Positions 1-64,000 of a DNA stretch of 64,000 nt are shown one piece after another. The translations under genes were made by a program, and so were the position numbers. Below the pieces are notes generated by a model. It had not been told where the DNA came from, made no database searches, and saw nothing but the letters and a program-made list of their open reading frames with translations. The stretch's first letter is position 1. Each line of letters opens with the position of its first letter. Source of the stretch: Panopea generosa (lineage: Eukaryota; Mollusca; Bivalvia; Adapedonta; Hiatellidae); assembly GCA_029582155.1 (NCBI GenBank), contig CM055902.1, forward strand, positions 18,177,511-18,241,510. The letters are read 5' to 3'.

Positions 1-408
1 AAACCTGATTTATATTTTAAAAAAAAAACATATGAACTTCTCAGCAGCACAGACTGTGTTAAAAGTCAAATCACTCACTGGGATGAAGGTGACACAGGTT
101 ACCGTTCATGTAAACACAAGTAACTATGTGGCATACATGTATACAGCCAATGTACTTGCAATGTTTTGCAATGATCATTGATGGTAGTACATGTACATGA
201 AGGACAAATGCCTTGTACGTGATATGCATAAAACATACTTTAACATATTATTAAGGGCCAGGGCCAGGCCCTTGAGTAGATAAATTAGACCTAGACCAAA
301 ACTGAAGTAAGATAATATAGACAGAATCTTTAAATTCTCTTTTTCTTTGTTGATTATTTTTTTTCACACGATACAGCGAAGTTGTTCATAATAAAAGATA
401 CTTCATTG

Positions 409-581
409 GGCCATTATAAATTAATTGTTATATCATCCAAATTGTTCTTAACAACAGGGTGGGCAGGATTTTTTTTTTTTTTTTTTTTTTTTTAATTTTT
501 ATTAAAATAAAAAGGGTGTGGGCGGCATAAAAATTAGGGGGAGGCCAGGGATGATAATCTAGCAATTAATTTATTATGGCC
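409..581. mobile_element. Foldback MITE, family M1, copy 1
   Basis: A 173-bp element bounded by GGCC, with long terminal inverted repeats. The left end GGCCATTATAAATTAATTG is the reverse complement of the right end ending TTAATTTATTATGGCC. The interior is a T-run and G-rich sequence. A second copy lies at 26991-27191. No coding capacity. Confidence 0.75.
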
Positions 582-674
582 TTATTCAAATTATATACAA
601 TTCATTCCCACTTTTTCATTCTTTTATATTTAGCAGATACATGTAATTGATGATTATTCAATTTTATTTTGCAG

Positions 675-802
675 CATTTTTCGGTGCTATGATCAACTCG
701 TTCATTCATGTAATCATGTATACATATTACGGTATTGCCGGCCTCGGTCCACAGTTCCAGAAATACCTCTGGTGGAAACGCTACCTCACAATTATACAAT
801 TG
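675..802 (+). CDS. Elongase exon with HxxMYxYY signature
   Basis: The acceptor is ...TTTTGCAG before 675 and the donor is GTAAGT at 803. The exon opens with two bases of a split codon (phase 2) and ends in phase 0 after IIQL. It encodes the membrane and loop segment [19 protein letters not shown] up to [10 protein letters not shown], which carries the histidine and tyrosines conserved across ELO proteins. Confidence 0.95.
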
Positions 803-3800
803 GTAAGTAATGATAAACCACCGTCCTCCTTGCGTTATGGTCATCAGTTATTATGTATATAGGGCCGTCCTTAAAAAATAAATTGTTTGCAGTGCTCCTA
901 CCTTCTCACTCAAAATTGCAGATATCAAAACTTTTTTTAATGACTTTCAAAGCCTTTAATTTTTTCTTCATGATTTCTGATCATTTTTCTATGCAAAATC
1001 AAAATTTAGCAAAAAAAATAAAACATTAGCTAACTACCTACCCCCATGAAAAAAACTGGCTCGGAGCACAGCAAACAAATATTTTTTGAAGGATGGCCTA
1101 GAAGCTGTGGTGTACTCAATGCTCAATTATTTCTTTTTGTGAAGCCTGGGATATCTAATTGATTATTGATTATAATCAATATTTGAAAGTAGCATGACTG
1201 TATCTGAGCTGCAGTAGGGATGATAAGTAATGTTTACCTGTTGTTTGTAATGTTGGCAATTATTAAATTGTGATTGTGTAATAAGCATGACAAGATATTT
1301 CTTAACAAATTCATCATCTGGCTTAATGTAACCAAACTAGGTAGGCACTAGGCAGCATCTAAATCATAATAAACAATATTAATTTAGTTTAAAACTTGTT
1401 TATTTCACTTCGATTGTGAAACAAGTTCTTACAACTTAGGCAAATCACGCTCGATGTCTTTCTGGTGAGAACCAATACTAAGCATATGCGGAAAAATGTC
1501 TTGCTCAAGACACCACACATAGCGGTGGCGGAGGATCAAACCCACGACTCGATCATGGGTTCGGTGCTCTACCACTGGACCACGCACTCTTACAGTGATT
1601 TTGCAAAGTGACATAAAATTTAGATTACTAATGTAGCTAAGCTGATTGTGTGAATAATGCCATTATTGTATGATTTTTGGCCATTATTGAAACTTTGCTG
1701 TGTTCCATTTTAGTATTTTAGGAATGCAGGGTCCATGCTGTTTGAGTTTTAATATTTCTAACCATAAAATTGGGAGGGAAAATCTTTTGTTTACTGAAAC
1801 TAATGTAACAATGTATAAAAATATGATTTTTTTAAAAATTTTAATTTGGCAAAAATATATTTTTTGGATTTGATACTTGGTCCCGAACAATTGACTGAAA
1901 TGGAACACTGCAAGCCAACCTAATAGATATTGTTATGAGGTCATCATACGTGACGCTCCAATATTTTACAGCAGTGTAGACGTATCATTGCCTGTTGTAT
2001 ATTAGTATGTCTACATATATGACAGATAGTCAAGTAGTATACATATATTGTAGTATTGGGTAATGGATGACTGGATCTTGACTCCACCAACATGTTTGAT
2101 ATATATAGATTGCGGTTTGCTCATCCATTTCGCATAGTAGTGTGCAACATTAACACTGCCCTGGTGGTCTGAGGCTGGGATAAATTACCTCAGAATATCA
2201 TAAATTTCAATTTCATAGACTGTTGGACCATAACAATTTCTTTTGTAATTTGAATAAAAAACAAAATTTAAAAAAAAAAAATCCTTTGAAAAAACAAATG
2301 GGACACCATTAATGGAAATTTGCCAACCAGTCTATTTGTTTACAGACATGCCAGATTTGTAGTGAAAAAATACCGAAATCTTATTGGTGTTAAATCATGC
2401 AAAATAAGAATTAAAATAAGTGTTGTATAAAACTGATGACTTTAATGAATCGTCTACCTTATTAAACATAGCTTAATGAACACCATTCATTTTTATGCCC
2501 TCTCCTTCTGAAAAACGCGAAGGGGCATTAAGTGTTATCCCCGTCAGTATGTTTGTTTGTGCAATTGTCTGTCTGTTCATCCTTCAAATTAGTTACTGAT
2601 GAATAACTCCTGAAAGGGTCTCTGCACTTAATTAATATTTGGTGTGTAACTCTATAGCTATAAAACACAGGTCAGATTCATTATTTATCAAAATTGGTCA
2701 AATTTTACATTACGGCCCCTTTTTAACTTAATTTTTGGTGGAAGTTACTATCATATAGCAGGGGGGATCTATGTTCTATGGACACATTTCTCGATTAATG
2801 TTGTGTCTATAGCAGAAATAATATAAACCTAATTTAATTTTAAGTAAAATTTGTTATATTGGAGCTGGTTTGAAATTTTTTTAAAAAAAATTTGAATTGA
2901 CCAATAATGTTTGTTCACAATATATCCAGCATATACTCACTGGTCCCGTATTGTCATAAGTATATCGTTTCAAAACATGCAATATTTACACATTGAAAAG
3001 GGACTAAACACTAGTTGCCTACCTATACACATCGCTGTACCTAAAGTAAATATTTTGTAGCTTTGTAGTCTTTAGATTTTGCATGTTATTATTTACGTCA
3101 ACAGATCCAGTTTTTTGCGGGCATGGTATACGGCATCCAGGGCATTATTATTGAATGTGATTATCCACGATGGATGCTGTGGACGTCCCTTGTGTACGGT
3201 GCATCCATTATAACTCTCTTCTTGAATTTTTATATTCAAGCCTATATAAAGAAACCCAAACAGGTAATTCATTTACTTGCATCATTATTTTTGGTTATTA
3301 TTATTTTAGATTCAGTTCAACGTTGGGATTATTCACGCAGTTCAGTCGCTGCTCACTGGGTGTGATTTCACTATATGGATGCAGTATGCTGTTGTGATCT
3401 ATGCATTCAGTATCCTCGTCCTATTTTTGAACTTCTATTTCCAAGCATATATCAAATCACAAAGGGCAAAGGTATGATATTAGTTTCATTCATATATTCA
3501 TATATGTCTTCGGTTTAACCTTTGTCTTGCTTTATCATACATGTATATCTACCCTTATGACCGCGGCGTGGTCTAGTGGTAGAGTGTCCGCCCAGCATGT
3601 GGAAGGTCGTGGGTTGGATCCCCGGCCGGGTCATACCAAAGACTTTAAAAACGGTACTAGAAGCTTCCTCGATTGATGCTCAGCATTTAGAGGACAGTTC
3701 TAGGTCTGGTCAGCCCGGTGTCAGTATAATGTAACTGGGTGGGATATTATACCATGTGTCTGTGGCATGATACTCCAGTGTGACAGCGCTCAGAATACTG

Positions 3801-6800
3801 TCTCAAGTAGACACCGTCACGATATGACTGAAAAATTGTTGAGAGTGACGCTAAACACCATACAACATACAACAACATATCTACCCTTGACTTTTTACAA
3901 TTTCATTATCATATTTTTTATGTTAGATACAGTCTGACCTGTCTTAAGCCAGTCAGCGAAGGCTGAAAAGTAGCCTTTTTAGACCTGGTGTTGCTTAATA
4001 CAGGCCCATTTGCTCCGAAAGCATAGAAATTGGAAATAGCAAATGTGGTTGCTTAAGACAAGTGGCTGCTCACTAGAGGTGACTGCTTATGCAGATTTGA
4101 CTGTATATGAAGTTTTAATGAATATCAATTTATTAAATTACATCCACACGGTGTAGAATCTGATTAGACAGAGATATAGTCTCAGACTGACTTTGTCTAC
4201 ATTGTCTGCATGATGTTGTTTTAAACAGCAAGCTGACATATTTCTTATTTCTCCTGTACAATATATACTGTATGTTTATAATACTATTAAAGGGTTGATG
4301 GATCAGTCACACCTTGTTTTTCTTGTACATTCAAAATCACTTTGGTCATTTTACATTCCTACATTACTTTGACCATTTTACATTCATACATTACTTTGAC
4401 AATTTTACATTCATACGTTACTTTGCCCATTTTACATTCATACTTTATTTGGACCAAATTAACATTTAAATGTTAGACAATTTTACATTCTTTCATTACT
4501 GAGACCAATTTACATTCATACGTTACTTTGACCTTTTATGTTCATACATGTACATTACTGAGACCAAATTAGGTTCATACATTACTGAGATCAGTTAACA
4601 TTCATACATAACTTTGACCATTTTACATTCATACATTACTTAGACCAATTTCCATTCTTTCATTACTGAGACCAATTTACATTCATACGTTACTTTGACC
4701 ATTTTACATTCATACATTACTTAGACCAATTTCCATTCATACATTACTGAGACCATTTTACATTCATATGTTACTTTGACCATTTTTAATTCATATTTTA
4801 CTTTGGCCATGTTACATTCATACATTACTTTGATTATTTTACATTCATACGTTACTTTGGCAATTTTACATTCCTACATTACTTGGACCATTTTACATTC
4901 ATACTGTACATTACTTTGACAATTTTACATTCATACATTACTTGAAACATTTTACATTCATACATTACTTTGACAATTTTACATTCATATGTTACTTTGA
5001 CCATTTTACATTTATACTTTACTTTGACCATTTTACATTCATAAGTTACTTTGACCATGTTGCATTCATATGTTACTTTAAACATGTTACATTCATATGT
5101 TACTTTGACCATGTTACATTCATACATTACTTTAACCATTTTACATTCATACGTTACTAAGCCCATTTTACATTCATACTTTATTTGGACCAAATTTACA
5201 TTTAAATGTTAGACAATTTTACATTCTTTCATTACTGAGACCAATTTACATTCATACGTTACTTTGACCTTTTATGTTCATACATGTACATTATTGAGAC
5301 CAAATTAGGTTCATACATTACTGAGATCAGTTAACATTCATATGTTACTTTGACCATTTTACATTCATACATTACTTAGACCAATTTCTATTCTTTCATT
5401 ACTGAGACCAGTTAACATTCATACGTTACTTTGATCATTTTACATTCATACATTACTTAGACCAATTTCCATTCATACATTACTGAGACCATTTTACATT
5501 CATATGTTACTTTGACCATTTTTAATTCATATGTTACTTTGGCCATGTTACATTCATACGTAACATTGATAATTTTACATTCATACGTTACTTTGGCAAT
5601 TTTACATTCCTACCTTACTTGGACCATTTCACATTCATACATTACTTTGACAATTTTACATTCATACATTACTTGAAACATTTTACATTCATACATTACT
5701 TTGACAATTTTACATTCATACGTTACTTTGACCATTTTACATTCATACTTTACTTTGACCATTTTACATGTACATTCATAAGTTACTTTGACCATGTTAC
5801 ATTAATATGTTACTTTAAACATGTTACATTCATATGTTACTTTGACCATGTTACATTTATACAATACTTTGAACATGTTACATTCATACGTTACTTTGAC
5901 CATTTTACATTCATACATTACTTCGAACATGTTACATTCATACTTTACTTTGACCATGTTACATTCATACGATACTTTGAACATGTTACATGCATAAGTT
6001 ACTTTGACCATGTTACATTCATACATTACTTTAAACATGTTACATTCATACGTTACTTTGAAAATGTTACATTCATACGTTAATTTGACCATTTTACATT
6101 CATTATCATACATTACTTCGGACATGTTACATTCAAACTTTACTTTGACCATTTTACATTTATACATAACTGTAAACATGTTACATTCATACGTTACTTT
6201 GAACATGTTACATTCATATGTTACTTTGACCATTTTACATTCATATATTACTTTGACCATGTTACATTCATATATTACTTTGACCATGTTACATTCATAC
6301 TTTACTTTGACCATGTTACATTCATACGTTACTTTGATCATTTTACATTCATACGTTACTTTGACCATGTTACATATATATATATATATATATATGTTAC
6401 TTTGACCATGTTACATTTGAATATTATTTAGACCATCTTTCATTCTTTCTTTTCTGAAACCATTGTGCAGAGACCATTTTGTTACTGCAGCCATTTTATA
6501 TCTTTTTATTACTTGGACCATTTTATATTCAAACATTAACTAAATCATTTTACATTTTAACTCTGTCATGGTTGATTTTATGTTTTATGTTAACCAGAAA
6601 TAGTCAGAAAGGTCAACTAGGGGTCGTATACTTGTGAATTGAATTGAACAATAAAAGATTTAGTACTCTGATTGGTTTTTCAGTGCCATCTCTATTTAAA
6701 TTTTATCTAGTACTACAGAGTACTCTTTTTTACATTTTACCGATGGCAGGCATATGGAGATTATATATTTCATGATATGTTTAACCATTTTATTAGACTG

Positions 6801-7018
6801 TAACCTTCTATTTTAATTTTAACCATTGATTACAAACCATTTTATTAAAAAGATAAGAATTTTATTACAATTTTAAACATTTTATTTCTTTTTTTAAATT
6901 TTTTATAACCAATAACCGTGTCCAATTGCAGGCGGCTAAAGCTGTTGACAGCAAATCTAACGGCAAAGTTACAAATGGTGTTACTAATGGACACACTGAA
7001 ACAAAGAAGACCAAATAA
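675..7018 (+). CDS. Very-long-chain fatty acid elongase, ELOVL4/7-like (3' part, two isoforms)
   Basis: This is the carboxy-terminal part of an ELO-family 3-keto acyl-CoA synthase, the condensing enzyme of ER fatty-acid elongation; the 5' exons lie before the window. Coding parts are 675-802, then either 3105-3263 or 3310-3471, then 6932-7018 (stop TAA 7016-7018), giving 123 or 124 residues here. Visible family marks are [13 protein letters not shown] (the HxxMYxYY signature), the [10 protein letters not shown] stretch, an IQF...CD..WM segment, the LFLNFY-QAYIK end of the last membrane helix, and a lysine-rich tail ending KKTK, which fits a KKXX ER-retrieval signal. All junctions are GT-AG and the phases agree. 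The odd feature is the pair of homologous penultimate exons, which share roughly 43% identity by eye. Membership of the ELO family is near certain. Assignment to ELOVL4 or ELOVL7 rather than another class is a judgement from resemblance. Confidence 0.93.
1390..1612 (-). mobile_element. tRNA-derived SINE, family A, copy 1
   Basis: On the minus strand it starts with a tRNA-like head: an A-box-like TGGTCCAGTGGTAGAGCACC and a B-box-like GGGTTTGATCC. It continues into a body ending TTGTAAGAACTTGTTTCACA and ATCGAAGTGAAATAAAC. Near-full copy at 7495-7685, and a tail-only fragment at 60713-60770. It lies in the elongase intron. Confidence 0.75.
2490..2800 (+). repeat. Dispersed repeat, family E, copy 1
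   Basis: About 310 bp in the elongase intron (GGCATTAAGTG..., CTGAAAGGGTCT..., ATAGCAGGGG). It resembles 9040-9310 throughout at clearly diverged identity. No terminal repeats or coding potential were seen, so its class is unknown. Confidence 0.6.
3105..3263 (+). CDS. Elongase alternative exon A (last transmembrane segments)
   Basis: 53 codons, phase 0-0, flanked by ...TCAACAG and GTAATT. It reads [12 protein letters not shown], then [26 protein letters not shown]. It is homologous over its full length to the exon at 3310-3471, and both match the single segment found at this point in vertebrate ELOVL proteins. At the position where human-type enzymes have the H of IGHT this exon has Tyr. Confidence 0.9.
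3310..3471 (+). CDS. Elongase alternative exon B (last transmembrane segments)
   Basis: 54 codons, phase 0-0, flanked by ...TTATTTTAG and GTATGA. It reads [12 protein letters not shown], then [27 protein letters not shown], and keeps the conserved His (GIIHA) that exon A lacks. The gap to exon A is only 46 bp, shorter than introns that are normally spliced in metazoans. The two exons are therefore unlikely to be joined to each other, and using both would give a protein with a duplicated membrane segment. Confidence 0.92.
3561..3890 (+). mobile_element. tRNA-derived SINE, family B, copy 1
   Basis: The head GCGTGGTCTAGTGGTAGAGT (A box) and GTGGGTTGGATCC (B box) is followed by a body of about 250 bp ending in ACCATACAACATACAACAAC. 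Related minus-strand copies are at 47545-48110 and 51080-51405. It lies about 90 bp after elongase exon B. Confidence 0.8.
3928..4108 (+). mobile_element. Short MITE-like element, family F, copy 1
   Basis: Ends TACAGTCTGACCTG and (reverse complement) TACAGTCAAATCTGC form terminal inverted repeats starting TACAGT, as in Tc1/mariner/pogo-type MITEs with TA targets. Internal motifs TTGCTTAATACAGG and AAGTGGCTGCT recur in the copy at 12697-12880 and, degraded, at 20690-20850. Confidence 0.6.
4325..6560. repeat. 27-bp minisatellite in the last elongase intron
   Basis: About 80 copies of a 27-bp unit, approximately TTACTTTGACCATTTTACAT + TCATACG, with diverged units at the left edge and after about 6370, and an interrupting (AT)n run at 6373-6393. 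Because 27 is divisible by 3, long open frames run through it on both strands; these are artefacts. A block of about 736 bp is itself duplicated (4440 onward matches 5176 onward). Confidence 0.95.
6932..7018 (+). CDS. Elongase terminal exon
   Basis: 28 codons plus TAA after the acceptor TCCAATTGCAG. It encodes a hydrophilic tail rich in Lys, Asn and Gly ([16 protein letters not shown]) ending in KKTK, a fit to the KKXX ER-retrieval pattern seen at the end of several ELOVL proteins. Phase 0 matches the ends of both alternative exons. Confidence 0.88.
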   Translation, partial: AAKAVDSKSNGKVTNGVTNGHTETKKTK

Positions 7019-7321
7019 GAAGGAACCAAACAGTGTTGCTTGATCGGTGTCGGAAACCTCCATACCTTATATGGATAGAATGTCTGCAATATTGTGATAT
7101 TTACCCTTTTGACATTATTACGTGTTTTATTGGTGATGTAACCTGACAACACAGCTCATGGAAACGATTTTCCTTTCAGAATGGAGAAAGTGTTAGTTGT
7201 CTTTCTTATACATTTTTTGTTAAGAAAAACAACTTTTGTTCCAATGGTATTAATAGAATTTAGTATACAGTTATGAAAGCTTGTTTTACAAAATATAAAA
7301 TTGATTTGAAATTAATTTGAA

Positions 7322-7409
7322 ATTAAAAAATCTTGATTACTTTTTTACTTTTATATATATATTTCTGAAAACATGTATTTGCAATAGTATAATACAGCAA
7401 TGTATTAAA
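7322..7409 (+). terminator. Candidate poly(A) signals of the elongase
   Basis: ATTAAA variants occur at 7322 and 7404, about 300-390 bp after the stop codon, in a strongly AT-rich stretch. A canonical AATAAA also occurs at 8419, beyond a SINE. Which one is used cannot be decided from sequence. Confidence 0.35.
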
Positions 7410-7494
7410 AAAATTTAATTTATAAAAAATGATTTGTTTAGTTCCCAGTATATACTCGTGCAATGCTAAAAGTAACCACTGGTTTAAATTTATT

Positions 7495-7685
7495 TATTTT
7501 ACTTCGATTGTGGAACAAGTTCTTACAACTTGGACAAATCATGCTCCAAGTCGTCCTGGGTAGAACCAGTACAAAGCATATGTGAAAAAAGTGTCTTGCT
7601 CAAGGACACCACATTTATGGCGGAGGATCGAACCCATGACTCTCCGATCATGGATTCGGTGCTCTATCATTAGACCACATGCTCC
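7495..7685 (-). mobile_element. tRNA-derived SINE, family A, copy 2
   Basis: Matches 1390-1612. The head on the minus strand is TGGTCTAATGATAGAGCACC with B box GGGTTCGATCC. It carries the extra GGGTAGAACCAGTAC motif that is also present in family C. It lies within or just past the elongase 3' UTR. Confidence 0.8.
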
Positions 7686-8814
7686 ACAAAAATAACAACT
7701 CAAGTGAGATCTACAGTTCTGTAAACAGTAGAACTGCCAAGGTGTTTTCTGTTTATTTCATGTCAAGAAAGAAACACGAGTATAAATAGTGCTTGTATGA
7801 TTATAATCTTACAGGAGTCCGAGATTTCGTTCCGAGGGAACGAGGATTGAAAAAGCCATGTAAGATTGTTTTTCTTGCATTCCAAACACATTAAACATTT
7901 ATTTTTATTTGAATTATTATCATTTTTTATCAAGATGGCTTTTAAGACGTCAAATTAAATATGTTGCATATTATTTTTTAATATGTCACATAAATTGTTT
8001 TAACATGATAAGCATCAAAAGGGGGCGTAAGATGAAAATACTGTACCTGGTAAAAAGACGCGGAAATCCTTGTCTGGTATGCAAGAATATTTCTTCAAAA
8101 TCTTTAGACACCTGACAATGGCACACTAATCTAGAACTCTTTTATTCAACACTTTACCAATATATGTATTTTACAATTAATTAAAGTACTTTCTTGAACA
8201 TGTTTAACAATAGATCTAGAGGTCATTTTGTAGAAGTAAAGCAATATATTGCAATACTTGTACTGTATTCCAGTTTAAGAAACCCTGGTATATTATAATA
8301 ATGTTTTCCAGGATCGTGGCAGCCATGGTAGAAATGGCTGTAGCCATGGGTCCCGGAGTTCATTTATTTATGGTTTACATATTTATATGGATATTTTAAA
8401 GTACTATTTGGTTAGCTTAATAAACCAAAATGGATGGTCCAGTATGACAGCTCGGATGTGTTATTGTTAAATCTCATTTTACGATCCTAAGGATTTATGT
8501 GATATGTTTTAAGTATAGGACTTAACATTCTCTGCAATACATTCAATGTTTAATTTATGATACTTAAATTGTGTATTTGCTAACTCGGAAAACCATATTA
8601 ATGTAAGTAGCTGAATTTTTATTCCACAAACAAAAAAATATTGCCCAGTGTGCCATAGCTGTATGAGTGATATTTCAAATGTTTGTAATGCAAGAGTGCT
8701 GATTACTATGATATACATGTTAAAACAAAGAAATTCAAATTGTTTGATCTCACAAGTTCTGCCGTGTTTGCTCGTGTCCTTCAACTTGACAACTGTGATC
8801 GGTTTATACCGATT

Positions 8815-8960
8815 TATTTAAGCTCAGTTGCAAAGAGTCTCTAGAGTTGCTGCGAATTGCTCTCGAGTCCATTTCCTGGGTAGAACCAGTACTGGGGGAT
8901 GTTTTTGTAGAGAATGGGATCTAACCTGTCACCTTCAGTATAGCTGGCAAACACCTTGCC
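8815..8960 (-). mobile_element. tRNA-derived SINE, family C, degraded copy
   Basis: Minus-strand relative of 9378-9545. It shares the CTCGAGTCCATTTCCTGGG segment and the GTAGAACCAGTACTG core. The head is eroded. Confidence 0.55.
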
Positions 8961-9039
8961 CCTTTATTCCCCCACAAATTTTATGAAATAATGGACAGTA
9001 CCTTGTAAATTTTGATATGTAATGTAACTTAGAAATACT

Positions 9040-9310
9040 TCAGCATTCGGAGAATGTTGAAAAGGCTTTAAGTGCGACCCCTGACTGTCTGTCTGCCAGT
9101 TCATGTGCCCAATCATTATCTTCTGAAAGGGTCTTTTGTATTTATTTAATATTGATATGTAGCTGTGTAACTATAAAATTCACTTCAATTTTAATATTTT
9201 TTTAATGTCATTAAAACTGTACAGGAGTTTACAAGTCTCTTTATGACTTAATCTTTGGTAAAATCTACTAAGCTATAGCAGGGGTATTCACGTCCTACAC
9301 ATTTCTAGTT
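9040..9310 (+). repeat. Dispersed repeat, family E, copy 2
   Basis: Diverged copy of 2490-2800, sharing TTAAGTG, TGTCTGTCTG, CTGAAAGGGTC, GTAACTATAAAA and TATAGCAGGGG in the same order. It is directly followed by a family C SINE. Confidence 0.55.
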
Positions 9311-9377
9311 GTGTACTTCTACTACAACCATTGTGTTGTAATTGACTTGAATTCTCTCTTTATCCCCCCCCCAAAGC

Positions 9378-9545
9378 GGGGCGGTAACCTAAAGGATAGA
9401 GTGTTGGCCGCTCACGCCAGAGGTTGCGGGTTCGGTCCCCTGGTCGACCCGATGCCCCACAACACTCAGTACTGGTTCTACCCAGGAAACGAACTCGAGA
9501 GCGATTCATATAAGCACTGAGCTTTCATCGCCATCGAGCTAAAAT
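9378..9545 (+). mobile_element. tRNA-derived SINE, family C
   Basis: The head GGCGGTAACCTAAAGGATAG (A-box region) and GCGGGTTCGGTCCC (B box) is followed by CAGTACTGGTTCTACCCAGG and an ending with GAGCTTTCATCGCCATCGAG. No acceptor-stem pairing is present, so it is a SINE rather than a tRNA gene. Confidence 0.75.
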
Positions 9546-9899
9546 AGATGAGTATAAACGAATTTTATCTCTTATTTATGGATATGAATATATATATATA
9601 TATTGAAAGCATTTATTTCAAAACAACGGATTTTTACTTTCAAATTATTTTTGTATAGAAGACAAATGTTATAAACTCGGTTTGAATTTATAAATTTATA
9701 TTAAAGCATAATCATTTTTTTGTGCATTCTTATTTTTGCAATTGATTCTAGATATTATATTTTGTACATGTTTTGAATGGTATTGTTTAGTTTTTGTTGA
9801 CTATGCCATTAAATGGCAGGTGATGTAAATCAAAATTTTATTGAAGTACTTAGAAATGAGAACATGTTTTCAGTTTTCATACTTTAGTTTATTCAAATT

Positions 9900-10065
9900 C
9901 ATTTTGGCTTGATTGCTATGGAAGCTGAGGGCTTATATGACAGTCTCGGGTTTACTTCCTCGGTAGAACCAGTACTGAGTGTAGTGTTGTGAAAGATCAT
10001 CATGTCAAGCTGGGGTTCTCTTCTGAAACCTCTAGTATGAGTGGCCAACACTATCAGCTGGGCTT
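9900..10065 (-). mobile_element. tRNA-derived SINE, family C, copy
   Basis: Minus-strand copy of 9378-9545 (GTAGAACCAGTACTGAGTG and GAAACCTCTAGTATGAGTGG on the plus strand). It abuts a MITE fragment at 10125-10285. Confidence 0.6.
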
Positions 10066-10124
10066 CTGTCTTGCTTAATTTAATACATTCCATCTTCATT
10101 GCCTGGAACATGGATGGCTGGAAC

Positions 10125-10285
10125 ACCACATATAGGTCAAACCACTTATCTGGTCCAAATTCAGATTTTGATGTATAATCTTTATACATGTATATGATTA
10201 GAGCAATACCTGGCTCAAACAGCCTTGAACTCAGAACTATTTTGTCTAGACCTATCCTGTTTAAGCCATCGAAGTTCTGCTGTAC
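10125..10285. mobile_element. MITE fragment, family F2
   Basis: Shares ACCACTTATCTGGTCC, TTTTGATGTATA and a right end CCATCGAAGTTCTGCTGTA with the element at 44235-44698. The left end is not recognisable. Confidence 0.45.
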
Positions 10286-10289
10286 TACT

Positions 10290-12690
10290 AATACTTTAGA
10301 ATGAAATAGTTTTTAATACAGTCATATAAATTGATGGCATTCATTAATGGTCAGAAATGAATTAATCTCAAAAATGATCTAATGGAATAAAAAATTAGGT
10401 TTAGTATTACATGTAGATGATAAAGTTGTTACTTGTTATTAGAAATTATTTTGTTCTGCCCTGTTAACAGAACTTAACTAATCTATATACAGGAGTAAAG
10501 TATACCTTGTAATAGGCATCACCTACACTTTTTAAGAATTTCATTAAATTTTTAATTTTTATATGAAACTTGGCAGAGAAAAGTAATGATTCAAATCAAA
10601 AAAGGCGTTTCTTATGTAGAGAAATCTGTATGACAAATCCAGTATTACAGGTGATATTCACCAGCTTTACCAGTGACAATGTGTGTGCACTTAGTCACAT
10701 ACATGTATACATATCTTATTCATAGTCACATTCTGTTGTCATAGTCACATTCTGTTGTCATAGTTGCTCACATTTTATTACTCATTGTAAGGCACTAATC
10801 TTGTACAACACATTTTACACTTGTTGTCTTTCAACAAAATATTGGTAGCGAGTTTTTCAGCATCTTTCATTTTTGCTGTCCACATGACATTTAATTTAAA
10901 GCTAATAATGGGCCTATTAAACATTTATGTTGTTTTTTGTATATTCAAAGTATTCATTACAATTTTGTTATAACAAAGCTTTTATAATCGTAATATTATT
11001 TAAAACATCTGGGAAGTCTGATGTTTTTCTCTTGTTATTTATAAAAGATGATCAAGAAATCGGTGATAAATGTACCATTGTGTTGTCAGTACAACTTCTA
11101 CGTGTGACCCGTGGTGAATTTTGTGTGACCCGTGGTGAACTTTGTATCATGTTTATATTGTGCAATGGTTTTTGATGCAATTTGATGAGCCAGACATTCT
11201 TTGTGTAGAGTTGTGCATGATTATAATGGTGATATCTATTACATGTACATCACAATCGCCTAAGGGTTCAGTTTAAATTCATGTGCTCAATTATTAAATA
11301 TGCAAAAGTGTCGTGTATTGCTTTAATAGTAGGACCATCAGAATTTGATGAAACTGCTGTCTGAAAGGTATTGAGGTTCTATGTTCATACTATATATACA
11401 TGATAAATTATGTTGATATGCTTTTACTCAAACTGTTATCTTTATACATGGAGAGTGAGCCTAAAATCTTCCTTCTTGGTGGCGGTGTATAACCTATATG
11501 TGTTTGTATGCCGTTCAGCTCAAATTAATTAATTCCTGTTAAAGAGTATCACAGCTGTAGTTCAGATACTTAAGGGCATTGTACAATCATATTTTGACAA
11601 TTTTTCAAAGTGAGGGATAATGAAAATGTTTTTGTGCAAATGTTCGTAGTTTTTATGTTTATTAATTCTTAACATGTCCTCTTATTTTGTTACATTCCTT
11701 TTAATGGTCATAATTTTTTATTTTTTATACTTTACATTCAAATGTACAGACTTACATTTAATAATTATTTCATCGTATTGATTGTAGTAGGTGTGAAAGT
11801 TCTAGGAATTTTTAGCATTTTTCTGTTGAGACATTAAGCCCTGCAGGTCCATTCCCATTTATGTTCATTTAAAACAATGTATAAAATGCTCTCCCAAGTT
11901 TTATTTTGTTTCTTCTTTTGTCTATGATATAATTTTTATGACCTCCCACCTTTGCAGAAGCAGTGGTATATTGACTTGCACTGTCATTTGGTACATTTTG
12001 GTTGATAGACAATCATGATTTAAGGTAGATAACTTTAATACATGTATCTCTTGGCCCTTCATCCCTCGGACTCTGCACAGTGGTTTGTCTGAGTAAGTAG
12101 ATGAGCCCTGTTCATATAGGGTTTCTGATATCTCGAGTACAGTTTGGATTAGGCCGTAGTTTTTTTTTCCCCCCAAATTCTAAAGGACCTGATTAATTGA
12201 CACACATCATGGGGGGGCCAAACATTTTTTGTGTTATATATTATATACATGTACAATGTTTTCTAAACATGTACCCTTGACAGTGAATGGGCTATTTCCA
12301 GTTCTTTTGCAATTTTGCAGTGTCTACTGATGTGTTATTGTGTTGCAGATATTCAAGTTATAACTCATTTTAAATGATCTCTATTTCCATCGGAATAGAC
12401 ACCCCCCACCCCCCTTTCCCCAAACACACACAAGGTGGTCTCAATATACAGATAATGTGTTTTTCCTAGATCATAATTAAAATTTAAATGAAAATGAGCT
12501 TTTCTCAACTTTTTGTGAAAATCCCTTTTTCATTCTGAAGAAGGTAATTACAATGAATTTTTATATAGAGAGGGAAAAGAAATGTGTATCTCCTGACTAA
12601 ATGTTGATAAAAAAGCACTCAAAGGATTAATTATTTGGCAAATAAACCATTTGAAATTTACAGGCAACTGATGCTTTTGCACATGGAATC
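10290..12690. other. Gene-poor AT-rich stretch
   Basis: No gene, splice-consistent exon or complete repeat was recognised. Small local duplications of about 21 bp occur at 10727-10765 (TAGTCACATTCTGTTGTCA, twice) and 11100-11145 (TGTGACCCGTGGTGAA, twice). Confidence 0.5.
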
Positions 12691-12696
12691 TACATT

Positions 12697-12880
12697 GTAC
12701 AGCCAAACCCATCTTAAGCAGCCAGTCATGGGAAGGAGCAAAAGTGGCCTTTTAAGACAAGTTGTTGCTTAATACAGGTTAATTTACTCTTAAAGCACAG
12801 TCATGGGAAATAGCGAATGTGCCTGCTTAAGCCAAGTGGCTGCTTAATAAAGGTGACCACTTAAGCAAGTTCGACTGTAT
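12697..12880 (+). mobile_element. MITE-like element, family F, copy 2
   Basis: Begins TACAGCCAAACCCATCTTAA and ends, as reverse complement, TACAGTCGAACTTGCTTAAG. The interior repeats the motifs of 3928-4108 in the same order, including GCTTAATACAGGTTAATTT and CAAGTGGCTGCTTAATA. These are terminal inverted repeats with TA-type flanks. Confidence 0.65.
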
Positions 12881-14084
12881 GGTTTATGATGTTTGATCAT
12901 GTAAAATGTTTTGATATAAAAAATATTGCTGCTGGAAGTAATGAATTAAGCAATTTCTCTTTTTTAGTAACAGTATACAAACTGTGTAATCAAAAATACT
13001 TCAACAATTTTAAACACAAACTGATGGGAATGGTTTTGTTTTGAGACTTTCTTTCTGCAAAGTAGCACAATTTTGATTTGCATTCCTGAGATGAATGGAA
13101 GTTAAGATAATTTAAATTAAGATTTTAAGAGAATGTGCAAGTTTTCTTAAATCTCTATAAATTGCTTTCCCTTCTCCATATTATCCTTGGTATGTGTAAG
13201 CTTATATATATATATATAGTTTTAAATGCTTTTAAACAATTTCACTAATCCATAAAGAATTCTATATTACACTTCTAGTAAAACAAATTGTACATAATAT
13301 TTATTCTTTTATATTTCAATATATTATTATTTTTTCAACTCTCCAGTTTCTATGTTACTTGTACAAATGATAAATCATAACTAAATCATGATATGAATGT
13401 TGTTTGATATTATTGTTAAGTGTCAGATGGAAGTGTTGTTTTTTTTATTACATTTATAACAATGAATAGCCTATTGGATATCTTCAATGAAAAATTCATT
13501 AATTTTTATAGAATATATGTAACTACTCAGAGTTTAATATCACTGACTTTTAACTACCTCAGTGTCAGATTCATGCCAGTGAATACCAACGTCGTAAACA
13601 TTGTAACGTATATAGACCGACTTCAGTATATAACAAGTGTGAATTGTGGATAACGGTTTAAGTCTGCATTTGAAAGTCGGAAAGTGGTAAATCCATTAAT
13701 AAATAATATATTCAACTGTTGTTTTCTGTTACTGAAAAAATAATTGTGTTGTTACTCTGGAATTGGAAAAGTCACTTGTGACTGATGTCACTTGTGACAT
13801 CTCATTCGTGAACAAGTCGTGAATTATTTTTTATTAACATTATTTGAAACAAAGTTGAATAAGCTATTCAATATATATAACTACCCGGTATAAAATTATG
13901 AATGAATATCATTTACTGATTGTTATTTTTCATGCGTATATGTATTTATATTGGTTTCATTTTTGAAACTATTTCACTTGGAAAAACTGAATAAAATTTC
14001 TCAGAATATTTGTCTTTCTTCTGGTTATACCATTCCCATTAACATATATTTTATCTATATCAGTATGACCCAAATATTCTTAAA

Positions 14085-14412
14085 GTGTTCACATCAATGT
14101 CATATTAATATGTCTATTTAGTGTTCACATCAATGTCATATTATATTGAGATGTCTATTTAGTGTTCACATCAATAACATATGGAGATGTCCATCTGGTG
14201 TTCACATCAATATTATATGGAGATGTCCATCTGGTGTTCACATCAATGTGATATGGAGATGTCTATCTGGTGTTCACATCTATGTTATATTAAGATGTCC
14301 GTCTTGTGTTCACATCAGTGACATATACAGATGTCCATCTGGTGTTCACATCAATGTCATGTAGATGTCCATCTGGTGTTCACATCAATGTCATATATGA
14401 ATGTCCATCTAT
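14085..14412. repeat. 36-bp minisatellite
   Basis: About nine copies of a 36-bp unit, roughly GATGTCCATCTGGTGTTCAC + ATCAATGTGATATGGA. The length is a multiple of three, so an open frame spans it; I treat this as non-coding. Confidence 0.9.
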
Positions 14413-14460
14413 CTCAGAAGGTCAAAGGTTCTATAAAGTATTTATTTCAATGTCGTGAGA

Positions 14461-14560
14461 AGCACATGGTCTTGTGGTGAAGCATCTAACTCAGGTCACG
14501 GGTTCTATCCCCTGCTGCAACTTTGTGTTGTTCTCCAGTAAGACATTTTATATTCATATT
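14461..14560 (+). mobile_element. tRNA-like SINE head, isolated
   Basis: CATGGTCTTGTGGTGAAGCA (A-box-like) and ACGGGTTCTATCCCC (B-box-like) are followed by a short body. The element is interrupted or followed at once by an oppositely oriented family D SINE. Confidence 0.5.
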
Positions 14561-14574
14561 CTTTTGCCCAGAAA

Positions 14575-14865
14575 GATTGATCGAATATTAAGCATAATTT
14601 TTATGCCATTGAGGGCTAATAGACGATCAGTTAACCTAACCACTGTTTCCAGGGATCCCGAATGGATAACTAGTACTCAAGCACACCCCATCTATGCAAA
14701 TAACTGATAACTTTCCACTTGTATCAGCTGTGAGACGAATGATTATGAGACACAATGTCGTATATCAACCATCACGGAGATTGTGACTGGGCTGGGATTC
14801 AAACTTACAACCCCTTGATTGATAGTCGGATGTGCTAATGACTGAGCCAATCGGGCTTGGCTGCC
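14575..14865 (-). mobile_element. tRNA-derived SINE, family D, copy 1
   Basis: The minus-strand head GCCCGATTGGCTCAGTCATT and GTTTGAATCCCAGCC is followed by a body with the ATGATTGATATACGACATTG-type segment, the GGATCCCxGGAAACAGTGG segment and a GGCATAAAAATTATGCTTAA end. Family members lie at 39303-39610 and 53549-53835. Confidence 0.75.
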
Positions 14866-14899
14866 CACAAAGACATTGAATGAGGTGTATGTCGATTGC

Positions 14900-17750
14900 A
14901 ACGCTTGCCTAACGTTTTAAGTTCAAACTAATACAACATGAATTTATCCATCTCAGGCATTCATATCAATGCCAACAGAGCTATCAATTCCTGTTAAGAT
15001 TTTGCTGAATAACTAGCTTACACTTAGATGGTTTATCAGTGATGTCATGCAGCGTATTGTACGTCTCCTACATCAATTTAACAGTGACAAGTGTGAAGTT
15101 ACAATGGTGATTCTGACCCTACTGTTGAGAAACATTGTACCAGAGGAATAAACATCTGTATCATTCGTTATAAAGGTCAAGTCAGCAATGTCTGTATACC
15201 CGCCACCAATTCTAAGTAAGGGTTATTCCAGTTAAGCGTACAACCAAACCATGGAAGGCACTTTGAAAAATTGGACTCTTCCCCCTTTATATTTTTAATT
15301 CATTTTATCAGCACCCCCCCCCCCCATTTTGAAAAACCCTTCCACCTTAGAAGTTAATTATTTTGCTGTCCATGGGTGAGATGTATAATTAAATGGAACA
15401 GCCTTAAGATTTTTTAAATAAATAGAAGTATCACAGGCACATCTACAATAATCAGATAATATTAATTATCCAAATAACACAAACCAATAGAAACGGGTGT
15501 TACCACGACTTTCTGTTTCTTTAAATAGCTCATTTATCAATTTAAAGAATTAAATATGGCAATGATCCAACAAAAATAAGGTCATGCATAGTGATCATCA
15601 GCAATGTTGGGCAGTTTTTGTAAAAGACAATCATGCAATTAAATTTGATCAATCAACTTGACAGATATGTTTGATTACACATGGAATCATCTTGTATAAA
15701 ACACAAAAACAAGTGTGTAACATCATGGATTTAATAATAGTTGTACATCAATAAAGAGAACAGTTTATGATGAATGAACAGTATACTCCAGTAAAACACC
15801 TTTCTAATTAATATAAAAATAATTAATATGAACATTTAATATTTTGAATTGATGTTGAAAAAAACAAAACAAAAAAACCCCCGCAATTTTTTCACAATAT
15901 TATGAAATTCTGTTTGTTTTTTTTAAATACTAGAAGTTATTGTTACAAATTGCATTCAAATTTTAACAAAACTTAATTAATTATGGGTCAATACTTTAAG
16001 CAAATAATAAATAAAGTACTTCCACTTACTAAAAGTGCTAAGGTACTTTCCGACTAGGAGATATTAAATACAAATTTGACTACCGGTATGCTACATGTTA
16101 TATACGGCTTATAGTTGACCGTCGCTGCATTAATGTCATCTCAAAATCAGGTTACTTTTGTTCATAAAGATGTAACAGAAAATTCATCATCTTGAAAATT
16201 AAGATCAAAACTAGCCACCATAGACATATTTTGTTCATAGTTTCTGCACGATACAAGAACCTTTTTTTACTGTTGTTCTTTCAAACACCCTGTATGTATT
16301 CTCCAACAACTTTTAAAAGCATTTCCTTGAATGATGCAAAAAAAAAAAAAAAAAAATCCATTATTTCAGTGTTAACCATCTTTCATGAAATAAAAAATTA
16401 TCTAATTTCTTTTTACACCAATAACACAACTGTATTACCATTTTTTTCATGTTTTTGACATCAACTATTTCAGTATAACCATTTTTCATCAAATAAAAAC
16501 CAAATTTCGAATTTCTTGTTTTAAACTAATAACATAACTATGTAACCATTTTACACCAATTATGACCGATTATATTTAAAAACAACAGTAACATACGTAC
16601 ATTATTATAAAAATAATTAATGACATATCCGAGGTATCAAACTGGAACATTATTTAGATTACTGTTAAAACTGGAGACAGATTTTTTTTTTACAATAATA
16701 AATCAATTTACAAACCTTATTAAGTACAGTAGTCAAAACCAACTAACACAAAGCTGAAAGAATTGTTATATAAAGCAAAGCAAAATTGAATAACTATTTT
16801 TTTTTGATTAAATAAATGTCATTGTACCAGTGTCGTATAGATCAATCATATTGAAATGAATTAGTTTGTTCGTGATGAAAAAAATACTGAATGAAATAAA
16901 TTTTACTGAAAAGCACATTTTTTAACTCCTTGTCTGGAATTCTTAATAGCAATATAATAAACTGGTATTTTTAAAACAGTTAAGTTGCTAGGATACTGTC
17001 CCTATAAAATAGAATATCCAAAAATAATCTTCCCAGACTCTATGAAAAAACAGAATAAATTAAACACCCAGTAGTCTTAGAATATTTAATTCAGCTGGTG
17101 CATATGTATCACCCCATAAAAACTAAAATATGTTTAATACTGTACTTTTGCTTTTTCTGTTTACAAGTAATGAATTATAATTCCACTTGAATAATAACCA
17201 CTATTGATGTCTGTAACTATTAAAGGTTCTGAAGAAATTTTCTTTAACTATGAAACTTAAAATTTCGATTTCTTCAAAACTGTAATAATAAGTTAACAAA
17301 ATTTCAAAAAAAAAAAATCGATCACGCAAAGAAAAGACAAACACAACAGAAAATGTATTTATTTTTTAAATACACGAAAAAGAGAAACTTCAAAGAAACT
17401 AATTCAGGAACAAGCATATTCTTATGTAAAAACAAAAAATAGACCCTGCCCTCCACCCAACACCCAGATATGTCAGGAGATTAACTTCAAAAAGGCATCA
17501 AAGACAGAGACAATATTTAGGTAGAGTTTGCAGTTTTTAATGAAAATAACTTTATATTGCAACACAACGAAATAATATGGTTAAAACATAAATCTAAAAC
17601 AAAATTTTACAAAATAAAAACAGTTATTTTTACAATTGATCAATACAAAATAAAAATATTACCTTCTTTATATATTTAGTTCATACAGAGACGGATGTTA
17701 AAAAAAATTTGAATGAAGTTCCACGTCATTTTCAGCACGTGACATCCCAT
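14900..17750. other. AT-rich intergenic sequence, nothing recognised
   Basis: Homopolymer runs (C-run at 15316, A-run at 16340) and no exon-like or repeat structure that I can support. Confidence 0.5.
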
Positions 17751-17760
17751 TTTTATTGGA

Positions 17761-17880
17761 GGAAGACCTCAGAATGAATCTAAGTAGAACCATTTTCCTT
17801 GTGCAAGTAACTGACAAGAGCTCGACTCATCTACCACCTCAGCGAGATATGCATTAGCCACTAGATGACTTAAATACTTG
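17761..17880. repeat. Dispersed repeat, family G, fragment
   Basis: A 32-bp match (GGAAGACCTCAGAATGAATC then TAAGTAGAACCA) is shared almost exactly with 56608-56640 and more loosely with 55217-55250. It is a fragment of a dispersed element of unknown class. Confidence 0.5.
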
Positions 17881-20800
17881 TATATATTCTCTTTCCGTCT
17901 CCGTACCAACGAAATAAACTAGGTAAAATTTATTCAAAACATTTTACCTTATTAATTAAGCACTAGATTTTGAAGAAAAAAACTCAATCTTTGACGCAAT
18001 TACTACAAGACAACAAGAACTAATAGGAGAATAGTGATACCAATACTTACTCAATACAGTGAAGAAACAATAAGTAATCACCTTGACGAACCTCAACTAA
18101 TATATCTAGATACTTTACATCACTACATAGTAACCAACAGTGGTCGAAATAAACAAGTGTTTTCTAATGTAAACTGAAAGCTAAGGGTTGCATTATGATA
18201 TAATCTATGCTTTGCTTCAATATTGTGTTGATATTTTTTTTGAATTGTTCCTAATCTCCACTCATGATCTAGTGAGAGATCATATGTAATGCATCAAAAT
18301 ATGAAGTTTAAACAGTTCTGTAAGCATATTTAACAGGCGAATCCGAAACTGAGAAAGAGATGCAATGTTGTATATCGATCAACACCGAGACTGCGGCCGG
18401 CGAGGATTCAAATTCAGAACATTGAATAATTAATAACCATGTGGTGTTTGTATGGTGTCAAATTCCGAACACCCCCGAGGACATTGTGAGGGTAGCTAAC
18501 CTGATTTTAATATGGCAACTGTGTAATAGTAGTCATATAAAATCAAATGCATATACTCATTACAATTTTAACAAGAGAATCTCATTTGAATATAAAGTTT
18601 TTCATTGATCTTTGCTTTCACAAAGGAAAGTCAACCATATTTAAATGGTATAAATTATATTCGATTATCATTAAAAGAATAGGGTAACATAGGAAACGTG
18701 AATAGAATCAACATTCTTGTACAAGCCTCTAACTGCCCAATACACAAGAAATCTTCCCACCCAACATACGTTACCCTGCAGTCAGTGCGATACGGAAGAA
18801 CATGTACCTTGAACTGGGGATTTCACCTTAAATAGTAGTGTACTAGTCAAAACCCCAGTCTTACCAGTGCTTGAACAATTCTAATATAACTATGTAAGAA
18901 TTAAAAAATAATTCAGTTAAAAAAAAGCGAAATCAAGATGACATACTAGTATAGCAAAATAATGTTTTATTTTTTAATTTCTTTTACTAGAAAGATCGAG
19001 TAACATATATCTTACTTCAAGGAAACCCCCTCCCAGTTTACTTCATGTAGGTACGATAGATTTATCAAGGTGAATACAGAAATACTGTTTTTTAACCTCT
19101 GAATGCATGTCCACTGCCATTTTTTTTTAAACAGATGTTTCATGTTGAAAACCTTTTAACGATATATGACTGGGTGATTTCACTTTAATAAAAATCTGTC
19201 ATTCATCTATTTTCTAAAATAAAGTATTTTAATTTAATAATTTTTCAAAATACCTTGTCACATTGAAACGGTTATTTAGTTTACAAATGTTTATATTTTG
19301 TCAAGATCGTTTTCCATAGTTCTTGTTTCTTAGGTGAATGATCAAAAAGGTTTTTGAAAAATGATACCAAGACTTTGTTTAGTGTAATTTTTTTTATTCT
19401 ATTCTACGTGATATCTGTTGCAGTCGAACAGGTTTTAACAGAAATGCAAAGAGAATTCACTCAGTGCACACTGGAGTCACCTTTAATAAATCGATCCGTA
19501 AATAACAAGAAGTCAACAAATAACAACATGCTTAACAAACACATAATACATACTGATAAATTTTAACAAACGTTTGTATTATATAGATCAACAATACTGG
19601 GGACTTTACCAGTAGCAAGTCGCCATATTGAATATACCAGAAGCTACCGTTGTTCCACCAACATTCCTGCCGGTAAACAAACATTGACTGTCTTCCTCGT
19701 CATATAAAGAAAAGATATCCATGTAATTTATTCAAATAAAGATTTTATTTCAGAAGACCTGCAGTGCTGCAAAGAGATAGCCTCGGGTTAAGACTTTTTT
19801 ACACTTGTAACATTGTTGTAAAAAGTATCATCGTTAACCATAAGAAAATGTAAGGAGCCTAATGTAAAACTATTAAAATAATAATACACTATTCCTTTCT
19901 GCATGCCCGATTTTTCATTTGTCAAAATGACTTGTTCACAATGCTGGAGTAAACAAAAACTAAATAGCAGTATACCCCTTGATTTAGAAATCCTGATCAA
20001 TGCACTGGACAAACTGCTAAATTTCTGTCGACTTGTTCTCTTTATGAAATAGGATCTGCTGCAGCTGCAACATGCATGATCAAACAACACATTAACTCGT
20101 CTGGTGTCTTATCTGAATACTTGACATGGTTACATCATTCTTACTGACAACTGTTATAGTATTTCACACATCGAAGACGTTACAATTTGGTTTCTTGTCA
20201 TCTTTATTATTCAGGTCATAATTATCATTACAAAACTCGATGTACTTTACCTACGCATTATGTTTACATCGACCCATGACTTTATACAAGTAATTCACAT
20301 GATTTCAACTGTATTAAACAAAAACACATTCACTGATCATTTATAATTTAATCATATATGTTAAAACAATACAACAGTATGATGAAAACCCCCGAAAACG
20401 TTTGTTTTTTCTATCTAAATATTTTTTTTTTTTTCACACTACTACAATTGTTTCCATTTCTGAAAAATCTTTTTAAAGTTGGTACTAGAAGTTGACATTT
20501 GTTTCGACTTTTCATAATAAAAATTATGGAAATAATGACACGCGTCAACACAGACCTTCACGCCATCAGCTACAGCTGTGTAAAGGTTTGCCAGATTAGT
20601 TCGTCAGAAACCTACCATAAAGAGTGACCCATTTTTTTGTACTCGTGTAGCCCCAAACAGTCTGCCATCACAAGTCTGTAAATACCAAATTTGTTTAACA
20701 TGCCGAGTGCCAAAATGACCTTTTTGTGGCAAGTGATTGTTTAATACAGGTTGATTAAGAATGAGACCATGAACATTGGGAATAAAATATGTTGCTGCTT

Positions 20801-22790
20801 AAAACAGTTGACTAATACATAGAAGTGACCGTTTGTGTGACCAGCTGGACTGTACATGCATTATTGTGTAATTAATCTGTATAATCAAAATTCCTTACGT
20901 GATTTACTGATGCCAATACTTGGATCCATTAGTCCATGTATGAAATTACAAATAGTTAATATTCCATAAATCAACAACCTACAGTTAAATTCTGCAACAG
21001 AAATAACAGGTGCAGGTAAATAAATTATTCCATTAATGTAAATGATATATCAGTAATAACCGAACCTCGTGTAAAAACTGTAAACAGCATAAGGTATACG
21101 GTTCAATTATAGATATTTTAGTCTACATCAAACAATACTGTATTGCAGATCATATGCCCAGCTATATTTGGGAACTATTGATTCTTCAAGTTCTCCAAGA
21201 CAGTCGGTGAGTGTTGTGTCACTGAACTGCATCAGTTGGAACAGACTGAAGCAAGCTACAGGCAAGCTCATCAATGTACGAGCTTTGCACCAGTCTAACT
21301 TCTATTAATATGATCCTCGGGTCATATTTGAGGCAATTCTCCTTTGAATCAATCCCTTCAGAGAATATAGAAGTGCCCCAGTTGTGTGAAATGTGAATAA
21401 AAAATATCTTTAGTAATGCTCCAGTAAATCATTATGTCATTGACTGGGTCACATCTCGGGGCTCATCCTTTACAAATACAAAGAAAAGGCCCAGAACATT
21501 TACACTTCTATTGTCAGCAAGTATTGATTTTTGTCATATACACTTACAGTACATTTTACTTGCCACTATCTGCTGCTTAAGACCTCTGAAGACTAGAAAC
21601 CAAACTGTAACATGCTATAGATGGAGGTAGTCACTTTCCCATTGTGAGAATAAAAACCTCTGCTTTTCCCTTTTTTATTTCTATTCTTACCAACTATATG
21701 CAATCATTAAATGTAACATTGTACTGACATATATTTCCACTATTTCAAAAAATTTTACAAGGAATTAAATACTTATACTAGTCACTTCAACACCATAAGT
21801 TTAAGAGTAAATAACAAACATTCGCCTTCCATTTAATGTTGGTTCAACTGAGTGCACCCATAGAAGTAACTATGTTCATTTGTATGTGGTTTAAAAAATA
21901 TCAACTTTATATGTTTATTTGTTCTGGAACTTCTTCGTTCGATTCTGCAGTTTGATTCTAAAATAAATATCTCTCAAAAAAAAATGAAGAAAAAACTCTT
22001 CAAAATATACCAAAAATGATGACTTGTACTGATTCTTTAATGAAATGATCATGCAAATAACATTAATGTTTTTTTGTTTTTTTTATAAATGACTATATTA
22101 AACAGACCAATTTTGAGTATCAAATGAACACAGATTAAACAAATATGTATGACATTCCTGTTGACCAAACATCAATTCAAATACAATAGTGTTTTTGTGC
22201 AATCCGGTGCCACCAAAAAAGCTTTAAATCGTTCCTACATCTGTACACGAGTTACACATTACATCTATGCTATACCATATCAACCGGTGAGAAAAAAACC
22301 CATCCAATAGTCTTTTTTTTTTTTGTACATATAGTACACAATCTAACCAAACCGTACCTGCAGGTAAGCCAAACAGTCAGGAAAATGTGCTTAATGAATT
22401 CTGATTTCATGAGATGATATGTTGATGACATGGACCGAAGTGTGGGCTCAGGTAGATGTTTTATGTTGTAATTCTTCACCTCACTTGAAGCCCCATTTTT
22501 TCAGTTTATAAACCTGAAAAGCTTTCAATTCCGATAGTTTATTCTCTCTTCTGAACAATAAAAACAAATACTAAGGCATATATATGCCTGACATTCCCAT
22601 TAAGAGGCAGTTTGTCTTTTAAATATTGTTAGTTGCCTCCCTATATGTACCCGCTGATGGTTGTGAGTGCTCCCTCCCCCAAGTTACTATAAATACCCGC
22701 TCAACTTCTCCGTAATTTTTGTTTCATTTACTTTACAATTTTCTGATCCAACAGTCAAGGTTCAACTTATTTAATCTCTTTTTCTTCGTC
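17880..22790. other. Gene-poor AT-rich stretch between convergent genes
   Basis: Contains a small family D SINE fragment near 18355-18425 and a degraded family F MITE at 20690-20850. Otherwise nothing was recognised. Part of it could be a long 3' UTR of the Pur gene. Confidence 0.4.
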
Positions 22791-22792
22791 TT

Positions 22793-22798
22793 TTTATT
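22793..22798 (-). terminator. Candidate poly(A) signal of the Pur gene
   Basis: AATAAA on the minus strand, 175 bp after the stop codon. Further candidates lie beyond it, such as 22538-22543, so the true 3' end may be more distal. Confidence 0.4.
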
Positions 22799-22972
22799 CC
22801 CACAAATATCCGACAGATTTCGCCATTCAACTCGTTAAAACTTCTGCAGAAACACGTTTTGGAACCAGAGCGATCCATTAACAATAATAATGAAACAATA
22901 TCAATGACGTCTCCTTTCACTATGACTGATCCCTTCACGAAGCACATTCCCCCCAGATGTGGTCACACCCAT

Positions 22973-23080
22973 CTACTGTCCACCCTCGCCACCCTTGTCT
23001 GTGAATTCCGACAACATGTCGCGAAATCGGCCCCACGATCTCTCTGGAATGGTGATGGATGTCCTGTAGTTTGAACGTAC
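22973..23080 (-). CDS. PURA: Pur exon 8 (end of PUR repeat III and stop)
   Basis: 108 bp including TAG at 22975-22973. The acceptor CATTCCAG precedes [20 protein letters not shown]. It ends DKGGEGGQ and so lacks the long Gln/Glu-rich tail of human PURA. Confidence 0.93.
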   Translation of the reverse strand, partial: VRSNYRTSITIPERSWGRFRDMLSEFTDKGGEGGQ

Positions 23081-26000
23081 CTGGAATGTAAAATTAATAT
23101 TTTATTTGCTAATAATATTTATCTGATTGACAAACCACTTACAGCAGTCAGTGTTTTCTTTTACCCCAAATATTTGGCAAAATTCAGCCCCATTCCCCCC
23201 TCAAAATAGTATTTTCCCCACCCCCCCACCTTCCCCTAATCTCAGAAAAATTCCTCTCAAATTTTTTTTTTTTAAGTGGTGTTTAATGCCAGTTTAACAG
23301 TTTAAAACAATGAAGAACAGGGATGTTGACCTGTTAACAGTTAAACTGTTTTAAATATACATTTCTTTTGATTTTTATTCTATCAAAATCCCCCAAAATG
23401 CTCATTTTTCCTCCTTCAAAAGACACTGACAGTACACAGTGCAAGTATTTCCTTTGAATGGATTTTCAGATCATTTTTAACACATTACAGTAAAACTCCA
23501 CCTAAGGACCATCCAGATATTAAGACCACCCCGCTATTATTGGCAATTATTTAAAGAAACAGATTTTTTCCTTCTTTATTCAACTCCGATAATAAGGGCA
23601 CCTAGCTAATCCGGTATTACGACCACCAAATCTGTCTCGACCACGGTCTTTGTTTTATTTTCACACCCTAAATTACGACCACATGTGTGATCAAAGACAC
23701 CTCAATGAAATATTTATTTAACTACTTTTTGGTCCATTTTTTTTCTTTTCCTCTGATTTAAGATGGATTGCATTTCAAATACATTTAATAATCAAATACT
23801 ATCAAACAAGTATAATTGTCCAACCATCATAAACTGAATTTGTAACACCTTTTTTTAAATGGTTCACTGCCACTACTTTTATTGTCTAGCATTTCGCAGA
23901 AGCAACTACTTTCATACTGATGTTTTGACATTGCCACATTTGACTGTTTAAAAATATTTATGTTGCCTGATTTCTGTTAAGCAACAACAATCATCCAGTT
24001 TATATTTTCACCACTTATCTTTATGCATCAATTTTAGAAAAAGAATCTCTTGATTATGAATCTTTATAATTATAACCTGGATATTTGCTTACAATTAAAT
24101 ATTCTTTTGAAGCAGATCTTAGAAGACAAGACGGAAGTTGATTTTTTAACAATTTTAATAATTGTAAGGAATTGGTAAATTATGGAAATGAAACTCAACG
24201 TTGTGCCAGAAAAACACTGAATAAAACATCTATCCAAATGACACAATGACAGAAGACATGCAAAAATATAATTTGCTTCTATATTGAATCAAACATTACA
24301 ACTTATAAATTGTAACTTTCAAATATGACTGGTCATCAGGGACTTGTATAGAATAGGATATGAAACTTGTATTGGATAAGAAACTTGCAACTCCAGATTA
24401 AATGTTGATGAAATAGCACCCCTCCCATTTTTAGCAACATGCTTTCAAAATTTCCTGTGGGGGGAACACTGGTGAATTATGATAAGGATGTGTATCAAGC
24501 TGTCGGTCAGATTACATGTATATGAAGAAGGGTATGTTGTAATTAGTTTTTGCCACGTTTGTGTTGTTAGCAGACCAAAATTTCAGGTTGGTTTGACAAT
24601 ATTACCCACTTTAAGCAAAGATTTTGAGGCAGATTAGAGTATTCCGTAGTTGATATAACATACACTATGTCAGAAACGCCAAATCACCGAGATAACATTT
24701 TTCGGGGACTGGTGAACTAATCCCCCCACCCACCCACACCCCTCTCTAATAAATAAAGGTAAGTAACATTTCACTCATCTATTAAGCAAGGAAAAAGGCA
24801 GTATTTGAATGCAGACACTTGTCAAATATGAGTCAAAGCTACCCACCCCTCCCTTTTTTCCTACTCTGTCTTGCCCAACTATTCACATACCTGTGTTTAT
24901 ATGGATTGAAATCGGCTCTGCTCTGACTATCACAAAAAATGCAACATAAAACTGAACAGCAAAGTCCTAGATCAGCCTGTTCATGACAATTTGCTTTGTA
25001 CAGTGTTTAAGGGCCAAGGCCTGTACAAGGGAACAGAAACAGCACTAACCGGAAGTTGTAGTAGCACAAGCTTGTCTAGGTCCTTATTGTTCACAGGAAC
25101 AGTTCATTATGAACTGTTAACCCCAGTTACATCATCTGACAGTCATCATCCAGACAGTCATGATACAACCAGGGTACAATGTTGGAACAACATAAAACTT
25201 CAAACAAGCAAAACTGACAACACTGAAGCAGCCTTTATTGTATTTTATTATTGTACATTACTGCAGTTTTAGTTATAATCCTGTCATCTAATACAGGAAA
25301 TTAAGTATGGAAACATATATTGCTATTTTATATAATTAATTTCTTTCAATTTCTTTTTATTGATGGGTGGTGGGTGCGACGGATTTTTTTTTATTGACAG
25401 CGGGGTGGGGTGTTCAATTTTTTGGAAAATGATGGGTGGTGGGGTTTGTTATTTTATCAAACTGGTGGGTGGTGGGGTCAATGAAAATTCTAATTGATGG
25501 GTAGTGGGGTTCTAAAACAATAGTTGTCAGAAGACAACAAAGCTCGCCGGTGGGATAAAACTCACCACTCCGGCAAAGATTGAGATTGGAGGCAAACACC
25601 AAAACTTACACGCAACTAAACATGAAAGTTTAACCTGGGTGTCTACAGATGAAAAATTAAGTCCAAAAGGGCCATAACTCTGCAAAAATGCAACCTTGAG
25701 TTATGGTTCTTGTCTCTGTGTGTTCCATTGATGGTGGTGAAGTTTCATTCATATCCAATGAGTGGTTGCACAGATATCTTAAACTTAAACGCAAAAGTTT
25801 AACCTGGGTTAACAGAGGAAGCCGACGCCGGGGTCATGGCAATAGCTCTCCTTGGACTTTGTCCCAGCGAGCTAAAAAGTGGCTCCGAGCCTATCAGTAA
25901 ATATTTCTATGTTACATTTTAAGATTTTATGGGTTTCCCCGGTCACTGCAGTGCACATACCTCTGATACCCTAAGATACACTCCACGCCTGTTTGATCCA

Positions 26001-29000
26001 ACGTCAAAATAGAACACCTTGTTTTCCACTCGTAAATATTTACTCTCTGGTAGATCGCTGTGCCCCTCTGTAAAAATGTGTAATAATGTACAACTGGGAA
26101 AGGATTACATTATGGCTATGTCAGATATAACAATATTCATTTCAATCTTTCAATACAGCAAATTGTGGGCTTAGTGTTGCACTAAGTACTCAATAAACAT
26201 GTTTAAATAAGCAGATCTCCAAATAACTTTGTAATAACTAATAATTCATTTTGCTAACCCTACACATGTATAGCAGTATGCATTTTACATAAATATAAAA
26301 TACACATGTTTTCCTTCTTCAAATTCTAAGATTTTAGCTGCTCGGAAAATTAATGAAGATGTTAATTTTATACAACACATGCACTCAGAAAATTATGTAT
26401 AATATTGATTTAAATACTTTTTGGTAATTTTGTTAAGTCCAAACAAGGCCAATGTTGACATGCTCCTAGAAATACAACAACAGAAATAGTAGGTATTATA
26501 TAAATCAAGTTTTTGTAACATTATTGTAAAGTGCTAAAAGGATATATGAAAACTCATAAAAAAAACAAAACAATGGACACAGGGTGAGAAAAATAACTTG
26601 TTTTATATTTTTTGCAGGCAAATCAAAATACAACAAAGTCGCAATCTCGATACAGAAGAATACTGACCAGCGGAGTTTTGGGTGAAGAGAGAACACCCAT
26701 GCGGAATTGTAAGCAATGGCACATTCTCATTAACAAATTCAAGATAGATTCAAAGTAATATTGCCAATGATGTACATGTAGCTACATGTCTCTTGTCAGT
26801 TGCAAGTAAAATCTTATATAAATTTCAATTGAACTCCTTAAATTCCATATTTTTGTTAATTTGACATACACTCAAATTGCCACAAAATGACATGAATTAA
26901 CTCAAAGAATTAAAACTGTAGATAAAACACTGGTTGCACCTGGATACAAAAGCCAGTGCTTCTGTATGAGGCTAGCAGAAACTGTCTTTAAGCCATAATA
27001 AATTAATTGCTAGATTATCATCCCCGCCAGACCCCTAATTTTCATATCGCCCCAATCCTTTTTTTGTTAAAAAAAATATAAAAAAATTTATTATAAAAAA
27101 CAACAGAAATTAAAAAAAAAAAAATCCTCCCACCCTCCCCCTTTTTAAGAAAAATTTGGATGATAATCTAGCAATTAATTTATAATGGCCTTAGGTATGT
27201 TTTAGTTTGAACTTTAAGTATCATTTTTATGCCATCCTGTGATCCTGGAAGATTTATATAAACCAGTACTTGAGCACACCCATCTCTGCAATTAGCTGCT
27301 TACTTTCTCACTTAAATTAGTGGTGAGAGAGGAATGACTACTTAAAACAAGTATTAAAGCATGTTTTCTGTGTCAGTAAATACCCACCATGATCATCTAC
27401 TCCAAACTCATCAAGGAGATCAGTGAGTGCATCTCGGAACTCGATCAGTCCCTGGGCTGGTATAGCTATTTGTGAACGTGGGCCTCCCCTCTGCACAGTC
27501 TGAGCTACCTGCAATGGCAAAAACAAACGTGTTTGACTAATAGCAGAGATCAGAATCGGGTCTCATCTTTAACATTAACATAACATTTTGTGGGGTGTTA
27601 ACTACCAATCAAGGCATTAGGAAAAATTCTGCACAACTTTGAGTAGTACTACCAATCACACAACTTTGGACCAAATTAGGTGTCTAAAGGCAAAAGTAGT
27701 ATGAAAACAAGAGGCCCAAGAGGGCCTGAGGACGCTCTACTGACTCATAGTGGCCATAGCACTTTTTGAAATTCTACTATGCAATAGAAACATCTGGGAG
27801 GGGTCATTTTTAACTCTAGGGACACCATTTGATCAAATCTAACAAAACTATAGTTGGTCATCATTATTAAATAAACATTTTGAAAATCTGTTGGACTGTT
27901 CATGAGAAGAAGATTTTTTAAGTTTTGGACTATTTTTAGTAATGGTGGCCATTATAAATTTTAGACAGAAAAAATAAATCTTTTGTATAGTCTCCTATGC
28001 AATTCAAAAACATTCATGTGAAGTTTCAGTTTAATTGGCCTAGTGGTTTCAGAATAAATGAAAAAAAAAAAAAGAAGAGAATTTTTTGTTTTCCCACAGA
28101 ATCCCTATGTAAAATTCTTAGTCCCCTTACAGGGCCCCTATATATTTTAGCCCCTAAATTCTTATCTGCAATCAAACCCCTACACTTAGGAATAATTAAT
28201 ATCAAATATGTACAAATCTGACATACCAGTTCTTAAGAAAACAATTTTACTAATTCCCAATTTGTACCCTTTTGGGGCCCCTCCTGACCTCTTCAGACAT
28301 AGAAACCCAGTCATTTTTACAAATCATATCCTCCTTTACCTAACAATGCTTTAGTGAAGATATAGGCAAAATTATTTCCATTTAAAAAAAAATAAAAAAA
28401 TATTATATTGACATGTGTCCCCTAATTGAACTCTCAGGGCAAGGTCATTTTTAATCCTAGGGACACCATTTGAACAAATCTAACAGAACTATAGTTGGTC
28501 ATCATTACTACATAAACATTTTGAAAATCTGTTGGGCCGTTCATGAGAAGAAGATTTTTTAAGTTTTTGACTATTTTTAGTAACGGTGGCCATCTTGAAT
28601 TTCAGATCGAAAAAAAAAAATCTTTTGTATAGTCTCCTATGCAATTGAAACACCCATGTAAAGTTTCAGTTTAATTGGCCTAGTGGTTAAAGAACAGATG
28701 AAAGAAAAAGAGAATTTTCTGTTTTCCCATAGTATCCCTATGTAAAATTCTAAGTCCCCTCAAAAGGCCCCTATAAATTTTAGCCCCTAAATTCTTATCT
28801 GCAATCAAACCCCTACACATAGGGATAATTTATGCAAAATATGAACAAATCTGACATACTGGTTCTTAAGAAAACGAATTTAGTAATTCACAATTTTTAC
28901 CCTTTTGGGGCCCCTCCTGACCCCTTAAGACAGTGGAACCCAGGCATTTTTACAAATCTGAACCTCCTTCACTAAACAATGCTTCTGTGAACATATAGGC

Positions 29001-32000
29001 AAAATCATTTCCATTTAAAAAAAAAAAAAAAAAAAATATTATAATGACATGTGTCCCCTAATTGAACCCTCGGGGCGGGATCATATTTATCCCTAGGGAC
29101 ACCATTTGAACAAATCTAACAAAACTATAGTTGGTCATCATTACTGCATAAACATTTTGAAAATCTGTTGAGCCGTTCATGAAAAGAAGATTTTTTAAGT
29201 TTTGGACTATTTTTAGTAACAGCGGCCATCTTGAATTCAGATCACAAAAAAAAAAAAAATCTTCTGTATAGTCTCCTATGCAATAGAAACACCCATGTGA
29301 AGTTTCAGTTTAATTGGCCCAGTGGTTTCAGAGAAAGTGCTGCTAACAGACGACGGACGACAGACAACGCGCCATCGCATAAGCACTTCTTGCCTTTGGC
29401 CAGTAGAGCTAAAAATTGACATTGTAGGCAAAGTAGATAAGGGCTTTTCCAGAATTAAATGTATGGGGGGGGTCGGACGGCAGTATAATTAAAATTTTAT
29501 GCCTGGTGGGTGTTTTCATAAAAAAAAATGATGCCTTGTGGGGTAAAAGCTTATTAAAATTTTATGCCTTGTCGGTATTTCCGTCTCTGAACCGAATTTT
29601 TTCTTCAACACCGTTTTTCTTCTCGAAATTTTATACATTTTCTGCCCAGATATTTCCTCCCGTCGTATACAAAAACATAAAATTGGCCTTCTCCATGTAC
29701 CGCACCGAGTCAACATCCCGCAGCGTCTAGATTTCGGCGAGCGTCTTATCATTATCGCAGCAGTTTTTTAAATTTACCTTGATTTGACCTTTATGTTTGC
29801 CACTGACACGCGTGTTGTAACGATTGTAATACACAACCTCCAGACATCATGACCAAGTGAACGTTTTACGCGACTACACAGTTGGACACTCGATACACTG
29901 GTGATATTAATATTAGGAATTGTCTTCAATTAACTTTTTCATCTCAAACTGATTGATCTTTTTTGTTAAGACCGCCATAATATAATTACATCACCCGAAC
30001 AACATATGATTTAATTTGTTTGTTTGAAATAAAGTATAATTATCTACCTTCGGACTTCCCGAAAAGGAACAAGAAACATACTCTTAGTCGTGAATAAATT
30101 ATTAACACGGAAATGTATGAGCTAATCAGATGGCGGAATACACTCGTAGCAGGCCGTAACCCCGTCTACTTTATTAAATTGATGCCGAGATGCCGTGTCA
30201 CAAAATTATCTCCTCAAGTAAATTTTACGAATTATATATCAATATATGACGTATCGGATATGTTTACAAATACTCCAATATGGATATGAATATACAGACG
30301 TGTATATTATTAAATTCTGCAAAAACTACGATTCAACTCTACGGCGGCATTGCTATAATTATATGCATATCCGTGCTGTTTGTCAGATAGTGTAAAACAC
30401 TAATTTATTCGGCACAAAAAGAAACACCAAGAAATGCAAAGTCTATTGTGACAAAAAATCTAAATTAGGACATTGCGTTAGCAGTGAAAATAAAATCCAC
30501 ATTCTCAGATATGTCATCCCACACCCTATACGCCTCATTCTTACCCCAGTGTCTGAAAAAATTATGGCGAAAAGCAGATATTTCTTAACGGTCGTACAAA
30601 AACATAAATTGGACTGTGAAATTGTCTTTGAGCATCCATAACCGGATTGTTTGCCATCGGGTGCGCGAAATGAGGTCAAATTAGATTAAACCTGTATCGA
30701 TAGTAGGGAGTAAATAACATGTGTCATAATAATGTTTGTTTCACTGTCAGAGTGACGTCATCGGGCATTGGCACAAGGCGTTAATGAAAGGGACAGCGTG
30801 TTCATTCTGTGCATAAATTTAGGCATGTGTAGCATAACTCTCTTTACGGATCGTATCAATTTAATAGTAATTCTTTTTTAAGAAATAAGTATACTGAAAA
30901 TAAACATTTTAGAAGACAACTAGTTACAAACAAACACTAACCTTTAATTATTATTATGTTGTGTTTTTTTTCTCGTTTGTTATCTGTAGTGCCCCTTTAT
31001 TTAATTCTCGACCTGAGGTAATTTGTGACGTAATCACTTGCATATCGTCATTAGATCAAAAGTGTAACGTCGGCGTACTTCAAAGAAAGTAGGCAACCGT
31101 CCAGACTAGTAATTTTGGAAGCATTACAATAAGAAAACATTAGAAAGGGGATTTTAGCCCCTTTTTTATTTTTATTTTGTGCATGGTGGTATTTTATCTA
31201 ATTAAAATTTTATGCATGGTGGTATATATCACAATTAAATTTTATGCTCTGTGGGTAAAAAAAATAAGTGCCGTCCGACCCCCCCATACATTTAATTCTG
31301 GAAAAGCCCTAACACATAATGGTCAAAGCCATCAGAAGAATTGTATTTGCATGTATGAGATTACATCAAACCTTAACTCGACTATGGACCAAATTAAGTG
31401 ACTCTGGGACAAAAACTGGGATCTAAACTACACTTAAATAACACAGCTGGAGACCCCTACCCCACTCATCCACCTCCCAATAATATGACTTGTTAAAAAG
31501 TTTATAACAGTAAAGACAATTGCAAGTAAGAGTATAGATAATCTTATGTCTTGCCTGTAATATTTATTATGTAACCTTTTGTTTTTCATCAAAATACAAT
31601 GTCTGTTACTTCTAACAACAAGAGAATATCAGTGGAACTGATGGTTGCTCCCCAAGTGAGTGTTTGACTCTGTACCGGCTACTTGGTTGAAAAATACCAA
31701 ACTGCACAGCAGGAACAATATGTGGCTCTGCACTTCACAGAACTCAATTTGCAAATCACTGAACCGGATCAAAGTGACAATATGCGCAGATCTTAGCTAG
31801 TTTTACAAAATTAAAACCAGAGGTTGTAGCGAAATAGCGTCAAGATGACAATATGCACATCTCCACTTGGTAATGATGCATCCTACCAAGTTTAATAAAA
31901 TTCCAACCAGAGGTTGTAGAGAAATAAAGTGGAGAAGAATTTGGTCACACAAAATAAAAGGGCCAGAACTCCATGAAAAATCATCGAATCGGAACACAAA

Positions 32001-35000
32001 CATAGCAAGTTTCATATAATTCCAACCCAAGGTTGTAGAGAAATAGTGTGCACAATAATTTGGTCAAAGACTCAATGAAAGGGCCATTACTCTGTGAAAA
32101 ATCATCGAACTGGAACACAAAGACGATATGCACATCTGCACTTGGTAATGATGCATCCTAGCAAGTTTCATAAAATTCCGACATGGGATTGTAGAGAAAT
32201 AGCGCAGACAATAATTTTGTCAGACAGAATCAAAGGGCCATTAACTCCATGAAAAATCATCGAACCGTAACACATAGACAATATGTACATCTGCACTTGG
32301 TAATGATGCATCCTAGCAAGTTTCATAAAATTCCAACATGGAGTTGCAGAGAAATAGTGCGGACAACAATTCCGTCAGACAGAATCAAAGGGCCATAACT
32401 CCGTGAAAAATCATCAAACAGGAACACAAAGACAATATGCGCATCTGCACTTGGTAATGATGTATCCTAGCAAGTTTTATAAAATTCCATCTTGAGGTTG
32501 TAGAGATATAGCCCAGACAAGAATTTGGTCACAAACTGATTCAAAGGGTCATGACTCCGTGAAAAATCATCCAACCGAAACACATAGACAATATGGGCAT
32601 CTGTACTTGGTAATGATGCATCCTAGCAAGTTTCATAAAATTCCAACCAGAGGTTGTAGAGAAATAGCCCGGACAAGAACTTGGGGACGCACACACGGGC
32701 AGACAGACCAAGCGACAACTATACGCTTCCACCCTTTGGGGGAGCATAACAAAGAAAACTTACATACCCGGTATTCATGGATCAATTTACACTTTTTTCC
32801 CCAGAATCTTTTTTGTATCATTTGTGTGTTGTTTGCCAGACGCCTTTCGACAGCAAACACATGACAAGTCAATTTTTACTCAAGCAACAAATCAATATTA
32901 TACACCTCTGAATGTATTTCCCCATGATGAGTAATTCTATTCGAAATTTTTATATATGTATAAGAAGTTATCAAAAAGAGCTTTAAACTAGAAATCTATG
33001 GGCCTTAACGGTCACCTGTCACAAAGTTACAGACAAGACACAAAATCTCAAACAGACTGAAAGTGTCGTCAAAGTTAAATTGTGACCTTGACCTTTAAAA
33101 TGGGAATCTGGATGTTTCGTGTGACACGTCTTCATGTTATGTTGACCATTAGTGGCAAGTATTTATAGAATCCATCTATGCATGCAAGTTGCAGGCCGTA
33201 CACGAAATCTCACACAGAATCAGTGTTGTCAAACAAACTCAAAATGTAACCTTGACCTTTGAGGTACATGTGTGGATCTTATGTGCGACACATTGTCATG
33301 TCATGCTGATGTATTGAGCCAAGTGTTTTTGAAATTTATCCATAGGGAAAAAAAAATGAATGCAGTAATCAGAACTCTATGGACTGTTTACTGATTGGGA
33401 AAAGAGAAGTTAATGTTTCAAAAGATCATTTAATGTGAATCTGTCTCACTGTCTAGTTGTTGTAATTTGTTGAAGTGAAACAGAATTTTTAAGGTAAAAT
33501 TGTTTTGAAGTTGTAAACTTAAGTTACAGTTTTGATCCTGAAAACTGTTTTAGTAAAATATGTCTTTTTTAACTCTATTTTTTCTAATTCATCTAGTTTT
33601 AGTCAACCAATGACCCCCAGATTTTTAGTCAGTGTGTCATCACCGACCCCAAAAAAAATTGGAGCTGGAGAAAACACTGAGTTAACAAAATTGCTATGTA
33701 TCCCTATATCTATTTAAATTTTTGTTACAATTATCTACAACAACATGCATACCCTTAGAAACCTCCCACGCTGGTTCTCCTTCAAGTCAAGATAGTACCT
33801 CTTGTTGTCCTTTGTCATCATTTCACTTTTCAGCTTGCCATCCTCGGGCAGATTCTCTGGGTTAGGAGGACCTGTAACACAGCAGAGGAAACATGAATAA
33901 CATTTTGTGAGATATCATGCGTGTCCTGATGGTCTAAGGCGCCATCTCAAGATCACTTACCTCTCACTACAAAGGTCATGTGAGCATTGCAAGTATAATT
34001 CAGTCTTAACAGTTTACGTGAGATAGTCTGCCTGTAACTTGCAACATGACTGTGGTGGTTCTGTTAAGATTTATATACTATATGCATCACGTGTCCTCCT
34101 CCGCCAATACAACCAGCTGCCATAATATAACTGGCAACGTTGTTAAACCCCCTTCAAAAACACTAGAAATGAGTCTATTGGCAAAAAATTAAATTATTAA
34201 AAGGCCTATAATTCTGCAAAAATCAATGGAGCAGAACAAAATGACAACATGCCTAACTAGACTTCACACAAACTCATTGCAAGCTTCGCTGTAGTGCTAC
34301 AAGATTTAAAATGAAAAATAATGAAACAGCTTCTCCGCCAAAAGTCGATAAACTAGAACATGATGATAATAATGTGCAACTACACTTTATACTATTGAAT
34401 CCTCCCTAACAACTCTTGTTAAAACAGTTTCATGAGTACAAGAGTAGAAGTGACAATAAAGTGTCGTACTGACATAGACTAACCATTAAAAATAATCAAA
34501 CTATGCCTAATGCTTGATACACTATAGCAAATTTGGTCAAAATCTGACTCAGAAGTTGAGCAGAGCAGACCAGAAAACTGAAAAAGGTATGACAAGAGTT
34601 ACAATCAAAATAAAGGGAAAAACACTGTCACAAGTCAAGGGACTACAACGAAATGATCAATGAGCAATCAATACCACAGGCAATATAACCTTTTTTTTTT
34701 ATCAAGAACTGCATCTGTTGTTAATCGATTGAAGTTGTAACCCCAATCAAAACATTGTGGAGTAAATACTGAACTGCTTGTTTCATTACAGCAGAGAACA
34801 ACTAAAGGTACTAAATACATGTGGGAACTGTTTATATGCACCAAAGTTTACATATATAGGCAAATCCAAGTGATACAACTATCCTATACATTTCATTGCT
34901 GACAAGGGCGGGAAATTTTAGATACATTTTCATGTCTGGAAAGATATATAATGGACTGGACAGAAATAATTAACAAAGAATTCCTGGTTAATTACTAAAG

Positions 35001-38000
35001 GACCAGTTCAATCTTTTATTTTGAATATAAAATCTACAATATTAGCTTTACTTCAACAAGACAGTGGGTTTGCCCAGATATAATTAGCCAACAAGACAGA
35101 GTGTTTAACCAGGACTGCGTTCTGCACAGTTAAACATGTTTACCCTGTTTATAAATGCAAACAGTGATTTAGAACCTTTATAGTGGGTTTTAGTACCTTT
35201 TTATTACATATATCTAGCCAACAGGATAGTGGATTTTAGTACCTTTTTATTACATATATCTAGCCAACGGGATAGTGGGTTTTGGTAACTTTTTTTTACA
35301 TATATCTAGCCAACGGGATAGTGAGTTTTAGTACCTTTTTTTTATGTATATATAGCTAACAGGATAGTGGGTTTTAGTACCTTTTTATTACATATATCTA
35401 GATAACAGGATAGTGGGTTTTAGTACCTTTTCATTACATTTATATAGTTAAAGGATAGTGGGTTTTAGTACCTTTTCATTAGATTTATATAACTAAAGGA
35501 TAGTGGGTTTTAGTACCTTTTTATAAATTAGATATATCTAGCTGGCAGGACATTGGAATTTACAAATTAGACATTACATACCCAGAGATGAATAATGGTC
35601 ACTGAACTCTGTCAGATGGTCGCGAAACTCTGCCGCGGAGGACATCGCCAACAACAGACGACTCTTTTTGCCGCCAGCCCCCACCTGGAAGTCAACATGT
35701 ATCATATTAATAGCTGAAATAAACACTCATTGGACTTAATAATTAATAATTACCAGTAAAGTTCACACCTTCCAACTTACTGTGACATATTTTTACATAT
35801 ATGTACAACTTACAAGCCATACCTTGGATATCATGTTAAGAGTTTCGAATGCCGACTGAGTCTCTAAAACAGTCGATGCCAAAGAAAAACAGTTTTCCTT
35901 TTGGACTGTTCTGACCCGTTTGTTTTGATTGTTCACACACCACAAAGCCCTGCCTGACATTATGGTTGTTAATAATTAACCAATGTAAATCAGCCTATTC
36001 GGTCAACATGTCAAAGTTCTAGCTGTCAAGATAAAAGTTAACTGCAATTCTTTTACTTCTGTATTCCCACACATTACCCATTATCCATGTTTGCATTATA
36101 GCCGTTTCCATACTTTAAAAAGATTATGCTCTGGGCAAGCAAAAATAACCAAAAATAAAGTATAAACATTTATTACAGGACGTAAAAGAATATTGCGCGA
36201 TATTTGCATTGGTCTCCACAACTTCTCTGAAGAAATATTAAAAATTTTGTACTTTTGAACACCTGTTGATTGCTAGGAATTGTGGCAAGAAACCCATCTT
36301 CTTCATCTGATTTCACTTTTCACTTCTTTTCAAATTTTGAATGGACCAAGCCAATGGACCCATCTCTGTTTAATTTGAACAAACCCATGTTCTTACAGCC
36401 CATTTCTACTAAATATGACCAAATTTAGCTTGTCAGTTCTATATAGTATTTTTAAAAATTCACAATTTTATCCCTTTTTGGGTCCCTTCCATCCTCTTAT
36501 GGATATTAAATCCCTATTACAGGACCCAGTCTCAACTGTTGACTAAACAATGCTCCAAACATCAAAATGATTAACATACTAATTCCTAAAACAGATCATG
36601 TGAAAGAAATAGTACTCCTACTTTAAAATCTAAGTCCCCTTATTAGACACTTAACCCGTTATTTCATATAGACGCCTTTAGACACCTCTAATATTGAAAG
36701 CATTAATTCGCCACATATCAGCAATGGGTGAATTATGTTTATATTAACTGACAGAGTGGAAAACAGCGCAGGAAGTGTTCAGATTGCTCGTTACGAGCAA
36801 TCTGAACTCTTCCTGCACTGTTTTCAATGACCTTCTGTGATTGGTGCGGGAAAACGCGTATCTATGGAGTAAACAATTAATAGACCCTAGCCCCTGTATT
36901 TGAAAAATCTTGAAACCCCAACACACCGGGATCATTTATACCAAATGGATAAAACGCCATAACATCAATAAAATACATCTCATTGTCATTAATAAATTTC
37001 AAACGGTTCGGTATGTCAAATCCACCAAAATGTGACAAAATCGATATTTAACCCTTCACTTCATACAGATGCCTTTGGACACCTCTAATATTGAAAGCAT
37101 TAATTCACCACGTATCAGCTATGGATGAATTATGTTTATTTTATCTGAAAGAGTGGAAAACAGCGCAGGAAGTGTTCAGATTGCTCGTTATGAGCAATCT
37201 GAACTCTTCCTGCACTGTTTTCAAAGGCCATCTGTGATTGGTGAGAAAAACGTATATCTATGGAGTAAAGGGTTAAATTGGACTGGTAAACTGAAACAAA
37301 ATTCCCATTCTAATAATAGACATCACCCAAATACTGTTTGAAGACAGTCACATCATCATTAAGACTCTTTCTTAATTGATTTTTTTTTAACTACATGTAA
37401 ACCTGTATAACAGATCAAATTGAAAGCAAAATAAAATCACGTGGCTCATTTCACAAAATGTTGCAATTTTAAGTGGAAAATCTATTAAAATTAAAATTAG
37501 ATAAAAAGAGAATTCATTGTTTTCTCATAGTACCATATTCATATGTATACATGTCCCTGTTACTGGGCACCAATAGATGCCAGCCCATTCATTTGAACAA
37601 ACTTCAAAACCCTACTCAGGGATCAATCACCTTTATATAATATAAACTAATTTGGCTGGTCTTGAGAAGAAGATTTTTAAATTAAAATTTCCCTATGTTA
37701 CATTGACAAGTACTTGGGACGGTGCCAAACACAGGAGAAAACCTTAAGTTCATACTGAAGCTACACTGGCCTTACACAGGAGAAAATATTTTTGGCCCTT
37801 TTGGAGAAATACAACACTGATAAGCCTCGAAGGTGGGTCCAAATTTGACCCCTGGAGTGTCATAATGTGACAAATGTTGAATGAAACACACTGCAACAAT
37901 GTTTCACAACAGAATTGGTAAAAATCTGTAAAGCATTTTCAGAGAAGTTGTTTAACAGAAAATGTTTACAAACAGAGCACAGACAGACGATGGACCAAAA

Positions 38001-41000
38001 AAAAACGTTCAGAAAATCTCACTTGAACCTTCAGCTTCTGAAAAAGCAGTTGGAAACAAGTGTCTCCGACTAGTACGATAACTGATCAGAAAACTGAAAT
38101 TGGTTCTTTGAAAAACGGCAAAATTAAACAATTAGCAAATACAAAACTGCCGCTTCTGAATATTGATTCATACAATAAAGCGACAATAGAATTTGAAACT
38201 TTGGAAGTGCTCATCTGTAAGTGATTGGTGTACCTTCACACTGCTAGTACTTATCTTATTACACAAAATTGAGCGTTAAATGCCAATATACTTTAATGTT
38301 GTTGTAACTATAACGCCCCTCCCACCCCCCATGTAGCTTTTAATCACAACTCCTTTATAAACTATACCATAGTGGCACGATTGATTGCAGCCGACATACA
38401 ACCTGTGTAATGGAATACCATAATCAGATTAACATGCTGACGAACATAAACATCCCAGAAGACAAAATCTGCTAACCACAATATCAATAGTATAGCTGCT
38501 ATCATATAATTTACCATACAGCTAGCAGCAAGTTTTAAATGAAAATCTTTCTATTCATTATAAAACATTACAATGTCATGATCAGTAAAGAAAACAAGTA
38601 AGTCAAAAGCTTCAGTTTCTAGTTTCGACCCTTCCCGGGTCTTCTTCAGGATCAATATATTAATATAGTGCAATGCAATACCAAATGCCCTCACTTGTCA
38701 CCTTTCTGCACTAATGGGAATAATTAATACCAAGCTACTTTCAATGACATAATTTTTCAGTGGTATCATTGTTTTCGATAAAGCAGTTAGAGCCAGCCAT
38801 CCTGGGACCCCGTCTACCAATGACTCTAACTTGCATACATGTGACTGTCTCACACTGTGCAAGAAAGAGTCACTCAAAAGACAAACCTGCACAGTTTCTA
38901 GAAGTGAACAAGAAACAAACTTTCCTAGTCAATCATGATGTAACCACCAAAGACTAAGTATGAACCAATTTGAGTACTTTAACAAAAGGTAGTAGTCCCA
39001 ACCTCCCCCATGAGGGTACACAGAACCATAGCAGCTCCCTTACAAGCATACCTCGGCAATTTTGATGAATCTACCTCGCCTGTTCTGCTTGACATCTAGA
39101 TAGAATCTCTTAGACTGAATAGTTAGAGTCCTTGTGGCCAGTTCCTGTTCGCCCGACACTGAAATATATCACAGGCAGTTAGTTTATGGAGATATCTTTA
39201 CTTATAACAAAATAAATCATCATTGCACAAGACCAGGCGTAAGCTATGGAGTGTGGTTTATGGCAGAAAAGTACAGCACAGTAGTCATTAAAATAATATA
39301 TGCCAGACTCGGTTAGCTCAGTCCATAGTGCGTCTGACTATCAATCAAGGGTCATGAGTCCGAATCCCAATCCAGTCACAGTAGTTGTTGATATACTACA
39401 TTGCATCACATTGTCATTTGTCTCCCATCTCTGATTCAAGTAGGAAAGCTATCAGATACTTGCAGAGATCGGTGTGCTCGTAAAGTACTGGTTAACCTTT
39501 CCTGATCCCAGGAAAGAGTGGCTAGGTTAAATGCTCGTCAGTTAGCCCTCAATGGGATAAAAACGATGCTAAATATTCAAACAAATCAATCTTACATTCA
39601 GAAATAGTTTAAACACTATACATCATAAGATCTGGTCTAACATGACTGGTCTTTTAAAGGTAAGGTTAGCTTTTTGTGTCATCTATTATCAATTTCGAGA
39701 ATATTGAATCAGGGCTGGAAAATTCCACTTGTCTGCTCACTGTGACATGTGAACATTTGGTCAGGACAGAAAGAGTTAAGAAAGTGATTTATTCTAAAAA
39801 ATGACAGCACTGAAAAACTGATGGACAACATTCACATGGTCATTCAGTCTCTTTCTATGGTGAAACAATTTTTACTTTGTGTTAACCTGTATAAGGGATC
39901 AAAGTGATATCAAAATGAAATCATGCGACTCATTTAATACATCACAAAATATGTTTAAATGGGGAATATATTTTAGGAAATAGATCTCTTTTCAATATTA
40001 TATTATTGCTTAGGCATGTTTAAATAAATATCCTTTTAGCCAATTTTAAAATTTTTTTAAAATCCTGATATATATTCCCTTTGACGGTAAATGTCTAACA
40101 ATTTCAGCATGAGAAGTGTTATTTACACTTTACCTAGATAAAGTTAAGATTCTTGATAAAAACAAATTTTAATATATGTATGGAGGGAAGTAAAAAATAT
40201 TACGCCACAAACATGTCATAACAGCTCAGCTAGCAAATACTGGCATAACATTCCTTCAGCTGTAAATCCATAAAAACTAATTTCAACTATATTTTACCAC
40301 TACCGTACTAATTAGATTACAATGTAAAACTGTATTAATCAATACAGCATTACAAATTTATATATGCTTGAACATGTATCTATGAAGTAATATAACTTCA
40401 AGTCTGAAAACAACACCTTTAACAAAATTTATCAAAACTAAGCACCAATAACAATCATGCAAAATAAGGCTAGCAAAACAAATGTGTATTTATGGTTGAA
40501 ACCAAAAATATTTAAACAACGGCAAGCAGGTTGTTCACTTTTCATCAACAAAATTCAATGGTTAAAATATAATAATAATAATTTTTACTGCAAAATTGCA
40601 AGTGTTTTTCTTATTCTGTTTTCAAAACGAAAACTCATTTTAAAGACACCAACAAAATTTTAAAAAGATATTAAAATCCTCTTATAATGTCACATTTTTA
40701 TCTTAAACACAATGTTTTAGTAATAACTTTCAGTAAATAACAGGGGTTTCAGTAAATAACAAAAGTTTCAGTGAATAACGGGTTTCAGTAAATAACAAGA
40801 GTTTCAGTAAATAACAGGGGTTTCAGTAAATAACAAGTTTCAGTAAATAACAGGGGTTTAAGTAAATAACAAGAGTTTCAGTAAATAACAGGGATTTCAG
40901 TAAATAACAAGAGTTTCAGTAAATAACAGGGGTTTCAGTAAATAACAAGTTTCAGTAAATAACAGGGGTTTAAGTAAATAACAAGAGTTTCAGTAAATAA

Positions 41001-44000
41001 CAGGGATTTCAGTAAATAACAGGGGTTTCAGTGAATAACATTAGTCACAGTAAATAACAAGGGAATGGAACATGGCTACTATTGTCAAAGGGAAGTATTA
41101 AACTGGGAAAAAAAAACACATTTCCAATTCAGGTCAGACTGAAAAGCATTGTCATCTTTAACTCTTGAAAACTCCTGACCAATAATGAACAAGTACAACT
41201 AGCTAATGAACACTTTTGGACTGTGATAAATTAATTCCTAGATATTCATTCATAATTGATTTGTTTTAACCCTTTACTCCATAGATATGTGTTTTCCCGC
41301 ACCAATCACAGAAGGCCTATGAAAACAGTGCAGGAAGAGTTCAGATATGCTTGTTACAAGCAATCTGAACTCTTCCTGCACTGTTTTCCACTCTGTTAGT
41401 TAATATAAACATAATTTACCAAATAATTCAAAAGCCTTCTATATTACGTGTCCAAAGGTGTCTATATTAGAGGTGTCCAAAGGCGTCTATATTAGGTGTC
41501 CAAAGGCGTCTTTATGAAGTAAAGGGTTAAGATAGAGATGGGAGATGCAAATTTATTTTTATCTTTTATCTTTTCAGATATCAAAACGGATGTGTCGATG
41601 AAAGAATTCATTTAAAGATCAAAATGTGAACTGTTTTGGCAAATTACGGTTATTGTTGTATAAAAAAACAACTTTGGCATTAATAAAACATGTTTGGGCA
41701 GGTAAAAAAAATGGGGGTAGCATGTGATGAAAGTCTAAGAATTTATTTAGTATTTCCTTAACTGATAGTGGATTCAGTATTAACTGAGAATGCATGCTTT
41801 TTTTAGCCTTGGCAATCATCATCCTGGACTGATAGTGCATAGCTCATGAACATGCATGGCTGACAATGCACAAGAAGATTTTTGGCTAACGAATTCTCTT
41901 GGCTGACAGATAATTTGTAAGATTTATTAGCTAACAAATTGGGTCATATTCCTAATGCCAAATAGTATCTTTTTTCCCAATTGAATGGTAAAAATTTCTA
42001 ACTGAAAACTTCAATAATTGTAAATTGATACTTGTCATAAGTCCTTGAATAAACCAAGTTTTTCTCATTCCGAATTGAGAATAAATTAATTCTTCAAATA
42101 AATGGTAAGTGAAGCAAGTGTACACAGATTTAATGTTAACATTTTCCCTATTTTAATGACTAAATATTCCAAATTCCAAGGGTATGGGTCCTCTTCCCAA
42201 AATGGAGAAAACAACAACACTGTAACACCCCTGACTAATGATAAATAACAACTAATATACCACCCTGACTTATAATGCATAAAAACAGTTTGTTAATGAA
42301 CAACCCTGAAAGATAATGCATAAAGCCAGTTAGCTAATAAACCCTGACAGACATTACATAAGAACAGTTTATTAATGAACACCCCTGAAAGATAATGCGT
42401 AAGAACAGTTAGCTAATGGACACCCCTGACAGATAATGCATAAGAACAGTTAGCTAATGGACACCCCTGACAGATAATGTGTAAGAACAGTTAGCTAATG
42501 GACACCCCTGACAGATAATGTATAAGAACAGTTAGCTAATGAACACCCCTGACATATAATGTGTAAGAACAGTTAGCTAATGGACACCCCTGACAGATAA
42601 TGTATAAGAACAGTTAGCTAATGAACACCCCTGACAGATAATGCGTAAGAACAGTTAGCTAATGGACACCCCTGACAGATAATGCATAAGAACAGTTAGC
42701 TAATGGACACCCTTGACAGATAATGCCTAAGAACAGTTAGCTAATGAACACCCCTGACAGATGTGTAAGAACAGTTAGCTAATGAACACCCCTGACAGAT
42801 AATGCATAAGAACAGTTAGCTAATGAACACCCGTGACTGATCATGCGTAAGAACAGTTAGCTTATGAACACTTCTGACAGATAATGTATAAGAACAGTTA
42901 GCTAATGAACACCCCTGACAGATAATGCTTAAGAACAGTTAGCTAATGAACACTTCTGACAGATAATGTATAAGAACAGTTAGCTAATGAACACCCCTGA
43001 CAGATAATGTGAAAGACTAGTTAGCTAATGAACACCCCTGACAGATAATGCATAAGAACAGTTAGCTAATGAACACCCCTGACAGATAATGTGAAAGACT
43101 AGTTAGCTAATGAACACCCCTGACAGATAATGCATAAGAACAGTTAGCTAATGAACACCCCTGACAGATAATGTGAAAGACTAGTTAGCTAATGAACACC
43201 TCTTACAGATAATGCATAAGAACAGTTAGCTAATGAACACCCCTGACAGATAATACATAAGAACAGTTAGCTAATGAACACCCCTGACAGTTAATGTGAA
43301 AGACTAGTTAGCTAATGAACACCCCTTACAGATAATGCATAAGAACAGTTAGCTAATGAACACCCCTGACAGATATTGCATATGAACATTTAACTATGAA
43401 CACCCCTGACAAATAATGCATAAGAGTATTTAGTTAATGAACATCCCTGACAGATAATGCATAAGAGTATTTAGTTAATGAACACCCCTGACTGATCATG
43501 CGTAAGAACAGTTAGCTTATGAACACTTCTGACAGATAATGTATAAGAACAGTTAGCTAATGAACACCCGACAGATAATGCATAAGAGTATTTAGTTAAT
43601 GAACATCCCTGACAGATAATGCATAAGAGTATTTAGTTAATGAACACCCCTGACAGATATTGCGTATGAACATTTAACTATGAACACTCCTGACAAATAA
43701 TGCATAAGAGTATTTAGTTAATGAACATCCCTGACTTATAATGCATAAGAACATTTAGCTAATGAACACCCCTGACAGATATTGCGTATGAACATTTAAC
43801 TATGAACACCCCTGACAACTAATACATAAGAGTATTTAGCTAATGAACACCCCCGACAGATAATTTGTAAGAACAGTTAGCTAATGAACACCGCTGACAG
43901 ATAATGCGTAAGAACATTTAGCTAATGAACAACCCTGGCTGATAATGCATTAGAACAGTTAGCTTATTAATGTCCCTGACTGACATGACAAATGAACAGT

Positions 44001-47000
44001 TAGCTAATGTACACCAGACTAACAATGCACAAGACTTTATTATCTTTAAAGTAAACACCCCTCCTTACAATTGCATATTACTGTATACTTAATGCCTTTA
44101 AAAAACAATTTTTTAATATTGAATATTTCGGAAGTGTTATCCCAGATCTGGTATCATTTTCATTGGTTCTAACTTCATACATGCATAAGCTTATGTGCAC
44201 AAAACCAATAAAGTATCTCAATATACTTCAAATTACAGTAGAACTTTATTGGCTCGATAAACAGATGACTTAAACACAACATATAGCTCGAACCACTTAT
44301 CTGGTCCCAGGCGAATTCCTTTTTCGATGTATATACCTTCAGAGCCCCAGAAAAGATGATTATTTACGTATACGACGCATTTAAAATGGGTGGATACACA
44401 TCAAATTAGTTTTACCTGCATATCAGTTATGAACTAGTAATTGATAAAAACAATATTTAATAATAATTTAACATTGAAGTGTCAACTTTGCACTGACTGT
44501 ACATCATATGTGCAATACTCATCACTATTCTGGAAAAAAATCAAGAGTACTCATCTACTCTGATTTTGATGAATAATTACTCATTGGCTTAAAAAATTAT
44601 CTGGGGCTCTGACATGTATGGTATGAAGTTGAACAATACTCGACTCGAACAACTTTTTTTCCAGTCTCATTAGGTCCGAGCCATCGATGGTCTACTGTGT
44701 GATCAAATGATGAACAATCCTGACTGCAGACACGTATAGCTAATTAATGAACACACCTGACTGACATTGTAAAGAAATACTTTGATAATGAACATTTCAA
44801 ACTCTATATAACTGATAATACATGAACATGGTTGAGAATCTATAGCATACCAAGTTTAACATATTATGTGGAAACAATAATAAGGCCCTAAAGGCAAATC
44901 TTACATACCATTTTCCTCAAAATGTCCTTCACTTTGCCCCTCGTCACCTCCTACAAAGCCAAAACAGACAAACAATGCTTTAATTTTGTGGTACGAGTAC
45001 CTTCATCCAAATATTTGAGATAAGATAAAACAGTAAGTACATGCTTTATAAGCACAAATGTTGTCAATTTACAATATTTTTTTTTTCTTTCAATATGATA
45101 AGATACAAGTATGTATGAAGACAAATAATTAAATGAGAAATTTGGAAAGGGGCACAACTCTGGTAGTTGGTGGAAAGGCATGGATCTGTACAACATAAAT
45201 CTATATAATAAAGGTGTTGTGTCAAGAACTGTCTCATAAGAGGGTTTGTATCTCGACCCGAGAATTGAATTTCCTTACACACCACAACTCGTAAAACATA
45301 ACAGATTTATCCTGATGTGAATACGAGTCTTTCATGAAAAATCAATACATTTTTATGCCTTTTTTTTTATTTCTTTACATTTAATGATGACAACAATACA
45401 ATCAAAGGCCTGAACAACCTGTGGGAAGGCTCGCATCATGTCGCCTTTCTTGTCAGAATATGATATACTGATTTACCAATGAGCTTATAAATACAGATCG
45501 AAAGACAGAATTTTTTTTTGTTATAATAATGAAAATATTATTTAATTTAAATAGATGATAATCTATGATTGTGATGGCGTTAATTGTATACAGTTTTGTT
45601 TCTTTTTTTTTTAATATATCCCTTTTTGATATCATTTATTTAAACCAATATGTTGATGACACATCAAATGCATGATTATAGTTGCTATGTTAGTTGCAAC
45701 AGAAGTCTTATAATGTAGTTACAACAATAAAATCATATAAAATAAAACATTTAAAAGACAGATGTATTTTATAGAGCCAAACAACCTGTGGATGATAGAA
45801 AGAAAGTGACGAACAAACAAATAACATGGGCTGCTTCACTTATACTTTTGAGACGACCCTCATATACAATAGGGAGAATCTATACCTGTGCACCGCTAAA
45901 TACGGGACCGGAACATTGTTTCAAAAGCTTGTTCAAGTGATTTTCATTTCGATTTTTGGTACATGTGCATATTTTAGATCAGTGCAATCTACAGTTCCAG
46001 ATTACCTCAAAACAGTTGAGCTTCTTTATAAAAGGTAAACGTTACCGGACGTGATGTTCAACTGTTTTGAGGTAATAGGGAATTTTTTAGGTCGTACTGA
46101 ATTGCATAGCAGTAAAATAGAGTACCCTATTTAGCTAGCAGCATGTGCGACCTTGATTTAATGTGTTTCTGACCAAATCGCGCGAACACCGCAAAAAAAA
46201 CCCCGATTAAGTGGTGTTGAAAATTTTGTATGTATTTCGATGTTATAGATAATACTTTAACTGTAGCAGGCATACTAGAAGTTCTGATTTTAATCACATG
46301 TATATAAAAAAAAGAAAAGTTCATTCGTAAAGGCGTGTGAATGCTAATTGTTCAGGTAATCCACGGTTTGGTTCAATTTTTGGTTAAGAGCTCACAGTTC
46401 GGTTATTTTCGGTTTGGTTTTTAAGTAAACAAGAAAACACATTAATGTTATTAAACTTTTATAAAAAAACAAAAAACAATTAATATAAGTCATACCTTGA
46501 CTAGAAAAAACTAATTTCAGCTATATGTGCATATTTTCCAGGGCCCAAGGTAAAGTGTAGGAATACAGACAAGGAATAAGAGATTCTTCTATAATCCCTT
46601 GATACACGACAATGTGCCGAGACAAGTTAGTTAAAGAATAATGATAAAATATAAAAAATAAACTTTTTTTTTATGTTTGTATTTATTGAAGTCTTAAATG
46701 GAGGAAGATGTTTGTCATTATATTAACCGTTTCTTCTTTTGTTTTTTTTAAAAAAAATTCCCCAAATTCTGAACAATGTGCGTGATTTTTCCCCCTTAAA
46801 AAAAGGTGTGGGTCCTTCCCCTTTTTCTAAAAAAAGAACCCTTATAAAATATGTGTCAATGTCAGCCCTCATGTGTTTACTCGCATGCATTTTATTTTCA
46901 TCACTGTGGTAAGTGCTAAAAATAGACTATTTCCTAGAAGAATATGTCAATTACAATAGTAGACGACAAATTTTATGCCAGCGAGACATATTTTTCCAGT

Positions 47001-49041
47001 ATTCTTTCAAGTAGCTATTTTTAAAAGAATAAATATGATACAGATTTCTAGTTTTCAATTAAAAAGTAGCCCATAAGGCTAATGTGTTTTTATTTCTTTA
47101 TGTCATTGAGGACTACATGTTGTGATGTGGTCTCCAATTTCTTTCCCCATAACAGTTTGATCAACTTGTAACACCGAAAACAACAATTCTTTACATATCT
47201 CCTCATGATTATTCCATGTTGTGAAGAGCTTTTATTTCCAAGTGGGTAGGTAATGGCAGCGACACAACACTGGTACAGGCAAGTAATTAAAACGCATTTT
47301 GTAATGGAAATATTCAAATTTAAAGATATTACCAAAACTTTTTTTTTTTCTAAAATTTGTTTCAACGAAACTTAGTCCCCATGAGTATGAACCCTAAAAT
47401 AACGAAAAATTAAGACAACGAAAATTAATGATTTCACAGTTAAATTCCAATTCCAAGAGAATGTGATCAAAACAATACAGCTGTGAACTAATGCTGATAT
47501 TCTGCTGCTTAAATTGTCCATGTTGTTGTATGCTGTTTAGCTCTGCTTTCACAAATTTTTCAGTTATATCGTAATGCTCTCTTCTCAAGACAGTATTCTG
47601 AGCACTGCCACACTGGAGTATCATGCCCAGACACATTGTACGATACCCCACCCAGTCACATTAGTCTGCCACCGGGCCACCCAGACCTAGATCTATCCTC
47701 TAAACACTGATTGCCAAGCGAGGAAGATTCTAGTACAAACTTTTAAAAGACCCACAACCTTCCAAATGCGAAGCGGATGCTTTACTTCTAGACCACCAAT
47801 GTGGTCACTGACCCAACCAGGTAATGAACTAACGATCTCCTGCATGATGGATGCTCTACCACTAGACCACCGCTGTGGTTACTGACCCAACCAGGTAACG
47901 AACCAACAATCTCCTGCATGATGGATGCTATACCACTAGACCACCGCTGTGGTCACTGACCCAACCAGGTAACGAACCAACGACCTCCTGCATGACAGAT
48001 GCTGTACCACTAGACCACCAATGTGGTCACTGACCCAACCAGGTAACTAAACCAACAATCTCCTTTATGACGGATGCTCTACCACAAGACCACCGCTGTG
48101 GCAATTATTATGATGCAGCTGATTTTAGAACAAGATGAAGTCAAACTTCAGCAGTTTTTGGGACACAGAAAATTGTACTTAAGAAATTATATAATTTGTC
48201 AATAAAAAAAAAAGAGAGTATACCATGGAATTTGTTTTGATCAGCGTAATAACAAACTTTTAAATAAGAAGAAAAGGTGCACAACTGGATGTTTTGGTAT
48301 TGGACTCTTTGATCAGATTTGATAAATTTAATCATTTACGATTGTGCAAATAACACAAGTAGAAGACAGTAATAAAAAAGTCAATGTGTGTGATGTGTTT
48401 AATAAATTAATTTCCACAACCAATTGACCTCAATCAATCGAAGGGAAATAACTCCTACATTAGAGCATGCCCACTTCCGTGTGACAAATTGAATGTACAA
48501 AATGCTTTTAATCCTATAGTTTTCAAATATATGCCCTTTAATTTACAACTAACACCATCATAATATCAAAATGAAGGCAACTCGCAAACAGTTACACAAA
48601 ATGTGAACGTCAAATTGAAAATAATATATTAAATTGACAGGTAATTGGGTCAAATTTTCTCGCCATGTTGGTTTTTCACATTTGTCGGTTTCGGCAACGC
48701 TGCGAAGAAAAAATGAAATACTACACATATATGATAAGCTTCGACTATTACAACATTTCCCAAATACCGAATTCTTAACAAGAGAATACAGAACGACAGT
48801 TGACATACAATATAAATGGCAAAATAGGATGTATAAACGTGCGTAAATGCAAAATTTGTGACGGGCGGCGAAGAAAAATTGACACGAGTGCGGGAAATGC
48901 AGTGTCAGCAGAAGGTTGTCGGAACAAGAAATACAGGACAACAGCATAATACAACAATATTTACAGCTTTTATGAAATTAATCACCGTATTTTATACATA
49001 CCCTGAGCTTGCTGCTCGTCACCACTCTCTCGGTCCGACAT
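22973..49041 (-). CDS. PURA: Pur-alpha-like single-stranded DNA/RNA-binding protein (complete, 8 exons)
   Basis: Eight phase-consistent exons on the minus strand (49041-49002, 44950-44909, 39158-39052, 35684-35582, 33871-33753, 27508-27388, 26067-25961, 23080-22973) give 747 nt and 248 residues. After a short acidic, Gln/Gly-rich N-terminus come three PUR repeats: about residues 30-97 ([20 protein letters not shown] then [10 protein letters not shown]), 110-177 ([17 protein letters not shown], then [13 protein letters not shown]), and 186-240 ([20 protein letters not shown] then [12 protein letters not shown]). Family members bind GGN-rich single strands, unwind duplexes and act in transcription and mRNA transport; repeats I and II form the nucleic-acid-binding domain and repeat III dimerises. 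It lacks the Gly-rich N-terminal tract and the Gln/Glu-rich tail of human PURA. The start ATG is followed by SDRESGDE. No frame break was seen. The closest paralogue (PURA, PURB or PURG) is not decided by sequence alone. Confidence 0.95.
23488..23705. mobile_element. Degraded DNA-transposon remnant
   Basis: Begins ACAGTAAAACTCCACCTAAG and carries repeated ATTA(A/C)GACCACC motifs at 23519, 23617 and 23674, as in remnants of pogo/Tigger-like MITEs. It lies in Pur intron 7. The class is a guess. Confidence 0.35.
25500..25900. repeat. Dispersed repeat, family H, copy 1
   Basis: The block 25500-25640 (GTTGTCAGAAGACAACAAAG, AAGATTGAGATTGGAGGCAA) recurs in opposite orientation at 56905-57150. The rest holds GTTTAACCTGGGT in duplicate (25629 and 25797). 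It lies in Pur intron 7; short open frames here are not genes. Confidence 0.6.
25961..26067 (-). CDS. PURA: Pur exon 7 (first half of PUR repeat III)
   Basis: 107 bp, phase 1 to 0, acceptor CATTTTTACAG, donor GTATGT. It encodes [20 protein letters not shown] then [15 protein letters not shown]. The length equals that of exon 3, the corresponding exon of repeat I. Confidence 0.95.
26991..27191. mobile_element. Foldback MITE, family M1, copy 2
   Basis: The ends GCCATAATAAATTAATTGCT and the reverse complement ATAATCTAGCAATTAATTTA TAATGGC form arms of about 34 bp. TTA flanks both sides. It lies in Pur intron 6 and matches 409-581, including the T/A-run interior. Confidence 0.75.
27215..27330 (-). 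mobile_element. tRNA-derived SINE, family D, 3' fragment
   Basis: Shares ATTTTTATGCCAT, GGAAGATTTATA and CCAGTACTTGAGCACACCCA with the body of 14575-14865. The head is missing. It lies in Pur intron 6, next to exon 6. Confidence 0.5.
27388..27508 (-). CDS. PURA: Pur exon 6 (second half of PUR repeat II)
   Basis: 121 bp, phase 0 to 1, acceptor TGCCATTGCAG, donor GTGGGT. It encodes [20 protein letters not shown] and then [35 protein letters not shown] is a hallmark of vertebrate PURA. Confidence 0.97.
27710..29415. repeat. About 640-bp tandem repeat (2.5 copies)
   Basis: Equivalent points GACACCATTTGA at 27821, 28462 and 29098 give periods of 641 and 636 bp. It starts with CAAGAGGCCCAAGAGGGCCT and ends GACGGACGACAGACAACGCG ... 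CAGTAGAGCTAAAA. It lies in Pur intron 5. Each unit contains an A-run. Confidence 0.9.
29441..31307. mobile_element. 1.87-kb non-autonomous DNA transposon, PIF/Harbinger-like
   Basis: Terminal inverted repeats of about 40 bp begin GGGCTTTTCCAGAATTAAAT and include a G-run (8 versus 7) and GTCGGACGGC. The flanks are TAA on both sides, consistent with the 3-bp TWA target duplications of PIF/Harbinger elements. Subterminal ATTAAAATTTTATGC repeats occur at both ends in opposite orientation. No transposase frame is visible. The interior has a perfect TGACGTCA at 30753-30760. It lies in Pur intron 5, directly behind the 640-bp repeat. Confidence 0.75.
31795..32750. repeat. About 155-bp tandem repeat
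   Basis: CTTGGTAATGATG recurs at 32141, 32296, 32450 and 32606 (periods 155, 154, 156), with an earlier unit at 31866 and a deletion between. About six units, each with AGTTTCATAAAATTCCAAC and GGGCCATAACTC. It ends GACAGACCAAGCGACAACTA. It lies in Pur intron 5. Confidence 0.9.
33000..33345. repeat. About 180-bp duplicated repeat with nuclear-receptor-like half-sites
   Basis: Two diverged units share ACAAAGTTACAGAC or GCAAGTTGCAGGC, then ACGAAATCTCA, CCTTGACCTTT and CATGTTATG or CATGTCATG. One unit has TGACCTTGACCTTT at 33083-33096. It lies in Pur intron 5, about 400 bp before exon 5 as the gene is not yet reached from that side. Confidence 0.65.
33753..33871 (-). CDS. PURA: Pur exon 5 (linker and first half of PUR repeat II)
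   Basis: 119 bp, phase 1 to 0, acceptor GTGTTACAG, donor GTATGC. It encodes the linker [18 protein letters not shown] and then [20 protein letters not shown] + R, which is close to the human repeat II. Confidence 0.96.
35176..35560. repeat. 46-bp minisatellite next to Pur exon 4
   Basis: Eight units of about 46 bp, roughly GGATAGTGGGTTTTAGTACC + TTTTTATTACATATATCTAG + CCAACA, the last ones shortened. It ends about 20 bp from the exon 4 splice donor at 35582. Confidence 0.92.
35582..35684 (-). CDS. PURA: Pur exon 4 (second half of PUR repeat I)
   Basis: 103 bp, phase 0 to 1, acceptor GACTTCCAG, donor GTATGT. It encodes [20 protein letters not shown] and the helix [15 protein letters not shown] 46-bp minisatellite starts about 20 bp past its donor. 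Confidence 0.95.
36655..36876 (+). mobile_element. piggyBac-like MITE, copy 1
   Basis: TTAA at 36651-36654 and 36877-36880 flank the element. The left end is CCCGTTATTTCATATAGACG, and the right end matches TATCTATGGAGTAAA with the last three bases diverged. The interior has a near-perfect hairpin at 36759-36826. It lies in Pur intron 3. Confidence 0.75.
37052..37272 (+). mobile_element. piggyBac-like MITE, copy 2
   Basis: Flanked by TTAA at 37048-37051 and 37273-37276. Ends CCCTTCACTTCATACAGA and, as reverse complement, CCCTTTACTCCATAGATA. TTAA targets and CCCTTT-type ends are typical of piggyBac elements. Same orientation as copy 1, about 175 bp away. Hairpin at 37155-37221. Confidence 0.85.
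39052..39158 (-). CDS. PURA: Pur exon 3 (first half of PUR repeat I)
   Basis: 107 bp, phase 1 to 0, acceptor ATATATTTCAG, donor GTATGC. It encodes [20 protein letters not shown] and onward to GRFIKIAE, the first beta strands of PUR repeat I. Confidence 0.95.
39303..39610 (+). mobile_element. tRNA-derived SINE, family D, copy 2
   Basis: The head GACTCGGTTAGCTCAGTCCA and CATGAGTCCGAATCCC is followed by a body with ATATACTACATTGC, a GATCCCAGGAAAGAGTGG segment and a GATGCTAAATATTCAAACAA tail. The acceptor-stem ends do not pair, so it is not a tRNA gene. It lies in Pur intron 2, 150 bp upstream of exon 3. Confidence 0.85.
40728..41066. repeat. 19-bp minisatellite
   Basis: About 18 copies of TTTCAGTAAATAACAGGGG, with 17-bp variants ending AACAAG. 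A block of about 112 bp repeats within the array (CAAGTTTCAG at 40834 and 40946). It lies in Pur intron 2. Confidence 0.93.
41270..41526 (-). mobile_element. piggyBac-like MITE, copy 3
   Basis: TTAA at 41266-41269 and 41527-41530. Ends CCCTTTACTCCATAGATA and, as reverse complement, CCCTTTACTTCATAAAGA. It is inverted relative to copies 1 and 2. One end is expanded by extra copies of AGGTGTCCAAAGGCGTCTAT. Hairpin at 41321-41388. It lies in Pur intron 2. Confidence 0.88.
42230..44035. repeat. 41-bp minisatellite in Pur intron 2
   Basis: About 44 copies of a 41-bp unit, roughly TAATGCATAAGAACAGTTAG + CTAATGAACACCCCTGACAG + A. The most uniform copies lie at about 42400-43370. Degraded relatives extend outward to about 41160 on one side and about 44830 on the other. 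Confidence 0.95.
44235..44698. mobile_element. MITE, family F2
   Basis: The left end ACAGTAGAACTTTATTGGCT and the right end (reverse complement) ACAGTAGACCATCGATGGCT form imperfect inverted repeats. Interior CCACTTATCTGGTCC and TTCGATGTATATAC are shared with 10125-10285. It lies in Pur intron 2, about 210 bp from exon 2. Confidence 0.6.
44909..44950 (-). CDS. PURA: Pur exon 2 (possible cassette exon)
   Basis: 42 bp, phase 1-1, acceptor TTTGTAG and donor GTATGT. It adds [13 protein letters not shown] to the acidic N-terminus. Because its length is a multiple of three and both flanks are phase 1, leaving it out keeps the frame, so it may be alternatively spliced. Confidence 0.8.
46001..46076. 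repeat. Perfect 19-bp inverted repeat
   Basis: The arms ATTACCTCAAAACAGTTGA (46001-46019) and its exact reverse complement (46058-46076) are separated by 38 bp. The loop holds a smaller inverted repeat GGTAAACGTTACC. It lies in Pur intron 1. Confidence 0.9.
47545..48110 (-). mobile_element. SINE family B with about five tandem tRNA-like heads
   Basis: The body at 47545-47790 matches the SINE at 3561-3890 on the minus strand. Toward its 5' end the tRNA-like promoter region is repeated: GACCACC at 47791, 47865, 47939, 48013 and 48088 gives periods of 74, 74, 74 and 75 bp. On the minus strand each unit carries GTGGTCTAGTGGTAGAGCAT (A box) and TTGGTTCGTTACC (B box). It lies in Pur intron 1. Confidence 0.85.
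49002..49041 (-). CDS. PURA: Pur exon 1 (start codon)
   Basis: ATG at 49041-49039, 13 codons ([13 protein letters not shown]) plus one base, donor GTATGT. Acidic and Gln-rich. The joined reading frame runs unbroken into exon 2 or, equally, exon 3. Confidence 0.85.
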
Positions 49042-49303
49042 TTTCAACCAACACAAAACAGCACTCTGAAGCCTCCTTCTAAATCTTATGAATTATTCAT
49101 GAGGTCATCCACCAGTAGTTTCAAGATAAATATTCGCAGTCTCCTGTCTAGAAAGGTGAATTGAACGATAAAGATTAGGTTTAATTAATAATAAAGATAA
49201 CAACCTTGTAAATATTGAAAGGATTTTTTTAAATGCTACAATAAACTGGATTGTCACACCTTCACCTGAAAATTCGGCATTGGGTTAAAGAGGGCAATAA
49301 TTG

Positions 49304-49327
49304 ATTGGTTCGTGAAGCATGACGTCA
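49304..49327 (-). promoter_or_regulatory. CCAAT box and cAMP-response element upstream of the Pur gene
   Basis: A perfect palindromic TGACGTCA at 49320-49327 and a minus-strand CCAAT at 49308-49304 lie 263-286 bp before the Pur start codon. These are known core and proximal promoter motifs. The transcription start itself is not visible. Confidence 0.4.
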
Positions 49328-51079
49328 TATTTTATTAACCGGTAAATTTTGAAAAAAAGCAGCAGAAAAAATTGTTATTCGAATTACTTACTTTGCAAGC
49401 AATGATTCAACAAGTTCAAGGTAACAGAGCTTACATTTTAAAATTTATGTGCCAGACCAGACGAAACGTAGAAATTCCTGGAAATTATTTGGACGTGACG
49501 TTTTATATTTACGATACGTAGTATTTCCAAACGTTCGCCCTTGTGACATTTCGCCTACAATCGCACATCTTTAACAAAATTTTGAGAGGTATATTTGGAG
49601 AAGTATGAGTCACTACTGTGTCGGTTACAATTTGTGGAGTGGACTACTAACTTATTTTTCATGATAAACACTAAATTTTGTGACCCTTTCTTAATACTTT
49701 TCATGTTAAGTAAGTGCAGTATATAGATACATTGAAGTGTGCCACAGGGGACAGTATTCGGTGTAAAGAATATCCCATTTAAATCTACATGTAAAAAAAT
49801 CATGTCCCGCCCTCCCATATCCCCACTATATATATATACAGTACTGTACTCAAGTCCCTGATATACTATACAATACCAATGACTTAATTACAGAGATTGG
49901 CAGGCTAATTTCAATTCAACATAACGGGAGTCTACATTGCTGGAATTTCGGGTGGCACCTATTTATTTAATAAGTCTTTAAAACCTTTATCGAAATTTAA
50001 TATTATTTGCTAACTAAATCTATTTATTATTATCAATTATGTATTTTATCATCTTCAGAATTTAAATTATTACTGGTTGAAAACAAAACATGTCCGTGAC
50101 TATGACTTACCAGTGACTTGTTTATATGTCTGTTTTTACTAAATATCTATTGTTTTTAACAAAAAGGTATTTAACAACACATCATAGAAGTAGAAAATTT
50201 TATGTAGAAAGATGAAGACTAGCCTACGTTATCCGTGGGTAGCGACACTTTCATCATCTAAAGAAGTTCTTAAATAGATCTGGACCAAACCTTTATATAT
50301 AACCCCAACCCTCACATTTTTAAAAGGAAAAGTAAAATAGATCTAAGTTACAGGCTATTCATAAAAAAACAAAACAATTTTGATTTTAAAAAACAATAAA
50401 AAAAGTGTTTGTTGAGGTGGGGGTTGCTTTTAGGGTTAGGTAAAGCGGTGATCTAAGTATCGACACCGATACTGTCGTATGTGAAGAGAACTACTAGGCT
50501 CTCCATGTGGTTGACTTGAAACTTTGCATACATAGGCCTAATCAACACAAAGTGTAAATACGCGAGACGTAATTTTATGCCCCTGACTTATTTCATGCAA
50601 AATATAATTGTCCTTGCACTTAGAACTATTGCTATAGTTACCATATTGCAATTTTGTTGAGCGATTTACTCGACCCTTTGCATACAGATTCAACACTTTC
50701 TACATCGAGGGTAGGCAGACGCTGATTCCTGCAAAGTTATTGTTAACATTGCTGCAGGCCTATTTACCGTACTCGGTGACTCAATGCACGACTAAAAACG
50801 TTTGATCCTTTGTTATATTTCTCGACTTTCAATTAACCGCAATAACTCTCAAGAACAAGTCTAACAATACGCTGGTATATCCCAGGGTACTTATACCATT
50901 AATTTATATTTAAAAAACATTGACCGATTGGAAACAAAAAAGTTGGAAAAATTATGAAATAGATGTATTCATTTTTTACACCGAAAAGGTAGTATGCTAG
51001 TTTGAACAAAAATAGTTTAGCTACATATAAAATACAATTTTTATGTAGAAAGATGAAGAAGGTGTTGGTATTGTTGATG

Positions 51080-51405
51080 TTGTATGGTAATTAGCGTTGC
51101 GTTCAACAATTTTTCAGTAAGATTTATATATCGCTACGGTGTCTACTTGAGACAGTATTCTGAGCTCTACCACACTGGAGCATCATTTCGCAGGTAATGG
51201 TATATGGTACCCCGCCTTGTCACATTATACAGACACCAGGCCGATTAGCCCTTGACTTATCTTCTTAATGCTGAACGCCAAGGGAGGAAACATTCTAGTA
51301 CCATTTTCAAGTCTTCTGCGTGGTCCGACTGGGGATCGAACCCGAGACCTTCCGCATATGAGGTGGTCGCTCCACCCATTGACCACCACTGCAGTGTAGA
51401 CGAAG
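51080..51405 (-). mobile_element. tRNA-derived SINE, family B, copy 3
   Basis: The minus strand carries GTGGTGGTCAATGGGTGGAG in the head and CTCGGGTTCGATCCCC as B box, and ends with TTGAACGCAACGCTAATTAC then CATACAACATC, matching 3561-3890. It lies between the Pur gene and the unknown gene. Confidence 0.8.
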
Positions 51406-53548
51406 AAACAAATCATCCATGGCGACAAAAATGTCATATCAATATTGAAGGCGTTTCTTATTTCTTACTGTAATAAAAAGGGGCTTAATTACTAGTATAT
51501 AACTAATATCACAAAAAAACTGTAAAATTTTATCATTTCTTTAATTAAAAAAAAAGACGTTTACCACCCACAATTGCAATCAGATCCTTTCTTTTTTATT
51601 CCAAAATCACACAAAGCTTTTGCTCAGGGAGGAGTTGTGTTTGCAAATGTGTGTGCAACAGAAATGTATATAAACGTATATAATATTCTATGTTCTCTGT
51701 ATGAAGTAACCTATATACATTTATATAAGCGATTACAAGACACAAAACCCTTTTATACACATTTCAATAAATTGCACCCACACTTTTTTTATCACAAAAT
51801 ATGAAACTTTCACTCATAAACGTTCAATTTGTAGATCTACTTCAATTTATTTGAAATGAATCATGCTTTTGTAAAAGTGATGAAATTTACCCAGATTCTA
51901 CATATCAACAATGACTACCTCGGAATGCCTTACCTTTTTTTCTCACAAATTTGGATACTGAAATATATTCCACAAAGTAAACATGGTTTAGAAAATTATG
52001 AAATGCGTCTAGAGGAAGGATAAAGTTACTTAAGTAATGTTAGTAGACGTAATCCGACTTCCACGAAAACGTCACTATTGGACGATCTGACAGTGTTCCA
52101 CGAAAACAACATTCTAGTATCGCATGGTTAAATTCTAAGAAGAGTCATCTTTCTAAGAAAATGAGAAATGTTATACTTATCAGGTCAGTATGGAATCCGG
52201 ATATACTTAAATGAACACAAAAAAAACAACAACATAAAAAATAAAATTTTATATTTAATTTAGAACTATATCGTTTTGGACACTGAAAAAAACAACCCCG
52301 GCTGAACAGACAAATCATTAGTTTACGAGCATTTGTGTTATTTTCTTGGCACCTATTTTATGAGTATGTGTATAAAAAATAAGAAAATATTTGTTTAAAA
52401 TGAAAGTTATATATTTACTAGGTGTAAATATTACAATGACACATGTAAATGTTTTAAGGCTATGTAACACGTCAAGCTTGTCACAAGTTTCGTTTCGTTA
52501 TTTTACATTCCCGTCTCTTTTATACTTATTATATATTCATATAAATTACCAAATTGTGGACCAGCATCTATATTGTATCAATTGCAAAATAGTAAATCAA
52601 TATTTTGACTTCAGGTAATGGACTGATGATGATATACCAAGCAAGTATCATACACAATTGGCTTTATGCTGAAAATACGTACGCATGCAATAGCATGTGT
52701 CTGATATAACGATGAACTAAAACAGTTCAATTTGCTGTTGTTTAAAGGGAATTTATCAGGATTTTTCAAACTTTTAAAATTGACTAAAATAACTCCCCCA
52801 AATATATCATGCCTATATATACTCACTGACCCGTATTGCCATCAGGATATCTATAGATTTAAGCATGTGGAAATAATTATTGAAATGGGATTTCCTAGCT
52901 TTGGCTGCGCGCCTAGGTTAGACTGATAGGCGGATCCAAGATTTCAGTTAAGGGGGGTGGGGGTGAAGGAGGGCGCAACACTAAATCTGAACGGCACATC
53001 TGAACCGGCACACACGTTTCTCAGTAAACATATAATGCTTTTAATAAAATATGAGTTTAGTGGGGAGGGGACGTACGTCTTAGAACAAGTCCGAATGACG
53101 TCAAGCAACATTTAAGTGCTGTCTATTTTTAGATTGGGGATTTCGTTTCAAGTTTACCACTCCAATTTAAATATCGATTTTGTCACGTTTTGGTGGATTT
53201 GCCTTACCAAACCATTCGGATTTGATTTATTATTGATAATTAGATGCTCTTTATCTATTTTAATAACTTTTATTTTGTAAGACATTTCTAGCGTATTTAA
53301 TATACTCCCTTTAACTGAATACTTATCAAAGTAATCGAAACATGTATTTGAGCTTCGTAAAAATCAAAATTATGTGCATTATACTACTGTGATACCTTCT
53401 CCAAATATAAGTATATGCTTATATGTAGCGTTTTTGGGTGTATATATATACATTTTCTTTTCCGCACCATTAGTCTAAAAGTGTAACACAAACCACCTTT
53501 TACACTTCTGCAACATTAAAACTGTTCTACATATTCTTTACCACACAC

Positions 53549-53835
53549 GTCCTCAGACGGTAGTGCGTCCACGCGGCTATTTATCCAGAGGGTGCGAGTT
53601 CGAATCCCCGCCCGGTGACATTCACTCTGATGATTGATATACGACATTGCGTCTCATTGACATTCGTCTCTTACTGCTGGCCCAGTTGGACAGGTTATCA
53701 GTTACTTGCAAAGATTGGTGTTCTCGAGTAGTGATCCCAGGATCCCAGGAAATAGTGGTTAGATGAAATGATCGTCTGTTAGCCATCGATAGCATAAGCA
53801 TGACGCTAAACATTAAAACAAACAATCTTTACATA
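53549..53835 (+). mobile_element. tRNA-derived SINE, family D, copy 3
   Basis: The head CTCAGACGGTAGTGCGTCCA and GCGAGTTCGAATCCCCG is followed by GATTGATATACGACATTGCG, GATCCCAGGAAATAGTGG and ACGCTAAACATTAAAACAAA. It ends 180 bp before the first visible exon of the unknown gene. Confidence 0.85.
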
Positions 53836-54011
53836 CAATTGATAATTACGTTAAAATCAAGATCGTATTGACCTAATTATGCAACAATACAGTAATAATT
53901 ATTTTATTTCTTAACGTATTTTTTTTTTAATTCACACGGAATTGTTAGATTGTTAGGACATTGCTGTTTATTTAATAAACACAGGCCGATATGCGTGTTT
54001 ATTTTCTGCAG

Positions 54012-54246
54012 ATCCAAATGACAGTGTTGAACTTTCGGACAAGACGAAGTACTCGAGGTTTCACAGTAGACCGGAGTTCTCCGTTTGGTGTAACTCCCCC
54101 ATCATCAAGTATACGGAGAGTTTCCGCGACCTGATACTACAGATCAACCCCTTCTGCATCACATGTGTCTACAAGAAGATGTTCGAAACCTGTGCAACAA
54201 ATAATCTCAGACTTTCTGATGATGACGGTCCAATGAACGAAGAAAG
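54012..54246 (+). CDS. Unknown gene, first visible exon
   Basis: Acceptor ATTTTCTGCAG, donor GTAAAA. Opens with two bases of a split codon and ends two bases into the next. 77 full codons, including KYSRFHSRPEFSVWCNSP and FCITCVYKKMFETC. Much more GC-rich than its flanks, which supports coding. Confidence 0.82.
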
Positions 54247-57200
54247 GTAAAAACTAAATCTTGTTTCAGTTTGAATATTCATTTCATTTACTATAGAACA
54301 TTGTCGCAAAGTAGATACAGTTTTCTGTCATTGTGACTTCTCCCTTGGTATAAACGTACTTTATCCCACGCAATGCAATTATGCGGGAGCTATTGAACAG
54401 GGCACCGTCCGTGCGTGTGTACGTCCGAAAGCTTTTAAGGAGCACAACTCCTAAAACGGTAACTTCACGAAACTTTGTACTCATGTCAACATAGTAGTCT
54501 AGTTATGCCTTTTGTTATACTGGCGTTTGTAGTTCCAACAATTTTTTTGTAACCATGGTAACAAATAGTCAAAATAACAAAAATTGTCATTTTCAGATTA
54601 TGAATCCAGAACCGGTAACTTCGCGGAGCTTTACAAGTACACATGTCAACCTCATGGTCTATAAGTGCCTTTTGGTATGAGGGCGTTTTCGTTTTTAATA
54701 TAGTTTCTGTTACCATGGAAACAAATAGCAAACATTGCGAAATTCCAAGATAATTTCATGACATTTGTGTACACACACGTCAACCTAGTGGTCAAGTAGT
54801 CAAGAAACGTTTTCATTTTCAACATTTGTTCTGGAAACAATAAGCCAAAATTAAAGAAATTCTCCCTTTATAGAGCACATCTCCAAAACATGGTGGTCTG
54901 TAACACAGGCCCTATCTTACTATAGCTTTTGGATAACTATAGTTATGTAGTAAATGTTACGATGTATCGATAGCTATCCAAAAGCTAAGTAAGATACGGC
55001 CTGTGGTCTGTAGCTGTGTCTTTTGCTGTGAAGGAACTCAGAACATCTACGTGAAACACTCCATTGCGGCGGATATTAACGGCCACGTATTCTTGTACTG
55101 CTACTTCTCTCTACTAAGTATATAGTCTACACAGATATAATTGCTAGATATCGTATTTTTAAAAAAAAAAAGGTTTAACGCCATTATGATATATATGGCA
55201 TACGCATTTTTTTTGTCGGGGAAAGACGTCAAAATAAATCTGAATAGAACCCACCGTCATTCCGAAAATCACGGACATAATTCTCATATAATGTGATAGA
55301 ACCGAGCTTATCCCGGGATAACGGTAACGAAATAACGTAGGACTCCACTCGGCCATGGAATACTCGGGGTCGGATTTATCATTTGATTGAAAAATTGATT
55401 TTTAGGGACAATATAAAGAGAATAAGAAAAATAGACATTTAATACGGACCGTGACCATGGTGTTACTTTTTGTGAGTGTATTTGACAGCAATAAAACGCG
55501 CGATCTAGTGGAATATCGGATCCAAGATCGGAGGTCTGGGTTCAATTTTACCAATGAGATCATAACCGTATGTGCTTTAAGTAGTCTTGGTAAAAACAAA
55601 GACAACACTATCTAATAAGTATTGTTTTTAACCAGGCATATTTCGAACATGATATTCTTAACTTGCAAGAATTTATTTCACATTCGATGTAAAATAAAAT
55701 GTATACAACTTTGTACAGAGACACGAGCAGCCCTGTCGGTAATCCCAGTCAAATGCCGGTGATGAGAAATGGTTCACACTCGGAACCGACCACTCCGCGT
55801 CCCGGTGAGTCAGTTGACAAGAGTAACTCATGCGTGTACGGCACGGCAAATAACAGCACCACCGCCTACAACCGATATAGTAACAGTGTAAAGGTGAACT
55901 AGTTTACATCCATTATCATATTTGGAACGACAATGTAGTAAGATGACATAAAATAAACTCTTTTTGAACATATTGGCATTCAAACGAGAACTGTAATATT
56001 TATATGATGGTTATTTAAACAGTATTAAAATCGATCGTTTTTATAGATAGACATTTATTTATTTAAGTACCATTATGGTAAATACACAGTATATATGTAA
56101 TATAAAACATTACATTTAATGATAACCATTCTATAAAGAATTATAAGAGACTATATTTAAAACACATCAAAACATATTTTAAACCAATTTATGACACATT
56201 TATATAACATTACTGTTTTTTATATTTGCACGTTTACTGACGAATAGAGAAAAGTACACATACATAAAGTATGGTTTTGTAGAGAAAATCTGATATCGAT
56301 ATAATAATGAATTAATAGTACCCACTGATCAAATCACTCTTTACATCCATGGCGGTGTAGTCACACGGGTACATTAGTCGCCAAGTTCCTATTTAAGCAC
56401 TTTTAACATTTTCATTAAACTACTGAAGTCACAATAATTTTGAAAATATCAGACTGACTGATTGATTGATTGATTGAATGTTTAGCGTCATTTTTAAAAT
56501 ATCAGTAAACAAATTTAAAATACATAGTGATAGTCTTATGTTCTGTCAAACGGATATGAACTTGGCGATAGTGTTTATATTTGTTTTGAATATGGCATAT
56601 CCAGTTGTACTAGTTGAGGAAGACCTCAGAATGAATCTGAGTAGAACCACCATCCTTCCGCTATTAACTGGTGAACTTTCTCACATAAAGTTTTGGAGCG
56701 AGAAGTCATCGAACTTATGGCGTAAGTGGTGAGAGCTAAGTGGTCTTAAGGCAGCGCCTTGGGCCACTCGGTCGCCATGGAGGACCCTACTAGTGCGTAT
56801 AAGACATGGAGTGAGACTATATTTAAATAAAGTTTGTTTGACGTGCACCTAACTTACCCTCTTAAAGCGCAATTACCCAGACCTCTTTGGTACTACAAGC
56901 TTACCCATATAAAATATCTGGACATGGGTACAGCAAACACACTTTTAAGCTCGCCGGGACGAATGTCCAGGAGAGCCATTTCCATGACCCCCGGCATCGT
57001 CGTCGGCGTCGTCTGTAGACACCCTTGTTAAACTTTTAGTTGCGTTTAAGTTTTGGTGTTTGCCTCCAATCTCAATCTTTGCATGGGTGGTGAGTTTTAT
57101 CTCATCGGCGAGCATTGTTGTCCTCTGACAACTCTTGTTTTAAGACGGCCTTGGGAGTACTATTTAGGCCATATATGTTTTCTTTCCAGCACAACTTCTG

Positions 57201-58975
57201 TGGCTGGGGTATTTGTGTTCGAGCACATTCTGCGAGCTGTACTGGTTATCAAAAAATTACATCTGACGAGAACCGTGATCTATGCCGTCGTCAAGGAAAA
57301 TCGGCCTGTTATAGGGTGAACTCTCCCAAAACATTTCCCAGCACGTTAAGAAATATTCGAAGCAATATTTGTCAACACGGGGATCTTTGTCGTTACGGAT
57401 CACCGAGTTTGGCCATACTGTCTCGTAAAACGACACGTGATAAAGCCGACGAGTCAACCGGAAGTCAGTCCTCAAGTTCAAATACCACAGTCATCGTCAG
57501 TCCAATTAAGGTTGGAAAGAGATTTAAACATTTTAAACAAAACGACAGCTACATGGAGCAGTATAGGTATGTCTTGTTTGTGTGTTGTTGGTAAAACTTA
57601 TTTCTTAGAATTTTATCTTTGATGTGATACATACACCATTACACGCAAATTAGACATCAACACCTCCATCAAAAGCTGGTCATCTTCATTAGCATGTGTT
57701 GAATAAGACTTAGTTCCTGTTTACAAAGGTGTTATTTCTCTGTTGGCTATGCGAAACAACAAGGATTTTGAAATCAATACGATCCGTTATGCAGGTTTAC
57801 ACGTTGTTAAAATTGTTTCATATAGAGTCTAAATGACGATGTGAAGGTCGCCAAGAAGTATTTTGGAGCTGGTTTTTTTTTAATAGAATAGGGATTTCTT
57901 TTATAGTTTTTCACTCCAATTTAAATGTCGATTGTGTCATGTTTTAGTGGATTTGACATACAAAACCATTTGGATTGTATATGATTTCTGGCTATCCATT
58001 CTAAAAATATTTTTATTTTTAAGATATTTATAGCGTTTTTTCCCCAGATATAATCGCTTTAAAAACATAAATTTAATTCATGCAACTACAAAATGCGATA
58101 TTTAAATTATTCATCTTTCTAGGCCAGCTATGGTAATGGGTTCACATAATCTTTGTTTTAAGAGAGGAGTATACGTACAGAAAACTGAAAGAAAACCGCG
58201 ACACAAGTGCTCCGCCTCAAACTGTTGACGCATACATTTGTTCTTGCGGTAATCACACATGTGCAGGGTCCAATACTTCTTCAAGTTGTATACAAAAGTG
58301 GTACCCGAACCAGAGTCATCACGAAAAGCCGAACACTGCAGCCACGTGTGAGAAGGATGCTTGCGTCACATCCGGTGTTCCAGTGCCCAAACGAACACCT
58401 GTTTTAAAGAAGCGTCCAGCAAAGCCACCGCCTAAGAGAGCACGCGTACCAGTCAACATTCTGGTCAGTATGAAATGGCCATCGGATTGTTTAAATATCT
58501 TGATTATAACAAACCATGTGTTTTTGTAAGCTAGTTTATAATCGCCATTTCATTGTCATTATTAACATATAAAACCGATGTAAATCATAATAACGATATA
58601 TTCATTGAAACAATTACTGCTCCCTATGTTTCGAAATCCGAAACAAACAGATATAGTCTCCCGGGCGATTACTACTACTACTACTACTACTACCACTACC
58701 ACTACCACTACCATTACTACTACCAGTACCACTACTATTACCACTGCTACTATTACTACTACTTCTACCACCACTACTACTACTACTACCACCACCACCA
58801 CCACCACTACCACTACCACTACTGCTACCACTACCACTACTACTACAACTACTACTATTACTACTACTTCTACCACCACTACTACTACAACTACAACTAC
58901 TACTACTACCACCACCACCACCACCACCACCACTTCTACTACCACTACTACTATTACTACTACTTCTTCCACCAT

Positions 58976-59017
<42 letters not shown>

Positions 59018-59745
59018 CACCACCACCACCACCACCACCACCACCACCACTTCTACTACCACTACTACTACTAATACTTATAATAATAAACCTAATAATA
59101 ATAAAAATATAATATTAATGATAATGCCTTTATAATAATGGCTTTGTATTGAGAACTCATTAAAATTATACAAAATTCAATACTCGTCTACAACAAGACC
59201 TTCTTTAGAATATATATTATATCTAATATCAGCAACAACTGTACAAACATATAGAAAATGCGTATGTACAGTAGGCTTTGTTACCTAAACGTTGTCCAAT
59301 GAATAGTTTTAAACATTATGTTTCAAGGCATTACGAGAGGCTGAAAGTCGAATATGAATAGGAATTAAAGAGTCCATGTAGCCGAATGGCTGTTATACAT
59401 TATCTGATTGGATACATGCACTAAATGTTTGTTATTTAAAAATTCGCAAATATTTTCTTCCAGGCACCAAAACAAGATGACGCCACAAGAAAAAAGAATC
59501 AGTTCTTTTGGTCAAAACAAGATGGTCGCAAAGTTGGACTTTTCGCAACGTCATTGAGGGTAAACAATTACAATCCTACAAAAACGACATCTGATTATAT
59601 GCGATCATCGTCGTCAACGCAATCTGTATTACAGAGCGGAAGTCTTGCTTCGATAAACGTCCAGAACGCTGCACAATGTCCACAAGCACCTCTACCCACA
59701 GTACGTCAAACGTTTAACCAGAACGTAAAAGGGAAAGTCGACTGA
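54012..59745 (+). CDS. Unrecognised Cys-rich basic protein (3' five exons, 455 aa in window)
   Basis: Five exons with agreeing phases (54012-54246, 55719-55893, 57190-57566, 58163-58463, 59464-59745, stop TGA) form one open frame of 1,370 nt; the 5' end is missing. I do not recognise the family. The N-terminal visible part is compact (FSVWCNSPIIKYTESFRDLI, NPFCITCVYKKMFETC). A Ser/Thr/Pro-rich stretch follows, then two Cys/His clusters (HNFCGWGICVRAHSASC..., YICSCGNHTCAGSNTSSSC), a charged segment MEQYREEYTYRKLKENR, and a basic Pro-rich tract PKRTPVLKKRPAKPPPKRAR that could be a nuclear signal or an SH3 ligand. The last 94 codons are Gln/Ser-rich. No transmembrane helix is evident. It may be lineage-restricted. 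The exon chain is well supported; the function is unknown. Confidence 0.8.
54385..54845. repeat. About 150-bp diverged tandem repeat in an intron of the unknown gene
   Basis: CGGTAACTTC(A/G)CG(A/G) at 54458 and 54613 (period 155), each followed by CATGTCAAC, GTC(T)A, TATGCCTTTTG or AGTGCCTTTTG and ACCATGG(T/A)AACAAATAG. A third partial unit follows from about 54770. Confidence 0.7.
54897..55013. mobile_element. Foldback element
   Basis: The arms CAGGCCCTATCTTACTATAG and CTTTTGGATA pair with TATCCAAAAGCTAAGTAAGA and TACGGCCTG across about 30 bp. GGTCTGTA occurs on both outer sides (54893 and 55010) as a possible target duplication. Confidence 0.7.
55719..55893 (+). CDS. Unknown gene, second visible exon
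   Basis: Acceptor TTTGTACAG, donor GTGAAC, phase 2 to 0. Ser/Thr/Asn/Pro-rich: DTSSPVGNPSQMPVMRNG, SEPTTPRPGESVDKSN. Probably disordered. Confidence 0.78.
56608..56800. repeat. Dispersed repeat, family G, copy
   Basis: Starts with the same 32-bp block as 17761. It ends CTCGGTCGCCATGGAGGACC, which resembles 61415-61433 (GTCGGCCATGGAGGACCCAT). It is preceded by a (GATT)n run and GAATGTTTAGCGTC, a tail found in molluscan SINEs. Confidence 0.5.
56905..57150. repeat. Dispersed repeat, family H, copy 2
   Basis: The reverse complement matches 25500-25640 (TTTGGTGTTTGCCTCCAATC, GTGAGTTTTATC, CTCTGACAACTCTTGTTTTA). It is GC-rich on its left (GCATCGTCGTCGGCGTCGTC). It ends about 40 bp before exon 57190. 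Confidence 0.6.
57190..57566 (+). CDS. Unknown gene, third visible exon (Cys cluster 1)
   Basis: Acceptor TTCTTTCCAG, donor GTATGT, phase 0 to 2. The first half has nine cysteines among about 65 residues (HNFCGWGICVRAHSASCTGY ... NICQHGDLCRYG). The second half is Ser/Thr-rich and ends FKQNDSYMEQYR. An internal acceptor TTTCCCAG before 57349 could give a shorter form in the same exon. It begins about 40 bp after a dispersed repeat. Confidence 0.75.
58163..58463 (+). CDS. Unknown gene, fourth visible exon (Cys cluster 2, basic tract)
   Basis: Acceptor TTGTTTTAAG, donor GTCAGT, phase 2 to 0. It encodes EEYTYRKLKENRDTSAPPQT, YICSCGNHTCAGSNTSSSC and the basic PKRTPVLKKRPAKPPPKRAR. The alternative acceptor two bases later would run into a stop, so this one was chosen. 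Confidence 0.8.
58668..59070. repeat. (TAC/ACC)n trinucleotide tract
   Basis: About 400 bp of TAC, ACT and ACC triplets with interspersed ACTTCT and ATT. It reads as (GGT/GTA)n on the minus strand. It generates long poly-Tyr/His, poly-Thr and poly-Val open frames, which are not genes. It lies 200 bp after the donor of exon 58163-58463, in the following intron. Confidence 0.95.
59464..59745 (+). CDS. Unknown gene, last exon
   Basis: Acceptor TTTTCTTCCAG; 93 codons and TGA. APKQDDATRKKNQFFWSKQD, then a Ser/Gln-rich end (RSSSSTQSVLQSGSLAS) and FNQNVKGKVD. AATAAA follows 102 bp after the stop. Confidence 0.82.
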   Translation, partial: APKQDDATRKKNQFFWSKQDGRKVGLFATSLRVNNYNPTKTTSDYMRSSSSTQSVLQSGSLASINVQNAAQCPQAPLPTVRQTFNQNVKGKVD

Positions 59746-59846
59746 CAGCATTTGTTCATTTTATCAGCGTACCTTTCAGTATGTATACGTTCCATCGTAC
59801 CATATATGCATATTTGTTATGTTTATTCAATATTTCAAAATTTCAA

Positions 59847-59852
59847 AATAAA
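59847..59852 (+). terminator. Poly(A) signal of the unknown gene
   Basis: Canonical AATAAA about 100 bp after the TGA, in AT-rich sequence. It is the first such signal after the stop. Confidence 0.6.
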
Positions 59853-60176
59853 ATGAAATAACATAAAACCAATACATTTAAATTATCTCTCTAACAGTCT
59901 GCGCTAAAGTTGATTCAGCGTGACATTTAATAAAAATCCGCCTATTCAATTGTATTTTTTTTTCTGAGTCCGTTATTTAGTTCTTTGAGTTATTATTATA
60001 TCTACAGTTTTTGACAGTTTTTTTTTCATGTGGAAAGAATTTTATGAAACTTAAATACTAGGAAGATTCATAAAATTTTATTCAAAGGTGAAAATGACAA
60101 AAACACTGTATCTATCGTCTTTAACGGGATACATACGGTGTCCCTTTGTGGGCCATCGCGACATATTTTTTAAATT

Positions 60177-60316
60177 ACAACGAAACTACGATGGTGAAAA
60201 ATCGAAACTACGATGGTGAAAAGTCGAAACGGCGACGGTGAAAACTCGAAATCATTTCGTAGTTTCGGCTTTTCACCATCGTAGTTTCGACTTTTCATCA
60301 TCGTATTTTCGTTGTT
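60177..60316. mobile_element. Foldback element with GAAACTACGATGGTGAAAA modules
   Basis: The left arm (from 60177) holds two copies of CGAAACTACGATGGTGAAAA and the start of a third, CGAAACGGCGACGGTGAAAA. The right arm (60255-60316) carries the reverse complements, ending TATTTTCGTTGT. The arms are about 55 bp and over 90% paired by eye. Confidence 0.8.
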
Positions 60317-60712
60317 AAATCATCATACATGTATGCGCCATGAGTAATAGCTGTAAATATGTCTTGAAATGTACCAGAAGTCACCATATCAATTTCATAT
60401 TTAAAAAATGTGTGGGGGAGCATGCCCCCCAGACCCCTCTACACTGCCCGTGCCTACACATCCAACTTAAGCCAGCTACACCCCTGATATATCCATAATA
60501 TCTCGGAAAGGTTTTTGAAGTGTCCATATAGGATAATTAAGTCGTAGTTATGGCCCTGGAATCGTAAAACATTGCGCTATTTGACATTGAATCGTCAACA
60601 ATGTTTAATTTTAACTTTAGTGCTTTCTAACAGCCGCATTTTTCATTGAACTGGCCAAATTATGTTTAAGTTATATTGAACTGTCCAAAAACCCTTCGAG
60701 AGTTATTTGTCT

Positions 60713-60770
60713 AAGGTGTAAGAACTTGTTTCACAATCGATGTAAAATAAATCAGTTCAAAACAAAACAT
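60713..60770 (+). mobile_element. SINE family A, tail fragment
   Basis: GTGTAAGAACTTGTTTCACA and ATCGATGTAAAATAAAT match the 3' end of 1390-1612 and 7495-7685 without any head or body. Confidence 0.55.
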
Positions 60771-61559
60771 GTATTTAGTTTCTTTTATATAAATAATCTT
60801 TATAAAATCAAAATTCAAATTTGTAGATATATATAATATCAAACAGAGCGTCGTGGTATGATTTTTTAAATTTAAACACCTAAATACTATATTATACGAT
60901 AAATTGCATTCTTGTAAAATACGCGATACGATGATATGTTGCTATTACTTTATCGCAGAGGAAGCGCGGAAATTGTCCGCTCACCAATGACCGTACTGTC
61001 AGATACGTCATACATTTGATGGAAAGATAACTGTTCCAAAGATAATTATAATATATAGACAAGAGTTATCTTTCTTCACATATTGAATCTCGCCATCAGT
61101 TACGGTTAAATCCATAGTGTCTTCCTTTTGTAATGTTCTTTTTCTTTAAGTAAATTGCAAATGTTTTTTTTATAGAAAGAACAAAGGTCATATAAAGTAA
61201 CATCTTCTCTAAATAAACCAGAGATCGTAATTTTCAGTCGCGTTCGGTCGAAAAACTGTATTCGAGAAAGTTTGACAGTTACTTGCGGAAGCGAAGTGCA
61301 TATAAACGGCAAGCATTTTCACAATAAAGTTTTTGAACCGAGTCAGACACTAGTCCATGACCTCAACGGTGAGAGATACGTGTTCACTAGAAGACAGACA
61401 GCTCCCTGGACCAGTCGGCCATGGAGGACCCATACAACCCAATGGAATTATGCGGGCGTAGCTGTACTACAATTTATCGGGATTGGTGTTTCGTGGTAGG
61501 GGAGTTCGGTGATAGCCTAGATGAGTAATAGTACACTGCTGCGTATATGTTGATATTGC

Positions 61560-64000
61560 TATAGTCAAACGTTTGTAGTTTATATAATGAAGACAGCAGT
61601 CTATAGTAAAATGTTTGTAGTTTATATAATGAAGACAACAGTCTATAGTAAAATGTTTGTTGTTTATATAATGAAGACAGTATTCTATAGTAAAATTTTT
61701 GTAGTTTATATAACGAAGACAGTATTCTATAGTAAAACATTTGTAGTTTATAGAATGAGGACAGCAGTCTGTAGTAAAACGTTTGTAGTTTAAATAATAA
61801 AGATAGTATTATATAGTAAAACATTTGGAGTTTATATAATGAAGACAGCAGTCTATAGTAAAACGTTTGTATTTTAAATAATAAAGACAGTATTATATAG
61901 TAAAATTTTTGTAGTTTATATAATGAAGACAGCAGTCTATAGTAAAATGTTTATAGTTTATATAATGAAGACAGTATTATATAGTAAAATGTTTGTAGTT
62001 TATATAATGAAGACAGTATTCTATAGTAAAACATTTGTAGTTTATAGAATGAAGACAGCAGTCTATAGTAAAATGTTTGTAGTTTATATAATGAAGACAG
62101 CAGTCTATAGTTAAACGTTTGTTGTTTATATAATGAAGACAGTATTCTATAGTAAAATTTTTGTAGTTTATATAACGAAGACAGTATTCTATAGTAAAAC
62201 ATTTGTAGTTTATAGAATGAGGACAGCAGTCTGTAGTAAAACGTTTGTAGTTTAAATAATAAAGATAGTATTATATAGTAAAACATTTGGAGTTTATATA
62301 ATGAAGACAGCAGTCTATAGTAAAACGTTTGTATTTTAAATAATAAAGACAGTATTATATAGTAAAATTTTTGTAGTTTATATAATGAAGACAACAGTCT
62401 ATAGTAAAATGTTTATAGTTTATATAATGAAGACAGTATTATATAGTAAAATGTTTGTAGTTTATATAATGAAGACAGTATTCTATAGTAAAACATTTGT
62501 AGTTTATAGAATGAAGACAGCAGTCTATAGTAAAACATTTGTAGTTTATATCATGAAGACAACAGTCTATAGTTAAACGTTTGTAGTTTAAATAATAAAG
62601 ACAGTATTATATAGAAAACATTTGTAGTTTATATAATGAAGACAGCAGTCTATAGTAAAACGTTTGTAGTTTATATAATGAAGACAGCAGTCTATAGTTA
62701 AACGTTTGTAGTTTATATAATGAAGACAGTATTTTATAGTGAAACATTTGTAGTTTATATAATGACGACAGCAGTCTATAGTAAAACGTTTGTAGTTTAT
62801 ATAATGAAGACAGCAGTCTATAGTAAAACGTTTGTAATTTATATAATGAAGACAGCAGTCTATAGTTAAACGTTTGTAGTTTAAATAATAAAGACAGCAG
62901 TCTAAAGTAAAACGTTTGTAGTTTATATAATGAAGACAGTATTTTATAGTGAAACATTTGTAGTTTATATAATGACGACAGCAGTCTATAGTTAAACGTT
63001 TGTAGTTTATATAATGAAGACAGCAGTCTATAGTTAAACGTTTGTAATTTATATAATGAAGACAGCAGTCTATAGTAAAACGTTTGTAATTTGTAGTTTA
63101 TATAATGAAGACACTATTTTATGGTAAAACGTTTGTAGTTTGTAGTTTATATAATGAAGACACTATTCAATAGTAAAACGTTTGTAGTTTATATAATGAA
63201 GACAGCAGTCTATGTACGTTTGTAGTTTATATAATGAAGACAGCAGTCTATAGTTAAACGTTTGTAGTTTAAATAATAAAGACAGTATTATATAGTAAAA
63301 CATTTGTAGTTTATATAATGAAGACACTTTTCTGTAGTAAAACGTTTGTAATTTATATAATGAAAACAGCAGTCTATAGTAAAACGTTTGTAGTTTGTAG
63401 TTAATATAATGAAGACACTATTCTATAGTAAAACGTTTGTAGTTTATATAATGAAGACAGCAGTCTATAGTTAAACGTTTGTAGTTTATATAATAAAGAC
63501 AGTATTATATAGTAAAACATTTGTAGTTTATATAATGAAGACAGCAGTCTATAGTAAAACGTTTGCAGTTTATATAATGAAGACAGCAGTCTATAGTAAA
63601 ACGTTTGTAGTTTATATAATGAAGACAGCAGTCTATAGTTAAACGTTTGTAGTTTATATAATGAAGGCAGTATTCTATAGTAAAATGTTTGTAGTTAATA
63701 TAATGAAGACAGTATTCTATAGTAAAATGTTTGTAGTTTATATAATGAAGACAGTATTCTGTAGTAAAATGTTTGTAGTTTATATAATGAAGACAGCAGT
63801 CTATAGTAAAATGTTTGTAGTTTATATAATGAAGACAGTATTATATAGTAAAACGGTTGTAGTTTAGATAATGAAGACAGTATTCAATAGAAAACGTTTG
63901 TAGTGTATATAATGAAGTAAAACGTCAGTTGTTCTATAATGAAGACAGCGGTATATAGTAAAACGTTTGTAATTTATAGAATGAAGGCAGCAGTATATAG
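61560..64000. repeat. 42-bp minisatellite, continuing past the window
   Basis: About 58 copies of a 42-bp unit, roughly GTAGTTTATATAATGAAGAC + AGCAGTCTATAGTAAAACGT + TT, with two main variants (GCAGTCTA and GTATTCTA). A block of 462 bp (11 units) is duplicated: 61711 onward equals 62173 onward. 42 is divisible by 3, so 14-residue repeat frames appear on both strands; these are artefacts. Confidence 0.95.

Follow-up and report, generated by a model that had tools for sequence, protein, structure and literature searches.

A probable mutually exclusive exon pair encoding TM6, loop 6 and TM7 in an Elovl4-type elongase gene

Elongase specificity and exclusive exon choice

The α-tropomyosin gene carries a mutually exclusive exon pair that is enforced by branch-point distance. 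OGDH exons 4a and 4b are adjacent and homologous, with branch points under ~50 nt from the upstream donor. A donor to branch point distance of ~50 nt is the steric limit proposed for vertebrate exons (PMC7969005).

The elongase fold is described as a barrel of seven helices with a conserved disulphide Cys in loop 6, and the region spanning TM6, loop 6 and TM7 is important in substrate preference (PMC10449689). In a yeast elongase TM6 and TM7 serve as a molecular calliper for chain length, while swapping ELOVL5 W231 and ELOVL2 C217 swaps substrate preference; yeast and mammalian experiments both link this region to chain length or substrate (PMC10449689, describing Gregory 2013, Denic and Weissman 2007). 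Invertebrates usually carry one Elovl4, and a mollusc Elovl4 expressed in yeast formed products up to C34 (PMC11286186). Two Elovl4-like isoforms of Crassostrea gigas, X1 (298 aa) and X2 (295 aa), appear as separate entries in PMC4550275. Their sizes resemble the 294 and 295 aa of the two forms described here, which is a lead only. A search of open-licence literature on elongase exon duplication and splicing found no report of a mutually exclusive exon pair in an ELOVL gene. Such pairs are already known in general; the one described here lies at an unusually informative site of the enzyme.

The gene and its two alternative exons

The window analysed is a stretch of 64,000 nt of the Panopea generosa genome (C9:18177511-18241510). 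The source assembly (1.474 Gb, 39 contigs) was searched, yielding at least 26 ELO matches, and 20 genomic stretches were used. The window gene has exons of 67, 191, 81, 172 and 128 nt, followed by A (159 nt) or B (162 nt) and then 87 nt. The first exon, taken from a scan for ATG frames with fitting phase and donor that gave two candidates, is the least certain. The features around the pair are as follows.

675..802, plus strand: shared exon 5, 128 nt, Pfam ELO match of 47.4 bits, in frame in the gene model
3105..3263, plus strand: alternative exon 6A (A), 159 nt, 53 aa, TM6-loop6-TM7, Pfam ELO match of 37.3 bits
3264..3309, plus strand: gap between 6A and 6B, 46 nt, gt...ag
3310..3471, plus strand: alternative exon 6B (B), 162 nt, 54 aa, TM6-loop6-TM7, Pfam ELO match of 35.2 bits
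3472..6931, plus strand: intron after 6B, 3460 nt, parting the TM6-7 cassette from the tail
6932..7018, plus strand: shared last coding exon 7, 87 nt, a 28-residue tail and stop; acceptor, phase and stop fit

Exons A and B lie where the earlier note had placed them, with AG/GT borders and phase 0 at both ends, and the gap between them has the length and gt...ag ends that it gave. The gene model refines the upstream neighbour to the exon at 675-802. Both exons were said to fit their flanking exons, and this holds: the A form (885 nt, 294 aa) and the B form (888 nt, 295 aa) are without internal stop. Against ELO PF01151 they score 233.8 and 231.3 bits, respectively (cut-off 27), covering profile positions 2-240 or 2-241 of 242. 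The A form has a match to the ELOVL7 structure (6y7f, 8.2e-71); for B the comparison used the end part with exon 5 (3.8e-23). Of the 40 long ORFs in the window, 10 were scanned with Pfam, giving two weak matches, neither above its cut-off.

Upstream of the pair, exon 3 encodes the loop-2 Cys and exon 4 carries QISFLHVYHH, an HXXHH box with Gln at -5, as given for PUFA elongases in PMC11286186. Exon 5 encodes the part preceding TM6, with a 12-residue segment and the initial T and Q of TxxQxxQ, and ends in phase 0 at the donor TTG/GTAAGT (exon/intron). Exon 7 has no Pfam match of its own; NG-rich tails like the one it encodes are found in some ELO paralogues. This tail terminates in a KKxx-type dilysine motif. 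A 27-nt tandem array of ~75 copies (4326-6375) takes up the greater part of the intron downstream of B. Further large tandem arrays lie in the window at 58670-59078 (TAC triplet), 42263-44015 (41-nt units) and 61559-63917 (42-nt units).

A and B differ at 30 of 53 residues and are identical at 23, bearing out a reported difference of ~57%, and their proteins match in BLASTP at 3e-18. Of random 159-nt frames in the window 5.3% are open (n=20,000), so an open frame by itself means little. Each exon alone matches Pfam ELO above the 27-bit cut-off (A at 2.8e-9, B at 1.3e-8), and these two separate matches rule out a chance ORF. Apart from exon 5, A and B, nothing in the window scored above noise when it was searched, and no third copy of the cassette was found. 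The two form a genuine tandem pair of exons, conserved over a long time, in a gene of Elovl4 type. They are adjacent, similar in length, alike in phase and homologous, as mutually exclusive pairs are; from the sequence, such a pair is the best reading of A and B, and the two are most likely spliced exclusively. The earlier note had likewise proposed exclusive use, describing the exons as versions of one last membrane segment. Length, phase, homology, adjacency, conservation and the short gap speak for the pair, and its ELO identity stands. The single-segment description does not, as the exons encode the last two helices plus loop 6.

Elongase class, age and conservation of the pair

The window gene is called Elovl4-type on its sequence. 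Its nearest row is human ELOVL4, with 63% identity across 190 columns of the part common to both forms and a path of 0.7. The tree fork that holds the window gene is weak (59/69), while the supported groups are without it: an Elovl2/5-like group (97/95) with C8_50 and an Elovl1/7-like group (97/97) with C8_45 and C4_63. Of 14 sequences, A, B and human ELOVL4 alone have Trp-Met at cassette residues 23-24. Like ELOVL4 and invertebrate Elovl4, the gene has HVYHH with Gln at -5, the loop-2 and loop-6 Cys, and Trp at the W246 column. Unlike them, its TM6-7 exon is doubled and an extra intron precedes the tail; none of the genome's six other spliced ELO genes shows either feature. In all six the TM6-7 exon has the same start and phase and is terminal, with stop and tail. 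The second exon and the intron after TM6-7 therefore set the window gene apart. No second cassette copy was found in the examined stretches of the other ELO genes, the best stray match of 14 cassette queries having an E of 0.098. Scans of bacterial, archaeal and viral contigs gave no relatives, as expected of collections without animals.

Several other ELO matches in the genome have features of their own. A second spliced ELO gene (C9:18151240-18159003, minus strand) lies head-to-head with the window gene, with ~12 kb between detected exons, and the two are a local ELO pair. In the alignment of the paralogue at C8:76184645-76184773 two residues are missing just before the HTYHH box and the usual Gln at -5 is absent. 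On C2, stop-free ELO matches at 39542518-39543225 and 39560763-39561338 (ORFs of 285 and 234 aa, ~18 kb apart) are possibly intronless genes.

Over 49 aligned residues A and B share 23, compared with 21 for human ELOVL4 and ELOVL5 and 28 for human ELOVL2 and ELOVL5. The A-B divergence is similar to that of human ELOVL4 and ELOVL5, which makes the pair look old, though the fast change of A calls for caution. Human ELOVL4 is identical to B at 24 of 52 residues and to A at 20 of 52, and in a 54-column tree the end branches are 0.81 for A and 0.21 for B. Judged from these sequences, B is the more ancestral-like version and A the faster-changing one. A and B are not joined in this tree. A is nearly as close to the paralogue C9m (21/53) as to B (23/53). 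For B, the paralogues C8_50 (24/53) and C8_45 (23/53) are no more distant than A (23/53). Duplication inside the window gene would be the simplest account of their origin, because they share gene, phase and Trp-Met.

Differences between A and B number 20, 19 and 38 at codon positions 1, 2 and 3, respectively (Fisher p 4.4e-5). A recent segmental duplication or haplotype error was rejected, as 38 of the 53 third positions differ, a divergence of 0.72. Neutral drift was simulated at intron composition, starting from either exon. On drift to a third-position divergence of 0.60 or 0.69, none of 3000 runs each kept 23 of 53 residues, whichever exon was used; at a divergence of 0.29, 23 residues survive in 77-78% of runs and the frame remains open in 9-12%. 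These simulations carry less weight if the exon was still under constraint during most of the third-position change. The six other spliced ELO genes are invariant at nine positions, of which each exon keeps eight, A lacking His9 and B lacking Pro21. Over the long term both show protein-level constraint, as measured in the source genome alone. Together these data point to long maintenance of both exons by selection and exclude prolonged drift; judged from one genome, they would be compatible with recent disuse.

Exon choice and its possible effect on the enzyme

Inclusion of both exons would give 348 aa and skipping of both 241 aa. Since both products are in frame, the reading frame does not police the choice, and the short gap is the likely enforcer. 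Retention of the gap shifts the frame, with a stop at 3363-3365. In the seven ELO genes, the 30 further introns that were measured span 567 to 17,939 nt, so that even the shortest exceeds the gap more than tenfold. In this survey borders were picked by a simple score, first introns lay outside the sample and a few long introns may hide a small exon; none of these caveats yields a short intron. Candidate yUnAy-like branch points in the gap are confined to +8 and +12 relative to the donor. In full the gap measures 46 nt against the ~50-nt limit, which comes from vertebrate work and may not be that of this animal. Some invertebrates splice introns near 46 nt. The gap length would fit steric exclusion of joint use of A and B. 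In OGDH the corresponding branch-point distances are 25-41 nt (PMC7969005), compared with +8 and +12 for the candidates here. The parallel with OGDH lies in the adjacent homologous exons and the short distances; the window gene differs in its gene family, in that its whole gap is 46 nt, and in that its branch points are candidates and its pair is known from sequence.

The acceptor tract of A holds 10 pyrimidines in 17, that of B 12 in 17 and that of exon 7 9 in 17, and the donors match the consensus at 8 of 9 (A) and 7 of 9 (B) positions. With a slightly weaker acceptor and a slightly better donor in A, neither exon is named as the default. RNA folding of 3050-3560 (z -0.92, 18 of 100 shuffles as stable) lends no support to a structure-based switch. 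Inverted repeats flank the pair (1527-1585 and 3566-3627), complementary to each other over 19 nt (95%) and 22 nt (86%). By eye they are tRNA-like, and they are without an ARAGORN or Rfam match in the window. They could bring the exons into a loop, or may simply be inserted repeats.

The reading considered quite probable is that the TM6-loop6-TM7 exon was tandemly duplicated inside an Elovl4-type gene and now forms a mutually exclusive pair. Exon 5 would be joined to 6A or 6B, and either of these to exon 7, giving products of 294 and 295 aa that differ neither ahead of TM6 nor in the tail. Joint choice is probably blocked, as U1 and U2 would be without room together on the 46-nt gap. It is unlikely, though the best placed of the alternatives, that A is a decaying duplicate, once an exon but no longer used and now drifting, which would leave B as the sole functional version. 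The longer end branch of A, its loss of the paralogue-invariant His9 and its weaker acceptor tract would all fit such decay. Against it, A has no stop, intact splice borders and a donor closer to consensus than that of B; it retains eight of nine invariant residues, the loop-6 Cys and Trp23-Met24, and the acceptor of exon 7 is no better than its own. Drift from A that changes ~36% of residues kept the open frame and 10 conserved positions in 0.3% of runs (n=4000). A recent loss of use fares better, with drift changing ~11% of residues passing in 21% of runs.

Rather less probable is a regulated mix of cassette or alternative-terminal-exon use, in which B is read through and terminates one codon beyond its donor, or one exon or both are skipped. 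The terminal position of TM6-7 in the six other genes, the stop one codon into the read-through and the intact frame on skipping of A and B all suit this. However, the nearest AATAAA/ATTAAA downstream of B is 661 nt away, and the tail exon is intact and similar to some paralogue tails. Least probable of all is normal inclusion of both exons, which would yield an elongase of 348 aa carrying an additional two membrane helices. A and B are in phase and would maintain the frame, but this form needs the 46-nt gap to be spliced where the 30 other ELO introns measured are at least 567 nt, and a single isoform, A or B, already fills the ELO profile. It would also duplicate part of the seven-helix barrel (PMC10449689).

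Under mutually exclusive use, the exchanged part would be the calliper itself. In alignment, A and B correspond to ELOVL7 residues 213 to ~266, a region taken as TM6, loop 6 and TM7. Both retain the loop-6 Cys, Trp at the ELOVL4-W246 column and LFLNFY, and both have Met at the ELOVL5-W231/ELOVL2-C217 column in an alignment with human sequences, in agreement with the earlier note. Its report of Tyr in A and His in B near the start was also correct: the position is residue 9, and His is invariant there in the six other spliced ELO genes. Human ELOVL5 has Gln in this column. Beyond Tyr9, A has Pro21 and Arg22, while beyond His9, B has Thr21 in place of Pro and Ile22. At a guess, Tyr9/His9, Pro21/Thr21 and Arg22/Ile22 are the candidate residues for a functional difference. 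That each exon loses a different paralogue-invariant residue (His9 to Tyr; Pro21 to Thr) would be a division of labour. The alignment of A and B is gap-free through residue 49, so any calliper difference would have to come from side chains, cassette length not being the differing feature.

The swap would probably alter chain-length or substrate preference. As in ELOVL2, ELOVL5 and the yeast elongase, TM6, loop 6 and TM7 would carry the specificity difference, with the distinction that those variants are separate genes or engineered proteins, whereas the window gene would supply them on its own, through alternative exons. A more tentative proposal, held at somewhat under even confidence, is a two-setting elongase. 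Splicing would swap the whole calliper of one Elovl4-type enzyme, and tissues would set chain-length or unsaturation preference by exon choice and not by separate genes. A natural cassette pair in an otherwise identical protein offers a clean test of the calliper idea. If the proposal is true, one gene would yield two enzymes through exon choice, and counts of ELOVL genes would understate the fatty-acid-making repertoire of such animals.
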